Assembly: GCF_021531315.1 (NCBI RefSeq)
Contig: NZ_JAFBIQ010000005.1
Coordinates: 37,678 to 101,677 of the forward strand
Reading direction: 5' to 3'
Origin: Oscillibacter valericigenes
GTDB lineage: Bacteria; Bacillota; Clostridia; Oscillospirales; Oscillospiraceae
DNA length: 64,000 nucleotides
Shown one piece after another: positions 1 to 64,000 of this stretch; the stretch's first letter is position 1; the number at the start of each line of letters is the position of its first letter. A program made the translations under genes and the position numbers. Below the pieces are notes generated by a model that saw nothing but the letters and a program-made list of their open reading frames with translations, had not been told where the DNA came from and did not search any database.

Positions 1-380
1 TGCAGCGCGCGGGAGTCGACCGCGAAGCGGTTCGTCAGATACTGCGGGAGCGTGATGGCGTCGTCCGCCGCCTTAGAGAAGGTGCGCAGACGCTTGGCGC
101 AGAGGATCCAGTTGGCGGCGGTGCCGATGGCAAGGCCGATGCCGATCCACATCTGGCCGAAGCCGAAGGCGAGGATCGAGCCGGGCAGGCCCATCAACAG
201 CCAAGCCGACATATCGGATGCCTGCGCGGACAGGGCCGTGACCCACGGGCCCATGGAGCGCCCGCCGAGGAAAAAGTCCTCAGAGTTCTTGTTCGAGCCG
301 TTGAAGTAGAATACCAGCGCAACGCCCAGCAAAATAACAAAGTATGTGATAAATGTGATGATCTCCCAATTCATACTCAT
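1..380 (-). CDS. putP: Sodium/proline symporter, N-terminal part (runs off the window)
   Basis: This is the start of a sodium:solute symporter (SSS family), most likely the PutP proline permease, which imports proline with sodium across the cytoplasmic membrane. Read leftward, the protein opens with a hydrophobic helix (about residues 5-25). It then shows FFLGGRSMGPWVTALSAQAS and SDMSAWLLMGLPGS, the conserved PutP stretch around the sodium site, and ITLPQYLTNRF. About 126 residues are visible and the rest lies outside the window. Two in-frame ATGs (380 and 374) follow an AGAAGGA ribosome site; 374 has the better spacing and 380 is equally possible. The next gene inward is an IclR regulator in the same orientation, which could control it. 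Family assignment is firm; the substrate is inferred. Confidence 0.85.
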   Translation of the reverse strand, partial: MSMNWEIITFITYFVILLGVALVFYFNGSNKNSEDFFLGGRSMGPWVTALSAQASDMSAWLLMGLPGSILAFGFGQMWIGIGLAIGTAANWILCAKRLRTFSKAADDAITLPQYLTNRFAVDSRAL

Positions 381-494
381 TCCGTCCTTCTGTTTTCTAT
401 TCTTATGATGCCGTGAAGTTTGTTTCCATCGTCACAGTATACCTTACCCGCCGCTTTTTGTAAATCAGAAATTGCAAAAGTTTTCTGGTTCGTG

Positions 495-1256
495 CTATTT
501 CCGCCAGCCGAGCGCGGTGGAGATCATCGACGCCGTCGCGCAAACCTCCTCCGCCGCCGCGCGGAACTCCTCGGAATGGGCGCTGCGGAACATCCCGATC
601 ACGCCGATGGCGTATTTCACCTCGCCTTCCATCGTGCGCACAGGTGCGGAGATGGAGCGCAGGCCGATCTTGTACTCGCCGTTTTCGATGGCGTAGCCGT
701 TCGCGCGGCACGCTGCTGTCTCCTGCATCAGCGCCGAAATGTCCGTGACGGTGTGGGGCGTGAACGGTGTCAGCGTTTGGCGGCGCAGAAGCTTTTCCGC
801 CTCCTGCGTCGGACGGTGGGCAAGGAACACCTTGCCCTGTGAGGTGCAGTAGATGGGCAGGTGCGCGCCGACCTCGGAGACGATGCGAAGCCCGTTGCGC
901 GCCTCCACCTGATCGAGCGTGATAACGCTGCCGCCCTCGCAGATGGAGAGCATCACCGACGCACCGGTCTGCTGGGAAAGGTGCTCCATATAGGGGCGCG
1001 CAACGCGCGAGATGTCCCACGAGCGCTCCACCTGCCTGCCGTATTCAAAAAGGCGCAGGCCGAGGGCATACTTCCCCTCCGGTGTCTGCATGACGAGGCC
1101 GTATTCGCGCAGGGTGGTCGCAAGACCGAACACCGTGCTTTTCGGGTAGCCGCAGCGCCGCGTCAGCTCTGTGAGCGTGAGCGGTTCTCCGGCCCGGCTG
1201 AGCGTTTGCAGCAGCTCCATCGCCTTGGCGACCGACAGAATGATATTGCCGTCCAT
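495..1256 (-). CDS. IclR-family transcriptional regulator
   Basis: A 253-residue IclR-type regulator: an N-terminal winged helix-turn-helix (about residues 8-65, with LTLTELTRRCGYPKSTVFGL) followed by the ligand-binding domain (about 80-250, with YCTSQGKVFLA and RANGYAIENGEYKIGLRSIS, where IclR proteins usually have the GYAxD/E..E...G signature). Length matches the family. The start is the ATG at 1256 next to a GTG at 1259, behind AGAGGTGG. It is divergent from the molybdopterin operon and lies upstream of the putP-like gene in the same direction. Two copies of a CGAYAATATCGT palindrome lie in the shared intergenic region and may be its operator. The effector cannot be read from the sequence. 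Confidence 0.9.
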   Translation of the reverse strand: MDGNIILSVAKAMELLQTLSRAGEPLTLTELTRRCGYPKSTVFGLATTLREYGLVMQTPEGKYALGLRLFEYGRQVERSWDISRVARPYMEHLSQQTGASVMLSICEGGSVITLDQVEARNGLRIVSEVGAHLPIYCTSQGKVFLAHRPTQEAEKLLRRQTLTPFTPHTVTDISALMQETAACRANGYAIENGEYKIGLRSISAPVRTMEGEVKYAIGVIGMFRSAHSEEFRAAAEEVCATASMISTALGWRK

Positions 1257-1321
1257 CACGGCGCACCACCTCTTTTCCGAAAAATATCATAGCCCAAATA
1301 CCGCGCCGCGTCAAGATTATC

Positions 1322-1354
1322 CGACAATATCGTCTAATAATTCGATAATATCGT
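1322..1354. promoter_or_regulatory. Paired CGAYAATATCGT palindromes, candidate IclR operator
   Basis: CGACAATATCGT (1322-1333) and CGATAATATCGT (1343-1354) are 21 bp apart, about two helical turns, so two dimers could sit on one face of the DNA. They lie between iclR and the moaA promoter. Assignment to the IclR protein is inference from position. Confidence 0.55.
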
Positions 1355-1363
1355 ATTTTAGAT

Positions 1364-1392
1364 TTGCAAGGAAGGAAAGGGTCTGATATACT
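1364..1392 (+). promoter_or_regulatory. Predicted sigma-A promoter of the moaA operon
   Basis: TTGCAA (1364-1369), a 17-bp spacer, then TATACT (1387-1392). Expected transcript start is near 1399, giving a leader of only about 30 nt, too short for a Moco riboswitch. Confidence 0.6.
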
Positions 1393-1428
1393 GTTATAGT
1401 ATTTTTCAAAGAATAACGGCGGTGCATC

Positions 1429-2370
1429 ATGCAGGACCAGTGCGGGAGGACAATTTCATATCTTCGCATCAGCGTAACGGACCGCTGCAACTACCGCTGC
1501 CGCTACTGTATGCCCGCCGAGGGCGTAGAAAAGCACGCGCACAGTGAGGTCTGCTCATTCGAGGAGCTGCGGAACATGGCCGCCGCCGCGGTGCGCTGCG
1601 GCGTAAAAAAGATCCGTGTGACCGGCGGCGAGCCGCTGGTGCGCCGCGGCATCGTAGACTTCTGCCGCCTGCTCAAGCGTATCGACGGCGTGGAGGAGCT
1701 GTGCCTGACGACGAACGGCAGTCTTCTGCCCGAGCTGGCCGCACCGCTTAAGGCGGCGGGCGTAGATCGGCTGAACATCAGCCTTGATACGCTCCGCCCC
1801 GAGCGCTTTGCTGAGATCACGCGCTGCGGGACACTGGACGAGGCCCTGCGCGGCATCGAGACGGCGGAGGCCGCCGGCTTTGAACAGCTCAAACTCAACT
1901 GTGTGCTGCTCGGCGGCGTGAACGAGGACGAGATCGTCGACTTTGTGGCGCTGACGCGCGAAAAGCCGTGGCAGGTGCGCTTCATCGAGCGGATGCCGAT
2001 GGGTGTCTGTACTACTTACGGAGCGTATCTCCCCGCGCGGACGGTGCCGGAGCGCTGCCCCGCTTTGGAGCCGATCGGGAGTGAGGGCGTGGCGTCCCTC
2101 TACCGTCTGCCGGAGGGGAAGGGTACGGTGGGGCTCATCACGCCGATGAGCCACGAATTCTGCGGCGAATGCAGCCGCATCCGCATCACGGCGGATGGGC
2201 GGCTCAAGCCCTGCCTGCACTCAGACGCGGAGCTCCCGCTGCGCGGTCTTTCCGGCACAGCATTGGAGGATGCGATCCGCCGCGGCATTTTGGAAAAGCC
2301 CGCGCAGCATCACCTGTGCGCCGAGGGCGTGACGGAGACGCACCGCGCGATGAACGAGATCGGAGGGTGA
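1429..2370 (+). CDS. moaA: GTP 3',8-cyclase MoaA
   Basis: Radical SAM enzyme that converts GTP to 3',8-cyclo-GTP, the first step of molybdenum cofactor synthesis. The SAM-binding iron-sulfur site is CNYRCRYC (Cys20, Cys24, Cys27). The C-terminal cluster motif CGECSRIRI is near residue 245 with a further Cys in RLKPCL. The protein ends in Gly-Gly (NEIGG), the tail that is catalytically important in MoaA. TGGEPLVRRG is the usual GGEP strand. At 313 residues it is of normal to slightly short length. It heads a tight operon with moaC (stop and start separated by only a few bases), a MOSC protein and a MoeA-like protein. Confidence 0.96.
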   Translation: MQDQCGRTISYLRISVTDRCNYRCRYCMPAEGVEKHAHSEVCSFEELRNMAAAAVRCGVKKIRVTGGEPLVRRGIVDFCRLLKRIDGVEELCLTTNGSLLPELAAPLKAAGVDRLNISLDTLRPERFAEITRCGTLDEALRGIETAEAAGFEQLKLNCVLLGGVNEDEIVDFVALTREKPWQVRFIERMPMGVCTTYGAYLPARTVPERCPALEPIGSEGVASLYRLPEGKGTVGLITPMSHEFCGECSRIRITADGRLKPCLHSDAELPLRGLSGTALEDAIRRGILEKPAQHHLCAEGVTETHRAMNEIGG

Positions 2371-2373
2371 GTG

Positions 2374-2847
2374 ATGGAGCTGACGCATTTTAACGAGCAG
2401 GGGCGCGCCCGCATGGTGGATGTGAGCGAAAAGCCGCAGACCTTCCGCGTCGCCCGCGCGGCGGCGACGGTCAACATGGCAAAGACGACGATGGAAAAAA
2501 TCAAAGCGGGCGGCATTGGCAAGGGCGATGTGCTCGCGGTCGCGCAGGTCGCGGGCATCATGGCCGCAAAGAAGAACAGCGAGCTGATCCCGATGTGCCA
2601 TCCGCTGCTGCTGACCAAGGCGGATATTTCCTTTGACCTAAAGGATACGGCGCTGCACATCTTCAGCGAGATCCGCTGCCGCGGCGAGACAGGTGTTGAA
2701 ATGGAAGCGCTGACCGCCGTTTCTGTGGCGGCCCTCACCGTGTACGATATGTGCAAGGCCGTGCAGCGGGATATGACCGTCACCGACATCCGCCTGCTCT
2801 ACAAGGAGGGCGGCAAGAGCGGCGTATATAAAGTGGAGGCGAAATGA
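2374..2847 (+). CDS. moaC: Cyclic pyranopterin monophosphate synthase MoaC
   Basis: MoaC takes the MoaA product to cyclic pyranopterin monophosphate. The protein (157 residues, normal length) contains the typical segments [31 protein letters not shown], and [23 protein letters not shown], ending in a KSGVYKVE tail. These hold the conserved His and Glu/Asp residues of the family. I place the start at the ATG at 2374, seven bases after GGAGG, rather than the overlapping GTG at 2371. It directly follows moaA and precedes the MOSC gene by one base, so all are probably one transcript. Confidence 0.96.
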
Positions 2848-2848
2848 T

Positions 2849-3283
2849 ATGGCTGTGGTAACAGCGGTGAACATCAGCGAAAAGAAAGGCGTGCGCAAGC
2901 ACGCGGTCCCCTATATTGACCTGAAGCTGCACCACGGCATCGTGGGCGACGCCCACGCGGGCGACTGGCACCGCCAGATCAGCCTGCTCGCGGACGAGAG
3001 CGTGGACACCATGCGTGCCGCCTGCCCCATTGAGCTGGACGCGGGCGTATTTGCCGAGAACATCAATACGCGCGGCGTCGAGCTCAAAACGCTGCCAATC
3101 GGGACGCACCTGCGCATCGGCGAAACGGAGTTGGAGGTCACGCAGATCGGCAAGCAGTGCCACAACGACTGCGAGATCAAGAAAACAGCGGGCAAATGCG
3201 TGATGCCGACCGAGGGCATTTTTGCCGTGGTGGTAAAAGAGGGCCGCGTACAGGCGGGCGACGAGATCGAGGTGCTGAAATGA
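2849..3283 (+). CDS. MOSC domain protein
   Basis: A 144-residue stand-alone MOSC domain protein, related to the C-terminal domain of Moco sulfurases and to the YiiM/YuaD group. The MOSC domain is a predicted molybdenum/sulfur carrier. Visible features are GIVGDAHAG near the start, the ENINTRGV loop, and GKQCHNDCEIKK containing the conserved cysteine after a strand ending TQIG. The start ATG at 2849 lies one base after the moaC stop. Its place between moaC and a MoeA-like gene fits a role in finishing or delivering the cofactor, but the partner enzyme is not known from this window. Confidence 0.85.
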   Translation: MAVVTAVNISEKKGVRKHAVPYIDLKLHHGIVGDAHAGDWHRQISLLADESVDTMRAACPIELDAGVFAENINTRGVELKTLPIGTHLRIGETELEVTQIGKQCHNDCEIKKTAGKCVMPTEGIFAVVVKEGRVQAGDEIEVLK

Positions 3284-4299
3284 AGCTCATCAAAACCGAG
3301 GAGGCTGTCGGCCATGTGCTCTGCCATGACCTGACGCAGATCATCAAGGACGAATACAAGGACGCGCGCTTCTGTAAGGGCCATGTGGTGACGGCGGAGG
3401 ATATTCCCGTGCTGCTGAGCATGGGCAAGGAGCACCTCTACATCTACGAGATGACGCCCGGCATGGTACACGAGAACGACGCGGCAGAGCGCCTGCTGGC
3501 GCTGTGCGTGAACGAGCACATGGCGCGCAGTGAGGCCAAGGAGGGCAAGATCGAGCTGAGGGCGGAATGTGACGGTCTGTTCCGCGTGCAGAGTGAAAAG
3601 CTGCTCGCGGTCAACACGCAGGAGGATGTCATGATCGCCACGCGCAAGGGCAGCACGCCCGTGCGTGAGGGTGACAAGCTCGCGGGAATGCGCGTCATTC
3701 CACTCATCATTGAGGAAGAAAAGCTCCGCGCGGCGGAGGCCGCGGCGGGCGGCGAGCCGCTTTTGGAGCTGCTGCCCTATGTGAAAAAGACCGCCTGCAT
3801 CGTCACCACCGGCAGCGAGGTGAAAAAGGGCATCATTCAGGACACCTTCACGCCGGTCGTGATCGATAAGCTCAAGACCTACGGCATCGAGACCATCGCC
3901 ACGGTGCAGTCCGGCGACGGCGTAGAAAATGTGCGCGACGCGGTGCTTGCCATGCGGGAGAGAAGGCCCGATATGATCCTCTGCACCGGCGGCATGAGCG
4001 TCGATCCCGACGACAACACCCCCGGCGGCATCCGCGCGAGCGGCGCGCGCATCGTGACCTACGGCGCACCCGTGCTCCCCGGCGCGATGTTCCTGCTCGG
4101 CTACTTTGAAGACGGGATGCCCGTCATGGGCCTGCCCGGCTGCGTGATGTACGCGGGCGCGACGATCTTTGATCTCGTCCTGCCGCGCATCGCGGCGGGC
4201 GTGGAGGTCACGCGCGCCGATGTGGCCGCACTCGGCGAGGGCGGGCTGTGCCTCGGCTGCAAGCCCTGCCATTATCCGATCTGCCCGTTCGGCAAATAA
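3280..4299 (+). CDS. Molybdopterin-binding protein, MoeA-like C-terminal domain
   Basis: A 339-residue protein whose second half is a MoCF_biosynth (MogA/MoeA-like) domain: TTGSEVKKG, then CTGGMSVDPDDNTPGGIR (the conserved GGxSxxxxD-type loop), PGAMFLLGYF and MGLPGC. The first half is not the usual MoeA domains I-III; it starts MKLIKTEEAVGHVLCHDLTQ, a common opening of clostridial molybdopterin-binding proteins. The ATG at 3280 overlaps the MOSC stop (ATGA), so translation is coupled. A probable role is binding molybdopterin for molybdate insertion. No moaE or moaD is in this block, so the dithiolene step must be encoded elsewhere. Confidence 0.85.
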   Translation: MKLIKTEEAVGHVLCHDLTQIIKDEYKDARFCKGHVVTAEDIPVLLSMGKEHLYIYEMTPGMVHENDAAERLLALCVNEHMARSEAKEGKIELRAECDGLFRVQSEKLLAVNTQEDVMIATRKGSTPVREGDKLAGMRVIPLIIEEEKLRAAEAAAGGEPLLELLPYVKKTACIVTTGSEVKKGIIQDTFTPVVIDKLKTYGIETIATVQSGDGVENVRDAVLAMRERRPDMILCTGGMSVDPDDNTPGGIRASGARIVTYGAPVLPGAMFLLGYFEDGMPVMGLPGCVMYAGATIFDLVLPRIAAGVEVTRADVAALGEGGLCLGCKPCHYPICPFGK

Positions 4300-4300
4300 A

Positions 4301-4328
4301 AAATTCTCGCCGCACGCGGCGAGAATTT
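4301..4328. terminator. Hairpin after the moa operon
   Basis: AAATTCTCGCCG / CGGCGAGAATTT, a perfect 12-bp stem with a four-base loop, starting right after the stop of the MoeA-like gene. The 3' tail on the + strand is only weakly U-rich, so termination may be partial. Confidence 0.65.
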
Positions 4329-4396
4329 CCATTGGTTCATTATCTTTTGTGAAAGATAACGATAAAGCAACATTTTGAAAGGAAGAAAAAAACAGT

Positions 4397-5254
4397 ATGA
4401 AAAAGCTCTTATCCCTGCTCCTCGCGCTCTCCCTTGTCCTCGCGCTGACCGCCTGCGGCCAGAAGGACACGACCCCCGACACCACCAACCCCGACGATAT
4501 GCAGACCGAACAGGCACAGCCGGTCGAGCTGATCGTTTTCGCCGCCGCCTCCATGACGGAGACTCTGACCGAGATCGCGGAGCTTTACAAGACCGCCGCG
4601 CCCGAGGTCACCATCACCTACAACTTCGATTCCTCCGGCAAGCTGCTCACCCAGATCAAGGAGGGCGCGGACTGCGACCTGTTCATCTCCGCCTCCCCCA
4701 CGCAGATGAACGCGATGGACGGCAGCCTCATCGAAAACAAGGACAAGAACCCCGACGGTCTTGACCTCATCGTGACCGACAGCCGTATCGATCTGCTGGA
4801 GAACAAGGTGACGCTCGCCGTTCCCGAGGGCAACCCCAAGGGCATCGAGAGCTTTGACCGGCTTGCCGAGCTGCTCAAGGGGGGAGATGTGATGCTGGCC
4901 ATTGGCAACAGCGATGTGCCCGTCGGCCAGTACACCCTGAAAATTTTCAACTACTACGGCATCGACGAGACCGCCGTCGCGGACAAGCTGACCTATGGCA
5001 ACAACGTCAAGGAGGTCACCTCGCAGGTGAGTGAGGCCGCCGCCGACTGCGGCATCATCTATGCCACGGACGCATACTCCGCCGGCCTTGCGGTCGTGGA
5101 CAGCGCCACCGCCGAGATGTGCGGTCAGGTCATCTACCCCGCCGCCGTGCTCAAGGGCGACAAGGAGGAGGCCGCGCGCGCCTTCCTCGCCTATCTCCAG
5201 ACCGACGCCGCCATGACCGTGTTCGAGTCCGTCGGCTTCAGCCCTGCGATTTGA
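4397..5254 (+). CDS. modA: Molybdate ABC transporter substrate-binding lipoprotein ModA
   Basis: Extracellular molybdate-binding protein of the ModABC importer. The N-terminus is a lipoprotein signal (MKKLLSLLLALSLVLALTAC, lipobox Cys20). The mature part shows the ModA signatures VFAAASMTETLTEI, YNFDSSGKLLTQI and DLFISASPTQMNAM, and a later segment with GNSDVPVGQYT and CGIIYATDAY. At 285 residues it is of usual length including the signal. The ribosome site is AAAGGAAG. It sits between the cofactor genes and modB/modC, so import and cofactor assembly are encoded together. Confidence 0.95.
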   Translation: MKKLLSLLLALSLVLALTACGQKDTTPDTTNPDDMQTEQAQPVELIVFAAASMTETLTEIAELYKTAAPEVTITYNFDSSGKLLTQIKEGADCDLFISASPTQMNAMDGSLIENKDKNPDGLDLIVTDSRIDLLENKVTLAVPEGNPKGIESFDRLAELLKGGDVMLAIGNSDVPVGQYTLKIFNYYGIDETAVADKLTYGNNVKEVTSQVSEAAADCGIIYATDAYSAGLAVVDSATAEMCGQVIYPAAVLKGDKEEAARAFLAYLQTDAAMTVFESVGFSPAI

Positions 5255-5381
5255 TCGGTTTGCAATTCGTACCGCCTGCGCGGCAGCGACTGAGCGGAAA
5301 GAGGAGCACACCAAATCGTTCCGAAGAAAGACGCCCGCATACGATCCCCAAAATGTGAGCTGAATTTCGCAGTTCGGGGGT

Positions 5382-5399
5382 CAAGGGGCTTGCCCCTTG
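5382..5399. repeat. Small GC-rich hairpin between modA and modB
   Basis: CAAGGGGC-TT-GCCCCTTG, 8-bp arms, inside a run of G and C. It is one of two hairpins in the 236-bp modA-modB gap. It could be a remnant of a dispersed intergenic repeat; I cannot test copy number here. Confidence 0.4.
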
Positions 5400-5421
5400 C
5401 GTTTCTTGGGGAATACAAAGG

Positions 5422-5448
5422 GGGCCATTCTTACGCTAAGAATGGCCC
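5422..5448 (+). terminator. Perfect 12-bp hairpin upstream of modB, possible attenuator
   Basis: GGGCCATTCTTA-CGC-TAAGAATGGCCC followed by TCTTTG. It would reduce transcription from modA into modBC, which is common where the binding protein is needed in excess. The U-run is short. Confidence 0.55.
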
Positions 5449-5490
5449 TCTTTGAAATCGCCGTTACAGACGGCAGCACCGGAGGTCACT

Positions 5491-6183
5491 ATGGATTGGT
5501 TTCCCTTATGGAACTCGCTGCGCATCGCGGCGATCTCCACCGTCATCATCTTTTTTGCGGGCGTTTTCGCCGCGTACTACATCGCCAAGCTCCCGCGTCT
5601 CGTCAAGGGCGTGCTCGATGTGGTGCTGACGCTGCCGCTCGTGCTGCCGCCCACGGTCGTGGGCTATCTGCTCTTGCGCGTGCTGGGGCCAAAGCGCATG
5701 ATCGGCGCGTGGGTGCTCGAGACCTTCGGCACAAAGCTGGTCATGACCTGGTGGTCGGCCATCTTCGCCACTACGGTCGTCATTTTCCCGCTGATGTACC
5801 GCACGGCACGCGGCGCGTTTGAGGCCTTCGATGAGACGCTGGCCTACTCCGGCCAGACGCTCGGGCTCTCCAACACCTATATTTTCTGGCGTATTCGGAT
5901 GCCCTGCTGCCGGCAGGGCGTGCTGGCGGGCACGGTGCTCGCCTTCGCCCGCGCGCTCGGCGAATACGGCGCGACCAGCATGATCGCGGGCTACACGCCC
6001 GGCAAGACGGCGACCATCTCCACCACCGTCTATCAGCTCTGGCAGACGAACAACGACGCGCTGGCCTACCGGTGGGTCGCCGTGAACATCGTGATCTCCG
6101 CCGTGGTGCTGCTGGCGGTCAATATGCTCGAGCGCCGCGACTTCCTGCGCGGCGCGAGTCGTGCGAGGAGGGCGAAGGCATGA
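5491..6183 (+). CDS. modB: Molybdate ABC transporter permease ModB
   Basis: Membrane permease of the molybdate importer, 230 residues with about five hydrophobic helices, typical of ModB. The cytoplasmic ABC-contact loop (EAA motif) is seen as YSGQTLGLSNTYIFWRIRMP and continues to ARALGEYGATSMIAGY, the ModB ALGEFGA signature. LVLPPTVVGYLLL is also characteristic. The ATG at 5491 is preceded by GGAGGT with five-base spacing; upstream in-frame codons lack a ribosome site and cross the attenuator hairpin. The stop overlaps the modC start. Confidence 0.95.
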   Translation: MDWFPLWNSLRIAAISTVIIFFAGVFAAYYIAKLPRLVKGVLDVVLTLPLVLPPTVVGYLLLRVLGPKRMIGAWVLETFGTKLVMTWWSAIFATTVVIFPLMYRTARGAFEAFDETLAYSGQTLGLSNTYIFWRIRMPCCRQGVLAGTVLAFARALGEYGATSMIAGYTPGKTATISTTVYQLWQTNNDALAYRWVAVNIVISAVVLLAVNMLERRDFLRGASRARRAKA

Positions 6184-7229
6184 GCCTGTATGTTGATATT
6201 GAAAAACGCCTCGGCGCGTTCCGTCTGCAATCGAAATTCGAGGTAGCGGACGAAACGCTGGCGCTGCTCGGGGCCTCCGGCTGCGGCAAGAGCATGACGC
6301 TCAAGTGCATCGCCGGCATCGTAACGCCCGACCGCGGGCGCATCGTGCTCAATGACCGCGTGCTCTTTGACAGCGAGAAAAAGATCGACCTCGCGCCGCA
6401 GCAGCGGCGTGTCGGCTACCTCTTTCAGCAGTACGCGCTCTTTCCCAACATGAGCGTTGAGCAGAACATCCTCTGCGGTATCCGCGAGGGAACGCGGGCA
6501 GAAAAGCGCGCCCTGCTATCCGAGAAAATCAGGCTCTTCCGCCTGGAGGGGCTGGAAAAAAGGCACCCCGCGCAGCTCTCCGGCGGGCAGCAGCAGCGCG
6601 TGGCGCTCGCGCGCATCCTCTGCTCGGAGCCGCAGGCCATCCTGCTCGACGAGCCTTTTTCCGCGCTCGACAGCTATCTCAAGTGGAATCTCGAGCTGGA
6701 GCTGACCGAGCTACTCTCGGGCTTTCATGGGCCGATCCTTTGGGTCAGCCACGATCGCGGCGAGTGCCGCCGGAGCTGTCAGAGCGTCTGCGTGATGGAG
6801 GACGGCAGGACCGGCGAGGTCACGCCGATGGAGCAGCTATTCCGTCGCCCCGCGACGCTCAGTGCGGCGCGGCTGGCGGGAGTGCGCAGCTTTCTTCCGG
6901 CGCGGCCATGCGAGGGCGGCATTGCGCTGGAAGGCTGGGACATCACCCTGCCACAGCCCGCGTCGCGTGAGCGCGTCACCGTCGCCGTTCCCGACGACGC
7001 CGTGCTTTTGGGCGGCGCGTACACCGCCGTCGTGCAGCGCGTGATCCACGACCTCGACGGCGACCTCGTGCTGCTCCGACCGGAGGGCGCGGCGGACGCG
7101 CCGCCCCTGCAAGCTCTGCTGCCGAAGGGCAGCACGGCGGAGGTCGGCCAGACGCTTCGTTTCGGTCTCTCCGCCGGGCGTTGCCTGTGCTATGATGCTT
7201 GTGGTGAAATATTTTCAGCAGATCGATGA
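6180..7229 (+). CDS. modC: Molybdate ABC transporter ATP-binding protein ModC
   Basis: ATPase subunit of the importer, 349 residues. Walker A is GASGCGKS (about residues 32-39), the Q-loop lies in YLFQQYALFPNM, the ABC signature is LSGGQQQRVALAR, Walker B is AILLDEPFSALD, and the switch His is in WVSHDRGE. The last third (about 260-349) resembles a TOBE/molybdate-binding domain, with VAVPDDAVLLGG and TAVVQRVIHDLDGDLV. The start overlaps the modB stop by four bases. The region after the switch (GECRRSCQSVCVMEDG) is rather degenerate but keeps the fold pattern. Confidence 0.94.
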   Translation: MSLYVDIEKRLGAFRLQSKFEVADETLALLGASGCGKSMTLKCIAGIVTPDRGRIVLNDRVLFDSEKKIDLAPQQRRVGYLFQQYALFPNMSVEQNILCGIREGTRAEKRALLSEKIRLFRLEGLEKRHPAQLSGGQQQRVALARILCSEPQAILLDEPFSALDSYLKWNLELELTELLSGFHGPILWVSHDRGECRRSCQSVCVMEDGRTGEVTPMEQLFRRPATLSAARLAGVRSFLPARPCEGGIALEGWDITLPQPASRERVTVAVPDDAVLLGGAYTAVVQRVIHDLDGDLVLLRPEGAADAPPLQALLPKGSTAEVGQTLRFGLSAGRCLCYDACGEIFSADR

Positions 7230-7239
7230 AAAATCGCTC

Positions 7240-7268
7240 TTGACAAAAGCACATGGCATGTGTTACCT
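7240..7268 (+). promoter_or_regulatory. Predicted promoter of the glycine cleavage operon
   Basis: TTGACA (7240-7245), 17-bp spacer, TTACCT (7263-7268). It begins only ten bases after the modC stop and leads straight into the riboswitch. Confidence 0.55.
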
Positions 7269-7299
7269 TAAAAAAGAAAATGGATAAGGTGATCGGATG

Positions 7300-7478
7300 A
7301 TGGGTCACGGGAGAGATCGCGGCGCTTGTGCCGCGGCGCCGAAGGGGAACGCAGAAGCTCTCAGGCGGAAGGACCGGACTCGGACGACACTCCGAAAAGT
7401 GCGGCTTGCCGCACGCCGAAGGTGCAACCTGTATGAGCGATATGCCGCATCAGGGAAACTCTCAGGTCATAAAACGGA
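7300..7478 (+). ncRNA. Glycine riboswitch, apparently tandem aptamers
   Basis: The leader of gcvT shows the glycine-aptamer core twice. The first copy runs from GGGAGAGATCGC through GCGCCGAAGGGGAACGCA to GCTCTCAGGCGGAAGGACC. The second contains GCACGCCGAAGGTGCAACC and ends ACTCTCAGGTCATAAAACGGA. The conserved GCCGAAGG and CTCTCAGG blocks are the evidence. It is followed at once by an intrinsic terminator, so glycine binding should allow readthrough into gcvT-H-PA-PB. Exact helix borders are approximate. Confidence 0.88.
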
Positions 7479-7514
7479 GGCACAAAGCTCAAAAGGGAGC
7501 TTTGTGCCTTTTTC
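7479..7514 (+). terminator. Riboswitch-controlled terminator before gcvT
   Basis: GGCACAAAGCTC / GAGCTTTGTGCC stem followed by TTTTTC. It starts right after the second aptamer, where the expression platform of a transcriptional glycine switch belongs. Confidence 0.85.
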
Positions 7515-7578
7515 TATGCTTTATTTTAATCGTTTTGATGTTATTATTCAAAAAGAATAATAGAGGAGGAAGCAACTT

Positions 7579-8676
7579 ATGGAACGGAAAACACCCCTGT
7601 ATCAGACGCATGTGGATGCGGGCGGAAAGATCGTCGAGTTCGGCGGCTTTCTGATGCCCGTGCAGTACCCCACAGGTGTGCTCACCGAGCACATGGCGGT
7701 GCGGGAGAAGGCGGGGCTCTTTGATGTTTCGCACATGGGCGAGCTGCGGCTGCGCGGCCCCGACGCCGTGGCGAATGTGCAAAAGCTCATCACCGCCGAC
7801 ATCTCCACCATGCAGGACGGCGACATCAAATACGCCATGCTCTGCAACGACGCGGGCGGCATCATCGACGACTTCATCGTCTACCGCTGCGCCGCCGACG
7901 ACTACTGGCTGGTCGTCAACGCCGGCAACCGCGATAAGGACGCCGCGTGGGTCGAGGGCCATCTCTTCGGCGATGTCGATTACCGCGACGAGGGCGACGA
8001 GTGGGGTCAGCTCGCGCTGCAAGGGCCGAAGTCCGGCGAAATTCTCAAAAAGCTCTGCGCGGAGCAGTACATTCCCGCGAAGTACTACACCTTCACCGAC
8101 AATGTTCCCCTCGATCTTGGCGAGCGCACCATCCGCGCGCTGGTCTCTCAGACCGGCTACACCGGCGAATACGGCTTTGAAATTTACTGCAAGGCGGAGG
8201 ACACCGTGGAGCTCTGGCACGCCCTTTTGAAGGCAGGCGAGGAATTCGGCCTCATCCCCTGCGGGCTCGGCGCGCGCGACACGCTGCGCTTGGAGGCCTC
8301 CATGCCGCTCTACGGCCACGAGATGAACGAGGAGATCACGCCGAAGATGGCGGGGCTCCCCTGCAAGCTGACGGGCAAGGACTTCATCGGCCGTGACGCG
8401 CTCGTCGCGCTCGGCGCGCCGAAAATGAAGCGCATTGGCATGAAGGTCGTCGGCCGCGGCATCGTGCGCGAGCACTGCGACCTCTACACGATGGAGGGTG
8501 AAAAGCTCGGCTGGGCGTCCTCCGGTACCTTTGCACCGTTCATCGGCTGCGGCGTGGCGATGGGTTACATCCCTGTCGAGGACATCGAGATCGGCAGGCA
8601 TCTCAACGCCGATGTGCGCGGGCGTATGGTCGAGCTGGAGATCGTGCCCATGCCTTTCTACAAGCTGGAGAAGTAA
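7579..8676 (+). CDS. gcvT: Aminomethyltransferase (glycine cleavage T protein)
   Basis: T protein of the glycine cleavage system: releases ammonia from the aminomethyl-lipoyl group on GcvH and makes 5,10-methylene-tetrahydrofolate. The 365-residue protein has the usual features: LFDVSHMGELRLRGPDA near the N-terminus, YAMLCNDAGGIIDD, RTIRALVSQTGYTGEYGFEI and GLGARDTLRLEASMPLYGHE, plus the C-terminal barrel with WASSGTFAP. Strong GAGGAGGAAG ribosome site. It is the first gene of a six-gene operon under the glycine riboswitch. Confidence 0.97.
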   Translation: MERKTPLYQTHVDAGGKIVEFGGFLMPVQYPTGVLTEHMAVREKAGLFDVSHMGELRLRGPDAVANVQKLITADISTMQDGDIKYAMLCNDAGGIIDDFIVYRCAADDYWLVVNAGNRDKDAAWVEGHLFGDVDYRDEGDEWGQLALQGPKSGEILKKLCAEQYIPAKYYTFTDNVPLDLGERTIRALVSQTGYTGEYGFEIYCKAEDTVELWHALLKAGEEFGLIPCGLGARDTLRLEASMPLYGHEMNEEITPKMAGLPCKLTGKDFIGRDALVALGAPKMKRIGMKVVGRGIVREHCDLYTMEGEKLGWASSGTFAPFIGCGVAMGYIPVEDIEIGRHLNADVRGRMVELEIVPMPFYKLEK

Positions 8677-8713
8677 GTTTTCAACATAAAAATATTTTGA
8701 GGAGGACAACACT

Positions 8714-9091
8714 ATGAATTTCCCTGCTGAGCTGAAGTATTCCAAGTCCCACGAGTGGGTCAAGATGGACGGCGAGGTTGCCGTTGTCGGCATTTCCGAT
8801 TTCGCGCAGGACGCGCTGGGCGATGTGGTGTTCATCAACCTGCCCGCTGAGGGCGACACCGTCACCGCAGGCGAGAGCCTTGGCGATGTGGAGTCCGTCA
8901 AGGCGGTCTCCGATGTCATCTCCCCCGTTTCCGGCACGGTCTGCGCGGTCAACGAGGCGCTCGCCGACGCGCCCGAAACGCTCAACTCCGATCCCTATGG
9001 CGCGTGGATCATCAGGGTCTCCCCCGTGACCGACACGGAGGAGCTGCTCGACGCCGCCGCGTATGAGGCGCATTGCGCCGAGGAGGGCTGA
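8714..9091 (+). CDS. gcvH: Glycine cleavage system H protein
   Basis: Lipoyl carrier of the glycine cleavage system, 125 residues. The lipoylated lysine is in GDVESVKAVSDV (about residue 63), and the surrounding segments VGISDFAQDALGDVVFINLP and NSDPYGAWIIRV are typical. It shuttles the aminomethyl group between GcvP, GcvT and Lpd. Ribosome site GAGGAGGACAAC. Its stop overlaps the gcvPA start by one base. Confidence 0.97.
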   Translation: MNFPAELKYSKSHEWVKMDGEVAVVGISDFAQDALGDVVFINLPAEGDTVTAGESLGDVESVKAVSDVISPVSGTVCAVNEALADAPETLNSDPYGAWIIRVSPVTDTEELLDAAAYEAHCAEEG

Positions 9092-10410
9092 TGGGCTCCT
9101 ATGTTCCGACCACTGCGGCGCAGCGGGAGGAGATGCTCGCGACCGTCGGGGTAAAAAGCCTTGAGGAGCTCTACCGCTCCATTCCGCAGGAGATGCTGCT
9201 GAAGGACGGCGGGCTGAACATCCCCGAGGGTCTCAGCGAGCTGGAGGTGCGCGAGAGGGTCAGCGCCATGGCCGAGAAGAACCGTGTCTACAAGACCGTT
9301 CTGCGCGGCGCAGGCGCCTATCGCCACTTCATTCCCGCCGTGGTGAAGTCCGTCACCTCCCGCGAGGAGCTGGTCACCTGCTACACGCCCTATCAGGCGG
9401 AGATCAGCCAGGGCGTTTTGCAGGGCACCTTTGAATTTCAGACCATGATCTGCGAGCTGACGGGCATGGACGTCTCCAACGCCTCGCACTACGACGGCGC
9501 GACCGCCGCCGCCGAGACCATCCCCATGTGCCGCGACCGCAAGCGCACGAAGGCTTATGTTTCCGCCGCGGCGAACCCGCAGGTCATCGAGGTCATGCAG
9601 ACCTACTGCTTTGCCTCGAATACCGAGCTGATCGTCGTCCCTGCGAAGGACGGCAGAACCGATCTCGATGCGCTCCGCGCTGCACTTGGTGAGGACGCCG
9701 CCTGCTTCTACCTCCAGCAGCCAAACTACTTCGGTCAGCTCGAGGACGCAAGCGCGGTCGGTGAGATCGTCCACGCCGCGGGCGCGAAGTTCGTCATGGG
9801 CGTAAACCCCATCGCCTGTGCGCTGCTGCCCACGCCGCGCGAGGTCGGCGCGGACATCGCCGTCGGCGACGGCCAGCCCCTCGGGCTCGATACCGCCTTC
9901 GGCGGCCCCTACCTCGGCTTTATGGCGACGACCGCCGCCATGACGCGCAAGCTCCCCGGCCGCATCGTCGGCCAGACGACGGATGTGGACGGCAAGACAG
10001 GCTATGTCCTCACCCTCTCCGCGCGCGAGCAGCACATCCGCCGCGAGAAGGCGAGCTCCAACATCTGCTCCAATCAGGCGCTGTGCGCCTTCACCGCAGG
10101 CGTCTACATGGCTGCGATGGGCGAAGCGGGCATGAAGCAGTGCGCGCGGCTGTGCGTTTCCAAGGCGCACTACTTCGCCGCCGCGCTGGAAAAGGCCGGC
10201 TGCCCGCTCAAATACAAGGGTGAATTCTTCCACGAGTTCGTCACTGAGGAAGCGGACCCCGGCCACCGAAAAAAAGTCCTCGACGCGCTCGACGCGGCGG
10301 GTATCCTCGGCGGTGCGGAGGTGGACGGCGGCATCCTCTGGTGCGTGACCGAGCTTGCAAGCAAGGCGCAGCTCGACCGCGCCGCCGCCATCGTGAAGGA
10401 GGTGCTGTAA
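9091..10410 (+). CDS. gcvPA: Glycine dehydrogenase (decarboxylating) subunit 1
   Basis: N-terminal half of the two-subunit P protein, which decarboxylates glycine and transfers the remaining unit to GcvH. 439 residues, usual for gcvPA. It starts with GSYVPTTAAQREEML, and includes FIPAVVKSV, YTPYQAEISQGVLQGTFEFQ and the NASHYDGATAAAE loop. The start at 9091 (TGATG) follows AGGAGGG; an earlier in-frame codon at 9073 would overlap gcvH without a ribosome site. It needs GcvPB for the PLP lysine. Confidence 0.96.
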   Translation: MGSYVPTTAAQREEMLATVGVKSLEELYRSIPQEMLLKDGGLNIPEGLSELEVRERVSAMAEKNRVYKTVLRGAGAYRHFIPAVVKSVTSREELVTCYTPYQAEISQGVLQGTFEFQTMICELTGMDVSNASHYDGATAAAETIPMCRDRKRTKAYVSAAANPQVIEVMQTYCFASNTELIVVPAKDGRTDLDALRAALGEDAACFYLQQPNYFGQLEDASAVGEIVHAAGAKFVMGVNPIACALLPTPREVGADIAVGDGQPLGLDTAFGGPYLGFMATTAAMTRKLPGRIVGQTTDVDGKTGYVLTLSAREQHIRREKASSNICSNQALCAFTAGVYMAAMGEAGMKQCARLCVSKAHYFAAALEKAGCPLKYKGEFFHEFVTEEADPGHRKKVLDALDAAGILGGAEVDGGILWCVTELASKAQLDRAAAIVKEVL

Positions 10411-11838
10411 ATGAAGCTGATCTTTGAGCTGGGCGTCGAGGGGCGCGGCATGAGCCTCATGCCCGCGTGCGACATACCCGAATATACGCTCCCAGAGGAG
10501 CGCACAGCGCCCCTGCGCCTGCCCCATGTGAGCGAAAATGAGCTCACGCGCCACTATACGGCGCTCTGTAAGCGCATCCACGGCGTGAACGACGGGTTCT
10601 ATCCCCTTGGCTCGTGCACGATGAAGTATAACCCCAAGATCGACGAGGACATGGCTGCACTCGCAGGCTTCACGCAGCTCCACCCGCTCCAGCCCATTGA
10701 GTCCGCGCAGGGCGCGCTTGAGGCGCTGCACGTTCTCGGCACCGAGCTGGGCGAAATTTTCGGCATGGACGCTGTGACCTTCCAGCCCGCGGCGGGCGCG
10801 CACGGCGAGCTCACCGGCGTGCTGCTCATCAAGGCGTACCACACCGAGCGCGGCGATAGTGCGCGCACGAAGATCATCGTGCCCGACTCCGCCCACGGCA
10901 CCAACCCCGCCACCGCCGCGATGTGCGGCTATCAGGTGGTAAACATCCCCTCGGGCGCGGACGGCTGCGTCGACCTCGACGCGCTGCGCGCCTCCGTCGG
11001 CCCCGACACCGCGGGCTTGATGCTCACGAACCCGAACACCGTCGGCATCTTTGATAAGAACATCTTGGAGATCACGAGGATTGTCCACGACGCGGGCGGC
11101 CTGTGCTACTACGACGGCGCGAACCTCAACGCCGTGATGGGCGTCGTGCGCCCCGGCGACATGGGCTTTGACTGCATCCACAGCAATCTCCACAAGACCT
11201 TCGCAACGCCCCACGGCGGCGGCGGTCCCGGCGCGGGCGCGGTCGGCTGCAAGGACTTTCTGCGAAAGTTCATGCCCGGCCCGCTGGTGGTGGAAAAGGA
11301 CGGGAGGTTCGGCTTCGACTACCCCGAAAAGTCCATCGGCCGCGTGAAGCTGTTCTACGGCAACTTCGATGTCTGTATCCGTGCGCTGACCTATGTGCTC
11401 ACGCTTGGCAGATCCGGCATCCGCGAAGCGGCAATGAACGCCGTGCTCAACGCCAACTATATGCGCGTGAAGCTTGCCGAAAAGTTCACGATGGCATACG
11501 ACGAAATTTGTATGCACGAGTTCGTCATGTCGCTCGTCGAGCTCCACAAGGAGACGGGCGTTTCCGCGCTCGACCTTGCCAAGGGGATGCTCGACTACGG
11601 TCTGCACCCGCCCACGATGTACTTCCCGCTCATCGTCCACGAGGCGCTTATGATCGAGCCCTGCGAGACCGAGAGCAAGGAGACGATGGACGAGGTCTGC
11701 GATATTTATGGAAAGCTCTTCGACCTCGCCTACTCCGATCCCGAGTCCCTCCACACCGCGCCGCACGCTACACCCGTCCGCCGCCTCGACGAGGTCGGTG
11801 CGGCGCGCAGCATGATCCTGCGCTATTCGTTCGCATGA
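10411..11838 (+). CDS. gcvPB: Glycine dehydrogenase (decarboxylating) subunit 2
   Basis: Second subunit of the P protein, carrying PLP. 475 residues, normal. The PLP lysine lies in SNLHKTFATPHGGGGPG (about residue 270); other family features are GSCTMKYNPKI, PDSAHGTNPATAAMCGY and LMLTNPNTVGIFD. It begins directly after the gcvPA stop and its stop overlaps the lplA start (ATGA), so the order gcvT-H-PA-PB-lplA-lpd is translationally chained. Confidence 0.97.
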   Translation: MKLIFELGVEGRGMSLMPACDIPEYTLPEERTAPLRLPHVSENELTRHYTALCKRIHGVNDGFYPLGSCTMKYNPKIDEDMAALAGFTQLHPLQPIESAQGALEALHVLGTELGEIFGMDAVTFQPAAGAHGELTGVLLIKAYHTERGDSARTKIIVPDSAHGTNPATAAMCGYQVVNIPSGADGCVDLDALRASVGPDTAGLMLTNPNTVGIFDKNILEITRIVHDAGGLCYYDGANLNAVMGVVRPGDMGFDCIHSNLHKTFATPHGGGGPGAGAVGCKDFLRKFMPGPLVVEKDGRFGFDYPEKSIGRVKLFYGNFDVCIRALTYVLTLGRSGIREAAMNAVLNANYMRVKLAEKFTMAYDEICMHEFVMSLVELHKETGVSALDLAKGMLDYGLHPPTMYFPLIVHEALMIEPCETESKETMDEVCDIYGKLFDLAYSDPESLHTAPHATPVRRLDEVGAARSMILRYSFA

Positions 11839-12821
11839 TCAGGAAGCTGCTGTATTACATCGGCGCGGACACCGATCCGCACCGCAACCTTGCGCGCGAG
11901 GAGTATCTGACCGACACCGTGCCGGAGGACACCTGCATCCTCTACCTTTGGCAGAACAGGCACACGGTCGTCATCGGCCGCAACCAGAATGCGTGGCAGG
12001 AGTGCCGCACGACCGAGCTGGAGCGCGACGGCGGAACGCTGGCCCGCCGTCTCTCCGGCGGCGGCGCGGTCTACCATGACCTCGGCAACCTCAACTTTAC
12101 CTTTTCCCTGTGCGCGGAGGACTATGACCTCCGCCGTCAGCAGAGCGTGATCGTCGAGGCCTGCCGTGCGCTCGGCATCCCGGCGGAAATTTCAGGTCGG
12201 AACGACATTCTGACCAATGGCTGCAAATTCTCCGGCAACTCGTTTTACTCCCACGCGGGGCGCTCGTTCCACAACGGAACACTGCTCATAAGCGTAAACA
12301 TGAGCGACCTCGGCAAATACCTCACGCCCTCGCGCGCCAAGCTCGAGAGCAAGGGCGTCGCCTCCGTGCGCTCGCGCGTCATCAACCTCACGGAGCTAAA
12401 GCCCGATCTGACGATCGACGGCATGGCGCACGCTATGGTCGGGGCGCTCGAGACCGTCTACGGCCTGCCGGCACAGGCGCTGCACGAGAGCGACCTTGAC
12501 GCCGCCGAGATCGCGCGCCGCTATGAACGCTTCCACAGCTACGACTGGGTATACGGCAAAAGTGTCCCCTTCTCGTTTTCCTGCAACAAGCGCTTTGCGT
12601 GGGGCGAGCTGACGCTGCAATTCGCTGTGGCGGACGGCATCTGCTCCGACGCCGCTGTCTGGTCGGATGCAATGGACGCGGCCTTCGCTCCCCCGCTTAC
12701 AGACGCGCTGTGCGGCTGCCGTTTTTCGGTCGCCGCGCTGTGCGAGCGCGTGCGCGTGGTCGGAGCCTGTGCGCCCTACGCGGACGACATCTGCGCGCTG
12801 CTGCGCGCGCAGGACATCTGA
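11835..12821 (+). CDS. lplA: Lipoate-protein ligase A
   Basis: Attaches lipoate to GcvH (ATP-dependent activation and transfer). 328 residues. Visible motifs are NRHTVVIGRNQNAWQEC, RRLSGGGAVYHDLGNLNF and NDILTNGCKFSGNSFYSH, the RRxSGGGxVxHD and K-S/G-G core of the family. The C-terminal lipoate-ligase accessory domain follows (about 240-328). The start ATG at 11835 overlaps the gcvPB stop. Being in this operon, its most likely target is the H protein encoded four kilobases upstream. Confidence 0.94.
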   Translation: MIRKLLYYIGADTDPHRNLAREEYLTDTVPEDTCILYLWQNRHTVVIGRNQNAWQECRTTELERDGGTLARRLSGGGAVYHDLGNLNFTFSLCAEDYDLRRQQSVIVEACRALGIPAEISGRNDILTNGCKFSGNSFYSHAGRSFHNGTLLISVNMSDLGKYLTPSRAKLESKGVASVRSRVINLTELKPDLTIDGMAHAMVGALETVYGLPAQALHESDLDAAEIARRYERFHSYDWVYGKSVPFSFSCNKRFAWGELTLQFAVADGICSDAAVWSDAMDAAFAPPLTDALCGCRFSVAALCERVRVVGACAPYADDICALLRAQDI

Positions 12822-12836
12822 CCCCATCAACACCAC

Positions 12837-12866
12837 GCAATGCCGCCGCGCAAACGGCGGCATTGC
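12837..12866 (+). terminator. 12-bp hairpin between lplA and lpd
   Basis: GCAATGCCGCCG / CGGCGGCATTGC with a six-base loop and no U-run. It is more likely a processing or stability hairpin than a terminator. Confidence 0.5.
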
Positions 12867-12887
12867 TCTCAAAAAGGAAAGAAAATT

Positions 12888-14267
12888 ATGGCTGATTATC
12901 AACTCATCGTCATCGGCGCCGGTCCCGGCGGCTACGAGGCCGCGCTGCGCGCGGCAAAGCTGGGCAAAAAGGTCGCCGTGGTCGAGCGGCGCGAGGCGGG
13001 CGGCACCTGCCTCAACCGCGGCTGCGTCCCGACCAAAACGCTGCTCCATTCCTCCGCCATTTACCGCGACGCAAAAAACGGCACACACTGCGGCATCCAT
13101 GCCGACGGCATCCGCGCGGACATGGAAGAAATTTTCGCCTACAAGCGCGAGATCTCGCAGAAGCTGTCCTCCGGCATCGAATCGCTCTTTAAGAGCGCGA
13201 AAATCGACCTGCTGCGCGGCACGGCGCTCATCACCGGCTCCGGCAGCGTCCGCGTGACGGACACGGAGGGACAGAGCGCGGATCATACCTGCGACGACAT
13301 CCTCATCGCCACCGGCTCTGTGCCCTCCCGACCGCCGATTTCGGGGCTGGAGCTGGCCATGACCTCTGACGAGCTGCTTGAGGGCTGCGACCACCTCTAT
13401 CGCTCCGTCGTCATCATCGGCGGCGGCGTCATCGGCATCGAGTTCGCCACCTTCTATGCCGACCTCGGCTGCGCCGTCACGGTCATCGAGGGCATGGACC
13501 GCCTGCTGCCGAACATGGACCGAGAGCTGGGGCAGAACCTCGCGCTCATTCTCAAAAAGCAAGGCGTGCAGGTCTTTACGAACGCCATGGTGCAGGGCGT
13601 GGAGCAAGCGGGCGAGGACATCGCCGTGCGCTTCACCTGCAAGGAAAAGGAGGAGAGCGTCGCGGGCGAGGCGGTGCTCTGCGCCATCGGCCGCCGCCCC
13701 TGCTGCGACGGGCTCTTTACCGATGGCTTGGCGGTCGAGATGAACGGCCGCAGCATCGCCGTAAATGAGAATTTTGAAACGAGCCTGCCGCACATCTACG
13801 CCATCGGCGATGTGTCGTCAAAAATTCAGCTCGCCCATGTCGCCACCGCGCAGGGCATCGCCTGCGTCGAGCGGCTGTGCGGCGCGGAGAACCGCACCGA
13901 CCTTTCGGTCGTGCCGAGCTGCATCTACTGCCGGCCTGAGATCGCCGTGGTCGGCCTCACCGAGGCGGAGGCCAAGGAGGCGGGCATCCCCGTCAAGGTC
14001 GGCAAGCACGTGATGTTCGATAACGCCAAAACGCTCATCGCCGACCCCGGGCGCTGCTTTATGAAGTTTGTCGCCCATGCTGAAACCCACGAGCTCGTCG
14101 GCGCGCAGCTCATGTGTGAGCACGCGAGCGATATGATCGGCGGCGTTTCGCAGGCGCTTGCCAATCATTTGACCGCCGAGCGGTTCTGCCGCGCGATGCG
14201 TCCGCACCCCTCGTTTGAGGAGGCCATGACTGCCGCGCTTGAGGACCTTGTGCAAAAGCTGGGCTGA
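12888..14267 (+). CDS. lpdA: Dihydrolipoyl dehydrogenase (L protein)
   Basis: FAD flavoprotein that reoxidises dihydrolipoyl-GcvH with NAD. 459 residues, no extra lipoyl domain. N-terminal FAD site VIGAGPGGYEAALRAA; redox-active disulfide GGTCLNRGCVPTKTL; NAD-binding VVIIGGGVIGIEFATFYADLG; second FAD site YAIGDVSSKIQLAHVA; C-terminal dimer and catalytic His in RPHPSFEEAM. The ATG at 12888 follows AAAAAGGAAAG. It closes the glycine cleavage operon. Confidence 0.96.
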   Translation: MADYQLIVIGAGPGGYEAALRAAKLGKKVAVVERREAGGTCLNRGCVPTKTLLHSSAIYRDAKNGTHCGIHADGIRADMEEIFAYKREISQKLSSGIESLFKSAKIDLLRGTALITGSGSVRVTDTEGQSADHTCDDILIATGSVPSRPPISGLELAMTSDELLEGCDHLYRSVVIIGGGVIGIEFATFYADLGCAVTVIEGMDRLLPNMDRELGQNLALILKKQGVQVFTNAMVQGVEQAGEDIAVRFTCKEKEESVAGEAVLCAIGRRPCCDGLFTDGLAVEMNGRSIAVNENFETSLPHIYAIGDVSSKIQLAHVATAQGIACVERLCGAENRTDLSVVPSCIYCRPEIAVVGLTEAEAKEAGIPVKVGKHVMFDNAKTLIADPGRCFMKFVAHAETHELVGAQLMCEHASDMIGGVSQALANHLTAERFCRAMRPHPSFEEAMTAALEDLVQKLG

Positions 14268-14287
14268 GGCCCTGCGAATGCAAAAAA

Positions 14288-14317
14288 GAGAGGGAACAGT
14301 TCATTCTGCTCCCTCTT
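14288..14317. terminator. Bidirectional terminator between lpdA and the peptidase gene
   Basis: GAGGGAACAG / CTGCTCCCTC with A6 on the left and TTATAATTT on the right, so it can end both the rightward lpdA transcript and the leftward peptidase transcript. Confidence 0.75.
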
Positions 14318-14383
14318 ATAATTTCCCGACCTCTCAGCATCTTCGGTCGTTTTGCACTGCTGATGGAATGACTTGACGCCCGA

Positions 14384-16336
14384 TCAGTCCTCGTAGATCG
14401 TGGTGGAGGTGACCTGCCCGTCCACACATTCAAAACTCACGGCGTCGGAATAGGCGTAATTGCCCGCCGCGTCCCGCATTTCCACGACCATGGCGTAGGT
14501 GCCGTCGAACAGCGGAGCCTCGCCGAAGGCGGTGTCCGCCGTCACCGTCACCTCGTCCACCGTGTACATCTCAAAGTCTTCATCGTCGTCGCTGAGAGAG
14601 GTGATCTTCCAAATGATGGAGATCACATCCCCCTCCTTCAGCAGCCGCCGCTCCTTGCTGGCCATGCCGGAGGGATCCAGCCCTTGGGTGGCTCCCAAAA
14701 TGCTCCATTCCTCCGTGTCGAACTCGTAGGCCACCTGCAAATTATAGGCCTCGCCGTTCAAGAGGATGGGCACAGAGTAGAGGTTGTAGTCCTCGCCGTC
14801 GAAGGACAGCTCCATGTACACCAGATTGCCGTCCAGCGCGCCCCAGACGCCCCGGAAGTTGTCGTAAAACACGCCGTTGTCCCAATCGGCGTTCATGTCA
14901 TTGTCCGTTCCCAGCAGGAGCATCTGATCCGTCTCCTCGTCCACATAGAACAGGGAGAAGCCGATCCCAGCCAGCACGGAATTTGCCTCCGGGCCAAGCT
15001 CCAGATAGGAGATGCCGTCATCGGTGACGTGAATGGGCGCGCCGTCCCAGCCCGTCTCCGGCAGGGTCATGCGCTCCGGCAGCTCCTGGATATCCAGCTC
15101 CGCCAGATAGTCCTCGCCGCCCTCCGCCACCTCGCCGGTGAGGGCGTAGGCGTAGAGATACTTGAAGGCAAGGCCCTCGCCCACGGTGAGATAGCCGTTG
15201 AGATCGTCCATGTCGCCGTTATAGGAATAGTAGCAGCTCAGGCCGGTGGCCTCCGCCCGGTAGGGCCCGCCCACCTTGTAGAGCACGCAGTCCGCCAGCG
15301 CGTCGGAAACGCTTTGGGCAGAGGGCAGCAGCCACGCCGTCTGCCGGGCCAGATGGCCCATGTCCACCATGTTGGTAAAGCCCTGCTCTCGGGTGTTGCC
15401 GCCGTAGTTTTCGCTCTGGGCGGCGGCGCGGCCCAGCTCCGCGAAGAAGGCGGGGTCCTCCGCCGCGGCCGCCAGCGCCTCCTGACCAAAAGCCTCGTAG
15501 GCGTCCAGCAGCGGCGTCAGCTTTCTCAGATCCGTCAGGGAGAGGGTGGTCTGCTCCTGCGTCCCCACGGCCTCGCAGCCCTCGTAATAGCTGTCGCAGA
15601 TGGCGCGGCCCAGCCGGGCGCCGTCCATAGTCGGGTCCTCTGCCAAGGCCCCCAGCCAGCTGGAATACAGCCAGCCGTTGGCCGGCTCCACTTCCTCGGA
15701 GGCCACTAAGTATTTCGCGAAGTTCTAGAACACGGCGGCCACATCCACCGTGGCCATCAGGCAGGTGTCAAAGCCAATCAGTTCCAGCGCCGGGTCGTCC
15801 TTGTCGGCGGGCCACACCGCGTCAAAGGCCTCATACATCTCGGCCAGATCCAGAGAGTCCAGCCCGTGCAGTTCGTCAAAGGCCGCGCCGCTGACGCTGC
15901 CGCCGCCGTGGTTCCAGAAGGTCACGGCCACCCGGTCGGCGGGATAGTTGGTGTTGGCAAAGTCCAAAAACTCGTACAGCGTCTGGGCGTCGCCCATGTT
16001 GGCGGTCTCACTTTCCTCCAAAAGCTGCAAGCCCTCGCTGTTATAGAGCCAGCGCTGCAATTTGGAGGGATCCACCTCATCGTTCTGCCAGACGGACGCG
16101 CCGCCGGTCTCGATGACCACGTTCACGTTCTCCGGCAGCTCCACTTCCATCATTTCGGAGAGATCCATGGTGGCAAAGCCGCCGTTGCTCTCCAGATCGC
16201 TGCCGCAGAGGTACCAGTAGACCGCCCAGCTCTCCCCCTCCGCTCCGGCGCTGTCGGAGACATCCTCCGACCCGCCGCAGGCCATCAGGGACAGGGCCAT
16301 GGCCAGCGCCAGCAGGCAAGATAAAAACTTCTTCAT
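14384..16336 (-). pseudogene. Clostripain-like C11 cysteine peptidase lipoprotein, interrupted by an in-frame amber codon
   Basis: Read leftward from the ATG at 16336 (GAGGGAGGA ribosome site) the product has a lipoprotein signal ([20 protein letters not shown]) followed by a C11/clostripain domain: [14 protein letters not shown], the catalytic His in FWNHGGG and the catalytic Cys in GFDTCLMA. At 15725-15727 there is a TAG after DVAAVF. The same frame then continues without interruption for another 446 codons (NFAKYLVASEEVEPANGWLY onwards) to 14384. Full length would be about 650 residues. The simplest cause is a CAG-to-TAG change. The truncated part keeps both catalytic residues but lacks most of the domain. 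It is probably a recent pseudogene; stop readthrough cannot be excluded. Confidence 0.85.
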
Positions 16337-16347
16337 GCGTTCCTCCC

Positions 16348-17295
16348 TCAAATTCCCAGAAGCTGACGCTTTTTGGCGGAAAATTCCTCCTCCGTCAGCA
16401 CGCCGGCGTCCAGCAGCGCCTTGTACTTCTGGATCTCGCTGACGGCGTCCGCAGACGCTGCCGCGCTCTGGGCCATCGGCACGGACTGAGCTGCGCCGCC
16501 GGTGCGGGTCTCCCCCGCGTTGGGGTCGATCATCCGCATCAGCTTGGAGGCCAGCCGGTGCAGTTCCTCCGTCTGCTCCCGGTAGGTTTTCAGATAGTCC
16601 TCGGCCCGGGGATAGTCCCGGTCAAATTCCGGGGCGGAGATCTTCTCGTCAAAGGATCTCCAGTAGGGGTGATCCAGCATCAGCTCGATGCGGAACTCCT
16701 TGATGGGGGCGGGCACGTCGAACCGGGGCCGGTAGAGGTCGTTGTTCCGCTCCCGCTCCCGGCGTTCCTCGTTGGTCTCGTCCATGCAGCGGTACAGGCC
16801 CTGCATGGCCTCCCGGCGTTCAAATTCCTGCTTTTCCATGTGGAACCGGGCGATGGTGTCCGCCATGGCGCTCACCCGGGCGGGGACGTCGCTCTCGATG
16901 CACTTCAGCGTGCCGCTGCCGCTTTCAAACAGGGGGCTGCGATCCTCGGAAATGCGGAAGGATCTCAGATCCTTCCCCTGAAAGACCCAGCCGCTGTTCT
17001 CCTTCATGCGGAACAGGCCGTGGGTCTCGTCCAGAAACACAGAGCAGCCCCAAAAGCCGATGTCGAAGTGGTAAGTGGTGGTAAACGCGGCCTGCAATGC
17101 CTGATTGTCCTGAAAATCGACGAGGTACTTCTTGAAGTCCTCCAGGGACATCTGGTTCACGGCTCCGGCGGGCAGGTCGATCTTGCTGTCGCACTCCTTG
17201 CAGATGGGCTGGCCCTCGATCTTCGTGGACAGCAGCCGGGGCGTCGGATTGCCGCAGATCGGGCACAATTTCTTGTTATTGCTGAATAATCCCAT
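16348..17295 (-). CDS. DUF4428 zinc-ribbon protein with C-terminal SHOCT-like segment
   Basis: 315 residues. The N-terminus has a four-cysteine zinc ribbon (CPICGNPTP, then CKECDSKID) as in DUF4428 proteins. The middle holds a beta-rich region with an [20 protein letters not shown] stretch, then a charged helix region. The last 30 residues ([20 protein letters not shown], then AKKRQLLGI) are a SHOCT-type short helical hairpin. No signal peptide or membrane segment. It is paired with a second DUF4428 gene just upstream, in one leftward cluster with a LemA protein and lipoproteins. Molecular function is unknown to me; SHOCT segments usually go with oligomerisation. Confidence 0.75.
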
Positions 17296-17313
17296 AGTAT
17301 ACTCCTCCGCACA

Positions 17314-17964
17314 TCAGTAAATGGTGACAGGCTCCTTGCGGGCAACGCTCTTGAGCACCTGACACATTCTTTCCAAATCGCCGCCAAAGCCGCCAATGCC
17401 GTAAATGTCATCGGGGCTGTTAAAGTAGATCTCCAGCTTCAGCTCCGGCCAGTAGGGCTCCGTGGTGGTAAGCACAAGGCGAAAATAATCATTGCTGTTC
17501 TTATCCTTGTCCAGTATTTTTGCAATACCGGACAGCGCAGAAAGGGTGCTTTCCAATGCCGTTGCACCGGGCGTATCAGAATCGTCCACTTTCTTGGTTA
17601 GCCGGTACAGCTCATACCGGGTGATCTGGCCAAAGGAAAACACCACCGGATTATCCAAATCGCCCATATCCGCATCGGCGAGATAGAGAAAACCCGCGCT
17701 GGGATCTACACCCATTCTTGTGCCGCGGGCGACATACTTCACATCCCAGTGCAGCGTGTTGTATTTCAAGGCATTCTCCCGGCGATATTCCAGGTGCGCC
17801 TTCATAAATTCCGGCGTAGCGTTTTTCAGCAGCTCCTTCGCCATAGAAACCTGAGCGGAGCACTCCTTGCACAGTGTTTTCTTACCGCCGATTTTTTTGA
17901 GAAACAGCCCCTTGACCTCGCCGCCGCATACCGGGCATACCTCACTTTTACGAAACAGTCCCAT
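17314..17964 (-). CDS. Second DUF4428 zinc-ribbon protein
   Basis: 216 residues from the ATG at 17964, which follows AAGGAGG with good spacing (an upstream in-frame codon at 17994 has none). The opening MGLFRKSEVCPVCGGEVKGL and later LCKECSAQ mirror the downstream paralogue, giving the same two CxxC knuckles. The rest (FMKAHLEYRRENALKYN, AGFLYLADADMGD, VFSFGQITRYELYRL) resembles the beta-rich domain of its neighbour but it lacks the SHOCT tail. It looks like a duplication with divergence. Function unknown. Confidence 0.75.
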   Translation of the reverse strand: MGLFRKSEVCPVCGGEVKGLFLKKIGGKKTLCKECSAQVSMAKELLKNATPEFMKAHLEYRRENALKYNTLHWDVKYVARGTRMGVDPSAGFLYLADADMGDLDNPVVFSFGQITRYELYRLTKKVDDSDTPGATALESTLSALSGIAKILDKDKNSNDYFRLVLTTTEPYWPELKLEIYFNSPDDIYGIGGFGGDLERMCQVLKSVARKEPVTIY

Positions 17965-18056
17965 CACATTCCTCCTTATAAGGCATTCATTCATTTTCAG
18001 CGAATCCCACCGCCGCCTTCTTTATCATTGGCTCACTTTATGCCGGGCATATCCGC

Positions 18057-18581
18057 CTATTCCTCCACCGCCACCAAATAGTCCCGCGGACGGAATTCGA
18101 GCAGCCCGCCCAGCAGAGAGGTGGGAAACGTCCGCAGCTCTCTGTTCAGTCTGGTCACACTGTCGTTGTAGATGAGGCGACTGGTGCGCACCATTTTTTC
18201 ATAGCTGTCCACGGCGTCCATGCACCTTTTATAGCTCTCGTCGGCCTTTAGCTCAGGATATTGCTCCGCCACCATAGATATGCGGCCCAAAGCCTCGGAG
18301 ATGACCCTCTCCTGCTTCAGCACATCGTTCGGGACGGACGCGGCCGTGATGGCGCTGCGCCTGAGCTTAATGGTCTCGACCAAAGTCTGAGACTCGTGGG
18401 CGGCGTATTCCTTTTCCAGCTCCAGCAGGGCGGCGAGCACATCGAAACGGGACGAGAGCTGCACTCCGATCTGGCTCATGGCGTTATTGACATTCTCGTC
18501 CATGGCCGTCAGCCTGCGCCGGACGCCGATCCCCCAAATCACGAAAATAGCGATCAATCCCCCAATTATGACAAACGGCAT
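18057..18581 (-). CDS. lemA: LemA family protein
   Basis: 174 residues from the ATG at 18581 (GAAGGAGG site). One N-terminal membrane helix (VIIGGLIAIFVIWGIGV) then the long helical LemA domain: MDENVNNAMSQIGVQLSSR, AISEALGRI-like helices, YPELKADESY, and RLNRELRTFPTSLLGGLLEF close to the C-terminus, all hallmarks of the family. LemA proteins are membrane anchored with the helical domain outside the cell in bacteria; a defined biochemical role is lacking. Here it sits with DUF4428 and lipoprotein genes. Confidence 0.9.
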   Translation of the reverse strand: MPFVIIGGLIAIFVIWGIGVRRRLTAMDENVNNAMSQIGVQLSSRFDVLAALLELEKEYAAHESQTLVETIKLRRSAITAASVPNDVLKQERVISEALGRISMVAEQYPELKADESYKRCMDAVDSYEKMVRTSRLIYNDSVTRLNRELRTFPTSLLGGLLEFRPRDYLVAVEE

Positions 18582-18600
18582 AAAACAGCCTCCTTCAAAG

Positions 18601-18636
18601 CTTGAGGCGGATGCGGACCAGCGCATCCGCCTCAAG
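18601..18636. repeat. 15-bp inverted repeat just upstream of the lemA ribosome site
   Basis: CTTGAGGCGGATGCG / CGCATCCGCCTCAAG with a six-base loop. It lies between the small lipoprotein gene and lemA, ending eight bases before the GAAGGAGG. There is no U-run, so it may set relative expression or be an RNA-stability element. Confidence 0.55.
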
Positions 18637-18672
18637 CAGAATCAAAGTCATATACGGTGCTGTTGCCTTGAG

Positions 18673-19005
18673 TTATCCTTCGCTCTCCAGATATTCCTCA
18701 ATGATGCCGTTGAACTCATTGCACGCCTCGACCATCTCGTCGAGCTGCTCCTGCGTCAGTTCTGTATCGCTCTCCAGCTGCTTGCCATACTGCGAGATCA
18801 CATCGGCGATCGAGTTCATGTAGTCGATGTCTTCCTCGCTCCAGTCGCTCAGATCCTCATTGGTGATATCCACGAACTTGTTGTAGTTTTCGACAAGCTC
18901 GTTGTAAGCGTCGATGGCAGGCTGCTTATCCGGGGCGCTATCGCCGCAGGCCGCCAGCGAGAGGCACAGCGCCGCCGCCAGCAAAATGGTAAGTAGTTTC
19001 TTCAT
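18673..19005 (-). CDS. Small acidic lipoprotein
   Basis: 110 residues from the ATG at 19005, which has better spacing to AGGAGG than the ATG at 19014. The signal MKKLLTILLAAALCLSLAAC ends in a lipobox; the mature part is acidic and helical (YNELVENYNKFVDI, DLSDWSEEDIDYMN, QEQLDEMVEACNEFN) with a likely coiled-coil character. No family recognised. It is the first gene of the leftward lemA/DUF4428 cluster and has its own TATAAT (19052-19057). Confidence 0.7.
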   Translation of the reverse strand: MKKLLTILLAAALCLSLAACGDSAPDKQPAIDAYNELVENYNKFVDITNEDLSDWSEEDIDYMNSIADVISQYGKQLESDTELTQEQLDEMVEACNEFNGIIEEYLESEG

Positions 19006-19070
19006 GTTGTTCATTCCTCCTGTGTTTCATACAGCCGTTTGGCTTGCCTGTATTATAAGCCCCATTGGCG

Positions 19071-19129
19071 AAAAAAGGGGGCGCGCGGCCTGAATCGTAC
19101 GCAGAATGTACTGAATCGACCGCGCGCCC
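19071..19129 (-). terminator. Terminator after the LytTR regulator
   Basis: On the minus strand GGGCGCGCGG ... CCGCGCGCCC is followed by CCTTTTTTCG. It ends the response-regulator transcript before the lipoprotein promoter. Confidence 0.8.
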
Positions 19130-19197
19130 ACATTCAAAGGGACAGCCGCAGGAGAAATATTCCGTTGTTCACCGAAAATGAGCAGTCGCAGCCGCGC

Positions 19198-19932
19198 TTA
19201 TACCATCACCTGCCTGTCTCGGAAGGCGTATTCCAAGTATGCGTCCTTGACCTCGTTATACCTCCCGCGCGGGAGCGGGATCTCTGTCAGGCAGGACATG
19301 GTAACTGTTCGGGCGGTGATGTTCCGAACATATTCCAAATTGACCAGATAGGAACGGTGAGGCCGCAGGAAGCATTGGTAGGGCTCCAGCTGAGCGCTCA
19401 AATCGTCCAAGCTGCCGAAGCTCTCCAGCACCTTGCCGGAGGTCAGGTGGAAAAACAATGTCCGATGTACGACCTCGCAGTATTCCAGCTCCTTCAGCCC
19501 GATCCGGGCAACGCCGGTTTTGCACCGCAGGACAATGCTGTCCATCTGCTCTTTTTCGCACGCCGCAAGCACGGAGTCCATCAGCCGGAAAAAGCTCTCC
19601 CTCCAGATGGGCTTGAGCTGGTAAAAGTAGGCCCCAACCGTATAGGACTGCACCGCAAACTCCGCCGAGGAGGTCAGAAAAATGATTTTTACAGCCTTGT
19701 CAAACACCCGTATCTCTGACGCTGCGTCGATCCCGTTTACCCCCGGCATCAGGATGTCCATAAACAAAATGTCGAACCGGGCGCCGTGCTCCACGGCGTG
19801 GATCAGCTCCAAGGGGTTATGAAACATGGTGCAGTTGATTTCCTCGTCCCGATCCGCGCGGTATTGGTCCAGCAGCGACCTGAGCTCGCGCAATACGGCG
19901 CCGTCATCATCGCAAAATGCTACCTCTGTCAC
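19198..19932 (-). CDS. LytTR-type response regulator, orphan
   Basis: 244 residues from a GTG at 19932 behind GGGGGGAGAG. Receiver domain (about 1-120) with acidic pocket VAFCDDD, phospho-acceptor Asp in ILFMDILMPGVNGID, the Thr/Ser switch FLTSSAE and the Lys in YQLKPI. The C-terminal LytTR DNA-binding domain (about 140-240) contains YCEVVHRTLFFHLTSG and FLRPHRSYLVNLEYV. No histidine kinase is adjacent, unusual for AgrA/VirR-like proteins. Its only visible promoter is the MerR-type one at 20045-20075, so the neighbouring MerR protein, rather than a kinase, may decide its level. Confidence 0.9.
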   Translation of the reverse strand: MTEVAFCDDDGAVLRELRSLLDQYRADRDEEINCTMFHNPLELIHAVEHGARFDILFMDILMPGVNGIDAASEIRVFDKAVKIIFLTSSAEFAVQSYTVGAYFYQLKPIWRESFFRLMDSVLAACEKEQMDSIVLRCKTGVARIGLKELEYCEVVHRTLFFHLTSGKVLESFGSLDDLSAQLEPYQCFLRPHRSYLVNLEYVRNITARTVTMSCLTEIPLPRGRYNEVKDAYLEYAFRDRQVMV

Positions 19933-20012
19933 GGTATCTCTCCCCCCTTTTGCAGCGCTCCGGCAGAACGAAGGGTCCTTCAAAAGGCAGTCGGATTTTG
20001 AAGAGGCCGCTC

Positions 20013-20041
20013 TTGCGGAGATGGATCAATTCTGTTACACT
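20013..20041 (+). promoter_or_regulatory. Predicted promoter of the merR gene
   Basis: TTGCGG (20013-20018), 17-bp spacer, TACACT (20036-20041). Its start region overlaps the divergent MerR-type promoter, so binding there would also repress merR. Confidence 0.5.
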
Positions 20042-20044
20042 GTC

Positions 20045-20075
20045 ATTATAGTTCGTCCCCTAAGGGACGAGTCAA
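20045..20075 (-). promoter_or_regulatory. MerR-type promoter with 19-bp spacer and palindromic operator
   Basis: Read on the minus strand: TTGACT (20075-20070), a 19-bp spacer, TATAAT (20050-20045). The spacer holds CGTCCC-TTAG-GGGACG. An over-long 19-bp spacer filled with a CCC..GGG palindrome is the textbook arrangement for activation by MerR proteins. It points at the LytTR regulator gene. Confidence 0.85.
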
Positions 20076-20104
20076 GAAACTTTTCGTAAAAGCTGGTGGT
20101 TATC

Positions 20105-20899
20105 ATGAAAAAGCATGGGGACGATCTGTTCAAAATTGGGGAAGTAGTAAAGATCCTCGGTGTGACCCGCAAGGCAATTCTGGTCTATGAGGATATGGGG
20201 CTGCTGACCCCGGCGGTCAGGGATGAGAAAAGCGGCTTTCGCTATTATACGGCAGATAATATGACTCAGATCCGCTCCATCAAATCCTTGCAATCCCTCG
20301 GCCTCTCTCTGAAGGAGGTGGCGGAATATTATTACGATATAAAGAATATGGACAAGCATCTGCTCCATCTGCTTGAGCTGCGCACCCTATTGGATCGAAA
20401 TATTCAAATGCTGCAGGTGCGCTCCGCCAAGCAGGGCGATCTAAGCGTTCATAAAACCGTCCTCCCCCAGCAGGTGTGCTTTGTCCGCCGCTGCTGCTGC
20501 GCCAATGTGGCTGAGGCCGCAAACAGGCTGCGGGACACCTATATCGCCGCCGCCCGCACAGGAAAAATGTCCATGACAGCGCGGATGTTTACCATGAGGA
20601 TGACGCCGGAAACAGACATCCTGGACCTCATGTGCTGCATCCCCGTAGACAGCAGCTTTGACGGCCCTGAGCGGATGGAATTTGCAGAGTCCCCCGCCCT
20701 GTGCATCTATTACCGCGGTCCCTATGAGGGAACGGCGGCAGCGATCCGCGCGCTGCTGGAGCACATTCGGGAAAACGGCATCGAGGCCGCAGGGCCGTTT
20801 CGCGCCGTCTATTTGGAGGGGCCTCCCAACCGGGGTGAAAACAGCAGCGACTACATCACGCAGATCGCCGTACCGGTCAAGGCTCCGCAGAGAGAGTAG
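20105..20899 (+). CDS. MerR-family regulator with GyrI-like ligand-binding domain
   Basis: 264 residues from the ATG at 20105. N-terminal MerR winged helix (FKIGEVVKILGVTRKAILVYEDMGL, FRYYTADNM, LQSLGLSLKEVAEYY), a linking coiled coil (LLHLLELRTLLDRNIQML), then a GyrI-like/BmrR-type effector domain (about 110-262) with LCIYYRGPYEGTAAAIRALL. This architecture senses hydrophobic or cationic small molecules. It lies divergent to the LytTR gene, and a 19-bp-spacer promoter fits it as activator of that gene. The ligand is unknown. Confidence 0.9.
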   Translation: MKKHGDDLFKIGEVVKILGVTRKAILVYEDMGLLTPAVRDEKSGFRYYTADNMTQIRSIKSLQSLGLSLKEVAEYYYDIKNMDKHLLHLLELRTLLDRNIQMLQVRSAKQGDLSVHKTVLPQQVCFVRRCCCANVAEAANRLRDTYIAAARTGKMSMTARMFTMRMTPETDILDLMCCIPVDSSFDGPERMEFAESPALCIYYRGPYEGTAAAIRALLEHIRENGIEAAGPFRAVYLEGPPNRGENSSDYITQIAVPVKAPQRE

Positions 20900-21080
20900 A
20901 GCCGTCCTTTCGGTACGGAAGGACGCCGCAGCTTTTCCATAGGCCTTTAGCGGGCGACCGAACGCGGACGGGCATCAGAGCTGATTTTCATGAGCGGCGT
21001 CCACGAAAGTGAATCTCTGCTTTGATGCAGTGTTTATTCCTTTTTGTCCCAAAGCGGATGCAGATCAATACAATAAAAGG

Positions 21081-21108
21081 CACGGATAGCGACGCCTCGC
21101 TATCCGTG
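21081..21108 (-). terminator. Rubrerythrin terminator
   Basis: CACGGATAGCGA / TCGCTATCCGTG, 12-bp stem, followed on the minus strand by CCTTTTATTG. The rest of the 290-bp gap between merR and rubrerythrin shows no gene. Confidence 0.75.
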
Positions 21109-21189
21109 TCCTGTGAGCTTGTTCCAGCCGCTTGGCTCTTCCCTTGATATAAGCGGCTTTCAACCAAGCCTATACATATTCAGAATTGT

Positions 21190-21774
21190 TTAGCCGAAGT
21201 AACGCTCCAGCAGGCCCTTGAGCGCCTTGCCGTGACGGGCCTCGTCGCGGGCCATCTCGTGCACGGTGTCGTGGATGGCGTCGAGGCCGTTCTTCTTCGC
21301 GCAAGCGGCGAGGTCGAACTTGCCGGCGGTCGCGCCGAACTCGCAGTCCACGCGCCAGGCGAGGTTCTTCTTGGTGGAGTCGGTCATGTTGGCCTCAAGG
21401 TCGCTGCCGAGGAGCTCCGCGAACTTTGCGGCGTGCTCGGCCTCCTCATAGGCGGCCTTCTCCCAGTACAGGCCGATCTCGGGATATCCCTCGCGGTGCG
21501 CGATGCGCGCCATGCACAGGTACATACCGACCTCGCCGCACTCACCGTTGAAGTTGGCCATGAGCTGCTCGAAGATATACTTCTTGTCCTCGGCGCTGAT
21601 CTGGTCGTTGTTCTTCACGGTCTTGGCATAGATGCCGAACTCGTGCTCGGCAGCGAGCTTCAGCTCACCCTTGACCTCTTCAAACGCATTCTTAGCGTGG
21701 CAGACAGGGCACTCCGCGGGTGCCTCGGGACCCTCATAGATATAACCGCAAACCTTGCAAACCCACTTCTTCAT
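21190..21774 (-). CDS. Rubrerythrin with N-terminal rubredoxin domain
   Basis: Peroxide-scavenging diiron protein of anaerobes, 194 residues from the ATG at 21774 (GGAGG site). The rubredoxin-type centre is at the front ([20 protein letters not shown]), the reverse of classical rubrerythrin order, so it is a reverse rubrerythrin. The ferritin-like domain carries metal ligands in [23 protein letters not shown] and [11 protein letters not shown]. It accepts electrons at the rubredoxin site and reduces H2O2 at the diiron site. A perfect palindrome sits beside its promoter, suggesting repressor control. Confidence 0.95.
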
Positions 21775-21834
21775 AATAGTATCCTCCATTTAAATTTTAG
21801 TTGGAAAATTTTGATCTCTTGCCTTTGTGAGCTT

Positions 21835-21881
21835 AGTGTAGCACAGAATTTGCGGTTTTGCAAAGTTGCAAATGCAACTTT
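21835..21881 (-). promoter_or_regulatory. Rubrerythrin promoter with palindromic operator
   Basis: Minus strand -35 TTGCAA (21863-21858), 17-bp spacer, -10 TACACT (21840-21835). A perfect AAAGTTGCA-AA-TGCAACTTT palindrome (21862-21881) abuts and slightly overlaps the -35. The binding protein is not identified; it is not a standard PerR, Rex or FNR consensus. Confidence 0.65.
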
Positions 21882-21893
21882 TGAGTAAATATT

Positions 21894-22430
21894 TTATGAA
21901 TTCCGCCCCATGGCCTTGAGAATACGCGGCGCGAGGATCACACTCACGACGATCTTCAGGCAGTCGCCGGGGAGATAGGGCAGCATATAGGCGGTGGCAA
22001 GCTTTGCCGCGCTGACCGCGCCGCCCTTGTAGACATTGACGATGAGGGCGATGTAGGGCAGACCGATGGCATAGAGCACAGCGAAGCCTGCGACGCAGGC
22101 GAGGGCAAGGCGCAGCGGCGTGCGGTTCTTCTCGGCCAGCTTACCGATCACCCAAGCGGCGGGGATCAGGCCGAGCAGAAAACCGAAGGTCGGGTTGAAC
22201 ACATAACCGAAGCCGCCGCCCGCAGCGAAGATGGGCAGACCCACAAGGCCGAGGCCGACATAGAGCGCCTGTGAGAGCGCGCCGAGCTTGGCGCCCAGCA
22301 GCAGTCCCGCCATGGCGGTGAAGAAGCATTGGAGCGTAATGGTCGCCTGCATGAACTGGAAGTGAAGGAACGCGCCGATGGCGGTCAGCGCCGCGAACAG
22401 CGCGCAGTAGATGAGGTCTTTGGTTTTCAT
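21894..22430 (-). CDS. bioY: Biotin transporter BioY
   Basis: Substrate-specific (S) component of the ECF biotin importer, 178 residues with about six membrane helices. MKTKDLIYCALFAALTAIGA, ITLQCFFTAMAGLLLGAKLG, GGGFGYVFNPTFGFLLG and the late YMLPYLPGDCLKIVVS are BioY hallmarks. No EcfAA'T genes are nearby, so it would use a shared module or act alone. A BirA box overlaps its promoter, which independently supports biotin as substrate. Confidence 0.95.
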   Translation of the reverse strand: MKTKDLIYCALFAALTAIGAFLHFQFMQATITLQCFFTAMAGLLLGAKLGALSQALYVGLGLVGLPIFAAGGGFGYVFNPTFGFLLGLIPAAWVIGKLAEKNRTPLRLALACVAGFAVLYAIGLPYIALIVNVYKGGAVSAAKLATAYMLPYLPGDCLKIVVSVILAPRILKAMGRNS

Positions 22431-22464
22431 GGTTCTGCCTTTCTTTTTTGTTCAAGATGTGGCA

Positions 22465-22517
22465 AGTGTAGCACAGCGGCGTCCGCTTGTCAACCTGTAA
22501 TTTTTAATAGGTTTACA
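22465..22517 (-). promoter_or_regulatory. bioY promoter overlapped by a BirA operator
   Basis: TGTCAACC-N14-GGTTTACA (22488-22517) matches the Firmicutes BirA box. Its left arm contains the minus-strand -35 TTGACA (22493-22488); 17 bp on is -10 TACACT (22470-22465). Biotinyl-AMP-bound BirA would therefore block polymerase directly. Confidence 0.85.
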
Positions 22518-22530
22518 GTGGGGCAAAATA

Positions 22531-22562
22531 AAGAGGGGGGGTGATCTCATCCCCCCCTCTTC
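22531..22562 (-). terminator. ychF terminator
   Basis: AAGAGGGGGGG / TCCCCCCCTCTT hairpin with an eight-base loop, followed on the minus strand by TATTTTGCC. It separates ychF from bioY. Confidence 0.75.
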
Positions 22563-22567
22563 AGGCT

Positions 22568-23680
22568 TTACACATTAAATCGGAAATAGATCATGTCGCC
22601 GTCCTTGACGACATACTCCTTGCCCTCCGAGCGGAGCAGTCCCTTCTCCTTCGCCGCCGCGACGGAGCCGCAGGCGATCATCTCAGAGAAGTTAATGGTC
22701 TCAGCGCGGATGAAGCCGCGCTCGATGTCGGAGTGGATCTTGCCCGCGGCCTGCGGCGCCTTGGTGCCGTTTTTGATGGTCCAAGCCCTGCACTCGTCCT
22801 CGCCGTAGGTGAGGAAGGAAATGAGGCCAAGGAGCGTGTAGCTGCACTGAATGAGGCGGTCGAGGCCGGACTTTTCGATGCCCAGCTCTTCAAGAAACAT
22901 CGCGCGGTCCTCGCCGTCAAGCTCGGCAATATCCTGCTCAAGCTTGGCGCAGATGGGCAGCACCTGCGCGCCCTCCTTCGCGGCGAGGTCGGCGACGAGC
23001 TGGTAGTACTTGTTGGCGTCCTTGTCAGCGAAGCCCTCCTCATCCATGTTGGCGGCGTAGATGATGGGCTTGAGGCTCAGAAGGTCGGCGGTGGCGAGCA
23101 GCTCCGCATCCTCGCGGCTGTCCGTCTCAAAGGTGCGCGCGCTCTTGCCCGCGTCGAGATGCGCGGCGAGCGCCTTGAATACCTCCGCCTCGTGCAGGAA
23201 CTTCTTGTCGCCCTTGGCCATTTTTGTCGCCTTTTCCACGCGGCGATTGACCATTTCAAGGTCAGCCATGATGAGCTCCAGATCAATGGTCTCGATGTCG
23301 CCGATGGGGTCGACGGGGACATTGGTGCTGGCATCGGCGACGACATGCATGATGTTCTCATCGTCAAAGCAGCGCACAACATGGACGATGGCATCCGTAC
23401 GGCGGATATTCTCGAGGAACTTGTTGCCGAGGCCCGCGCCTTGGCTCGCGCCCTTGACAAGGCCCGCGATGTCGACGAACTCGATGACGGCGGGCGTTTT
23501 CTTCTTCGGCTGATACATCTCGGCGAGCTTGTCGAGCCGCTCGTCGGGCACGGCCACCATGCCGACATTCGGCTCAATGGTGCAGAAGGGATAGTTGGCG
23601 CTCTCCGCGCCGGCGTTGGTGATGGCGTTGAAGAGGGTCGATTTGCCGACATTCGGCAGTCCCACGATACCTAATTTCAT
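22568..23680 (-). CDS. ychF: Redox-regulated/ribosome-binding ATPase YchF
   Basis: Obg-family P-loop protein of 370 residues that prefers ATP over GTP and binds ribosomes. G1 is [15 protein letters not shown]3 is [20 protein letters not shown]; the NxxE specificity motif in place of NKxD is seen as YAANMDEE. The C-terminal TGS domain has [20 protein letters not shown], then FIRAETINF, and ends [13 protein letters not shown], which is invariant in the family. Length is normal. Confidence 0.97.
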
Positions 23681-23783
23681 AGTTTTTTCTATCTCCTTAA
23701 AAAGTCTTGATTTTCAAGGGTTTCCGGAATCCGGCGTGTTTGGCTTACGCCATTTTTACGCCATTTTCGCATGGACTTATATG

Positions 23784-24965
23784 CTAGGAAACCCTGCCTG
23801 ATTCAAATAACCGCACAGCCTGATCCAAGGATTCAGATGTGACGTGGACATATCTGTCCATCGTTGTTTTTATGCTTGCATGACCCAGCAGCTTTTGAAG
23901 AACCTTAGGCTGTACACCGCATTCAATCGCTCTTGTGGCGTAGGTATGGCGTAAAGCGTGCATACAGAATCGCCGGATTCCTGCCTCATCGCACAGTTTG
24001 TAAAGGTGGGTATCATAGGAACTATTCTTTGCCGGTTCCCCGGTACGCCAGTTGATAAAGACAAGATCACGCATGACCAGCCGGGAGATTGCCCCCGTTC
24101 GCCGGTCGATATATTCCAGTGTTTGCGAGAGCAGCGGAGATTCCTTTTGCCAAGGGCGCTTATCCTTGATTTCTTTCAGAATTTCATAGGCCCGATCTGT
24201 CAGCGGGATGGTGCGATAGCTCTGCTGCGTTTTCGGAGGTCCTGCACGCCAAAAGTGCTGCTTGTGGCGGTACTCCAAGGTTTTGTTGACCGTCAGCGTC
24301 CGATTCTGGAAATCTATCGCATCCCATGTCAGCCCGATCATCTCGCCGGTACACAAACCGGTTTCAAGGATCAGCGCGTACTGATTGTAGTTGTGGGAGC
24401 GTTTTGCAACTTCAAGAAATCTGATTTGCTCATCCCGCGTTAAAAAGTGAATGTCGTCCAGCGCTCGGACTGGCTTTGTGTAGCGAACGCCGTCCATTGG
24501 GTGCTTGGCAATCAGGTCATTCATCTTCGCAGCCTTGAACATCGTACCCATTGTGATATAGGCTTGACGGATGGTGGAACCCGCATAGTCAGCATCCATC
24601 TGAATGAACACCTTTTTACAGTGCATTGGCTTGACGTTGGCAATCATCATTTTGCCCATAACAGGCTGGATATTGTGGGCATACCGCTCCCGATAATTGC
24701 GGAGCGTATTAGGGGCTAAATCACCCACAATATTCTCAATCCAGAAATCAAACCATTGATCCACCGTCGTATCGGTGGCTACGAAAACATCCTCGTGCGC
24801 GTCGGCGTATTTTGATTCTTCAATCCAGTTGCGAGCTTCGGGGAGCGTCGGAAGATACTTCTCATGCCGCTTTCCTGTTTTATCTACGAACCGTGCGTAA
24901 TATAAACCGTCCTTTCTCTGGCAGATACCCTTACCACATTCTTTGCCTTTTAAGTTTTTGCCCAT
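23784..24965 (-). CDS. Tyrosine recombinase/integrase lacking the first catalytic arginine
   Basis: 393 residues from the ATG at 24965 (AAAGGAG site). N-terminal arm-binding region ([19 protein letters not shown]), a core-binding SAM-like domain (about 75-165) and a catalytic domain. HALRHTYAT supplies the HxLR motif and MDRYVHVT the nucleophile Tyr. The first box reads [16 protein letters not shown]: the position normally held by Arg I (TGLR.GE) is a TGT cysteine, one transition from CGT. Such a change should abolish strand cleavage. The locus therefore looks like an immobilised ICE/prophage remnant. Confidence 0.88.
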
Positions 24966-25181
24966 ATAATGAACTCCTTTCCTTAGAGCAGGAAACGTGA
25001 GTTCATCACGACACTTTATTTTAACACAAAAACGCAAATTTTTCAACAGATTTCAACGCTCGGGCAGAGTCAATATAATGACACCGTCTCATTCACGTTC
25101 CAGAACAAAATCCGAAGAGCCTTGAATGACTTTGGCCTCTCTTGATCTTGGGGCAATCACAATGCTGCGGGATAACGCAAA

Positions 25182-25216
25182 AAATCGGCACCTGCTTTTG
25201 AGGCAGGTGCCGATTT
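25182..25216 (-). terminator. Strong hairpin between groEL and the integrase
   Basis: AAATCGGCACCTGC / GCAGGTGCCGATTT with a seven-base loop; the minus-strand tail is TTTTGCG. It probably ends the groESL transcript, 110 bp past groEL and just inside the repeat-bounded integrase locus. Confidence 0.7.
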
Positions 25217-25326
25217 CTGTTACCCTATAATGCGCTTGAATTTTTGGCGTAAGTGGCGTAAGTTTGGCGTAAATCCGCTTTTGCACACTCAAAAAATCAA
25301 GCAATTTCAAGGCTTTGCGGCGTCTC

Positions 25327-26964
<1,638 letters not shown>

Positions 26965-26978
26965 TTACCTCCTGTTAT

Positions 26979-27263
26979 TTACTCAACGATGGCAAGAATG
27001 TCAGACTGACGCACGACGGTGTATTCCTCGTCGTCAATCTTGACCTCGGTGCCGGAATACTTGCTGGTGATGACCTTGTCGCCGGGCTTGACGGTCATGA
27101 CGACGTCGTGGCCGTCGACCATGCCGCCGGGACCGACGGAAATGACCTCGGCGATCGAGGGCTTCTCCTTGGCGCTGGCGGTGAGAATGATGCCGCCCTT
27201 GGTGGTCTCTTCGGCCTCGAGCATCTTGAGGATGACGCGGTCGGCAAGCGGAGTGAGTTTCAT
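26979..27263 (-). CDS. groES: 10 kDa co-chaperonin GroES
   Basis: Lid of the GroEL chamber, 94 residues, the normal size. It begins [20 protein letters not shown] and contains the mobile loop [17 protein letters not shown], the roof hairpin and [20 protein letters not shown]. First gene of the groESL operon, 55 bp downstream of the CIRCE element. Confidence 0.98.
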
Positions 27264-27308
27264 GGGAATGTGCCTCCTTCTATATTTTCATAATTTGAAA
27301 AACAAATC

Positions 27309-27384
27309 CACCGTTGGTTAGCACTCTTTGCTGTTGAGTGCTAACCAACGGTGCTATCATAGCGCAAGGGCGCAATATTTGCAA
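27309..27384 (-). promoter_or_regulatory. groESL promoter and CIRCE element with extended arms
   Basis: TTAGCACTC-N9-GAGTGCTAA (27318-27344) is a perfect CIRCE operator for HrcA. The arms continue outward as CACCGTTGG / CCAACGGTG, making 18-bp arms in all (27309-27353). Upstream on the minus strand is -35 TTGCAA (27384-27379), 17-bp spacer, -10 TATGAT (27361-27356), so HrcA binding lies over the transcription start. Confidence 0.95.
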
Positions 27385-27432
27385 GAGGGTTTTTAGAAAA
27401 AATCGGTCGATTTGTAAAAATTCACATTTCGT

Positions 27433-28401
27433 TCACAAGGCGATTGCGCGTGTCTCGCCCGCGGGAGCGGTCGGGCGCGCGGTCGCGTTCGGGTCGCAGC
27501 CGGTGGGGCCGAAGAAGTTGAGCTTTTTATCCGCAAGGCGCAGCGTGACGTCGCGCGAGCGGGAGCACTCGCCGTCGAGACAGGTGACGATCTCGTCCTC
27601 GTCTGAATGGATGCGCACGACCTTCGCTGTGGAAATACGCAGAACATCCCGCGGGATCTTCTCGTGGTTCCCCGCAGAGAAGTCGGGGAACAATCGCGCG
27701 AAGCGGAGCTTGCTGATGTTCCTGACCAGAACCGTGTAGAGCACACCGTCGTTCATGCGCGCCTCAGGTACGGGTGTGGAGCCGCCGCCGTAGTAGCGGC
27801 CATTGCACATGGAGACAAGGGCGAAGTCGCCCTCAAGCTTTTCCTCGTCCAGCCAGACCGTCCAGTGCTGCCCGATGCGGCCGAACACCGCGGTCACCGC
27901 GAGGCTCGCAAGGTAGCTGCCGCGCCCGCTCAGGCGCGGGTTGGCGCTGAAATCATGCACGCTCTCGGCGATGCGCGCGTCGATGCCAGAGCAGGCGATG
28001 GTCAGGCAGAGACGGCCGTTACAGTCAATGAGGTCGAGCGGCTGCGCCGCGCCGTTCCAGAGATTTTCCGCGTCGAGGAACTTTTCGTAATCCGCGCCGA
28101 AGTTTTTCAAAAAGTCGTTGCCCGTGCCGATGGGGATGCAGGTCATCGCGGCGTTGGCATAGCCCGCGATGCCGTTGGCGACCTCGTTGACCGTGCCGTC
28201 GCCGCCGCAGGCATAGAGCCGCACCTCCTCTCCGCTCTCGGCGAGGCCGCGCGCAAGCGCGGTCGCGTGGCCGACCGAGGAGGTGAGCATACACTGCGCC
28301 TCCAGCCCGTGCTTTTCGCGCAGCGCCTCTGCCATCGCATAGATACGCTGGCGGCTGTCGTTCTTTCCCGCAGAGGGATTGATGATAAAGATATGCTTCA
28401 T
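27433..28401 (-). CDS. Diacylglycerol kinase family lipid kinase (first copy)
   Basis: 322 residues from the ATG at 28401 (MKHIFIINPSAGK). DAG-kinase catalytic domain with the GGDGT site ACGGDGTVNEVANGI, then PIGTGNDFLKNFG and a C-terminal YegS/DgkB-like beta sandwich (MCNGRYYGGG, ending with CLDGE). Likely phosphorylates a lipid in the membrane inner leaflet. The last 25 residues (FGPTGCDPNATARPTAPAGE...) form an extra low-complexity tail close to the groE promoter. A paralogue is encoded at 44834-45727. Confidence 0.88.
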   Translation of the reverse strand: MKHIFIINPSAGKNDSRQRIYAMAEALREKHGLEAQCMLTSSVGHATALARGLAESGEEVRLYACGGDGTVNEVANGIAGYANAAMTCIPIGTGNDFLKNFGADYEKFLDAENLWNGAAQPLDLIDCNGRLCLTIACSGIDARIAESVHDFSANPRLSGRGSYLASLAVTAVFGRIGQHWTVWLDEEKLEGDFALVSMCNGRYYGGGSTPVPEARMNDGVLYTVLVRNISKLRFARLFPDFSAGNHEKIPRDVLRISTAKVVRIHSDEDEIVTCLDGECSRSRDVTLRLADKKLNFFGPTGCDPNATARPTAPAGETRAIAL

Positions 28402-28461
28402 AATACCGCTCCTAATGCCCCGCAAAATCTCCGATTTTGCGGAGGATCCGTGATTTGATCC

Positions 28462-28490
28462 GAACGGGCGGGAGCGTATCCCGCCTGTTC
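28462..28490. repeat. Imperfect hairpin between the lipid kinase and the methyltransferase
   Basis: GAACGGGCGGGA / TCCCGCCTGTTC, 12-bp arms with one mismatch and a five-base loop, no U-run. The 155-bp gap holds no convincing gene. Confidence 0.45.
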
Positions 28491-28556
28491 CATGGCTTTG
28501 CCTGCGGCAAAACGCTCGTGCGCCGCACCTGCGGCGGCACTGCGCACACGGTATGC

Positions 28557-29678
28557 CTACACTCGCTTCCCGTACATGAAGAGGTCACATTTGAGCATGC
28601 CGTTGTAGAGCTTGCGCTTTTTGTCGGCGCTGCGGCCGAAGCAGCGCTCGAACTCTGTGTGCGAGGAGAGCACATAGACGCGCCAGGTCTCCGGCAGCTT
28701 TTCCACCGCGCGGCCGAAGGCGCGGTAAAGCTCCTCGGCCTCCTTCTGCTCCAAAAGACGCTCGCCGTAGGGCGGATTGGTCACGATGCGGCCGTACTGC
28801 CCGACCCAGTGGAAGCGCGTGGCGTCGTCCACCTCAAAGCGCACGGTGTCGTCCACCTCGGCAAGTTCGGCGTTGTGCCGTGCGATCTCGACCGCGTGCG
28901 GGTCGAGATCGCCGCCCCAAATTTCGTAGGTCTTGTCGCGGAACTCGTTGTCCATCGCCTCGTCCGCCGCGTCGAGCCAGATTTTTTTGTCCAGCATCGC
29001 CCAGTGCTGCGCGGCAAAGCTACGGTTCAGCCCCGGGGCGCGGTTTTTGGCGATCAGCGCCGCCTCGATGGCGATGGTGCCGCTGCCGCAGAAGGGGTCG
29101 CAGAAGGGGTCGCGGCCATTGTAGTGCGAAAGCTTCACCATCGCGGCGGCCAGCGTCTCCTTGAGCGGCGCCGCCACGCCCACGGCGCGGTAGCCGCGCT
29201 TATAAAGCCCCTCGCCGCTCGCGTCGAGGCAGAGCATCACCTCGTCCTTCATGATGGAAAATCGAATTTGGTAGCGCTTGCCGGTTTCGGGCAGCGTTTC
29301 CAGCCCGTAGGCCGCGCCCAGCCGTTCGACGATCGCCTTCTTTACGATGGATTGACAGGCGGGCACAGAGTGGAGCGTGGAGTTGATGGAATAGCCCGTC
29401 ACGGGAAATTCCCCCTCGCGCGGGACCCAATCCTCCCAGCGCACCGCGCGGGTGCCCTGAAAGAGCGCTTCAAAATCCGTCGCGCGGAAGCTCGCGAGCA
29501 CGAGCAGCACGCGCGCGCCGCAGCGCAGGTTGATATTCAGCCGCGCGAGGTCGCGCTCCTCGCCGCAGCACAGCACGCGTCCGTTTTCCACCTTTACATC
29601 GGCAAGGCCGAGCTTTTTCACTTCGTCGCCCACAAGGCTCTCCAGCCCCAGCAGGCAGGGAATGGCAAATTGCAGCAT
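28557..29678 (-). CDS. THUMP-domain class I RNA methyltransferase (RlmL/YpsC type)
   Basis: 373 residues from the ATG at 29678, three bases after GGAGGA. An N-terminal ferredoxin-like/THUMP region (about 1-160, with LLGLESLVGDEVKKLG and SIVKKAIVERLGAAYG) precedes a Rossmann methyltransferase domain. The SAM site is CDPFCGSGTIAIEAALIAKN, the acidic loop GGDLDPHAVEIARHNAELA, and the catalytic motif NPPYGERL. This combination modifies guanine N2 of 23S rRNA in homologues. No neighbours share its pathway. Confidence 0.92.
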   Translation of the reverse strand: MLQFAIPCLLGLESLVGDEVKKLGLADVKVENGRVLCCGEERDLARLNINLRCGARVLLVLASFRATDFEALFQGTRAVRWEDWVPREGEFPVTGYSINSTLHSVPACQSIVKKAIVERLGAAYGLETLPETGKRYQIRFSIMKDEVMLCLDASGEGLYKRGYRAVGVAAPLKETLAAAMVKLSHYNGRDPFCDPFCGSGTIAIEAALIAKNRAPGLNRSFAAQHWAMLDKKIWLDAADEAMDNEFRDKTYEIWGGDLDPHAVEIARHNAELAEVDDTVRFEVDDATRFHWVGQYGRIVTNPPYGERLLEQKEAEELYRAFGRAVEKLPETWRVYVLSSHTEFERCFGRSADKKRKLYNGMLKCDLFMYGKRV

Positions 29679-29785
29679 GGTTCCTCCGTCACTTTCCATT
29701 TCATTTTCCTCAGTATAGCGGACAAATGGAAAAAACGCAATCACCCGTTCTGAAAAAAAGCATGGTAATTCTCCGCGCCCTATGG

Positions 29786-29791
29786 TATACT
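29786..29791 (+). promoter_or_regulatory. Probable -10 box upstream of the HTH-NfeD gene
   Basis: TATACT with only a weak -35 (TGGTAA at 29763). The resulting leader is about 145 nt. It includes a basic small reading frame from an ATG at 29792 to 29911, with no ribosome site, which I do not call as a gene. Confidence 0.4.
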
Positions 29792-29945
29792 ATGAAACGC
29801 GGCAAAATCGACCGTCCGACGGGCGATGTAACCTTGAAGTTGCGCGCTGAGAGCACGAAAAACGCAAAACGCAAGTTTAAGTTGGTGGAAAAACCGCGCC
29901 CCCTGCGGTAGGATAGCCCCACAGAGAGAAACGGAGGAACGAGGA

Positions 29946-30767
29946 ATGGCCTTTGGCGAAAAGCTGCAGGAGGTCCGTAAGCAAAGCGGCATGACGCAGG
30001 AGACCTTTGCCGAACAGCTCCATGTCTCGCGGCAGGCGGTGTCGCGATGGGAGAGCGGGCGCGGTTATCCCGAAATTGAGAAGATCCTGTACATCTGCCA
30101 CCGCTACCACACCACGCTCGACGCGCTTTTTGCCGACGAGCTGCCGCCCGTCGAGGCGGAGGAGCCGGAGGTAGCCCAGCCCATCCCCGGCAAGCCCCTC
30201 AAGCGCGCGGTGGACGACTTCCTCAGCAATCTCTCCCCCTATGACAAGCTCATCGGCGGCACGCTGGTCTTCATCGTTCTGCTCTCGCTGATGGCGCTTG
30301 CCCACAGTATGAAAGGAGGTTCGGGAGGCAACATGACCTTTGTATGGATCGCCGCCATTGTGGTCTTCGGCATCGCCGAGGCGGCGACGGCGGGGCTGGT
30401 CTCCATCTGGTTCGTGGCAGGCGCGGTCGCCGCGCTGCTCGCGCTGGAGATCGGCGCGGCTTTGTGGCTTCAGATCGTCGTCTTTCTCGTCGTGTCCATC
30501 GCGGCGCTGATCGCCACGCGCCCGCTGGCGCAGAAAATGCTGGATAAGACCATCGTGCCCACCAATGCCGACCGTGTGCTGCATCACTCAGCCAAGGTCA
30601 CCGAGACCATCGACAACGAAAATACCACCGGCGCCGTCTACATTGACGGCAAAACATGGACCGCCCGCAGCGAGGACGGCGACGTTATCGCACGCGGCAC
30701 CATGGTCACCATCGTCCGCATGGAGGGCGTCAAGCTCTTCGTTAGAAAAGAAATGGAGGAACAATAA
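29946..30767 (+). CDS. XRE helix-turn-helix fused to NfeD
   Basis: 273 residues. Residues 4-62 are an XRE helix-turn-helix (KLQEVRKQSGMTQETFAEQL, VSRQAVSRWESG). A linker and one helix follow (about 100-121, LIGGTLVFIVLLSLMALA). From about residue 130 there is a complete short NfeD protein: FVWIAAIVVFGIAEAATAGL, two more hydrophobic helices, then the soluble OB-fold (IVPTNADRVLHHSAKVTETI, GAVYIDGKTW). Within the frame, at 30333, an ATG preceded by AAAGGAGG and GGGAGG would start a 144-residue NfeD of the usual stand-alone size. So the gene may yield both a fusion and free NfeD. The SPFH partner starts two bases after the stop. Confidence 0.85.
   Translation: MAFGEKLQEVRKQSGMTQETFAEQLHVSRQAVSRWESGRGYPEIEKILYICHRYHTTLDALFADELPPVEAEEPEVAQPIPGKPLKRAVDDFLSNLSPYDKLIGGTLVFIVLLSLMALAHSMKGGSGGNMTFVWIAAIVVFGIAEAATAGLVSIWFVAGAVAALLALEIGAALWLQIVVFLVVSIAALIATRPLAQKMLDKTIVPTNADRVLHHSAKVTETIDNENTTGAVYIDGKTWTARSEDGDVIARGTMVTIVRMEGVKLFVRKEMEEQ
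30312..30335 (+). promoter_or_regulatory. Internal ribosome-binding site and start for a free NfeD
   Basis: AAAGGAGG (30312-30319) and GGGAGG (30323-30328) precede an in-frame ATG at 30333. The second site has four-base spacing. It falls exactly where stand-alone NfeD proteins begin. Confidence 0.6.
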
Positions 30768-30769
30768 CT

Positions 30770-31717
30770 ATGCCTATCGGAGCCATCTTCAACTACATCG
30801 GTGTCATCGTGCTCGTCGTGCTGGTGCTCATCCTCATCGTGAGCAACATCCATGTCGTGCAGCAGTCCCGCGCCTATGTCGTCGAGCGCCTCGGCGCGTA
30901 CAGTGCGACATGGAACGTCGGCCTTCACCTCAAAATTCCGTTCATTGAGCGCGTGGTCAAGAAGGTCAGCCTCAAGGAGCAGGTCGCTGACTTTGATCCC
31001 CAGCCCGTCATCACCAAGGATAACGTCACCATGCAGATCGACACGGTCATCTACTTTCAGATCACCGACCCCAAGCTCTATACCTACGGCGTCGAGCACC
31101 CGATGAACGCCATCGAGAACCTCACCGCCACGACTCTTCGTAACATCATCGGCGAGATGGAGCTCGACCAGTCTCTCACCAGCCGCGATGTCATCAACGC
31201 CAAGATGCGCTCCATCCTTGACGAGGCGACCGACCCCTGGGGCATCAAGGTCAACCGCGTGGAGCTGAAGAACATTCTGCCGCCCAAGGAAATTCAGAAC
31301 GCCATGGAAAAGCAGATGAAGGCCGAGCGCGAGCGCCGCGAGTCCATTCTGCAGGCCGAGGGCCAGAAGCAGAGCCAGATCCTCGTCGCCGAGGGCGAAA
31401 AGCAGTCCACCATCCTCAAGGCGGACGCCGAGAAGCAGGCCGCCATCCTTCACGCCGAGGCCGAGCGTCAGGCCGCCGTGCTGCGCGCTGAGGGCGAGGC
31501 CGAGGCCATCATGAAGGTGCAGACCGCGCTGGCGGACTCCATCAAGCTGCTCAACAGCGCGAACCCCAACGATCAGGTCGTCAAGCTCAAGGCGCTCGAA
31601 TCCTTCGAGAAGGCCGCCGACGGACAGGCGACGAAGATCATCGTGCCGAGCGAGATCCAGAGCCTTGCGGGCCTTGCCGCAAGCTTCAAGGGCCTGCTGG
31701 AGGACGAGAAGAAGTAA
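30770..31717 (+). CDS. SPFH/Band 7 (stomatin/slipin-like) membrane protein
   Basis: 315 residues: one N-terminal membrane helix (IGVIVLVVLVLILIVSNIHVV), the SPFH domain (about 25-190, VVQQSRAYVVERLGAYSATW, FIERVVKKVSLKEQV, DNVTMQIDTVIYFQITDP, RNIIGEMELDQSLTSRD) and a long heptad-rich Ala/Glu region (about 190-265). The C-terminus has IKLLNSANPNDQVVKLKALE. Slipins oligomerise at the membrane and are classically encoded beside NfeD, as here (two-base gap). It is probably involved in membrane microdomains; the substrate is unknown. Confidence 0.93.
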   Translation: MPIGAIFNYIGVIVLVVLVLILIVSNIHVVQQSRAYVVERLGAYSATWNVGLHLKIPFIERVVKKVSLKEQVADFDPQPVITKDNVTMQIDTVIYFQITDPKLYTYGVEHPMNAIENLTATTLRNIIGEMELDQSLTSRDVINAKMRSILDEATDPWGIKVNRVELKNILPPKEIQNAMEKQMKAERERRESILQAEGQKQSQILVAEGEKQSTILKADAEKQAAILHAEAERQAAVLRAEGEAEAIMKVQTALADSIKLLNSANPNDQVVKLKALESFEKAADGQATKIIVPSEIQSLAGLAASFKGLLEDEKK

Positions 31718-31730
31718 ATCCCGCACCGCG

Positions 31731-31762
31731 AAGGAGAGCGCTTTTGGCGCTCTCCTTTTTTG
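31731..31762 (+). terminator. Terminator of the NfeD-SPFH operon
   Basis: AAGGAGAGCGC / GCGCTCTCCTT with a five-base loop, then TTTTT. Confidence 0.9.
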
Positions 31763-31838
31763 TAACCGTTTTGTAGTGACTTCTCTTTGGTGATATGATA
31801 CAATAGAGATATACAGAAAATAGCAGAGGAGGAACGAC

Positions 31839-33107
31839 ATGAAAAAAAGACTTTTTGCGCTGCTGCTTGCCGCGTCACTCACGCTGACGCTCGCCGCCTG
31901 CGGCGAAAAAACCAACGCAGACACGCCGCTCCCCGATGAAAAGGCACAGACCTCGGGAGAAGTGCCCGCCAAGGCTCCGCTTCCGGCGGAATGGCTCGCC
32001 CTGCACGCGGACGATGTGCTGCTGCGCACGGAGCCGTTCACCCTCTGCGAGGGCAGGGCGGCGACGCTTGAGCTATACGGCTATCAGAACGGGGAGTATG
32101 ACTGCGGCGTGAGCCGCATCCACCTTCTGTGGGACGACGGCAGAGAGGAGAATCTTCTGATCTCCGACCTCGGCGACGAGGTTTGGGGTGCGGACGGCTA
32201 CACGAGCTGCTGGTCGCCCGAGAACTGCCTTGCGACCGGCGACTATAACTTCGACGGCTACCGCGACATCGGCTTACAGCTCGACAATCCCGCCTACAAT
32301 GTGCCTTTCTATTACTGGTTCTACGACGCGCAGACAGACGGCTTCCGACCCTACGGGAGCTGGGCCTTTGCGCTCGAGCCCGACGAGGAAAACGAGGTCT
32401 GCATCTGCCAGTGGCATGTCACGCCCGAGTATTACACCGACACCTACCGTCCCGATGGGGAAGGCGGGCTGTACCTCGCGCGGCGCGACACGGAGGTTTA
32501 TTACAGCGCGGACGGGGTAAAGAGCTTCACCGAGGTCTACACAGCCAATGAAAAGCCGCTCACCTACGCCGATCTCGACCGTGACGGCGAGGACGAGATC
32601 CTCGTCCTCACAACGAACGCCCCCGAAAAGGCAAAGCTGTATCTCTACACGCTGGAGGCGAAAAAGCGCGGCGGTGCGGTGCTCTTCACCGAGGAGATCG
32701 CCGGTCCCCCGATCGGCTGGAACACCTTCTTCCTCTGCTACGGCGAGGATGAAAACGGTGTGTGGGGCGCGGATGTGCTGCGCTATCAGACCCATGAGGA
32801 CGGGGGCGTGGGCAGCTGCTCCTACGATTTGATCTCCTACGCCGGCGGGTGGGAGCGCTACCTTGACGGAAGTACCATCACCTTTGTGCTCGAAGCGGAC
32901 GGCACCGCGCCGGTCCCCGACATCGACCGTGCGACGCAGGCGGAATTTGTGCGCTTCCGCGAGGGGGTGGCGTCGCTGCTGGAGGGAAGTTCCTATCTGC
33001 TCTTTTGCAGCGGGCCTGCCGAGGACCCCGACACACAGCAGGCAGTTGAAAATATCCTTGCCGAGCTCGACGCGCTGGAGGCCCGTCTCTATCCCAACGC
33101 GGGCTGA
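31839..33107 (+). CDS. Lipoprotein with FG-GAP/VCBS-like calcium loops
   Basis: 422 residues starting with a lipoprotein signal (MKKRLFALLLAASLTLTLAAC). The mature protein is beta-rich, with two D-x-D-x-D-type loops typical of VCBS/FG-GAP propeller repeats: GDYNFDGYRDIGLQL and YADLDRDGEDEILVL. No catalytic motif seen. It is probably an extracellular surface protein of unknown ligand. TACAAT at 31799-31804 is a plausible -10. It is monocistronic, ending before a terminator at 33168. Confidence 0.75.
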   Translation: MKKRLFALLLAASLTLTLAACGEKTNADTPLPDEKAQTSGEVPAKAPLPAEWLALHADDVLLRTEPFTLCEGRAATLELYGYQNGEYDCGVSRIHLLWDDGREENLLISDLGDEVWGADGYTSCWSPENCLATGDYNFDGYRDIGLQLDNPAYNVPFYYWFYDAQTDGFRPYGSWAFALEPDEENEVCICQWHVTPEYYTDTYRPDGEGGLYLARRDTEVYYSADGVKSFTEVYTANEKPLTYADLDRDGEDEILVLTTNAPEKAKLYLYTLEAKKRGGAVLFTEEIAGPPIGWNTFFLCYGEDENGVWGADVLRYQTHEDGGVGSCSYDLISYAGGWERYLDGSTITFVLEADGTAPVPDIDRATQAEFVRFREGVASLLEGSSYLLFCSGPAEDPDTQQAVENILAELDALEARLYPNAG

Positions 33108-33167
33108 GCGCGATGCGCGCGTCTGATGCTCGTCATTAGCTGCGCTTATCAAACTGTGCAAAAGCAT

Positions 33168-33196
33168 AAAAAGCGCCCGTTTTCGGGCGCTTTTTT
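33168..33196 (+). terminator. Terminator after the FG-GAP-like lipoprotein
   Basis: AAAAAGCGCCCG-TTTT-CGGGCGCTTTTTT, symmetrical and strong; it may work in both directions. Confidence 0.88.
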
Positions 33197-33231
33197 CGCC
33201 CTTTTTTGGTTTCTCCGCCAGCTTGTTTTTC

Positions 33232-33261
33232 TTGCGCAAATGCCGTATCATACGGTACAAT
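33232..33261 (+). promoter_or_regulatory. xpt-guaA promoter with a palindrome in the spacer
   Basis: TTGCGC (33232-33237), 18-bp spacer, TACAAT (33256-33261). The spacer carries CCGTATCATACGG (33243-33255), a 13-bp palindrome directly against the -10, a likely repressor site. The short leader leaves no room for a purine riboswitch. Confidence 0.6.
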
Positions 33262-33317
33262 AACGATAATAGCAACAAAATGCGCGCAAGCTGATTTTAC
33301 GATAGGAGGAAAGTCCC

Positions 33318-33896
33318 ATGGAACTGCTCAAGGAACGCATCCGCCGCGAGGGAAAGGTCCTGCCCGGCAACATCATCAAGGTCGACGGCTTTCTCAACCA
33401 CCGCGTCGACACCAAGCTGCTCGAGGCGCTTGCCGATGAGTTTGCGAAGAATTTTGACATCAGCAAGATCACCATGGTTTTAACAGCAGAGGCAAGCGGC
33501 ATCGCCTTGGCTACGGTCTGCGCTCAAAAATACGGTGTTCCCATGCTGTTCGCCAAGAAGGCGAAGAGCGACAACATCGAGGGCGGATTGTACCAGAGCG
33601 AGGTCTTTTCTTATACCTACAAGAAAAAGGTCACGATGATCGTCAGCCAGGAGTGGCTGCACGCGGACGACCATGTGCTCATCATCGACGACTTCATGGC
33701 CAAGGGCTACGCGATGCAGGGCCTTGTCGACCTCGTCAACGCCGCGGGCGCGACGCTTGAGGGCATCGGCGTCGCGGTCGAGAAGGGTTTCCAGGGCGGC
33801 GGAGACAAATTCCGCGCCTCCGGTGTTCCCTACAAGGCGCTCGCCGTCATTGAGCAGGCCGACGAGAACGGCATTATCTTCCGAGAGGACGACTGA
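33318..33896 (+). CDS. xpt: Xanthine phosphoribosyltransferase
   Basis: Purine salvage: xanthine + PRPP to XMP. 192 residues, normal size. Family features are [20 protein letters not shown] at the front, [21 protein letters not shown], and the PRPP loop [20 protein letters not shown]. The tail [13 protein letters not shown] is also conserved. The ribosome site is AGGAGGAAAG. One base separates its stop from guaA, whose enzyme uses the XMP made here. Confidence 0.95.
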
Positions 33897-33897
33897 G

Positions 33898-35430
33898 ATG
33901 AAAAAAGTATTGGTTTTAGATTTCGGCGGGCAGTACAACCTGCTCGTCGCGCGCCGCGTGCGTGAGTGCGGCATCTACTGCGAGATCAAGCCCTACACCA
34001 TGTCGATGGACGAGATCCGCGCCTTCGATCCCGCCGCCATCATCTTTACCGGCGGCCCCGCCACCGTGTTTGAGCCGGACGCTCCCGCGCTCGACAATGC
34101 CATCTTTGAAATGGGCCTGCCCATTCTCGGCATCTGCTACGGCCAGCAGCTCATGATCCATCAGCTCGGCGGCGCCTGCCGCCGAGCCGAGGTGCGCGAG
34201 TACGGCAAGGTGGAGCTGACGCATGACGGCACGAGCCTGCTCTTCGACGGCATCGAGCCGACGAGCATCTACTGGATGAGTCACGGCGTCGAGGTCGAAA
34301 AGCTCTCCCCCGGCTTTCGCGCCGTCGCGCACACCGCGGGCTGCGCCTACGCCGCCATCGAGAATGCGGAGAAGAAGCTCTATGGCGTGCAGTTCCACCC
34401 CGAGGTGCTCCACAGCGTTCACGGCACGGAGCTTTTGAAGAATTTCCTTTATAAAATTTGCGGCCTCGCTCCCGAGTGGAGCATGGCGGGCTATGTCGGC
34501 GAGGCCATTGAGGAGGTCCGCGCCAAGGTCGGCAGCGGCAAGGTGCTCCTTGCCCTCTCTGGCGGTGTGGACAGCGCTGTCGCCGCGGCGCTCCTCTATC
34601 GCGCGGTCGGCGAGCAGCTCACCTGCATCTTCGTCGACCACGGCCTGCTGCGCAAGGACGAGGGCGATCAGGTCGAGCGCGCCATGCACGACTGTCTCGG
34701 CATGAGCATCGTGCGCGTGAACGCGCGTGAGCGATTTCTCACCAAGCTCGCGGGCATCTCTGAGCCTGAGCGCAAGCGCAAGATCATCGGTGAGGAGTTC
34801 ATCCGCGTCTTTGAGGCTGAGGCGAAGAAGCTCGGCCGCGTCGATTTCCTCGCGCAGGGTACCATCTACCCCGATGTGGTGGAGTCCGGCGTCGGCGGCA
34901 AGAGCGTCGTCATCAAGAGCCACCACAACGTCGGCGGGCTCCCCGACCATGTGGACTTCAAGGAGATCATTGAGCCGCTGCGCCGCCTCTTTAAGGACGA
35001 GGTGCGCCAGCTCGGCATCGAGCTGGGCCTGCCCGAGAGCCTTGTTTGGCGCCAGCCCTTCCCCGGCCCCGGCCTTGCCATCCGCGTTATCGGCGAGATC
35101 ACCGAGGAAAAGCTGCACATCGTCCGCGAGGCGGACGCCATCTTCCGAGAGGAGGTCGCCAAGGCGGGCCTTGAGCGCAGCATCAACCAGTATTTTGCCG
35201 CGCTGACAAACCTGCGCTCGGTCGGTGTGATGGGCGACGAGCGCACCTATGACTACGCCATCGCGCTGCGCGCCGTGGAGACGCAGGACTTCATGACCGC
35301 CGACTTCTCGCGCCTGCCGTGGGAGCTGCTTGACACCGTTTCCCGCCGCATCGTCAACGAGGTCAAGGGCGTCAACCGCATCCTCTACGATGTCACCAGC
35401 AAGCCCCCCGCGACCGTGGAGCTGGAATGA
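33898..35430 (+). CDS. guaA: GMP synthase (glutamine-hydrolysing)
   Basis: Converts XMP to GMP. 510 residues from the ATG at 33898 ([14 protein letters not shown]). Class I amidotransferase domain with nucleophile Cys in [10 protein letters not shown] and the His-Glu pair in [14 protein letters not shown]-pyrophosphatase domain with the P-loop [11 protein letters not shown]; dimerisation domain with [20 protein letters not shown], ending [18 protein letters not shown] as in all GuaA. It forms a salvage operon with xpt. Confidence 0.97.
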
Positions 35431-35446
35431 GATCATCTCTGAATCG

Positions 35447-35488
35447 AAAAAGAGGGCGGCGCCTGCCATCAGGCGCCGCCCTCTTTTT
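35447..35488 (+). terminator. guaA terminator
   Basis: AAAAAGAGGGCGGCGCCTG / CAGGCGCCGCCCTCTTTTT with a four-base loop; very strong. Confidence 0.92.
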
Positions 35489-35596
35489 ATCTGCGAGAGC
35501 GTATGCTCCGACCACAGAAATTTTACGATTTTGTTATGGAAATGCGCTGCGTGGAATGATATGATAAGATTATTTCCGATACAAAGGAGAACGATC

Positions 35597-36400
35597 ATGG
35601 AGACTTCCATCAATTTTAACGAGAAAAAGGGGTTCATCTGTGATATGGACGGCGTCATCTACCACGGCAACCGCATCCTGCCGGGCGTGGCAGAGTTCAT
35701 CCAGTGGCTGCACGACGAGGACAAGGAGTATCTTTTCCTCACCAACAACAGCGGCTACACGCCGCGCGAGCTGAACCAGAAGCTGGCCCGCATGGGCCTT
35801 GATGTACCGGAGGAGCACTTCTACACGAGCGCGCTCGCCACCGCCGCCTTCCTGCGCGAGCAGGCGCCGGGCTGCTCGGTGTTCGCCATCGGCGAGGCGG
35901 GGCTTTTGAACGCCCTCTACGACGCGGGCATCACCATGAACGATGTAAACCCCGACTATGTGGTGGTGGGCGAGGGGCGCAGCTATTCGCTCGACACGCT
36001 CACCAAGGCGACGAACCTTGTGATGCACGGCGCGAAGCTCATCGGCGCGAACTCCGACGTTTCCGGTCCCATCGAAAACGGCATCGCGCCCGCCTGCCGC
36101 GCGCTCATCGCGCCCATCGAGATGGCGACGGGCAAGCAGGCCTACTTCTGCGGCAAGCCCAATCCGCTGATGATGCGCACAGGGCTCAAGAAGCTCAACT
36201 GCCACTCCGGCGAGGCGGTGATGGTGGGCGACCGCATGGATACCGATGTGATCTCGGGCCTGGAGAGCGGTATGTCCACGGTGCTGGTGCTCTCCGGCGT
36301 TTCCACGCGCGAAACGCTCAAGACCTACGCTTACCGCCCGAGCGTTGTGCTCGACGGGGTGGGTGACATCGCCGCCATGGCCCGCGCGGAGAAGCCGTAA
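35597..36400 (+). CDS. HAD-IIA family phosphatase (NagD-like)
   Basis: 267 residues from the ATG at 35597 (AAAGGAGAA site). HAD motif I is GFICDMDGVIYHGN; motif II is FLTNNSGYTPRE; motif III/IV includes GKPNPLMMRTGLKKL and MVGDRMDTDVISGLESGMST. The C2-type cap lies between residues about 75 and 180, as in NagD. Likely a broad-specificity nucleotide or sugar phosphatase. It is monocistronic with its own TATGATAAGAT-type promoter region near 35561-35571. Confidence 0.92.
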   Translation: METSINFNEKKGFICDMDGVIYHGNRILPGVAEFIQWLHDEDKEYLFLTNNSGYTPRELNQKLARMGLDVPEEHFYTSALATAAFLREQAPGCSVFAIGEAGLLNALYDAGITMNDVNPDYVVVGEGRSYSLDTLTKATNLVMHGAKLIGANSDVSGPIENGIAPACRALIAPIEMATGKQAYFCGKPNPLMMRTGLKKLNCHSGEAVMVGDRMDTDVISGLESGMSTVLVLSGVSTRETLKTYAYRPSVVLDGVGDIAAMARAEKP

Positions 36401-36462
36401 GAGCGCTTTCTTTTGCGGCGCGGTGCCTATTTTCCGGCAAGCGCAGGCGGCACCGAGAATGA

Positions 36463-36496
36463 GATCAAAGCCACCAGTAAACTGGTGGCTTTGATC
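36463..36496. terminator. Symmetrical terminator between the NagD-like gene and an XRE gene
   Basis: GATCAAAGCCACCAG-TAAA-CTGGTGGCTTTGATC, a perfect 15-bp stem that can serve both converging genes. Confidence 0.8.
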
Positions 36497-36521
36497 AAAT
36501 GATACGCGACCGTACAGACGA

Positions 36522-36833
36522 TCACTTTGACAAAAAACGGTTGATAATCCCCAGCAAAATGAGCATATCACTCTCATCCAACTGCTTCATTCCGTCCAGA
36601 GCCTTTTGAATCAGCGTAGGGTTGTCGGAGGAGGTATCAAAGAACTGCTGAGGGGAAATCTCGAAATAATCGCAGATGGCAAGAAACTCCTTCAACGGCG
36701 GAAGTGCCTTGCCGGAGGAAATGTTATAGACATACCCGCGACTATGACCGAGATCATAGCTCATCTGATATTCCGAAACGCCCTTCTTCAATCGGAGCTG
36801 TGTGATTCGATCACGAATAAATTCTTCAGTCAT
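36522..36833 (-). CDS. Small XRE-family regulator
   Basis: 103 residues. HTH (about 5-60) with ITQLRLKKGVSEYQMSYDLG, HSRGYVYNISSGKALPPLKE; the tail is a helical QKALDGMKQLDESDMLILLG, a common dimerisation hairpin in clostridial regulators. It is divergent from a small membrane protein gene. Both are AT-richer than the flanks, suggesting acquisition. Target unknown. Confidence 0.85.
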   Translation of the reverse strand: MTEEFIRDRITQLRLKKGVSEYQMSYDLGHSRGYVYNISSGKALPPLKEFLAICDYFEISPQQFFDTSSDNPTLIQKALDGMKQLDESDMLILLGIINRFLSK

Positions 36834-36977
36834 CCGCTCTCACCTCATAAAAATGATAGCGGTTCTATCTTGCGATGAGGTAGAAAAATAAATGCTATAT
36901 CATCTTGAAATACTCTAAGAATATATGTTATAATCAATAAAAAGTTGTTAGGCAAAGAAAAGGAGGAGGGGCAAGAC

Positions 36978-37496
36978 ATGGAAACAACACAAAATTATGA
37001 ACAGACTGCAGAGCAAAAAGGGGGAAACAGAAAATGGGTTCTTATATTCGCAGTACTTCTCGTATGCAGCGCGGTGGGCCTTGCCATTTACTGGAAAGGT
37101 CAAGGTCCATCTTTGGGGGAGGATGAGCAAATCGTTTATCAAAACGCGGCAGAGCTACGAAATAAAATGGAAAGCCCCGATTATTTTGGGCTGACCGATA
37201 TGCTTTTGCTCAAAAAAATAGCAGAGGACGGTTCCATTGCATACACCTATACGATTTTTGATTATGTTGGAACAGATAAATACGGAAGTCTGATTGGCGG
37301 CGAAGCGATTTTCAAAGACCATGATTATGTAATGGACTACACCCCGGATCCGATAAAAGACGACGCAGAGAAAATGGAAGTCCAGTTTGAAATCAAAAAA
37401 TACATACAGGAAGGCGGCAAAGGAAATCTTCGGGCAGTTGTGATAGATACCGAAAAGATTCTCGAAAAACTGGGCTTAAACGATATGACCGAATAA
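36978..37496 (+). CDS. Membrane-anchored protein of unknown function
   Basis: 172 residues from the ATG at 36978 behind AGGAGGAGGGG. One helix near the N-terminus (WVLIFAVLLVCSAVGLAIYW, residues about 19-38) with the rest outside. The outer part (NAAELRNKMESPDYFGLTDM, VQFEIKKYIQEGGKGNL) has mixed alpha/beta character and no motif that I recognise. Lower GC than its neighbours. It may form a unit with the divergent XRE gene. Confidence 0.65.
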   Translation: METTQNYEQTAEQKGGNRKWVLIFAVLLVCSAVGLAIYWKGQGPSLGEDEQIVYQNAAELRNKMESPDYFGLTDMLLLKKIAEDGSIAYTYTIFDYVGTDKYGSLIGGEAIFKDHDYVMDYTPDPIKDDAEKMEVQFEIKKYIQEGGKGNLRAVVIDTEKILEKLGLNDMTE

Positions 37497-37499
37497 AAC

Positions 37500-37531
37500 G
37501 AAGGCGGGCAGTTCATCTGCTCGCCTTCGTT
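37500..37531. terminator. Terminator between converging genes
   Basis: GAAGGCGGGCAG / CTGCTCGCCTTC with a five-base loop and one mismatch. Confidence 0.65.
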
Positions 37532-37542
37532 GTTCAACGATC

Positions 37543-38622
37543 TCACTTAAAATATGCCACCAGCAGGTCGACGCAGGCGCCGTAGCTTTGGACGCCGATC
37601 GTGCCGTAGCTTTTGAGAAAGCCGTCGTACACGGCGGTCGAAAGCGTGTCCACCGGCCCCTCGAACTGCGCCCAGTAGATGCTCGACATGCGCAGGTCAG
37701 CGACGGCCCGCTCATCGAGCGTTTCGCGCACGGCGCGCCAGCGTTCTGTGTCGGCGGAGTAGAGCGCATTGGAAAGGTAGAGATAGCCCGAAAGCGCGCC
37801 GGCATAGTGATAAAGCGCGCTGCCGCAGCGCAGCGACGCAAGCACAGCGAGGAAGCTGCACTCCTGCTCACTCGCAATGCCGCGGCGGTGAGCAAGCTCG
37901 TGTGCGACGGTGGTCGGCAGCGTGGCGGCGGGGAAATCGACATTCACATTGCACTCGCCTGTGAAGGGAAAGTAAAAACCTGTGAAGCCAAGCGCGCTCA
38001 TCGCGCGGGAGAAATGGATCGCCTTCGGCGGCACATCAGCCATCTCAAGGAAGGGAAATTCTCCGTAAAGATTTTCGTAGATATTGGGCGCATAGGCGAG
38101 GATGTCCGTGTGGTCGGCGGCAAAGACGCCGTCGGCATCGCGGGGCACATCCTCTGCGTACTCGTTCACCAGCGCGGCGAACTGGCGTGTTACGCGCTCC
38201 AAGTCGTCGAGCGCGACCGGCTCAGCGGAAATGCCGCTTTTGTCGCTGAAACTGTCGGCATAGTAGTTCGCGCCCCAAAGCAGACAGAAGAGCGCATAGA
38301 CCGTCAAGATTGCATTTACAAGCCCCAACGCAAGGGCATAGACCGTGCCGCCTCTGTGCTGGCTGCGCACCACGGCACGCAGGCCGAGGCCGAGAAAGGC
38401 GAGAAAGCCCAGCGCCGCAAGGACATAGAACAGCTCCGCGACGGAGACGGGCACACGCTCGCAAAGCCGCCCGAGCGCGCGCCGCAGCGGGTTTGTAAAG
38501 CCCTCTGTCAGCGCGTTCATCAGCGCACGGCTTTGCCGCGCGAGGAAAAAGGCCGCGAGGAACGCAAGGTCTCCGAACAGCCAGAGGTGCAGTTTTTTGC
38601 GGTGCAGAAAAAATGCTTTCAT
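37543..38622 (-). CDS. DUF3810 membrane protein with HELAH metal motif
   Basis: 359 residues from the ATG at 38622, four bases after the upstream ATPase stop. Three N-terminal membrane helices (LWLFGDLAFLAAFFLA, AELFYVLAALGFLAFLGLGL, TVYALALGLVNAILTVYALF) precede a large soluble domain. AHELAHRRGIASEQE matches an HExxH zinc-peptidase core with a downstream Glu, and GECNVNVDFPAATLPTTV precedes it, as in DUF3810 proteins. It closes the peptide-transport operon, so a membrane peptidase acting on the transported peptides is plausible but unproven. Confidence 0.8.
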   Translation of the reverse strand: MKAFFLHRKKLHLWLFGDLAFLAAFFLARQSRALMNALTEGFTNPLRRALGRLCERVPVSVAELFYVLAALGFLAFLGLGLRAVVRSQHRGGTVYALALGLVNAILTVYALFCLLWGANYYADSFSDKSGISAEPVALDDLERVTRQFAALVNEYAEDVPRDADGVFAADHTDILAYAPNIYENLYGEFPFLEMADVPPKAIHFSRAMSALGFTGFYFPFTGECNVNVDFPAATLPTTVAHELAHRRGIASEQECSFLAVLASLRCGSALYHYAGALSGYLYLSNALYSADTERWRAVRETLDERAVADLRMSSIYWAQFEGPVDTLSTAVYDGFLKSYGTIGVQSYGACVDLLVAYFK

Positions 38623-38626
38623 AGCG

Positions 38627-39358
38627 TCAGTCGGCGGCGGAGAGCAGCTCGCGCGTGTAGGGCTCGCGCGGGTGCTCAAACAGTTCCGGCACTGTATTTT
38701 CCTCCACGATGCGGCCGTCCTTCATCACCATCACGCGGTCGCAAAGCTGATAGACCACATTGAGGTCGTGTGAGATGAAGAGGAAGGAAATGCCCAGCTC
38801 GTCGCGCACCGAGCGCATCAGCTCCAAGATCTGACGCTGAATGGTCACATCGAGTGCGCTGACAGGCTCGTCGGCGATGATGAGCCGCGGCTTTTGAATG
38901 AGCGCCACGCCGATGGAAACGCGCTGGCGCTGGCCGCCGGAGAGCCCGTTCGGCTTGCGCGCCAGGCACTCGGCGGGCAGGCCGACCTTCTCCGCGATCT
39001 CCTCGACGCGGCGGCGTCGCTCGGCGGCGTCGTACTTGCCGTAAATACGCAGCGGCTCCTCTAAGATCCAGCCGACGGTGTAGGCGGGATTGAGCGAGGA
39101 GTAGGGGTCTTGAAAGATCATCTGCGGACGCTTGGTGTAGTGGATGATCTCGCCCATGTTCGTTTTTACCAGCCCGAGGACATTTTTCACCAGCGTCGTT
39201 TTGCCCGTGCCGCTCTCGCCGACGAGGCCGAGAATTTCGCCGCGGCGGAGCGTGAAGCTCACGTCACGCAGCACGGTCTTGTCGTGCCGGCGGCCGCGGT
39301 CGTCCGTCACGCGGTACCAGCTCGTGAGATTTTTGACTTCTAAAACAAGATCGTCCAT
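38627..39358 (-). CDS. Peptide/nickel ABC transporter ATP-binding protein (DppF/OppF type)
   Basis: 243 residues. Walker [11 protein letters not shown], signature [15 protein letters not shown], Walker [13 protein letters not shown] and switch His in [11 protein letters not shown]. It lacks the long C-terminal cysteine-containing oligopeptide domain of full-length OppF, ending after TRELLSAAD. Second ATPase of the transporter; starts four bases after the DppD-type gene. Confidence 0.93.
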
Positions 39359-39362
39359 GCTT

Positions 39363-40142
39363 TCACCTCTGCGCGCGGTGCGGAATGGCGTTGATCAGCT
39401 TGGCGGTGTAGGGGTGCTGCGGCGCGGTGAACACGCGCTCCATCTCGCCCTTTTCGACGATCTTTCCGCGCTGCATCACAGCCACGCGAGAGCAAATGCG
39501 CCGTACGACCTGCAAATTGTGTGAAATGAGCAGCATCGAAATGCCACGCTCCTGATTGAGACGGCGGAGCAGCGCAAGGATCTGCGCCTGCACCGTCACA
39601 TCGAGCGCGGTGGTCGGCTCGTCGAGCAGCAGCAGGTGGGGATCGGTGACGATGGCCGCTGCTATCATCACGCGCTGGAGCTGGCCGCCGGAGCACTCGT
39701 GCGGATATTTGCGATAAATTTCCTCCGGCGCGGGGAGATCGACATCGCGCAGCACCTCGAGGGCGCGCGCGCGGCGCTGCTCCTTCGTGAGCTGCGTGTG
39801 GACGGCCAGCGCCTCCTCGACCTGCGCGCCGATGCGCATGAGCGGATCCATCGCGCTCATCGGCTCCTGAAACACCACGCCGATCTCGCGGCCCTGAATG
39901 GTGCGCAGCTCCGTACGCGGCAGGCGCAGAATATCACGCCCGCCCACGAGCACCTCGCCGGAGAGCGAGACCTTTTTGCGCTCGATGAGGCCGGAGAGCG
40001 TCATGGCGGTGACGGTCTTGCCGCTGCCGCTCTCGCCCACCAGTCCGACGATCTCGCCGTCGTGAATGGTCAGGTCGATGCCCGCCACGGCCTCGCGCGA
40101 GGCGTCGTGAAAGCGGACGTGAAGATCGCGTATTTCGACCAT
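39363..40142 (-). CDS. Peptide/nickel ABC transporter ATP-binding protein (DppD/OppD type)
   Basis: 259 residues from the ATG at 40142 (GGGAG site). Walker [14 protein letters not shown]-loop [17 protein letters not shown], signature [14 protein letters not shown], Walker [13 protein letters not shown], switch His [19 protein letters not shown] is typical of DppD-type ATPases. It is shorter than the usual 320 residues at the C-terminus, as is its partner. Confidence 0.93.
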
Positions 40143-40165
40143 GGGGCATCTCCCTTCTTGCAGGA

Positions 40166-40957
40166 TCAGTTTTCGCCGCGCTGGAGCCCCTCGCCGATCA
40201 GACTCACGCCGAGGATCAGCAGCACGATGATAAGGCCCGTGCCGAGGGCGTACCACGGCGCGGAGCCGAGGATGCTCTGCGACTCCGAGAGCATATAGCC
40301 GAGGCTCGCCTCATCGGGTGAAACGCCGATGGAGAGGTAGCTCATGGCTGCCTCGGCGAGCACGGCGTTGTTAAAGCCAATGGTGATGGCAGAGAGCAGC
40401 GTGTGCCAGATGTTGGGCAGGATATGGACGAAGAGGATGCGCGCGGTGGACGCGCCCATCAGCTCTGCCATGCGGACATAGTTCTGCGTGCGCGCGCGGG
40501 CGAACTCGCTGCGCACGATGCGCGCGTAGCTGGGGATAAAAACGATGCCGAGCGCGAGCATCATGTGCTCCTGTCCGCCGCCGAGCAGGCTCACGAGCAC
40601 GAGCAGGATGAGAATGCTCGGAAACGACGCAAGCGCGTCGTTCAGCCGCATGAGCAGTTCGTCTACCCAGCCGCCGTACCAGCCGGTCAGTGCGCCGACG
40701 AGTGTGCCGACGACGGTGCCGATAACGACGGTGCCGAGCGCGATGAGCAGCGTGTCGCCCGCGCCGACCATGACGCGGCTGAGAATGTCGCGGCCGAACT
40801 TGTCCGTGCCCATCGGGTGCGCGAGCGAGGGCGGCAGCAGGCGCGAGAAGTCCATGGCGTTGGGCGCGTAGGGCGTCCAGACAAGGCCGAGGGCGATGAA
40901 GCCGACGACCAGCGCCGTGAGCACAAGGCCCACGCGCAGGAAGGTATTTTTTTTCAT
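40166..40957 (-). CDS. Peptide ABC transporter permease (DppC/OppC type)
   Basis: 263 residues, five to six helices. The N-terminus has the HPMGTDKFGRDILSRVMVGA signature of DppC, and the ABC-contact loop reads AELMGASTARILFVHILPNI. The start overlaps the DppB stop by four bases. Confidence 0.93.
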   Translation of the reverse strand: MKKNTFLRVGLVLTALVVGFIALGLVWTPYAPNAMDFSRLLPPSLAHPMGTDKFGRDILSRVMVGAGDTLLIALGTVVIGTVVGTLVGALTGWYGGWVDELLMRLNDALASFPSILILLVLVSLLGGGQEHMMLALGIVFIPSYARIVRSEFARARTQNYVRMAELMGASTARILFVHILPNIWHTLLSAITIGFNNAVLAEAAMSYLSIGVSPDEASLGYMLSESQSILGSAPWYALGTGLIIVLLILGVSLIGEGLQRGEN

Positions 40958-41904
40958 GCCGCACCTCCCGCGCCGGAAGTGAGCCGCGGGTCAATGCGCC
41001 GCGCGAGCAGATCGGCAAGCAGATTGCAGAGAATGACGGCGAAGGCCAGCAGCACGACAATGGCGCGCGCGACCGGCTCGTCGCGGTTGGCGATGGATGA
41101 GAGCAGCAGCCGCCCGAGTCCCGGTACGGCAAAGACCTGCTCGATGACTACGCTGCCGGCCAGCAGGTCAGCGACGGTCATGGCGAGAAAGGTCACAAGC
41201 GGGACAAGCGTATTTTTCAGCACATGGCGGTAGAGGATGCCGCTGCGCGAACGCCCGCGGCTCATCGAGGTGCGCACATAGTCGCGCTGTGCCTCGTCTA
41301 AAATCGAGGTGCGCAGCAGCTTGACCGTCATGGCGATGCGAGGCAGCGCCACGGCCAGCGCGGGGAAAAACAGATAGCCCAAGTAGTGCGACGGCCCGCC
41401 GATGGGGAACGCGCCGGCGATGAACCAGTGCAGCACAAGGCCGAAGAGGTAGGTAAAGAGGATACCGGTAAAGAATGGCGGCACCGCCATCACGACCTGA
41501 TTGAGCACGGTGAGCGTGCGGTCGAGCCAGCCGCCGGCGTATTTTGCCGACATCACGCCGAGTGGAATGGAGACCAACAGGATCAGCACGAAGGAGAGCG
41601 CGGTGAGCGTCAGCGTCGGTCCCAGCCGCTGCCCGATGAGCGCGCTCACGCTCTGGCTGTACTGGTACGAGACGCCGAGGTCGCCGTGCAGCGCGCCGAG
41701 CAGCCAACGAGCGTAGCGCACAAGGAGCGGGTCGTTCAGTCCCAGCGCACGACGCAGGGCCTCTAACTTTTCGGGCGTCGCCTCCGTGCCGAGCAGACGC
41801 GTGGCCGCGTCGCCGGAGAGCAGAGAGAAGGCCACAAAGGTCAAAAGCGAAACGATCACCATGGTCAGCAGCATGGTTGCAAGTTTTTTCGCTGTGTAAC
41901 GCAT
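40954..41904 (-). CDS. Peptide ABC transporter permease (DppB/OppB type)
   Basis: 316 residues with an N-terminal helix (KKLATMLLTMVIVSLLTFVA), then LGLNDPLLVRYARWLLGALH and GDLGVSYQYSQSV, the DppB front signature. The contact loop has RDYVRTSMSRGRSRSGILYR, and VIEQVFAVPGLGRLLLSSI follows near the end. It pairs with the DppC-type permease that overlaps it. Confidence 0.94.
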   Translation of the reverse strand: MRYTAKKLATMLLTMVIVSLLTFVAFSLLSGDAATRLLGTEATPEKLEALRRALGLNDPLLVRYARWLLGALHGDLGVSYQYSQSVSALIGQRLGPTLTLTALSFVLILLVSIPLGVMSAKYAGGWLDRTLTVLNQVVMAVPPFFTGILFTYLFGLVLHWFIAGAFPIGGPSHYLGYLFFPALAVALPRIAMTVKLLRTSILDEAQRDYVRTSMSRGRSRSGILYRHVLKNTLVPLVTFLAMTVADLLAGSVVIEQVFAVPGLGRLLLSSIANRDEPVARAIVVLLAFAVILCNLLADLLARRIDPRLTSGAGGAA

Positions 41905-41953
41905 GGTGTTCGCCTCGCTTTTTCGGTCAGGGCGGATCGCCCTCGGATTTTCT

Positions 41954-43450
41954 TTAGCTGTATGTGACGGTGCTCAGGTCGATGGCATAGAGCGGGTAGA
42001 ACTGATAGCCGCTGATGCCCTTGCGCACGGCGACGAGGTCCGCGAGGTCCTGAATGTAGACATTCGCGGCGGTCTCGGCCAAAATCTCCTCACAGCGGAG
42101 GTAGTGGGCGGTGGCCTCCTCGTCAGTCGCGGCGTTGACCGCGGCGGCAAAGGCCTCGTCGTATTCCGCATTGGAATAATTGATGAAATTATTACCCGCA
42201 GTAGAGTTGAAGCGTTCGAGCATGGCGCGGGCAGTGAGGGTGCTGGCGTCCACGCCGACGACCGTGGCCTGATACTGACGGCCGGAGTAGACATTCTCCA
42301 GCCAGCTGGCCCACTCGACCGGCTCGATGGTCACATTCACGCCGACGGCGCGAAGCTGCTCGGCCACGACCTGCGCGGTATCCATGTGCGGCTGGTAGTT
42401 GCTCGGCACAGTGATGGTGAGGTCAAAGCCGTTGGGATAGCCCGCCTCGGCGAGCAGCGCCTTCGCTTTCTCCGCGTCGTGCGGATAGAGCTCGGCAAGC
42501 TCAGGCAGGAAATACTTGCGGAAATTGGGATACATACTGCTGCCGACCGCAGTGCCGTGGCCGTCGGCGACCACATCAAAAATCTGCTGGCGGTCGAGCG
42601 CGCAGCACAGCGCCTTGCGCACCGTCTCGTTCGCGAGCGGCTCGTAAGCGTGGTTGAGGTACACGGCCTGCACGAGGTTCATCGTGCCCTCAAGGATGTC
42701 AAAGCTCTCGGTGAGCTGGTCTGCCTGTGTGGCGGTCAGATGGGCGCAGATGTCCACCGCGCCGCTCTTGAGCGCGAGGACGAGCGCCTCGGCGTTTTCG
42801 TAGATTTGATAGGTGACCTTATCCACCTTCGCGCCCTCGCCCCAGTAGTCGGGGAAGCGCTCAAAGACGACATTCTGCTGCGCTGCGCGGGAGATATACT
42901 TGAAGGGACCCGTGCCGACGGGCTCCTCGCCGTTGGCGTGATCCTTCGGAGTGATGGCCAGCGTCATGTAGGAGAGGAAGTCGCCGTTGGGCTGCTTGAG
43001 CACGACGGAGATGAAGTCGTCGCCGAGGTTCACGGCGTCAACATTGTCCAGCGCCTTCCAGTTGCCGGACTCCTTTGCCCGGTCGATCGACCACACCACA
43101 TCCGCGGCGGTCACCTCGCTGCCGTTGTGGAACTTTACGCCGGGGCGAAGATAGAAGGTATAGGTGAGCTGATCGTCGGAGAGCGTCCAGCGCTCGGCGA
43201 CGGCGGGGACAAGGTTGCCGTCCGCGTCGGGCTTGACAAGGCCCTCGTAGATATTGAACAAAACCTCGCGGTTCGCGGCGGTGACGGTGGCATAGGGATC
43301 AAGGCTGTTTTCAAGGTCCTGCGCGATGCCGACAACGATCTCATTGGCCTCGCGGCGGGCGTCGGTCGCGTTGGTGTCCTTGCTGCCGCAGGCGGCGAGG
43401 GAGAAAAGCAGGGTCAGGGAAAGAAACAGAGTGAGGATGCGCTTATTCAT
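41954..43450 (-). CDS. Peptide/nickel ABC transporter substrate-binding lipoprotein
   Basis: 498 residues from the ATG at 43450 (AAAGGAGAC site). Lipoprotein signal MNKRILTLFLSLTLLFSLAAC; SBP family 5 with NIYEGLVKPDADGNLVPAVA, YTFYLRPGVKFHNGSEVTA and DVVWSIDRAKES, the typical SBP_bac_5 opening. It supplies the ligand (peptide, or possibly a nickel chelate) to the DppBCDF-type subunits encoded downstream. The first bases overlap the stop of the AI-2E family gene. Confidence 0.94.
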   Translation of the reverse strand: MNKRILTLFLSLTLLFSLAACGSKDTNATDARREANEIVVGIAQDLENSLDPYATVTAANREVLFNIYEGLVKPDADGNLVPAVAERWTLSDDQLTYTFYLRPGVKFHNGSEVTAADVVWSIDRAKESGNWKALDNVDAVNLGDDFISVVLKQPNGDFLSYMTLAITPKDHANGEEPVGTGPFKYISRAAQQNVVFERFPDYWGEGAKVDKVTYQIYENAEALVLALKSGAVDICAHLTATQADQLTESFDILEGTMNLVQAVYLNHAYEPLANETVRKALCCALDRQQIFDVVADGHGTAVGSSMYPNFRKYFLPELAELYPHDAEKAKALLAEAGYPNGFDLTITVPSNYQPHMDTAQVVAEQLRAVGVNVTIEPVEWASWLENVYSGRQYQATVVGVDASTLTARAMLERFNSTAGNNFINYSNAEYDEAFAAAVNAATDEEATAHYLRCEEILAETAANVYIQDLADLVAVRKGISGYQFYPLYAIDLSTVTYS

Positions 43451-44657
43451 GGGAGTCTCCTTTTGGTGTTGTGGTCGGGCCGGACAGCTTGTGCCGCGGC
43501 TCAAATATTGTGTCGTCCGTCACGCCTTTTTTGCGCAGGGACGATTCACACAGAAAATGGACGGCGGAGTGGAGGCAGGCAAACACCGGCACGCCGAGGA
43601 ACATACCCAGCACGCCGCCGAAGCCGCCGCCGACGAGAATGGCGACGACGATCCAGAAGCTTGAAACGCCCACGGTCTCGCCGAGGATCTTGGGGCCGAG
43701 GATGTTGCCGTCAAACTGCTGGAGCGCGATGATGAAGACGACAAAATACAGGCACTGGCGGGGATCGACGAGCAGAATAAGGAAGGCGCTCGGGATCGCG
43801 CCGAGGAAGGGACCGAAGATGGGGATCACATTTGTCACGCCGATAAAGACGGAGATGATAGGCGTGTAGGGGAACTTCAGGAGCGAGCAGATGATGAAGC
43901 AGAGAATGCCGATGATGAGCGAGTCGAGCAGCTTTCCGCGCACAAAGCCGGAGAAAATGCGGTCGGCCTCGCGCGTGGCGGACATCACGCGCTCATAGCG
44001 CGGTGCGGAAACAAGGGAGTAGAGCAGCTTGCGGGAGTGGAGGCCAAAGGTCTCCTTGCGGGCGAGGATATAAACGGAAACGACGATGCCCACGAGCAGA
44101 TCCTTGGCAAAAACCAGCACGCTCACGATGCCGCCGGTCACGGCGACGATGGCGACCTGCGCGCCGGGGATGACCGTGTTCTTCACCCAGTCGACCAGCT
44201 CGGTATAATAGCTCTTGACCATGACCAGCACGCGCTCGGAGACATAGGGGTTGTCCTCCGCGAGCTGCGTGACCCAGTTGTAGATAACGCGATAGTAGTT
44301 CTCTAAGTTGGAAAAGAGCAACGCCACGCTCGCGGCCAGCTCGGGGATGAGGATGCTGAAGAGGAGATACACCAGCCCCAGCACAAGCAGCCAGGTCACA
44401 AGGATGCTCAGGGCGCGCATCGCGCCGCTGCGTTTGACGCCGCACCTGTCGCGGAAGATGCGGTCGAAAAAGTCCACGATGGGTGTGAGCAGGTAGGCCA
44501 TGGCAAGGCCGTAGAGCACGGGCTTGAGGATGGTAAGCAGCTTTTCCATGAACCGCAGCAGCACGCCGTTCTGGAAAAAAGTGTCGTAAAATACCAGGAC
44601 GGCGCAGGCCGCGGCGGCGAGTGTCACGCCCCAGTGAAAATAGGATCTTTGCTTCAT
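43443..44657 (-). CDS. AI-2E family transporter
   Basis: 404 residues from the ATG at 44657 (AAAGGAGGACGC). Multiple membrane helices in the PF01594 pattern: an N-terminal pair (HWGVTLAAAACAVLVFYDTF, KPVLYGLAMAYLLTPIVDFF), a long soluble helical part, and a C-terminal half with GFVRGKLLDSLIIGILCFI, TNVIPIFGPFLGAIPSAFLI and ILGPKILGETVGVSSFWIV, the family signature. Members export varied solutes despite the name. It is the first gene of the peptide-ABC operon and overlaps the next gene by eight bases, so expression is coupled. Confidence 0.9.
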   Translation of the reverse strand: MKQRSYFHWGVTLAAAACAVLVFYDTFFQNGVLLRFMEKLLTILKPVLYGLAMAYLLTPIVDFFDRIFRDRCGVKRSGAMRALSILVTWLLVLGLVYLLFSILIPELAASVALLFSNLENYYRVIYNWVTQLAEDNPYVSERVLVMVKSYYTELVDWVKNTVIPGAQVAIVAVTGGIVSVLVFAKDLLVGIVVSVYILARKETFGLHSRKLLYSLVSAPRYERVMSATREADRIFSGFVRGKLLDSLIIGILCFIICSLLKFPYTPIISVFIGVTNVIPIFGPFLGAIPSAFLILLVDPRQCLYFVVFIIALQQFDGNILGPKILGETVGVSSFWIVVAILVGGGFGGVLGMFLGVPVFACLHSAVHFLCESSLRKKGVTDDTIFEPRHKLSGPTTTPKGDSHE

Positions 44658-44727
44658 GCGTCCTCCTTTGCCTGCGGCGGGCGGCGAGAACGCCGCGCCG
44701 ACGCTGTGTTCAAAATACATCAAACTT

Positions 44728-44779
44728 AGCATACTATGTTTACCGCGGAATTGCAATAGCACAGTTTTCATGCTATACT
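44728..44779. promoter_or_regulatory. Divergent promoters sharing one palindromic -35 box
   Basis: TTGCAA at 44751-44756 reads the same on both strands. Rightward: 17-bp spacer then TATACT (44774-44779) for the lipid kinase. Leftward: 17-bp spacer then TATGCT (44733-44728) for the AI-2E/peptide operon. Polymerase could serve only one direction at a time. Confidence 0.6.
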
Positions 44780-44833
44780 AAAAATAAAGTAAAACCTTGC
44801 GCTTTTTCGCCGCTTGCAGAAAGGAAGGCTGTT

Positions 44834-45727
44834 GTGGAAAAGAAACTGCTGTTCATCGTCAATCCCCGTGCGGGGAAAACCAAGTCGCGCGCGCCGCTGT
44901 TCGACGCCGTATCCATCTTCTCCGACGCGGGATATCTTGTCCGCGTGGTGGAAACGCGGCACCGCGGCGACGCGACCGAGCTCGCCGCCGCGATGGGCGC
45001 GGAATATGATCTGGTCGTCTGCCACGGCGGCGACGGCACACTCAACGAGACCGTCAACGGCATCATGCGCATACCAAAGGAAAAGCGCCCGCCGCTGAGC
45101 TATCTGCCCGGCGGCAGCACGAACGACTTTGCCGCGAGCCTGTCCATCTCCTCTGACCCCGCGCGCGCCGCGCAGAGCGCGATGCGCCTGCGGCCGCGCG
45201 ACCTCGATGTGGGGCTGTTCAACGAGAAGAACTTCGTCTATGTCGCCTCCTTCGGCGCATTTACGCGCACGGCCTACACCGTGCCGCAGGACATCAAGAA
45301 TATGTTCGGCCACTTCGCCTATCTTCTGGAAGGGGTGAAGGATCTGGAAACGCTCTGCCCCTATCCGATGAAAATTACCGCCGACGGCGAGGTGTTCGAC
45401 GGCGAGTACCTCTTCGGCGCGGTGTGCAACTCCACCTCCATTGCGGGGCTGATGAAGCTCTCGCCCGAGGCGGTGGATCTGAGCGACGGGCGCTTTGAGC
45501 TGATGCTCGTGCCCGTGCCGAAAACGCCCTTGCAGCTCCAGCGCACGATCCGCGCCATCATCTATGAGGAGTATGAAACGAGCGACGCGCTCATCTTCCG
45601 CCATGTCCGCCATGTGACCGCCGAGAGCGATGGCAGCATCCCCTGGACGCTCGACGGTGAGTACGCCCCGGGTATGCCGCGCATCGAGATCGCCATTGAG
45701 GACAACGGCATCCAAATGATGATCTGA
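44834..45727 (+). CDS. Diacylglycerol kinase family lipid kinase (second copy)
   Basis: 297 residues from a GTG at 44834 behind AAAGGAAGG. LLFIVNPRAGKTKSRAPLFD opens the kinase domain; VCHGGDGTLNETVNGIMR is the GGDGT site and LPGGSTNDFAASL the following loop. The C-terminal half has VYVASFGAFTRTAYTVPQDI and NSTSIAGLMKLSPEAVDLSDGRFE. It is related to but clearly distinct from the copy at 27433-28401. Monocistronic, ending in a hairpin. Confidence 0.9.
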   Translation: MEKKLLFIVNPRAGKTKSRAPLFDAVSIFSDAGYLVRVVETRHRGDATELAAAMGAEYDLVVCHGGDGTLNETVNGIMRIPKEKRPPLSYLPGGSTNDFAASLSISSDPARAAQSAMRLRPRDLDVGLFNEKNFVYVASFGAFTRTAYTVPQDIKNMFGHFAYLLEGVKDLETLCPYPMKITADGEVFDGEYLFGAVCNSTSIAGLMKLSPEAVDLSDGRFELMLVPVPKTPLQLQRTIRAIIYEEYETSDALIFRHVRHVTAESDGSIPWTLDGEYAPGMPRIEIAIEDNGIQMMI

Positions 45728-45740
45728 GAAAGAGCAGAGG

Positions 45741-45765
45741 AAACGCGCGGCAAAGCCGCGCGTTT
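45741..45765. terminator. Terminator between converging genes
   Basis: AAACGCGCGGC-AAA-GCCGCGCGTTT, perfect 11-bp stem. Confidence 0.75.
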
Positions 45766-45776
45766 CAGTCTATCGG

Positions 45777-46736
45777 TTATTTCTCACTTTGCGGCACAAA
45801 ATCGTCCGAATAGCCGAGCACATAGCGAGTGGTGTCATACCGCTCGGCAGAGGTGGAGGTGTAGAGAATGTGGCTTTCGCCGGAGGAATAGTGGGCGATC
45901 ACGGCCTGCCCCTCCGTGTCATCCGTCCAAATGGAGTCCATTGCGTTTTGCAGCGCCAGAGCAAAGGTATCGCTCCCCGTGATGGGGTTTGCAGCCTGAA
46001 CGACGATCAACTCACCCCAAAGTATGCAGCTGTCAAAAACACACGCGCCATTGGGAAGCGCGCTGTCCATGCAGCGCAGAACGAGAATGTCGCCCGCGTC
46101 CGGCGCGAGCGCGTCCGCATCCGTGTAGTATTCAACGGGAACCTCTTCAAAGGGAACGCCGCAATTCCGCTCGACCCAGTAGGCGGCAAAGCGCTCGGCG
46201 GTCTCGTCCCCCTCCGGCAGCAGCCATACAAGCTCTCCGATGTGCGCGGTCACATAATCGGAGGCGATTGGTTGCTCCTGCGCGGCAAGCGACCTTTCGC
46301 TCTCCGTAAACAGGAGAAAGACCGTATCGAGGCTCATATCGGGCGTTGGTATCTGCGAGCAGACCGGCCGCTGTGCGTCGTCGTGCGCCAGATAGGTCTC
46401 CATCGGCACAAAGCCGACCTGCACCGTGCCGCGCGCGAGCGCGTCGGCGGTGGCCTCGTCGCTTGCGCCGAAGGTCACATTGACCTTGCCGACCGTCACA
46501 CCCTCGTCCGCGAGCGCGTCGATGAGCAGCGGCGGCAGCTCCTTTTTCAGTTTCATCAGCTCGTCCGGATTGCGCTCGCCCGCGACGAATTCCACATTCA
46601 GCTCGGCGAGCGTGATGCCGTCCTCCGGCGGTGGTGTCGGCTCATCGGGCTTGTCCGGCGTCGGCTCCCGCTTTCCGCAGCCGGCGAGCGCGGCGAGCAG
46701 GGCAAGCGCGAGCAGGAGAGAAAAAATACGCTTCAC
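45777..46736 (-). CDS. PhnD-like substrate-binding lipoprotein, orphan
   Basis: 319 residues from the GTG at 46736, eight bases after GGAGG (the ATG at 46742 is only two bases away and less likely). Lipoprotein signal VKRIFSLLLALALLAALAGC, a Pro-rich linker (PTPDKPDEPTPPPEDG), then a two-lobe domain of the phosphate/phosphonate type: RGTVQVGFVPMETYLAHDDA and ANPITGSDTFALALQNAMDS. No permease or ATPase is encoded beside it, so it either works with a distant transporter or acts as a sensor. TATAAT at 46791-46796 (minus strand) is its likely -10. Confidence 0.75.
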   Translation of the reverse strand: MKRIFSLLLALALLAALAGCGKREPTPDKPDEPTPPPEDGITLAELNVEFVAGERNPDELMKLKKELPPLLIDALADEGVTVGKVNVTFGASDEATADALARGTVQVGFVPMETYLAHDDAQRPVCSQIPTPDMSLDTVFLLFTESERSLAAQEQPIASDYVTAHIGELVWLLPEGDETAERFAAYWVERNCGVPFEEVPVEYYTDADALAPDAGDILVLRCMDSALPNGACVFDSCILWGELIVVQAANPITGSDTFALALQNAMDSIWTDDTEGQAVIAHYSSGESHILYTSTSAERYDTTRYVLGYSDDFVPQSEK

Positions 46737-46841
46737 GGTCATCGCCTCCTTCAAACAGAATGAAATGGAATGAAACGAACTTCTGTTGCTATTATAGCAT
46801 AGGGCGCCGAGGGAAAGTATGACGATTTCATTACAAATTAC

Positions 46842-46869
46842 TTGATAATCTGCAAAAGCATGATATGAT
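46842..46869 (+). promoter_or_regulatory. Predicted znuACB promoter
   Basis: TTGATA (46842-46847), 16-bp spacer, TATGAT (46864-46869). I do not see a clear Zur-box palindrome. Confidence 0.5.
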
Positions 46870-46906
46870 TTGAAGGATAAACCATTAGAAGAAAGGGGAG
46901 AGCGCC

Positions 46907-47920
46907 ATGCCGAGCCATTCCTTCCTGCGGCGCGCCGCGCTCGCGCTGCTTGCGCTCGCCTATGCGCTCACGCTCGGCGGCTGCGCTGCGCGAACCGAAG
47001 GAGCAGACGACGGACGGCTGCGCGTTGTGACGACGCTTTTTCCCTATTACGACTTTGCCCGCGCTGTCGCGGGCGACCGCGCCGAGGTGACGCTGCTGCT
47101 CTCGCCCGGGCGCGAGGCGCACAGCTTCGAGCCGACACCGCTCGACGCCGTGACCATCTCGCGCGCCGATGTGTTCATCTACAACGGCGGCGAGGGCGAG
47201 GTCTGGGTCGACGATATGCTCGAGGCGGTCGGCGGGGACATCGGCACGGTGCTGCGCATGATGGACTTCGTTGACGCCCGCGAGGAGGAATTTTCCGAGG
47301 GGATGCAGGGTGCGGACGAGCACGACCACGACCATGATGACCACGATGAGCATGGTCATGACGAGCACGACCATGACGACAGCGACGAGATCGAATACGA
47401 CGAGCACATCTGGACCTCACCCGCGAACGCCATCATTCTCTGCCGCGCCATCACCGACGCACTGTGCGCGGCGGATGCGGAGAACGCGGATTTCTACCGC
47501 GCGAACGGCGAGGATTACTGCGCGCAGCTCGCGGCGCTGGACAAGGATTTCCGCGCTCTGCGCGAGAGCGCCGCGCGCGGCCTGCTTATTTTCGCCGACC
47601 GCTTTCCGTTTTTGTACTTCTGCGAGGAATACGGCCTCCATTACCGCGCGGCGTTCCACGGCTGCTCGGGCGACACCGAGCCGAGCCTTGCCACGCTCAA
47701 ATATCTCATCGACAAGGTGAACGAGGAGAAAATTCCCGTCGTTTACACCATCGACCTGAGCAGCCAGAAGGTCGCGCAGGCTGTGAGCGAGTGTACGGGC
47801 GCGCGCATCGAGCGCCTGTGGTCGATGCAGACGGTCTCCCGTGCGGACTTCGACGCGGGCGAGACCTATATTTCACTGATGCGGCGCAACTACGACGCGC
47901 TGAAGGGAGGCTTGCTGTGA
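46907..47920 (+). CDS. znuA: Zinc ABC transporter substrate-binding lipoprotein ZnuA
   Basis: 337 residues, lipoprotein signal ending LTLGGC. Metal-binding domain: TTLFPYYDFARAVAGDRAEV, LLLSPGREAHSFEPTP (first His ligand), then an Asp/His-rich loop of about 26 residues (from DEHDHDHDDHDEHGHDEHDH) that captures zinc in ZnuA proteins. DEHIWTSPANA carries the second His. The C-terminal lobe includes FHGCSGDTEPSLATLKYLI and IDLSSQKVAQAVSECTGA. First gene of znuACB. Confidence 0.94.
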   Translation: MPSHSFLRRAALALLALAYALTLGGCAARTEGADDGRLRVVTTLFPYYDFARAVAGDRAEVTLLLSPGREAHSFEPTPLDAVTISRADVFIYNGGEGEVWVDDMLEAVGGDIGTVLRMMDFVDAREEEFSEGMQGADEHDHDHDDHDEHGHDEHDHDDSDEIEYDEHIWTSPANAIILCRAITDALCAADAENADFYRANGEDYCAQLAALDKDFRALRESAARGLLIFADRFPFLYFCEEYGLHYRAAFHGCSGDTEPSLATLKYLIDKVNEEKIPVVYTIDLSSQKVAQAVSECTGARIERLWSMQTVSRADFDAGETYISLMRRNYDALKGGLL

Positions 47921-48627
47921 TGGACAAGGACATTCTGCTCGCCTGCCGCGACGCAAGCCTTGGCTACGAGCATCGCGCGCTGGTCGAGCATCTGAGCTTT
48001 ACCGTCCGCGCGGGAGACTATCTCTGCGTGGTGGGCGAGAACGGCAGCGGAAAATCGACCCTGCTGAAAAGCCTCCTCGGCCTGCTCGCTCCGCTCTCGG
48101 GCACGATCGACTGCCCCGTGCAGCGCGCGGGGGCCATCGGCTATCTTCCGCAGCAGACGAGCGCGCAGCGCGACTTCCCCGCGACGGTGAGCGAGGTCGT
48201 GCTCTCGGGCTTTGCCAACAAGCGCGGGCTGCGCTTTTTCTACTCTGCCGCGGAAAAGAGCGCGGCGCTGATGAATATGGGCAAGCTCGGCGTGCTGGAG
48301 CTGCAAAGCCGCTGCTACCGTGAGCTCTCCGGCGGACAGCAGCAGCGCGTGCTGCTCGCGCGCGCCCTGTGCGCCGCCGACCGCCTGCTGATTTTAGACG
48401 AACCCGTTACGGGGCTCGATCCTGCGGCGGCGCAGGACCTCTACAAGACGCTGCGCTACCTCAATGAAAAGGAGGGCATGGCGGTCGTCATGGTTACGCA
48501 CGATATGCCAAACGCCCTGCGCGAGGCGCGCGCGATCCTGCACATCGGGCGCGACGGCTGGTTTTTCGGCACGGTGGCGGAGTATCTTGCCTCCCCCGCC
48601 GGCAAGCGATTCGGAGGTGCGCAATGA
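47920..48627 (+). CDS. znuC: Zinc ABC transporter ATP-binding protein ZnuC
   Basis: 235 residues from the ATG at 47920 that overlaps the znuA stop by one base. Walker A GENGSGKSTLLKSL, Q-loop IGYLPQQTSAQRDFPATV (the ZnuC/AdcC-type QQ and PATV motif), signature LSGGQQQRVLLARAL, Walker B LLILDEPVTGLD, switch His VTHDM. Powers uptake by ZnuB. Confidence 0.95.
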   Translation: MDKDILLACRDASLGYEHRALVEHLSFTVRAGDYLCVVGENGSGKSTLLKSLLGLLAPLSGTIDCPVQRAGAIGYLPQQTSAQRDFPATVSEVVLSGFANKRGLRFFYSAAEKSAALMNMGKLGVLELQSRCYRELSGGQQQRVLLARALCAADRLLILDEPVTGLDPAAAQDLYKTLRYLNEKEGMAVVMVTHDMPNALREARAILHIGRDGWFFGTVAEYLASPAGKRFGGAQ

Positions 48628-49430
48628 GTCTTCTTCTGGAAATGTTCACCTATCCCTTTATCCTGCGGGCCTTCGCGGTGGGCATTCTCGTCTCGCTCTG
48701 TGCGGCGCTGCTCGGCGTGCCGCTGGTGTTGAAGCGATACTCGATGATCGGCGACGGCCTTTCTCATGTGAGCTTCGGCGCGCTGGCGGTGGCGATTGCC
48801 TGCGGCTTCGCGCCGCTTGCCTTCTCCGTGCCGGTCGTGGTGGCGTCCGCCTTTTTGCTGCTGCGCATCGCGGAAAAGAGCCGCATCGGCGCGGACGCCG
48901 CCATCGCGGTGCTCTCCGCATCGGCACTCGCCATCGGCATCGTGGTGACAAGTCTCACCACCGGCATGACCACAGATGTGGACAGCTATATGTTTGGCAG
49001 CATCCTTGCCATGTCGCGCGGCGATGTCGTGCTCTCTGTGACGCTGGCGGCCGCGGTGCTGGCGCTGTTCCTGCTCTTTTATCACCGGCTCTTTGCCGTC
49101 ACCTTCGACGAGGGCTTTTCCCGCGCAACGGGCGTGAAGGTGGATGCCTACAATTCGCTCCTCGCCCTGCTCACGGCGCTGACGGTCGTGCTCGGTATGC
49201 GCATGATGGGCGCCATGCTCATCTCCAGCCTCATCATCTTCCCTGCGCTCTCGGCCATGCGCATTTTCAAGAGCTTCCGCGCCGTCGTCCTCTGCGCGGG
49301 CGCGCTGAGCGTGGCCTGCTTCTGCGCGGGACTGGTCGCCTCCTACCTCATCTCCACACCGGTAGGGGCGAGCGTGGTCATCTGCAACCTGCTCGTATTT
49401 CTGCTCTGCTGCCTTACGGGGCGGAGATAA
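48624..49430 (+). CDS. znuB: Zinc ABC transporter permease ZnuB
   Basis: 268 residues with about eight hydrophobic helices of the ABC-3 family. MFTYPFILRAFAVGILVSLC, LKRYSMIGDGLSHVSFGALA and SGSL-like TDVDSYMFGSILAMSRGDVV are typical. The start overlaps the znuC stop by four bases. Confidence 0.95.
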   Translation: MSLLLEMFTYPFILRAFAVGILVSLCAALLGVPLVLKRYSMIGDGLSHVSFGALAVAIACGFAPLAFSVPVVVASAFLLLRIAEKSRIGADAAIAVLSASALAIGIVVTSLTTGMTTDVDSYMFGSILAMSRGDVVLSVTLAAAVLALFLLFYHRLFAVTFDEGFSRATGVKVDAYNSLLALLTALTVVLGMRMMGAMLISSLIIFPALSAMRIFKSFRAVVLCAGALSVACFCAGLVASYLISTPVGASVVICNLLVFLLCCLTGRR

Positions 49431-49467
49431 TTTGCGCTGTGCTCTTTTCAAGCCGCGCGCATCGTGC

Positions 49468-49473
49468 TATACT
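49468..49473 (+). promoter_or_regulatory. Probable -10 box of the TIGR01440 gene
   Basis: TATACT 34 bases before the start codon; the -35 is not clear. Confidence 0.35.
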
Positions 49474-49506
49474 TTTCTTAAATTATCAGGAAGAGGTGTT
49501 TTTGCT

Positions 49507-50115
49507 ATGGCGGGAACGGTACATGAGGTCGAAAATCACGCGCTGCTCGCGCAGGTCGAGCAGGAGGCGGCAAATGCCGCGCGGGAGCTTGCCGAGGCGG
49601 CGCGGCTGCACCGCGGACAGATCGTGGTCATCGGCTGCTCGACGAGCGAGGTCGTCGGTCATCAGGTCGGCAGCTGGTCTACACCCGAGGTCGCACAGGC
49701 GATCTTTCGGGGGCTGCAAAGCGTGCTCGCGCCGATGGGCGTTTATCTCGCGGCACAGTGCTGCGAGCATTTGAACCGCGCGCTGATCGTGGAGCATGAG
49801 GCGGTGCCGAACGCGGAGATCGTTAACGTTCTGCCGCAGCCGAAGGCAGGCAGCTCGTTTGCAACCGTAGCCTATGAGAGCTTCCGTCGCCCCGTTGCGC
49901 TGGAGGAAATTCGCGCGGATGCGGGGCTGGACATCGGCGGCACGCTGATCGGGATGCACCTTAAAAAGGTCGCCGTTCCCGTGCGGCTCAAGCAGGACCG
50001 CATCGGACAGGCCATCGTGCTTGCGGCCCGTGTGCGCCCCAAATTCATCGGCGGCGAGCGCGCAGTCTACAACGAAGAGCTCAAAAACGGTTACCCCGAT
50101 TTTGACGCAGAGTAA
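49507..50115 (+). CDS. TIGR01440/UPF0340 family protein (YwlG-like)
   Basis: 202 residues from the ATG at 49507 (AGGAAGAGG site). The whole protein is one conserved domain: IVVIGCSTSEVVGHQVGSWS, LAAQCCEHLNRALIVEHEAV, VLPQPKAGSSFATVAYE, DIGGTLIGMHLKKVAVPVRL, PKFIGGERAVYN. The conserved Cys residues suggest a thiol or metal function, but no activity is established for the family to my knowledge. Terminates in a strong hairpin. Confidence 0.9.
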   Translation: MAGTVHEVENHALLAQVEQEAANAARELAEAARLHRGQIVVIGCSTSEVVGHQVGSWSTPEVAQAIFRGLQSVLAPMGVYLAAQCCEHLNRALIVEHEAVPNAEIVNVLPQPKAGSSFATVAYESFRRPVALEEIRADAGLDIGGTLIGMHLKKVAVPVRLKQDRIGQAIVLAARVRPKFIGGERAVYNEELKNGYPDFDAE

Positions 50116-50154
50116 AGGGAAAGCACCGCATACCCGCGGTGCTTTCCCTTTTTC
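50114..50154. terminator. Terminator between TIGR01440 gene and clpB
   Basis: AAAGGGAAAGCACCGC / GCGGTGCTTTCCCTTT with a six-base loop, T-run on the right and A-run on the left, so useful to both converging genes. Confidence 0.88.
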
Positions 50155-52746
<2,592 letters not shown>

Positions 52747-52779
52747 ACAAATTCACCTCTATTGACAAACTGTGCTTTT

Positions 52780-53430
52780 TCAGATTAGAAGAGCGCGGCC
52801 TCTCAGGTCGCCGCGGTAGGCAAGCTCCACATCGCGCGCGGACAAGCCGCCGCTCAGATAGCCCTTGAGCAGGCGGTCGAAGAGCTGCACATAGGCGCTG
52901 ATCGCGCCGGCGATGTCCTCCGCGGAACGCGCCGTTCCATGCGGCAGGGCCAGCGGGCGGACAAAGCGCCCGTCGTAGAGCGAGCAGGTGATCGCGCCGC
53001 CGAGCAGGGGGGCGAGGCAGGCGTTCTCAATACGCGCCCACAGGCGGAAGAAGTCCGTCAGCGCAGCGATCAGCTCTGCCGACTGGGTGCGGAACACCAC
53101 ATTCAGCGTACCCATCGTGCCCTCCGCATCGCCGCCGAGATCGACCTCGTACTTGACCGTCGGACGGTACTTGTAGGCAAGGCTCGACTTGAGCGACATG
53201 GTCGGTGAGTTCGGCGCGAAGAAGGGGACCAGCTCGCGCGAGGGGGAAACAAGGGCCTCGATGGCCTCGAAAATATCGTTGATGCGCCGCTCCGGCGTGG
53301 GAACGGAGACGTACTCGGCAAGGATGCGGTTCACCAGCGCCGAGCGGTTTGTGCCCAGCCGGTGCGCCAGCGCGTCGATCTCCCGCACCACCTCGTCCGA
53401 GAGCGTCAGGCTGTATAGATTTTTTTTCAT
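52780..53430 (-). CDS. Ribbon-helix-helix protein with unknown C-terminal domain, upstream of clpB
   Basis: 216 residues from the ATG at 53430 (GGAGG site). Residues 2-45 form a CopG/ribbon-helix-helix DNA-binding unit (NLYSLTLSDEVVREIDALAH, RLGTNRSALVNRILAEYV). The remaining about 165 residues (PFFAPNSPTMSLKSSLAYKY, ELIAALTDFFRLWARIENAC, AISAYVQLFDRLLKGYLSGG) match no family I know. It is co-directional with clpB and 33 bp upstream, under a promoter flanked by an AT-rich palindrome. A role as autoregulated controller of clpB is inference. Confidence 0.8.
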   Translation of the reverse strand: MKKNLYSLTLSDEVVREIDALAHRLGTNRSALVNRILAEYVSVPTPERRINDIFEAIEALVSPSRELVPFFAPNSPTMSLKSSLAYKYRPTVKYEVDLGGDAEGTMGTLNVVFRTQSAELIAALTDFFRLWARIENACLAPLLGGAITCSLYDGRFVRPLALPHGTARSAEDIAGAISAYVQLFDRLLKGYLSGGLSARDVELAYRGDLRGRALLI

Positions 53431-53462
53431 CACGCGCCTCCTGTTGGTTTTTCCTGTACCGT

Positions 53463-53505
53463 ATCATAGCACCGCGAAAAACTTTGTCAATAGATTTATA
53501 TAAAT
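53463..53505 (-). promoter_or_regulatory. Promoter of the RHH-clpB pair with an AT palindrome
   Basis: Minus strand -35 TTGACA (53490-53485), 16-bp spacer, -10 TATGAT (53468-53463). Immediately upstream is ATTTATATAAAT (53494-53505), a perfect 12-bp palindrome that could be an RHH operator or an UP element. Confidence 0.65.
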
Positions 53506-53539
53506 ATTTTATCGAATTATAGAAATGTTTACACGGAGT

Positions 53540-54961
53540 TCATTTTTCGGGCGCGTGGAGCAGCAGCGCCTCCAGCGTGCGCAGCGCCCGTCGGAACTGC
53601 TTGAGGTCGATGCCGGGGTAGTTGACGATCAGCGTGTGCTGCGGCGCGGAGCCGGGGCGCAGGGCGAAGTCCGACAGGAAGGAGAGCAGGATGCCGCAGC
53701 GTTCGGCATCGGCGCGCAGCGCGCGGTCGGGGCGCTGGGTGTCCAGCGTCAGCAGGAAGTGCAGCCCGGCATCCTCGCCCGATACACAGCAGCGCACGCC
53801 GAGCGGGCTTTCCGCGATGGCGGCGATCACCTCGTCGCGCCGCACGCGGTAGAACTTGCGCATCCGGTTGATGTGCGAGTCGAAATAGCCCTCGTCCAAA
53901 AAACGCGCAAGCGTGTACTGCTCGATCGCCGGCACGGTGCAGGAGTAAAAGCCGAGCCGCTCGCGGTAGGGCGCGACGAGCTCCTTGGGCAGCACCATGT
54001 AGCTGATGCGCAGCGAGGGTGCGAGCGTGCGCGAGAAGGTGTTGACATAGATCACGCACCCCGCGTGGTCGATGCTCTGGAGCGTGGGGATGGGGCGGAG
54101 CGAGAAGCGGAACTCGCTGTCGTAGTCGTCCTCGATGATATAGCGTCCCGCCTGCGCCTCCGCCCATCGCAGCAGGCTTTGCCGACGGCCGATGGGCGTC
54201 ACCGCGCCGGTGGGGAACTGGTGGTTGGGCGAGGTGTGCAAGATCTGCGCGCCGCTCGTTTCCAGTTCGACGAGGCTTACGCCGCCCTCGTCCACGCGCA
54301 CGGGCGCGGTGCGCGCGCCGCTGAGCGCGTAAATGCGCGCGGCCTTGGAGTAGCCGGGGTCCTCCACGCCGTAGACTGCCTCGCGTCCGAGCAACTGCAC
54401 GATGAGATTATAGAGGTATTCCGTACCCGCGCCGACGACGATCTGCTCCGGCTCGGCCTTGATGCCGCGGAAGCGGTAGAGATGCTGCGCGATGGCATCG
54501 CGCAGCTCCGCCGCGCCGCTTGGCGGCGTGGCACGCAGCAGCGCCTCGCCCTTTTCGCTCAGTACGCGGCGCATGAGCCGCGCCCATACCGAGAAGGGAA
54601 AGCCCTCCGTGCCGCTGCCGCCGGAGCGCAGGTCGAGAACCTGCTTTTCCTCCTTGTCCCGCACCTCGCTGCGCGGCGCTTCGGCGTGGGGAGACGGGGC
54701 GTCGAGACCCGGCGGGGCCTCGACCTGCGCGACATAGTAGCCGCTCTTTTCGCGCGTGTAGAGATAACCCTCCGCCTCAAGCTGGGCGTAGGCGTTTTCC
54801 ACCGTGACGACAGCCGTTTGCAGGTGGGCGGCAAGCGAGCGCTTGCTCGGCAGCTTTTCCCCTGCGGCAAGGCGCCCTGCGAGAATGTCCCCCTTGATGC
54901 AGCGGCAGAGATAATCGTAGCGCGCGAGCGAGCCGCGCCGGTCGAGATCATAGGTAAGCAT
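53540..54961 (-). CDS. MocR/PdxR-type regulator (GntR HTH + aminotransferase fold) with Arg at the PLP lysine position
   Basis: 473 residues from the ATG at 54961 (GGAGAC site). N-terminal GntR winged helix (about 15-80: LCRCIKGDILAGRLAAGEKL, PSKRSLAAHLQTAVVTVENA). From residue about 105 it has a fold-type I aminotransferase domain: VVGAGTEYLYNLIVQLLG, VEDPGYSKAARIY, HQFPTGAVTPIGRR, IIEDDYDSEFRF. The segment that normally carries the Schiff-base lysine reads NTFSRTLAPSLRISYMV, so Arg replaces Lys. The gene is divergent from an ECF transporter S component, and an inverted repeat lies between them. Probably a vitamin B6-linked regulator; its ligand binding may be altered. Confidence 0.88.
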   Translation of the reverse strand: MLTYDLDRRGSLARYDYLCRCIKGDILAGRLAAGEKLPSKRSLAAHLQTAVVTVENAYAQLEAEGYLYTREKSGYYVAQVEAPPGLDAPSPHAEAPRSEVRDKEEKQVLDLRSGGSGTEGFPFSVWARLMRRVLSEKGEALLRATPPSGAAELRDAIAQHLYRFRGIKAEPEQIVVGAGTEYLYNLIVQLLGREAVYGVEDPGYSKAARIYALSGARTAPVRVDEGGVSLVELETSGAQILHTSPNHQFPTGAVTPIGRRQSLLRWAEAQAGRYIIEDDYDSEFRFSLRPIPTLQSIDHAGCVIYVNTFSRTLAPSLRISYMVLPKELVAPYRERLGFYSCTVPAIEQYTLARFLDEGYFDSHINRMRKFYRVRRDEVIAAIAESPLGVRCCVSGEDAGLHFLLTLDTQRPDRALRADAERCGILLSFLSDFALRPGSAPQHTLIVNYPGIDLKQFRRALRTLEALLLHAPEK

Positions 54962-54975
54962 GGCTGTCTCCGATC

Positions 54976-55019
54976 TGACCCTATTAAAATATAATGAATT
55001 GAAGCTTTCATTAGGGTCA
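54976..55019. promoter_or_regulatory. Inverted repeat TGACCCTA-N28-TAGGGTCA, candidate MocR operator
   Basis: TGACCCTA (54976-54983) and TAGGGTCA (55012-55019), 36 bp between centres, fill the space between the MocR-like gene and the ECF S-component gene. Well-spaced paired sites fit a MocR dimer that bridges DNA. Confidence 0.65.
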
Positions 55020-55078
55020 ATTTTGATTAAAATACAAGTCAGGCAGAAATGCAAGAATAATTTTTGGAGATGATCTTA

Positions 55079-55588
55079 ATGAACGATGCAAAATTCCGTC
55101 GATTGGTGCTTGCGGCGCTGTTCGCCGCGCTGTGTACGGTGATGACGATGGTCATTCAGGTGCCCTCGCCGATGCAGGGTTATGTCAACCTCGGCGACTG
55201 CGCCGTGCTGCTCTCGGCCTGGGTGCTGGGGCCGTGGTACGGCGGCGCAGCGGCAGGCCTCGGCTCAATGCTGGCCGACCTTCTGAGTTATCCGCACTAT
55301 GCGCCCGGCACGCTGGTCATCAAGTTTACGATGGCGGTCGCGGCGGCGTATCTCTTCGAGGCGATGCGAAAGCGCAGCGGCAAGCTGGCGGCGCAGCTCA
55401 TGAGCGGCGTTGCCGCCGAAATCATCATGGTCCTCGGCTACTTCGGCTACGCGAGCCTGCTGCTGGGCAAGGGACTTGCCGCGGCGGCGTCCATCCCCGG
55501 AAATCTCGTGCAGGGCGCGTTCGGCATCGCCGCCGGTATCGCGGTCTATGCCGTGCTTGAGCGCAGCCGCGCCATGCAGCACGCCTGA
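55079..55588 (+). CDS. ECF transporter S component, possibly for vitamin B6
   Basis: 169 residues from the ATG at 55079. Hydrophobic, about five to six helices, with the ECF S-component pattern: RLVLAALFAALCTVMTMVIQ near the start (Ala-rich helix I that binds EcfT), then GYVNLGDCAVLLSAWVLGPW, GGAAAGLGSMLADLLSYPHY and a late SIPGNLVQGAFGIAAGIAVY. It would use a shared energising module from elsewhere. The divergent MocR/PdxR-type regulator suggests pyridoxine or a relative as substrate; that is inference. Confidence 0.82.
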   Translation: MNDAKFRRLVLAALFAALCTVMTMVIQVPSPMQGYVNLGDCAVLLSAWVLGPWYGGAAAGLGSMLADLLSYPHYAPGTLVIKFTMAVAAAYLFEAMRKRSGKLAAQLMSGVAAEIIMVLGYFGYASLLLGKGLAAAASIPGNLVQGAFGIAAGIAVYAVLERSRAMQHA

Positions 55589-55665
55589 GCTTGTCGGCTT
55601 CCGCCTCATCTGCCGCGAAAAGCGGAGAAAGCAACCGAGCGTTGCGCAAATCCCTTGCGCTTTTC

Positions 55666-55694
55666 TTGCCTGCCACCGCGAAATACGCTACAAT
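55666..55694 (+). promoter_or_regulatory. Promoter of the interrupted HTH gene
   Basis: TTGCCT (55666-55671), 17-bp spacer, TACAAT (55689-55694). Confidence 0.5.
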
Positions 55695-55722
55695 GGGGGC
55701 AGAAACCGAAAGGAGAACGGCG

Positions 55723-55835
55723 ATGGGCTTTCAGGAAAATCTGATCCGTGCGCGCAAGCTGCGCGGCATGACGCAGGAGGAGCTGGCGGCGAAGCTGAAT
55801 ATTTCGCGGCAGGCGGTGAGCAAGTGGGAAACGGG
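55723..55835 (+). pseudogene. HTH membrane regulator gene, 5' part (split by the transposon)
   Basis: Starts MGFQENLIRARKLRGMTQEE and continues LAAKLNISRQAVSKWETG, an XRE helix-turn-helix, from the ATG at 55723 with AGGAGAACGG. The frame then runs into the transposon and stops at 55851 after VSQS. Its continuation ESLPDLYKLAALADELGV is at 63291. Joining base 55835 to 63291 gives 732 bases, an intact 243-residue reading frame. In the present arrangement only about 42 residues (HTH alone) can be made. Confidence 0.9.
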
Positions 55836-55911
55836 AGTTTCCCAAAGTTAAAGATACCACATCAATCCCACGCGGACTTTTGCTCAACCGATACAGCCGG
55901 AGGGCTGGATA

Positions 55912-55965
55912 ACAAGAAAAGGCGGTATGCGCCCCGTGGAGGGGTAGCGTACCGCCTTTTCTTGT
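55912..55965. repeat. Long hairpin near the left end of the transposon
   Basis: ACAAGAAAAGGCGGTATGC ... GCGTACCGCCTTTTCTTGT, about 19 paired bases extended by CCCC/GGGG near the loop. Smaller hairpins follow (GGGGGC-AAC-GCCCCC, ACTTTGC-GAA-GCAAAGT). Long reading frames on both strands from about 55850 to 56450 are probably non-coding. I see no gene in this 600-bp end. Confidence 0.6.
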
Positions 55966-56449
55966 GGGGGTTTCCAAAGGGGGCAACGCCCCCATTTGGC
56001 ACACGACTTTGCGAAGCAAAGTGTAGTGTGTTATACGCTCTGCCGGCGTTGCCGTGAAAATGCCGTTGCCGCCGGGGAGGGCAAGGGCATTTGAAGCGGC
56101 AGGAAAACAGGGCTGTGCTTGCGTGGCGTGGAGCCGCAAGCGCAGGTCTGGACTCATCAGCAGACAGGGCGTATATGAAAGCCCCAGTTCCTCGTCCTAC
56201 GCTCCAACTTGTGGACAAAGTGTCCCGAAGTTGTGGCCACACTCCCGGAAAAGTAGCAGGACAACGGGCAACCGTCAAGGCTGAAATGAACGGGTTTACA
56301 CCCGGCCTTGACCTCCGCCCGCTGTCCCGCTGGATGGGTGGACAAGGCGGCCAATCCCTCAAAGTGCTTGGCCGCTCTCTTTCTGATTTTGAGGTATTCA
56401 GTTTTTCAAAATTGAATAATCAAAATAAATTTTTTCGATTGAAAAAATT

Positions 56450-57316
56450 TTATTTGTTATCATCTTCAATGCCATATTTTTTCTTTTGCCGAATCACATA
56501 ATTACTGATTTTTTCATCATATAGTGGATACTGGTAATCCAACTGGCATGCCACTTCTGACGAAACCTCCCGGAACAATGCCATACATTGTTCAAAGGAT
56601 TCCCACATATGGGGATAGGAATCCATATTATAAGTGGACATAAGTCGTTCCCACAATTCCTCTGGGACATATTGCTTCATAAATTTATAGTTTTTTCCCA
56701 AACTGAAATGAAATCCCTGTTTGATACCAATCAGCCAGGAAATCATGCGAAGCAATTCTTTTCGTACTATATCATTCATATGGTCAATAGCAAAAAGAAT
56801 TTCTTTGCGGCATAAGCCCTTTACTACATATGTTGTAGTATTCCAAAATTCATTACAGCAATCGTCAAACATTCTTTGAGTAGGCTTCTGCAAGTGGTAG
56901 TCTATATCCGTTGGTATTGGCGGCTTTACGATACGGTTGTCTTTATCCAACAGTAACTTTACCAGTTTATCCCATGTAAAATACTCGTCTATCAGTTCCA
57001 GCGGCAGCAAAGTTAAATCTATCTTAACATCATCAGTAAACAGCATTAAATATGAAAATCCCTTTTCTACAGCTGGAAATAATTCCATATCTTCCGGCTT
57101 TTGCAGAATCAACCTTTCACCAAATATATCTAGCCATTTATCATCACTTGTGAAGCTGTCCATATCCGTAACAAAAAAAGTAATATCAAAATCCTGAAAA
57201 TCATCAGGCGGAATATTTGTATTTGTTCTAGATCCTTCCAAAGTAACCATGCGAATGCGTTTGTCTGTTTTTGCAAAATTCAAAACAATATCATAAACTT
57301 CCTTTTCTGATCTCAT
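56450..57316 (-). CDS. Aminoglycoside 6-nucleotidyltransferase, ANT(6)/AadE type
   Basis: 288 residues from the ATG at 57316 behind GGAGGAGAT. Streptomycin adenylyltransferase family: MRSEKEVYDIVLNFAKTDKR, TLEGSRTNTNIPPDDFQDFD (the GSRxN and D-x-D nucleotidyltransferase core), PEDMELFPAVEKGFSYLMLF, DVKIDLTLLPLELIDEYF, KGLCRKEILFAIDHMNDIVR and SLGKNYKFMKQYVPEELWER all match the ANT(6) enzymes. It should adenylylate streptomycin at the 6 position. Clear divergence from the common ANT(6)-Ia sequence suggests another member of the family. AT-rich relative to the chromosome, cargo of the transposon. Confidence 0.93.
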   Translation of the reverse strand: MRSEKEVYDIVLNFAKTDKRIRMVTLEGSRTNTNIPPDDFQDFDITFFVTDMDSFTSDDKWLDIFGERLILQKPEDMELFPAVEKGFSYLMLFTDDVKIDLTLLPLELIDEYFTWDKLVKLLLDKDNRIVKPPIPTDIDYHLQKPTQRMFDDCCNEFWNTTTYVVKGLCRKEILFAIDHMNDIVRKELLRMISWLIGIKQGFHFSLGKNYKFMKQYVPEELWERLMSTYNMDSYPHMWESFEQCMALFREVSSEVACQLDYQYPLYDEKISNYVIRQKKKYGIEDDNK

Positions 57317-57491
57317 TTTTATCTCCTCCAATTATTGAAATAGGTGTGAAGCCATTTTAGGGCTTTCCCGCCTTGATTACCCTTTAGCAAAGACGGGCGG
57401 GACTGTCAACGGCGGCGCATGAAATGCGCCGTTCATCTTGACCGTTGACTGGCTCGGCTGGCTTTGCTATCTTCCTGACAAATGGGAATGT

Positions 57492-58037
57492 CTAAGATAG
57501 TAAAGACGTCCCACATGCAACTCTTTCTTTTATTGCGGAAACCGTATCTTTAATTGTGAATGTAGTTGTGTCTATGACATTTGATTCATATACTCCCAAA
57601 CCGGAAAATTGCTCCCACATTGTTTCCACTAATTCAATATTTGTTTTTCTATCTAATTTTGAGCGTTCCACAGCTCGCTTCATAGTTTCTTTTTTACTCG
57701 CTCTTAATACAATATAGTGTACCTCGTAATCTTCTTGGGCAAGAGCTTTCCATGGCTCCAAAAACCATGGCCCGACAATCCCATCTACAATTACATCATA
57801 TCCGCCACGAGCATATCGCTTTGCAGCTTCTAAAAAGGCTTCAATGACAACCAGATTTTGCTCGTTGGATTCTGGCAAATGTGGTGGTATTGCGCCTTTG
57901 CTTAAGTAATGAAAAAAGTCATCGGTGTGCATATGCACTGATTTATCCATATCTAATTCCTTTGCGACAATTGACGCAGTTGTTGTTTTTCCTGTCCCCG
58001 GTGAGCCTGTAATCACAATAATTCTTCCTTGATTCAT
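57492..58037 (-). CDS. P-loop kinase-like protein (resistance cargo candidate)
   Basis: 181 residues. Walker A VITGSPGTGKTTTASIVAKE; an Asp-rich strand end HMHTDDFFHYLSKGAIPPH at the position where gluconate-kinase/chloramphenicol-phosphotransferase-like folds hold the catalytic acid; a lid-like segment RASKKETMKRAVERSKLDRK with paired basic residues. Such AAA_33/zeta-like small kinases are often found beside resistance genes. No substrate can be read from the sequence. It lies upstream of ANT(6) in the same orientation (175 bp apart), AT-rich like it, so they probably moved together. Confidence 0.75.
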   Translation of the reverse strand: MNQGRIIVITGSPGTGKTTTASIVAKELDMDKSVHMHTDDFFHYLSKGAIPPHLPESNEQNLVVIEAFLEAAKRYARGGYDVIVDGIVGPWFLEPWKALAQEDYEVHYIVLRASKKETMKRAVERSKLDRKTNIELVETMWEQFSGLGVYESNVIDTTTFTIKDTVSAIKERVACGTSLLS

Positions 58038-58065
58038 CTGTATTTTCCCTCACAATTCAAATTTA

Positions 58066-58869
58066 TCACTTTGTTCCTGCCTGCTCAATCATCTTCTTCG
58101 CAAACTGCTGGAACATTTCAACAGTTTCTTTATCCATCGGTGTAAGCTGTCCGATCTGTCCGGCAACCATCGCCGCTACATCGTCAATGGAAAGCGGGTT
58201 TTGCTTCTGTTCCGCCAATGCGTCCCGCATGGCTTGGAACATCGCGGCGGTCACAGCTTCTCCCGGCTGTTCCCCGTTGTCAATGTCTTTCTTAATATCC
58301 CGCAGGATAGCAAGGAACACATTTTTGATTTTCTCAATCTCCGCCTCATGTTCCCCCATCTTCTGGGCGTTCAAAAGCTGTAAATCCTGCTTTGCTTCCG
58401 CCCGGTGTTCCGGGTGTTCTTTCATCAGGTCGGACAGGGAAGCCGTTGCTATCTCGATAAGCTGGTTTCTTGCTGTTATGCCTTTTGCCGCTGTGTCCTG
58501 AAAATAAATCCGTATCAAATCTATCAGCTTAGGAAAATTCCTGTGTTCCAACAGGCGGTTGAGGATTTGCACATCAACAGCACCCGTCACGAGCCCCCTC
58601 ACGGCTCCCTCGGACAAGCCTAATTCAGAAATATCGTAGCTTTTACGGACGCTCACGGTGGATAAGCCCAGTATGTAGTCTGTCGATACCTTAAATTCCT
58701 TTGCCACGCCTATGAGAATATCACTGCTGACCGTTCTCGTTTCGCCGCTGACAATGCGGCTCAACTGGGAAGCGGAAACCCCTATCTTCTCCGCAAGTTC
58801 CTTTTGTGTGATGTGGTTCCCGTTGCATAAATCGGAAATCCGCTGTCCGGGTGTTCCGGGTAAAGCCAT
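58066..58869 (-). CDS. XRE-family regulator of the transposon
   Basis: 267 residues from the ATG at 58869 (GGAGGTGCG site). HTH (about 10-70): RISDLCNGNHITQKELAEKI, GVSASQLSRIVSGETR. The remaining 190 residues are helical and charged, with an ELGLSEGAVRGLVTGAVDVQ segment common to regulators of clostridial ICE and Tn elements. It is divergent from the rightward mobilisation genes; the 340-bp gap between them contains both promoters, so it likely represses one or both sides. Confidence 0.85.
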   Translation of the reverse strand: MALPGTPGQRISDLCNGNHITQKELAEKIGVSASQLSRIVSGETRTVSSDILIGVAKEFKVSTDYILGLSTVSVRKSYDISELGLSEGAVRGLVTGAVDVQILNRLLEHRNFPKLIDLIRIYFQDTAAKGITARNQLIEIATASLSDLMKEHPEHRAEAKQDLQLLNAQKMGEHEAEIEKIKNVFLAILRDIKKDIDNGEQPGEAVTAAMFQAMRDALAEQKQNPLSIDDVAAMVAGQIGQLTPMDKETVEMFQQFAKKMIEQAGTK

Positions 58870-59035
58870 AGATACGCACCTCCTCCGCATACTTCCATTA
58901 TACAGAATGATTGCAAAAATGCAAGTTCCAAAGTGTAAACTTCATCAAAATGCAATTCTCGCAAAATTCCGGGGATTGCATTTTTTTCGTGTAGACTTAG
59001 GGTAGTTCATCGATGGACAGCACCTTGAAAACAGA

Positions 59036-59218
59036 ATGACCGTCCGAAAAGGAATACCCCGGCTGGGGAAGCACCGCAAGGAACCGGACTTCGAGACAAA
59101 ATGTCCCGAAGCTGCGGGGAGCGTGCCAACGCCGGAACACGCCGCAGGAATGGGGCAGGAAACCTTTTCGGGGAGAACGGCAACGGAAAGCAAAATGGAG
59201 GGAACGCATGAGAGATAA
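59036..59218 (+). CDS. Doubtful small reading frame before the cysteine-rich protein
   Basis: 60 codons (MTVRKGIPRLGKHRKEPDFE onward), overlapping the next gene by 11 bases. No ribosome site. It could be a leader or non-coding. Listed because it fills most of an otherwise empty 340-bp gap inside the element, which also holds the motif ACCTTGAAAACAGAAT (59022-59037). Confidence 0.2.
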   Translation: MTVRKGIPRLGKHRKEPDFETKCPEAAGSVPTPEHAAGMGQETFSGRTATESKMEGTHER

Positions 59219-59621
59219 CCCCTATAAAGACTTGCCGCCACTGGAACGCAGGCCGGACGGTTCCCTTTACCGCATGACCCCGGCGCAGAGAAAACAGGCG
59301 GCCAGCCTGATACGCCGGGAGTGCTGTTGCTGTGAGGACGGCAACTGCATTGTCCTTGACGATGGGGACACCTGCACCTGTCCGCAGACGATTTCTTTCT
59401 CGGTCTGCTGTAAGTGGTTCCGCTGGGCGGTCTTGCCGCTGGACGGGACGCTGGAAGCGGAGATTTTCCGGGATAAGGACTTGAAACGCTGTGAGGTCTG
59501 CGGCGGTGTGTTCGTCCCCAAATCCAACCGGGCAAAATACTGCCCCGGCTGTGCCGCCAGAGTTCACAGGCGGCAGAAAACAGAAAGTGAACGGAAAAGG
59601 AGGTCTGCTGTGGACAGTTAG
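59208..59621 (+). CDS. Cysteine-rich VLP domain protein
   Basis: 137 residues from the ATG at 59208 (GGAGGGAACGC). RRECCCCEDGNCIVLDDGDT and CTCPQTISFSVCCKWFRWAV form a Cys-dense first part. The second part is a four-cysteine zinc ribbon (CEVCGGVFVPKSNRAKYCPGC), followed by a basic tail. The VLP motif is seen as WAVLPLDG. It is regularly found in the mobilisation region of Tn4451-like and ICE elements; no activity is known to me. Confidence 0.85.
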   Translation: MRDNPYKDLPPLERRPDGSLYRMTPAQRKQAASLIRRECCCCEDGNCIVLDDGDTCTCPQTISFSVCCKWFRWAVLPLDGTLEAEIFRDKDLKRCEVCGGVFVPKSNRAKYCPGCAARVHRRQKTESERKRRSAVDS

Positions 59622-59732
59622 GAGCGAAAAAAGCCTTGATTTATCAGGCTTCGCAAGCCCCAAACCGGGGCTGGTGGTATAAAGTATCGCCCGCCCCGGA
59701 AAACGGGCTTCTAACCGTCCACAAAACGCACT

Positions 59733-60128
59733 ATGACAAATACCATCTATATCCATCAGCCGGAAAAGGCGTTCAGCTTCACCCGGCTCCCGAATTTCCT
59801 CTTTGAAGCCCCCACATTCAAGCCCTTGTCCAACGAGGCAAAGGTTCTGTACGCCTTTATCCTGCGCCGGACAGAGTTATCCCGCAAGAATGGGTGGGCG
59901 GATGATTGCGGACGGATTTATCTGTACTATCCCATCTGCGAGGTGGTTGACCTGCTCCACTGTGGGCGGCAGAAAGCGGTAAACACCCTGCGGGAACTGC
60001 AATACGCCGGGCTGGTGGAGATCCAGAAGCAGGGCTGTGGAAAACCCAACCGCATTTTCCCAAAATCCTATGAAGCGGTTCCAAACACCGACTTCAAGAA
60101 ATCCGGTTCTGGTACGCCGGAGGGCTGA
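59733..60128 (+). CDS. RepA N-terminal domain protein (replication initiator A)
   Basis: 131 residues. FSFTRLPNFLFEAPTFKPLS followed by NEAKVLYAFILRRTELSRKN and YPICEVVDLLHCGRQKAVNT are the RepA_N winged helix. Only the N-terminal DNA-binding domain is present; plasmid initiators of this family are longer. It may bind near the transfer origin or allow brief replication of the circular form. Its stop is followed by about 180 bp with the oriT candidate. Confidence 0.88.
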   Translation: MTNTIYIHQPEKAFSFTRLPNFLFEAPTFKPLSNEAKVLYAFILRRTELSRKNGWADDCGRIYLYYPICEVVDLLHCGRQKAVNTLRELQYAGLVEIQKQGCGKPNRIFPKSYEAVPNTDFKKSGSGTPEG

Positions 60129-60226
60129 AAACCGTACTTATGAAGTGAGGAAATCACTCCCCGGAAGTACGAAAACCGGACGGTATATAGAAATACAAAG
60201 ATTAAAAAGATTTATTTATATTCTAT

Positions 60227-60298
60227 CCATTCCAATCCTATCCGAGCTAATTTCTGCGGGATTTTCCCTGTGGAAAACCCCGGATAGGAAAGGAATGG
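60227..60298 (+). other. Candidate transfer origin (nested inverted repeats before the relaxase)
   Basis: CCATTCCAATCCTATCCG (60227-60244) and CGGATAGGAAAGGAATGG (60281-60298) are inverted with 16 of 18 matches. Inside is a second pair, GGGATTTTCC / GGAAAACCCC. The structure ends 14 bases before the MobV start, where MobV origins usually lie. Confidence 0.6.
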
Positions 60299-60311
60299 GG
60301 AAAGGAGCAGA

Positions 60312-61256
60312 ATGGCACAACACGCAATTTTGCGGTTTGAGAAGCACAAGGGCAACCCGGCAAGGCCGCTGGAAGCCCATCACGAAAGACAGAAAGAACA
60401 ATACGCCAGCAACCCCGACATTGACACAAGCCGGAGCAAGTACAACTTTCATATCGTCAAGCCAGAGGGCAGGTACTATCATTTCATTCAAAACCGCATT
60501 GAACAGGCCGGGTGCCGAACCCGCAAGGACAGCACACGGTTTGTCGATACGCTGGTAACTGCCAGCCCGGAGTTTTTCAAGGGGAAATCCCCAAAGGAGA
60601 TACAGGCGTTTTTCCAGAGGGCGGCGGACTTCCTCATTGGCCGGGTAGGACGGGAAAATATCGTGTCGGCGGTGGTACACATGGACGAGAAAACGCCCCA
60701 CCTGCATTTGACCTTTGTTCCGCTGACAAAGGACAACCGCCTGTGTGCAAAGGAGATTATCGGCAACCGGGCAAACCTGACGAAGTGGCAGGACGATTTT
60801 CACGCCTATATGGTGGAGAAATATCCTGACTTGGAGCGTGGGGAGAGCGCCAGCAGGACAGGCCGGAAGCATATCCCCACCCGGCTTTTCAAACAGGCGG
60901 TTTCCCTCTCCCGGCAGGCAAGAGCCATTGAAGCCACACTGGACGGCATTAACCCGCTGAACGCCGGAAAGAAAAAAGAGGAAGCCCTCTCCATGCTGAA
61001 AAAGTGGTTCCCGCAGATGGAGAATTTCTCCGGGCAGTTGAAAAAGTACAAGGTCACAATCAATGACCTGCTGGCGGAGAATGAGAAGTTGGAAGCAAGG
61101 GCAAAGGCCAGCGAAAAAGGAAAGATGAAAGATACGATGGAACGGGCAAAGCTGAAAAGCGAACTGGACAATTTACAGCGGCTGGTTGACCGTATCCCGC
61201 CGGATATACTGGCGGAACTGAAACGTCAGCAGCGGCACACGGTAAAGGAAAGGTGA
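60312..61256 (+). CDS. MobV-family relaxase (Pre/Mob, TnpZ-like)
   Basis: 314 residues. The metal-binding three-His motif VVHMDEKTPHLHLTFVPLT is at about residues 118-136. The N-terminal motif HAILRFEKHKG and the R/N-rich AHHERQKEQYASNPDIDTSR region match the Pre/Mob group. The C-terminal third is a coiled coil (KYKVTINDLLAENEKLEARA). It nicks at the origin and leads single-stranded DNA to a helper conjugation machine. GGGGAAAGGAG ribosome site. Confidence 0.93.
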   Translation: MAQHAILRFEKHKGNPARPLEAHHERQKEQYASNPDIDTSRSKYNFHIVKPEGRYYHFIQNRIEQAGCRTRKDSTRFVDTLVTASPEFFKGKSPKEIQAFFQRAADFLIGRVGRENIVSAVVHMDEKTPHLHLTFVPLTKDNRLCAKEIIGNRANLTKWQDDFHAYMVEKYPDLERGESASRTGRKHIPTRLFKQAVSLSRQARAIEATLDGINPLNAGKKKEEALSMLKKWFPQMENFSGQLKKYKVTINDLLAENEKLEARAKASEKGKMKDTMERAKLKSELDNLQRLVDRIPPDILAELKRQQRHTVKER

Positions 61257-61328
61257 TAGATATAAGCAGAAATTTTCGCCGCCTCTGTGCGGCATTGTAC
61301 CTTGAAAACTGAATATGGAGGACACTGG

Positions 61329-61523
61329 ATGGCAAAAAGTGAAAGCGATATTTTTACACCCCGAACAGGGCAGGTTATACAAGCAGAGAACGGCACGCAG
61401 TATTTTGTATGTGGGAACAACCGTATAAAAATCTCCGAACACTTCGCCGCAGGCGGGAAGCCCCTCGGTGATCTGATTGTAGATGTGGTGCGGCATACCG
61501 CAGAAAAAGCCGCTTCAACCTGA
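61329..61523 (+). CDS. tnpW: Transposon protein TnpW
   Basis: 64 residues from the ATG at 61329 (GGAGGACAC). MAKSESDIFTPRTGQVIQAE and FVCGNNRIKISEHFAAGGKP are typical of the small TnpW proteins that accompany tnpX. Function is not established. The leader has ACCTTGAAAACTGAAT (61299-61314), a near copy of the motif at 59022-59037. Confidence 0.85.
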   Translation: MAKSESDIFTPRTGQVIQAENGTQYFVCGNNRIKISEHFAAGGKPLGDLIVDVVRHTAEKAAST

Positions 61524-61533
61524 TAGCCCATCA

Positions 61534-61594
61534 TTGATAACACGCCCACGCTTATGATATAATTGCCATAGAGCAAAAGTATTGTAAGCGTGGG
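61534..61594 (+). promoter_or_regulatory. tnpX promoter with 10-bp inverted repeat
   Basis: TTGATA (61534-61539), 18-bp spacer, TATAAT (61558-61563). CCCACGCTTA (61545-61554, in the spacer) and TAAGCGTGGG (61585-61594) are perfect inverted repeats on either side of the start site, fitting a repressor operator. Confidence 0.65.
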
Positions 61595-61622
61595 TTGTTT
61601 CTTTAGAAGGAGGATTTTTACG

Positions 61623-63245
61623 GTGAAACAACCTTACAATACTACGATTTACAACACGGCGCTTTATATGAGATTGAGCCGGGACGATGAACTGCAAGGA
61701 GAAAGCGGGAGTATTCAGACACAACGCATGATGCTCCGGCAATATGCCGCCGAGCATGGCCTGAATGTCATAGATGAATATATCGACGATGGATGGTCTG
61801 GAACGAACTTTGACAGGCCGGATTTTCAGAGAATGATTGATGACATTGAGGACGGGAAAATCAACTGCGTTGTTACGAAGGATTTATCCCGCTTAGGCAG
61901 AAACTACATTCTGACCGGCCAGTACACGGAAATCTACTTTCCCAGCAAAGGCGTCCGCTATATCGCTGTCAATGACAATGTGGACACCATCAACGGAGAG
62001 AATGAGCTTGCCCCATTCCTCAACATTCTGAATGAAATGCACGCCCGCCAGACCAGCAAAAAGGTAAAGGCGGCCATGCGGACACGGTTCGCAAATGGCG
62101 CACACTATGGAGCCTATGCTCCGCTTGGCTATGTCAAAGACCCAGATAAGAAAGGCCATCTTCTGATTGACCCGGAAACAAGGTGGATTATCGAAAAGAT
62201 TTTTGACCTTGCCGTTCATGGCCGGGGAGCCGCCAGCATTACACGGATTTTGGTCGAAGAAAAAGTACCTACTCCCGGCTGGCTGAATTTCCAGAGATAC
62301 GGCACTTTCGCAAATATCTATGCCGGAGCGCCGGAGGAAAAAGCCTATGCGTGGACGATAGCGCAGGTGAAAAGTATTCTGAAAGAGGAAACCTATATCG
62401 GACACAGCGTCCACAATAAGCAGACCAACATTTCATTCAAAAACAAGAAGAAAGTACGCAAGCCAAAAGAGGAATGGTATCGTGTGGAGAACACCCACGA
62501 AGCGATTATTTCCGAAGATGTGTTCCGTCAAGTACAGGAGCAGATTTGCAACAGGCGCAGACGGCAGAAGAACGGCACAACACAGATATTTTCCGGGCTG
62601 GTAAAATGTGCGGACTGCGGCTGGTCGCTGGCCTATGGTATGAACAGCCAGAACAAAAATCCCTATGCCCACTACCATTGTAGCAAGTACGGGCAAGGAT
62701 TGCACCAGTGTTCCATGCACTATATCCGCTATGATGTGCTTTACGCCTATGTCCTTTCCCGTCTGCAATACTGGTCTGTGCTGGCACAGCAGGATGGGGA
62801 CAAACTTCTGAAACGGCTACTTAACGCCAGCGACAAGGAACGCAATACTGCAAGGAAGCGGCAGACAGCCGAACTGAAAAAGGCGGAAAAGCGCAAAGCA
62901 GAAGTAGACACCCTGTTTGCAAAAATGTATGAGGACTGGTCTGCCGGACGCATTACAGAATACAATTTCAATATGCTGTCCGAAAAGTATCAGGGCGAAC
63001 AGCGAGAATTGGACGTAAAAATTGAACGGCTTCACGAAGCGATGGAGACCGCCGCCCAGACAGCGGTTGACGCTGAAAAGTGGATAGGTCTGATGAAACA
63101 GTATGTCAATCCCACAGAATTGACGGCTGAACTTCTGAATACGCTGATTGAAAAAATCCTTGTCCATGAAGCGGTCAAAAGTGAGGACGGAAGCCGGGAA
63201 CAGGAAGTGGAAATCTTCTACCGCTTTATCGGCAAAATCGAATGA
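61623..63245 (+). CDS. tnpX: Large serine recombinase, TnpX type
   Basis: 540 residues from the GTG at 61623 (GGAGGATTTTTACG). Resolvase domain (about 10-165): catalytic Ser in YMRLSRDDELQGESGSIQTQ, GWSGTNFDRPDFQRMIDDI, CVVTKDLSRLGRNYILTGQY. Then a recombinase domain (about 170-290, GAYAPLGYVKDPDKKGHLLI), a zinc ribbon (CADCGWSLAYG, then CSKYG and CSMHYI) and a coiled coil (about 380-470, RKRQTAELKKAEKRKAEVDT). It catalyses excision and insertion at short direct repeats, without host factors in relatives. It is the last gene before the right end. Confidence 0.95.
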   Translation: MKQPYNTTIYNTALYMRLSRDDELQGESGSIQTQRMMLRQYAAEHGLNVIDEYIDDGWSGTNFDRPDFQRMIDDIEDGKINCVVTKDLSRLGRNYILTGQYTEIYFPSKGVRYIAVNDNVDTINGENELAPFLNILNEMHARQTSKKVKAAMRTRFANGAHYGAYAPLGYVKDPDKKGHLLIDPETRWIIEKIFDLAVHGRGAASITRILVEEKVPTPGWLNFQRYGTFANIYAGAPEEKAYAWTIAQVKSILKEETYIGHSVHNKQTNISFKNKKKVRKPKEEWYRVENTHEAIISEDVFRQVQEQICNRRRRQKNGTTQIFSGLVKCADCGWSLAYGMNSQNKNPYAHYHCSKYGQGLHQCSMHYIRYDVLYAYVLSRLQYWSVLAQQDGDKLLKRLLNASDKERNTARKRQTAELKKAEKRKAEVDTLFAKMYEDWSAGRITEYNFNMLSEKYQGEQRELDVKIERLHEAMETAAQTAVDAEKWIGLMKQYVNPTELTAELLNTLIEKILVHEAVKSEDGSREQEVEIFYRFIGKIE

Positions 63246-63290
63246 CACATCTTGAGATACCCAACAATATCTTTAACTAAGGGAAACGGG

Positions 63291-63909
63291 GGAGTCTCTC
63301 CCCGATCTCTATAAGCTCGCGGCGCTCGCCGACGAGTTGGGCGTGAGTACGGACGAGCTCTGCGGCCGCGAAGCGGCTTTATGCGGCGAGGTACCTGCGA
63401 CAGCTTCGGCGGAGGAGGCTGCCGGGCGAGAAGCCTTTGCGGAGGAGATTCGGAGAATCGCAAAGCAAAACAGACTTCTGCGCTATGTGGCAGGCATACT
63501 GATGCTGATTTGCGGCGTGCTGACCATGCTGTCGGGGTACTGTACACTCCAAAACAGCGAGGCGCCGAGCGGCGGAATAACGGCGCCGGCGCCCCTGCCG
63601 GATACGATCGTCATCAGCGGTCTGACGCTCGACATCGATGGTATCGCGTTGGTATTCCGTTTCGTCCCCAGCGTCAGCGGCGAGGGCTACGAGTGGTCGG
63701 CAAGCTGCGCGCCGGACAACAACGGCCTGACCTCCGTTGAAACGACGACGGACGGCGGCATCTGCACCGTGCGGCTTTTGAATGTTTCGCGGTACGACGG
63801 CGTTACGCTTTCCGCCACCGTGACGAACGGGACGGAGAGCCGCAGCATCTGCCTTGCCACAGACATCTGTTTCCGGGATAACACAGTGACCTGGAGTTCA
63901 GAGGTGTAA
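63291..63909 (+). pseudogene. HTH membrane regulator gene, 3' part (split by the transposon)
   Basis: Continuation of the gene begun at 55723: ESLPDLYKLAALADELGVST completes the HTH domain, then a linker (REAFAEEIRRIAKQNRLLR), one membrane helix (YVAGILMLICGVLTMLSGYC) and an outer domain of about 115 residues (VISGLTLDIDGIALVFRF, CTVRLLNVSRYDGVTLSATV) with an Ig-like look. The first codons lack a ribosome site, so this half is probably silent unless read through from the element. The whole gene would encode a membrane-bound one-component regulator. Confidence 0.85.
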
Positions 63910-64000
63910 CGCCCCACGGCTGAACAATGTTCGCGTCGGGCGTAACTAACCGCCAGACGTCGGGAGTTTGCAGCCAAAAATAGTCGGAAAAGAAAAAGCC
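63910..64000. other. No feature seen at the right edge
   Basis: The last 91 bases after the split gene show no gene or clear hairpin. Confidence 0.4.

Follow-up and report, generated by a model that had tools for sequence, protein, structure and literature searches.

A predicted mobilizable transposon inside one glycine codon of an XRE regulator gene, and its relatives at the same codon of many other XRE genes

Several described elements come close to the one reported here (all five reports are cited from the parts of their text available to us). In S. suis, an IME with a serine integrase and ant(6)-Ia cargo lies within an HTH-XRE regulator gene, and related serine integrases use intergenic sites (PMC7168690, 2019). 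The multi-targeting of a clade of large serine recombinases (LSRs) with DUF4368 has been attributed to relaxed specificity or to multi-site sequences (PMC10083194), and MTI_1737, with a GG core, A/G-rich 5' and C-rich 3' sides, 17 attB sites and two copies in one Amedibacterium genome, has a specificity that was called most likely highly relaxed (PMC13137831). Tn4451 and Tn6104 combine a TnpX-like LSR, a mobilisation gene, accessory cargo and a 2-bp target (PMC3158075), and IME_Rho_tet, a gut Bacillota IME with 21-bp terminal inverted repeats, a 3' boundary just past the LSR and tet(W)/tet(32) cargo, enters divergent members of the small MAFF2 gene family (PMC12904643). The main texts of PMC10083194 ('XRE', 'helix-turn-helix'), PMC13137831 ('XRE') and PMC12904643 (XRE, HTH) do not contain the terms given here in brackets, and in the literature outside subscription papers, preprints and supplements we found no statement that many targets amount to one codon motif.

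Here we analysed a window of 64,000 nucleotides from Oscillibacter valericigenes (contig NZ_JAFBIQ010000005.1), in which, as a preliminary description had claimed, an HTH membrane-regulator gene is split by a transposon; the element has genes for a serine recombinase and a relaxase (Table 1). Reading the two pieces of the gene separately, we found the left ORF open from its ATG up to the junction, with a Pfam HTH_3 match on its last 37 codons (E 3.3e-12), and the right piece open from the same Gly codon to its stop at 63909. The proposed joined frame is thus confirmed, at 113 + 619 = 732 bases, or 243 aa and a stop. An empty-site allele in a relative, named beforehand as a test, was found in a genome of the same genus (G011), where an uninterrupted regulator ORF of 244 aa has GGGAAACGGG precisely where the window gene is split. 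Separate alignments of the left and right flanks, at 88-89% identity, adjoin on a single contig of this genome and share just the 10 bases of the repeat. The earlier expectation that excision would restore the gene is supported as well, with the GG core as the place where the frame would be rejoined. The 10-bp direct repeat GGGAAACGGG does occur at both reported places (55826-55835 and 63281-63290); it is largely a coincidence of this host, because GGGAAACG in the right copy is the element's end and the left copy consists of host codons. As a true attachment repeat it was rejected, being host-specific across copies beyond GG, the only core that the copies share.

The element ends in 20-bp terminal inverted repeats of 90% complementarity, and the DUF4368 match of its LSR (PF14287) has an E value of 4.6e-23. 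Among the eight element proteins scanned, the MobV relaxase is the sole conjugation-family match, and 7.45 kb leaves little room for full conjugation machinery. With its own recombinase, its own relaxase and no full conjugation machinery matched, the element has the make-up of an IME. The junction of an excised circle was found in 0 of 391 genomes of the class and in no viral contig, a result that is compatible with helper-driven excision or mobilization.

Table 1 Features of the interrupted regulator gene and of the element, in positions of the window
Feature	Position	Strand	Basis
5' part of XRE/HTH_3 regulator gene, ending ...AVSKWET + GG of the Gly codon	55723..55835	+	Pfam HTH_3, E 1.1e-12; empty site in G011
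Inferred 2-bp crossover core GG, left copy (attL)	55834..55835		dinucleotide shared by both ends in 29/29 copies
Mobile element, 7,453 bp without the GG cores	55836..63288		length and ends identical in 9 further contigs
Left terminal inverted repeat GTTTCCCAAAGTTAAAGATA; host-frame reading GVSQS-stop	55837..55856	+	repeat search
Cargo: aminoglycoside 6-adenylyltransferase ANT(6), aadE type, by family match	56450..57331	-	NCBIfam ANT_6, 456 bits, cut-off 420
Cargo: small P-loop NTPase/kinase, AAA_18; CPT and zeta-like matches	57492..58037	-	family search
HTH_3 regulator belonging to the element	58066..58890	-	family search
Cys_rich_VLP protein	59208..59621	+	family search
RepA_N domain protein	59733..60128	+	family search
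MobV-family relaxase (Mob_Pre)	60312..61256	+	family searches
Small ORF 5' of the recombinase, without family match; candidate accessory factor (guess)	61287..61523	+	ORF list, family searches
LSR: Resolvase, Recombinase, Zn_ribbon_recom, DUF4368; alternative start 61590	61623..63245	+	family search
Right terminal inverted repeat TATCTTTAACTAAGGGAAAC; TAA in phase of the gene's 3' part	63268..63287	+	repeat search
Inferred 2-bp crossover core GG, right copy (attR)	63289..63290		both-end dinucleotide comparison
3' part of regulator gene: G-ESLPDLYKL..., one hydrophobic stretch, C-terminal domain; 206 residues from Gly	63289..63909	+	reading frame; G011 homologue

Nine other contigs carry the element at full length, with 0-63 mismatches over 7,453 bp in pairwise comparisons among the ten copies. 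Six of these contigs, from Bacilli, Negativicutes and Clostridia, have mutually identical elements, from which the window copy differs at 40 positions, and an S. suis contig with the same type of element shows 43 mismatches with the window copy across 7,453 bp. A cultured commensal, Dialister succinatiphilus YIT 11850, is among the carriers, and a search of E. coli genomes gave no match. Wherever the flanks are readable in other hosts, the element lies in other XRE genes or, in one contig (L006), between genes. These copies bear on the proposal of the preliminary description that the element is a reversible switch dedicated to this one regulator, its excision turning the regulator on in some cells or conditions. 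Prophage-like elements act as such excision switches of comK and sigK, and both the exactly restorable 243-residue frame and the intact allele within the genus would suit a switch. We nevertheless consider it extremely unlikely. In the comK and sigK type the element is kept in the same gene across strains, whereas here the genes differ between hosts, and this spread across many genes speaks against a dedicated switch. Moreover, a DNA search located the regulator gene in 1 of 17 other genomes of the genus, where it is intact, so that no conserved element-in-gene arrangement is seen; the circle junction did not appear in the genomes and viral contigs given above, and the presence of ANT(6) and MobV suggests a mobile resistance element. 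The switch reading also overlooks a larger pattern, namely a family of elements at one codon motif.

This pattern emerged from the right flanks of 80 named contigs, the best 80 of 293 confirmed. The right end is present in 79 (not in L083) and host sequence follows in 75, the contig stopping at the junction in L007, L011, L040 and L061; judged by eye, 71 of these 75 flanks continue into the second half of an XRE gene. Sixty-eight of the 71 do so in frame, L043 is shifted by one base, and L064 and L065 are inverted, giving a single orientation in 69/71. For the left flank, 28 copies were read, the window's among them, and in 27 the host sequence stops at W-E-x-G of an XRE gene; SKWExG is exact in 21 of these 27, and the 37 codons left of the junction match Pfam HTH_3 in all 27. 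At 200,000 random positions of the same loci, W[DE]xG occurred 11 times (0.006%) and GxxxP[DENS] 140 times (0.07%). That 71 of 75 contigs are hit at the same codon of HTH regulator genes suggests that the recombinase likely homes to DNA encoding one conserved protein motif. In keeping with this, the record annotation of Pusillibacter faecalis places an HTH piece and an XRE piece beside the element. One probable contaminant contig (L020, Dechloromonas; title coverage 1.4) was retained in the counts.

The genes that share this codon differ widely. At 50% local identity, 69 right fragments fell into 54 clusters; the 62 clusters obtained with identity over the longer fragment overstate diversity, because this measure divides by the longer fragment where a contig cuts the gene short. 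Among LSRs at least 98% identical, window included, 39 right fragments still formed 32 clusters, and at 30% identity most right fragments fall into one cluster, as a superfamily would. (L083, L007, L011, L040, L061, L006, L035, L043, L063, L064, L065 and L072 were left out of the clusters and of the right-arm profile.) Twice, two different XRE genes are occupied within one genome (L045/L052 and L079/L080).

The two ends carry the same dinucleotide in all 29 copies with both ends read, 28 times GG and once CC (the inverted L064). Among 80 right ends, window included, the core is GG in 77, CC in two and AG in one (L033), and at L157 the junction is an Asp codon (GAT), hence a GA core. An in-frame stop follows at the left end in 27/27 XRE insertions read, and each of 80 right ends has a stop, in the phase of the 3' gene part, no more than 7 codons ahead of the core; the element's in-frame stops close the regulator gene from both sides. 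TnpX has GA as its core dinucleotide, whereas the window element has GG at both ends, which sets it apart by this dinucleotide rather than by comparison with the TnpX sequence. The earlier label 'Tn4451-like' therefore holds only broadly, for an LSR accompanied by a Mob protein. That the element is a mobilizable transposon of the Tn4451/TnpX type with ordinary targeting appears hardly credible to us in view of its core and of a target that is a recurrent codon motif, although an LSR, a Mob protein, resistance cargo and a 2-bp core are held in common (PMC3158075).

Not every copy lies in an XRE gene. Among the 75 readable genome contigs, the exceptions are L006 (intergenic), L063 and L072, with L035 ambiguous. 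Of 13 readable viral or plasmid copies, nine are in XRE genes and L154 (100% LSR), L158, L163 (41% LSR) and L165 are not; L161 has no flank, and the four plasmid records examined come from 26 with a match. Among more distant LSRs, L125, L126, L128, L159 and L160 (62-73% identity) fit the XRE target, while L158 (69%), L127 (66%) and L129 (58%) do not. For the 24 loci with LSRs at 43% or less, 420 bases past the recombinase were examined, so that more distant ends may be missed; one weak match, GxxxPN at L134, is closed by a stop and was not counted as XRE. The non-XRE sites L006, L063, L072, L154 and L165 might indicate an LSR of relaxed, low-information specificity, the pattern then arising from selection and not from targeting, as XRE genes are abundant and dispensable; multi-targeting LSRs have been described as relaxed (PMC10083194, PMC13137831). 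We judge this very unlikely, since dispensability would spread hits along genes, whereas a single codon is hit, with one orientation in 69 of 71 XRE cases, and the half-motifs are as rare at random positions as stated above.

How far the target can be read as DNA was assessed with two words. The strict word AARTGGGARNNNGG-N10-CCNGAY occurs 26 times in 20 related genomes (present in 13, absent from 7) and never in the reversed pattern, and all 26 occurrences encode an XRE KWExG site. In 59 genomes, the looser word TGGGAR-NNN-GG-N10-CC gave 477 hits and its reversed control 251, so that more than these bases must matter; as a counter of landing sites it proved too noisy and was dropped. In its right half the target is hardly more conserved than the protein demands, and the Pro bases that never vary there derive from rows already judged XRE; recombinase contacts are therefore inseparable from protein constraint in this half.

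Taken together, we consider it highly probable that the element is a predicted mobilizable transposon inside the Gly codon of SKWETG, carrying a predicted aminoglycoside-resistance gene, and that its LSR likely recognises the DNA of a codon motif (AAR-TGG-GAR-NNN-GG) where an XRE gene offers one. In its excised circle the ends would meet to form the attachment site TATCTTTAACTAAGGGAAAC-G-GG-A-GTTTCCCAAAGTTAAAGATA, which is nearly palindromic around GG; the recombinase would cut at GG and link the circle to the Gly codon at its GG. Orientation would be fixed by the asymmetry of the core, with the recombinase gene expected to be co-directional with the host gene save where the element's core is CC. 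Trp is encoded by a single codon, and the codons of Glu and of Gly each have two invariant bases, so XRE genes of different species would retain the DNA word. With the insertion, translation of the regulator would stop inside its HTH domain and its function would be lost, excision should restore it exactly, and MobV, judging from its family, may let a helper conjugative element transfer the transposon.

A wider proposal, on which we are evenly divided, is that a recombinase clade has a protein motif as its natural landing site: the SKWExG codons of the XRE superfamily HTH. A regulator family that is among the commonest in bacteria would thereby become a set of landing sites independent of species, each transfer of the resistance element reversibly knocking out a different regulator and rewiring its new host. 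If true, the recombinase would read a DNA word that a protein family keeps unchanged. Such a reading would reconcile the many genes hit by a multi-targeting serine recombinase with its precision at the sequence level. It would further account for the presence of nearly the same resistance element in Clostridia, Bacilli and Negativicutes, and predict the landing place in a new host. It would also be a natural system that pairs loss of a regulator with gain of a resistance gene, and it offers an attachment-site model, open to testing, for one clade of DUF4368 recombinases.

Already known were an element with ant(6)-Ia in a single S. suis HTH-XRE gene (PMC7168690) and multi-targeting DUF4368 LSRs (PMC10083194). 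The window LSR resembles the latter clade in having DUF4368 and in that its close relatives hit many target-gene clusters, and the site profile of MTI_1737 resembles that of the window family, a likeness of description and not of LSR sequence. Tn4451 and Tn6104 differ in cargo, and the available part of their account describes no XRE motif targeting (PMC3158075). IME_Rho_tet is a precedent for family-wide targeting, its targets being MAFF2 and those of the window family XRE. With the S. suis IME the window element shares a serine recombinase, an ant(6) gene and an insertion inside an HTH-XRE gene. In the available part of its account (PMC7168690), however, that IME represents one specificity in one species, whereas the core, the orientation rule and the stops described here belong to a family that occupies a codon motif of numerous XRE genes in several classes of Bacillota.

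The element splitting the regulator gene of the window is very probably a predicted mobilizable resistance transposon homing to a conserved codon motif of XRE-type regulators. Family matches identify ANT(6), a small P-loop NTPase, an HTH regulator, Cys_rich_VLP, RepA_N and a MobV relaxase. The element also encodes a large serine recombinase (LSR), in which Resolvase, Recombinase, zinc-ribbon and DUF4368 domains were recognised, and its termini are 20-bp inverted repeats that are 90% complementary.

Features of the window and their positions
Feature	Position	Remarks
Mobile element	55836-63288	7,453 bp
Interrupted HTH_3 gene, 5' part	55723-55835	last codons SKWET plus the two first bases of Gly
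Interrupted HTH_3 gene, 3' part	63289-63909	starts at the same Gly codon
Cargo P-loop NTPase	57492-58037	near ANT(6); chloramphenicol-phosphotransferase-like and zeta-like matches
Cluster of differences from the Streptococcus suis copy	58162-59240	noted stretch 57955-59240; the element's HTH gene and adjoining stretch
Repeat after the regulator gene	63924-63990	~64 bases
Glycine riboswitch aptamers	7298-7479	tandem pair

The 700 bases to the right of the element were used to search 18 genomes of the genus, including the window's own, for an empty site, and gave a long match in one other genome, G011 (89%). There, separate alignments of the two flanks join at positions 1959-1968 of the contig with an overlap of exactly GGGAAACGGG, and the uninterrupted regulator ORF encodes 244 aa. 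The preliminary description had joined the two gene halves in the correct position and frame, and the G011 homologue aligns across the junction. The empty-site allele that it sought in a related strain is present in a relative, although one outside the species. Nothing we found favours its proposal that the element could act as a reversible switch of this regulator, a role that any element with precise excision might in principle play. Farther upstream, G011 has ~1.3 kb extra between a transporter gene and the regulator. The bases following the regulator gene have further copies, five in the window's genome and two in G011, and no match in Rfam; judging by the lengths of the loci, all five lie ~10 bases from a contig end, like the window's copy, as a dispersed repeat that breaks assembly would.

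Contigs from named genomes were collected by their LSR (the best 80 of 293 confirmed), and the right end of the element was visible in 79 of these 80. Four contigs end at the junction, leaving 75 readable right flanks, of which 71, as classified by eye, continue into the latter half of an XRE-type HTH gene, with 68 of them in frame, two inverted (L064 and L065) and one, L043, out of frame through an extra base after the core, from either a sequencing slip or imprecise joining. Three of the remaining flanks were not XRE (L006, L063, L072) and one was ambiguous (L035). Left ends were readable in 28 copies including the window; 27 terminate at W-E-x-G of an XRE gene, with SKWExG in 21 and LNW, SRW (two), NKW, AKW or SNW in the others; all 27 of the 37-codon left halves match HTH_3, with W, E and G invariant. 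The exception, L006, is intergenic, yet has AATGGGAAAGGGG at its junction. At random positions of the same loci, W[DE]xG occurred 11 times and the right motif 140 times in 200,000. One contig, from a Dechloromonas sp. assembly, has a coverage of 1.4 and is probably contamination (L020).

A second sample comprised ten IMG/VR loci and four opened records of 26 matching ones in a plasmid collection. XRE insertions were found in 9 of 13 readable cases (L155, L156, L157, L159, L160, L162, L164, L166, L167) and other sites in four (L154, L158, L163, L165), L161 being without flank; in the Pusillibacter faecalis record, the annotation itself shows two fragments beside the element, one HTH regulator and one XRE. 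Close copies outside recognisable XRE genes are L006, L063, L072, L154 and L165. Within the class, LSRs were found in 89 of 291 genomes. More distant ones also lie in XRE genes, namely L125, L126 and L128 (65-73% identity) and, from the viral collection, L159 (66%) and L160 (62%); L158 (69%) does not, judged on the sequence after the LSR gene, and L127 (66%) and L129 (58%) had no XRE half within the stretch examined. Among 24 LSRs of at most 43% identity, none had an XRE half, by eye, within 420 bases after the gene, a weak match in L134 being left out of the count. From these sequences, XRE targeting looks like a trait of one clade, where it has exceptions, rather than of DUF4368 recombinases in general.

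Sixty-nine right fragments formed 54 clusters when 50% local identity was required along no less than half the length of the shorter fragment, and 62 when identity was computed over the longer; at 40% and 30% identity there were 36 and 14, such low numbers being expected because superfamily members share the HTH. Restricting the set to LSRs at least 98% identical left 32 clusters among 39 right fragments. Two genomes, GAM79 (L045, L052) and RGIG1839 (L079, L080), each carry two copies in two distinct XRE genes. Mutually identical elements occur on six contigs, from Dialister (L006), Lapidilactobacillus (L008), Mediterraneibacter (L011), Acetivibrio (L013), a Lachnospiraceae MAG (L017) and Clostridium porci (L074), from which L012 differs at 2 positions, the S. 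suis copy L016 at 3, L018 at 23 and the window at 40; hosts of identical or near-identical elements span Negativicutes, Bacilli and Clostridia. Four of the six (L008, L013, L017, L074) are in XRE genes and L006 is intergenic; the 7,457-base contig of Mediterraneibacter catenae is exactly the element plus GG on each side, its sites unreadable, the outcome to be expected where several insertion sites, or a circle, interrupt assembly. Between the window and the S. suis copy, 41 of 43 differences fall in the tabulated cluster, which is probably a patch of recombination, the two elements being nearly identical elsewhere.

Both ends carry the same dinucleotide in all 29 copies read at both ends, GG in 28, and in XRE insertions this GG core opens the Gly codon. 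The base before the core at the left end and that after it at the right vary with the host, as expected because they lie outside the 2-bp serine-recombinase core. The element's own base preceding the core at the right end is G in 70 of 80; the attachment site of the circle would be a near-palindrome centred on GG. Two Faecalibacterium copies offer a natural test of whether orientation follows from the core: in L064 the element is inverted relative to the gene, with CC at both ends and central bases TCCC, which read as the usual GGGA on the opposite strand, and L065, read at one end, also has CC. The L064 exception supports both the core and its setting of orientation. Two right ends, still in XRE genes, depart from the core (AG in L033; GA, of an Asp codon GAT, in L157) and weigh slightly against homing to the XRE codon.

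Since the target fixes the reading frame, the frame in which the element is entered does not change between XRE insertions: from the left, Gly is followed by four residues such as VSQS and a stop (27 of 27 XRE insertions read), and all 80 right ends have a stop in phase with the gene, at most seven codons ahead of the core. Insertion would abolish the regulator and precise excision would restore it.

As to why XRE genes are entered, TGGGA is invariant at -9 to -5 of the left arm (28 of 28, including L006) and spans, within genes, the Trp codon and the opening two bases of the Glu codon. All of 69 right arms share CC at +11/+12 (Pro), partly because these were preselected as XRE. Protein constraint alone may account for the invariant bases; the recombinase may also contact them. 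A search of 20 related genomes for the strict word AARTGGGARNNNGG-N10-CCNGAY gave 26 occurrences (present in 13 genomes, absent from 7), always in XRE genes, against 0 for the reversed pattern. A looser word was unspecific (477 in 59 genomes versus 251 for the reversed control).

In PMC7168690, ant(6)-Ia of S. suis lies on an IME within one HTH-XRE gene, clear prior art for one case of XRE insertion, and related serine integrases use intergenic sites. Multi-targeting LSRs, rich in DUF4368, are defined in PMC10083194, whose main text contains neither 'XRE' nor 'helix-turn-helix'. The specificity of MTIs is most likely highly relaxed according to PMC13137831, where MTI_1737, which may belong to the clade of the window's LSR, has a GG core and 17 sites with A/G and C sides. 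The codon-motif reading of the targets was not found in the open-access journal papers searched. In PMC12904643, another IME enters divergent members of a single gene family, MAFF2, a precedent for targeting across a gene family.
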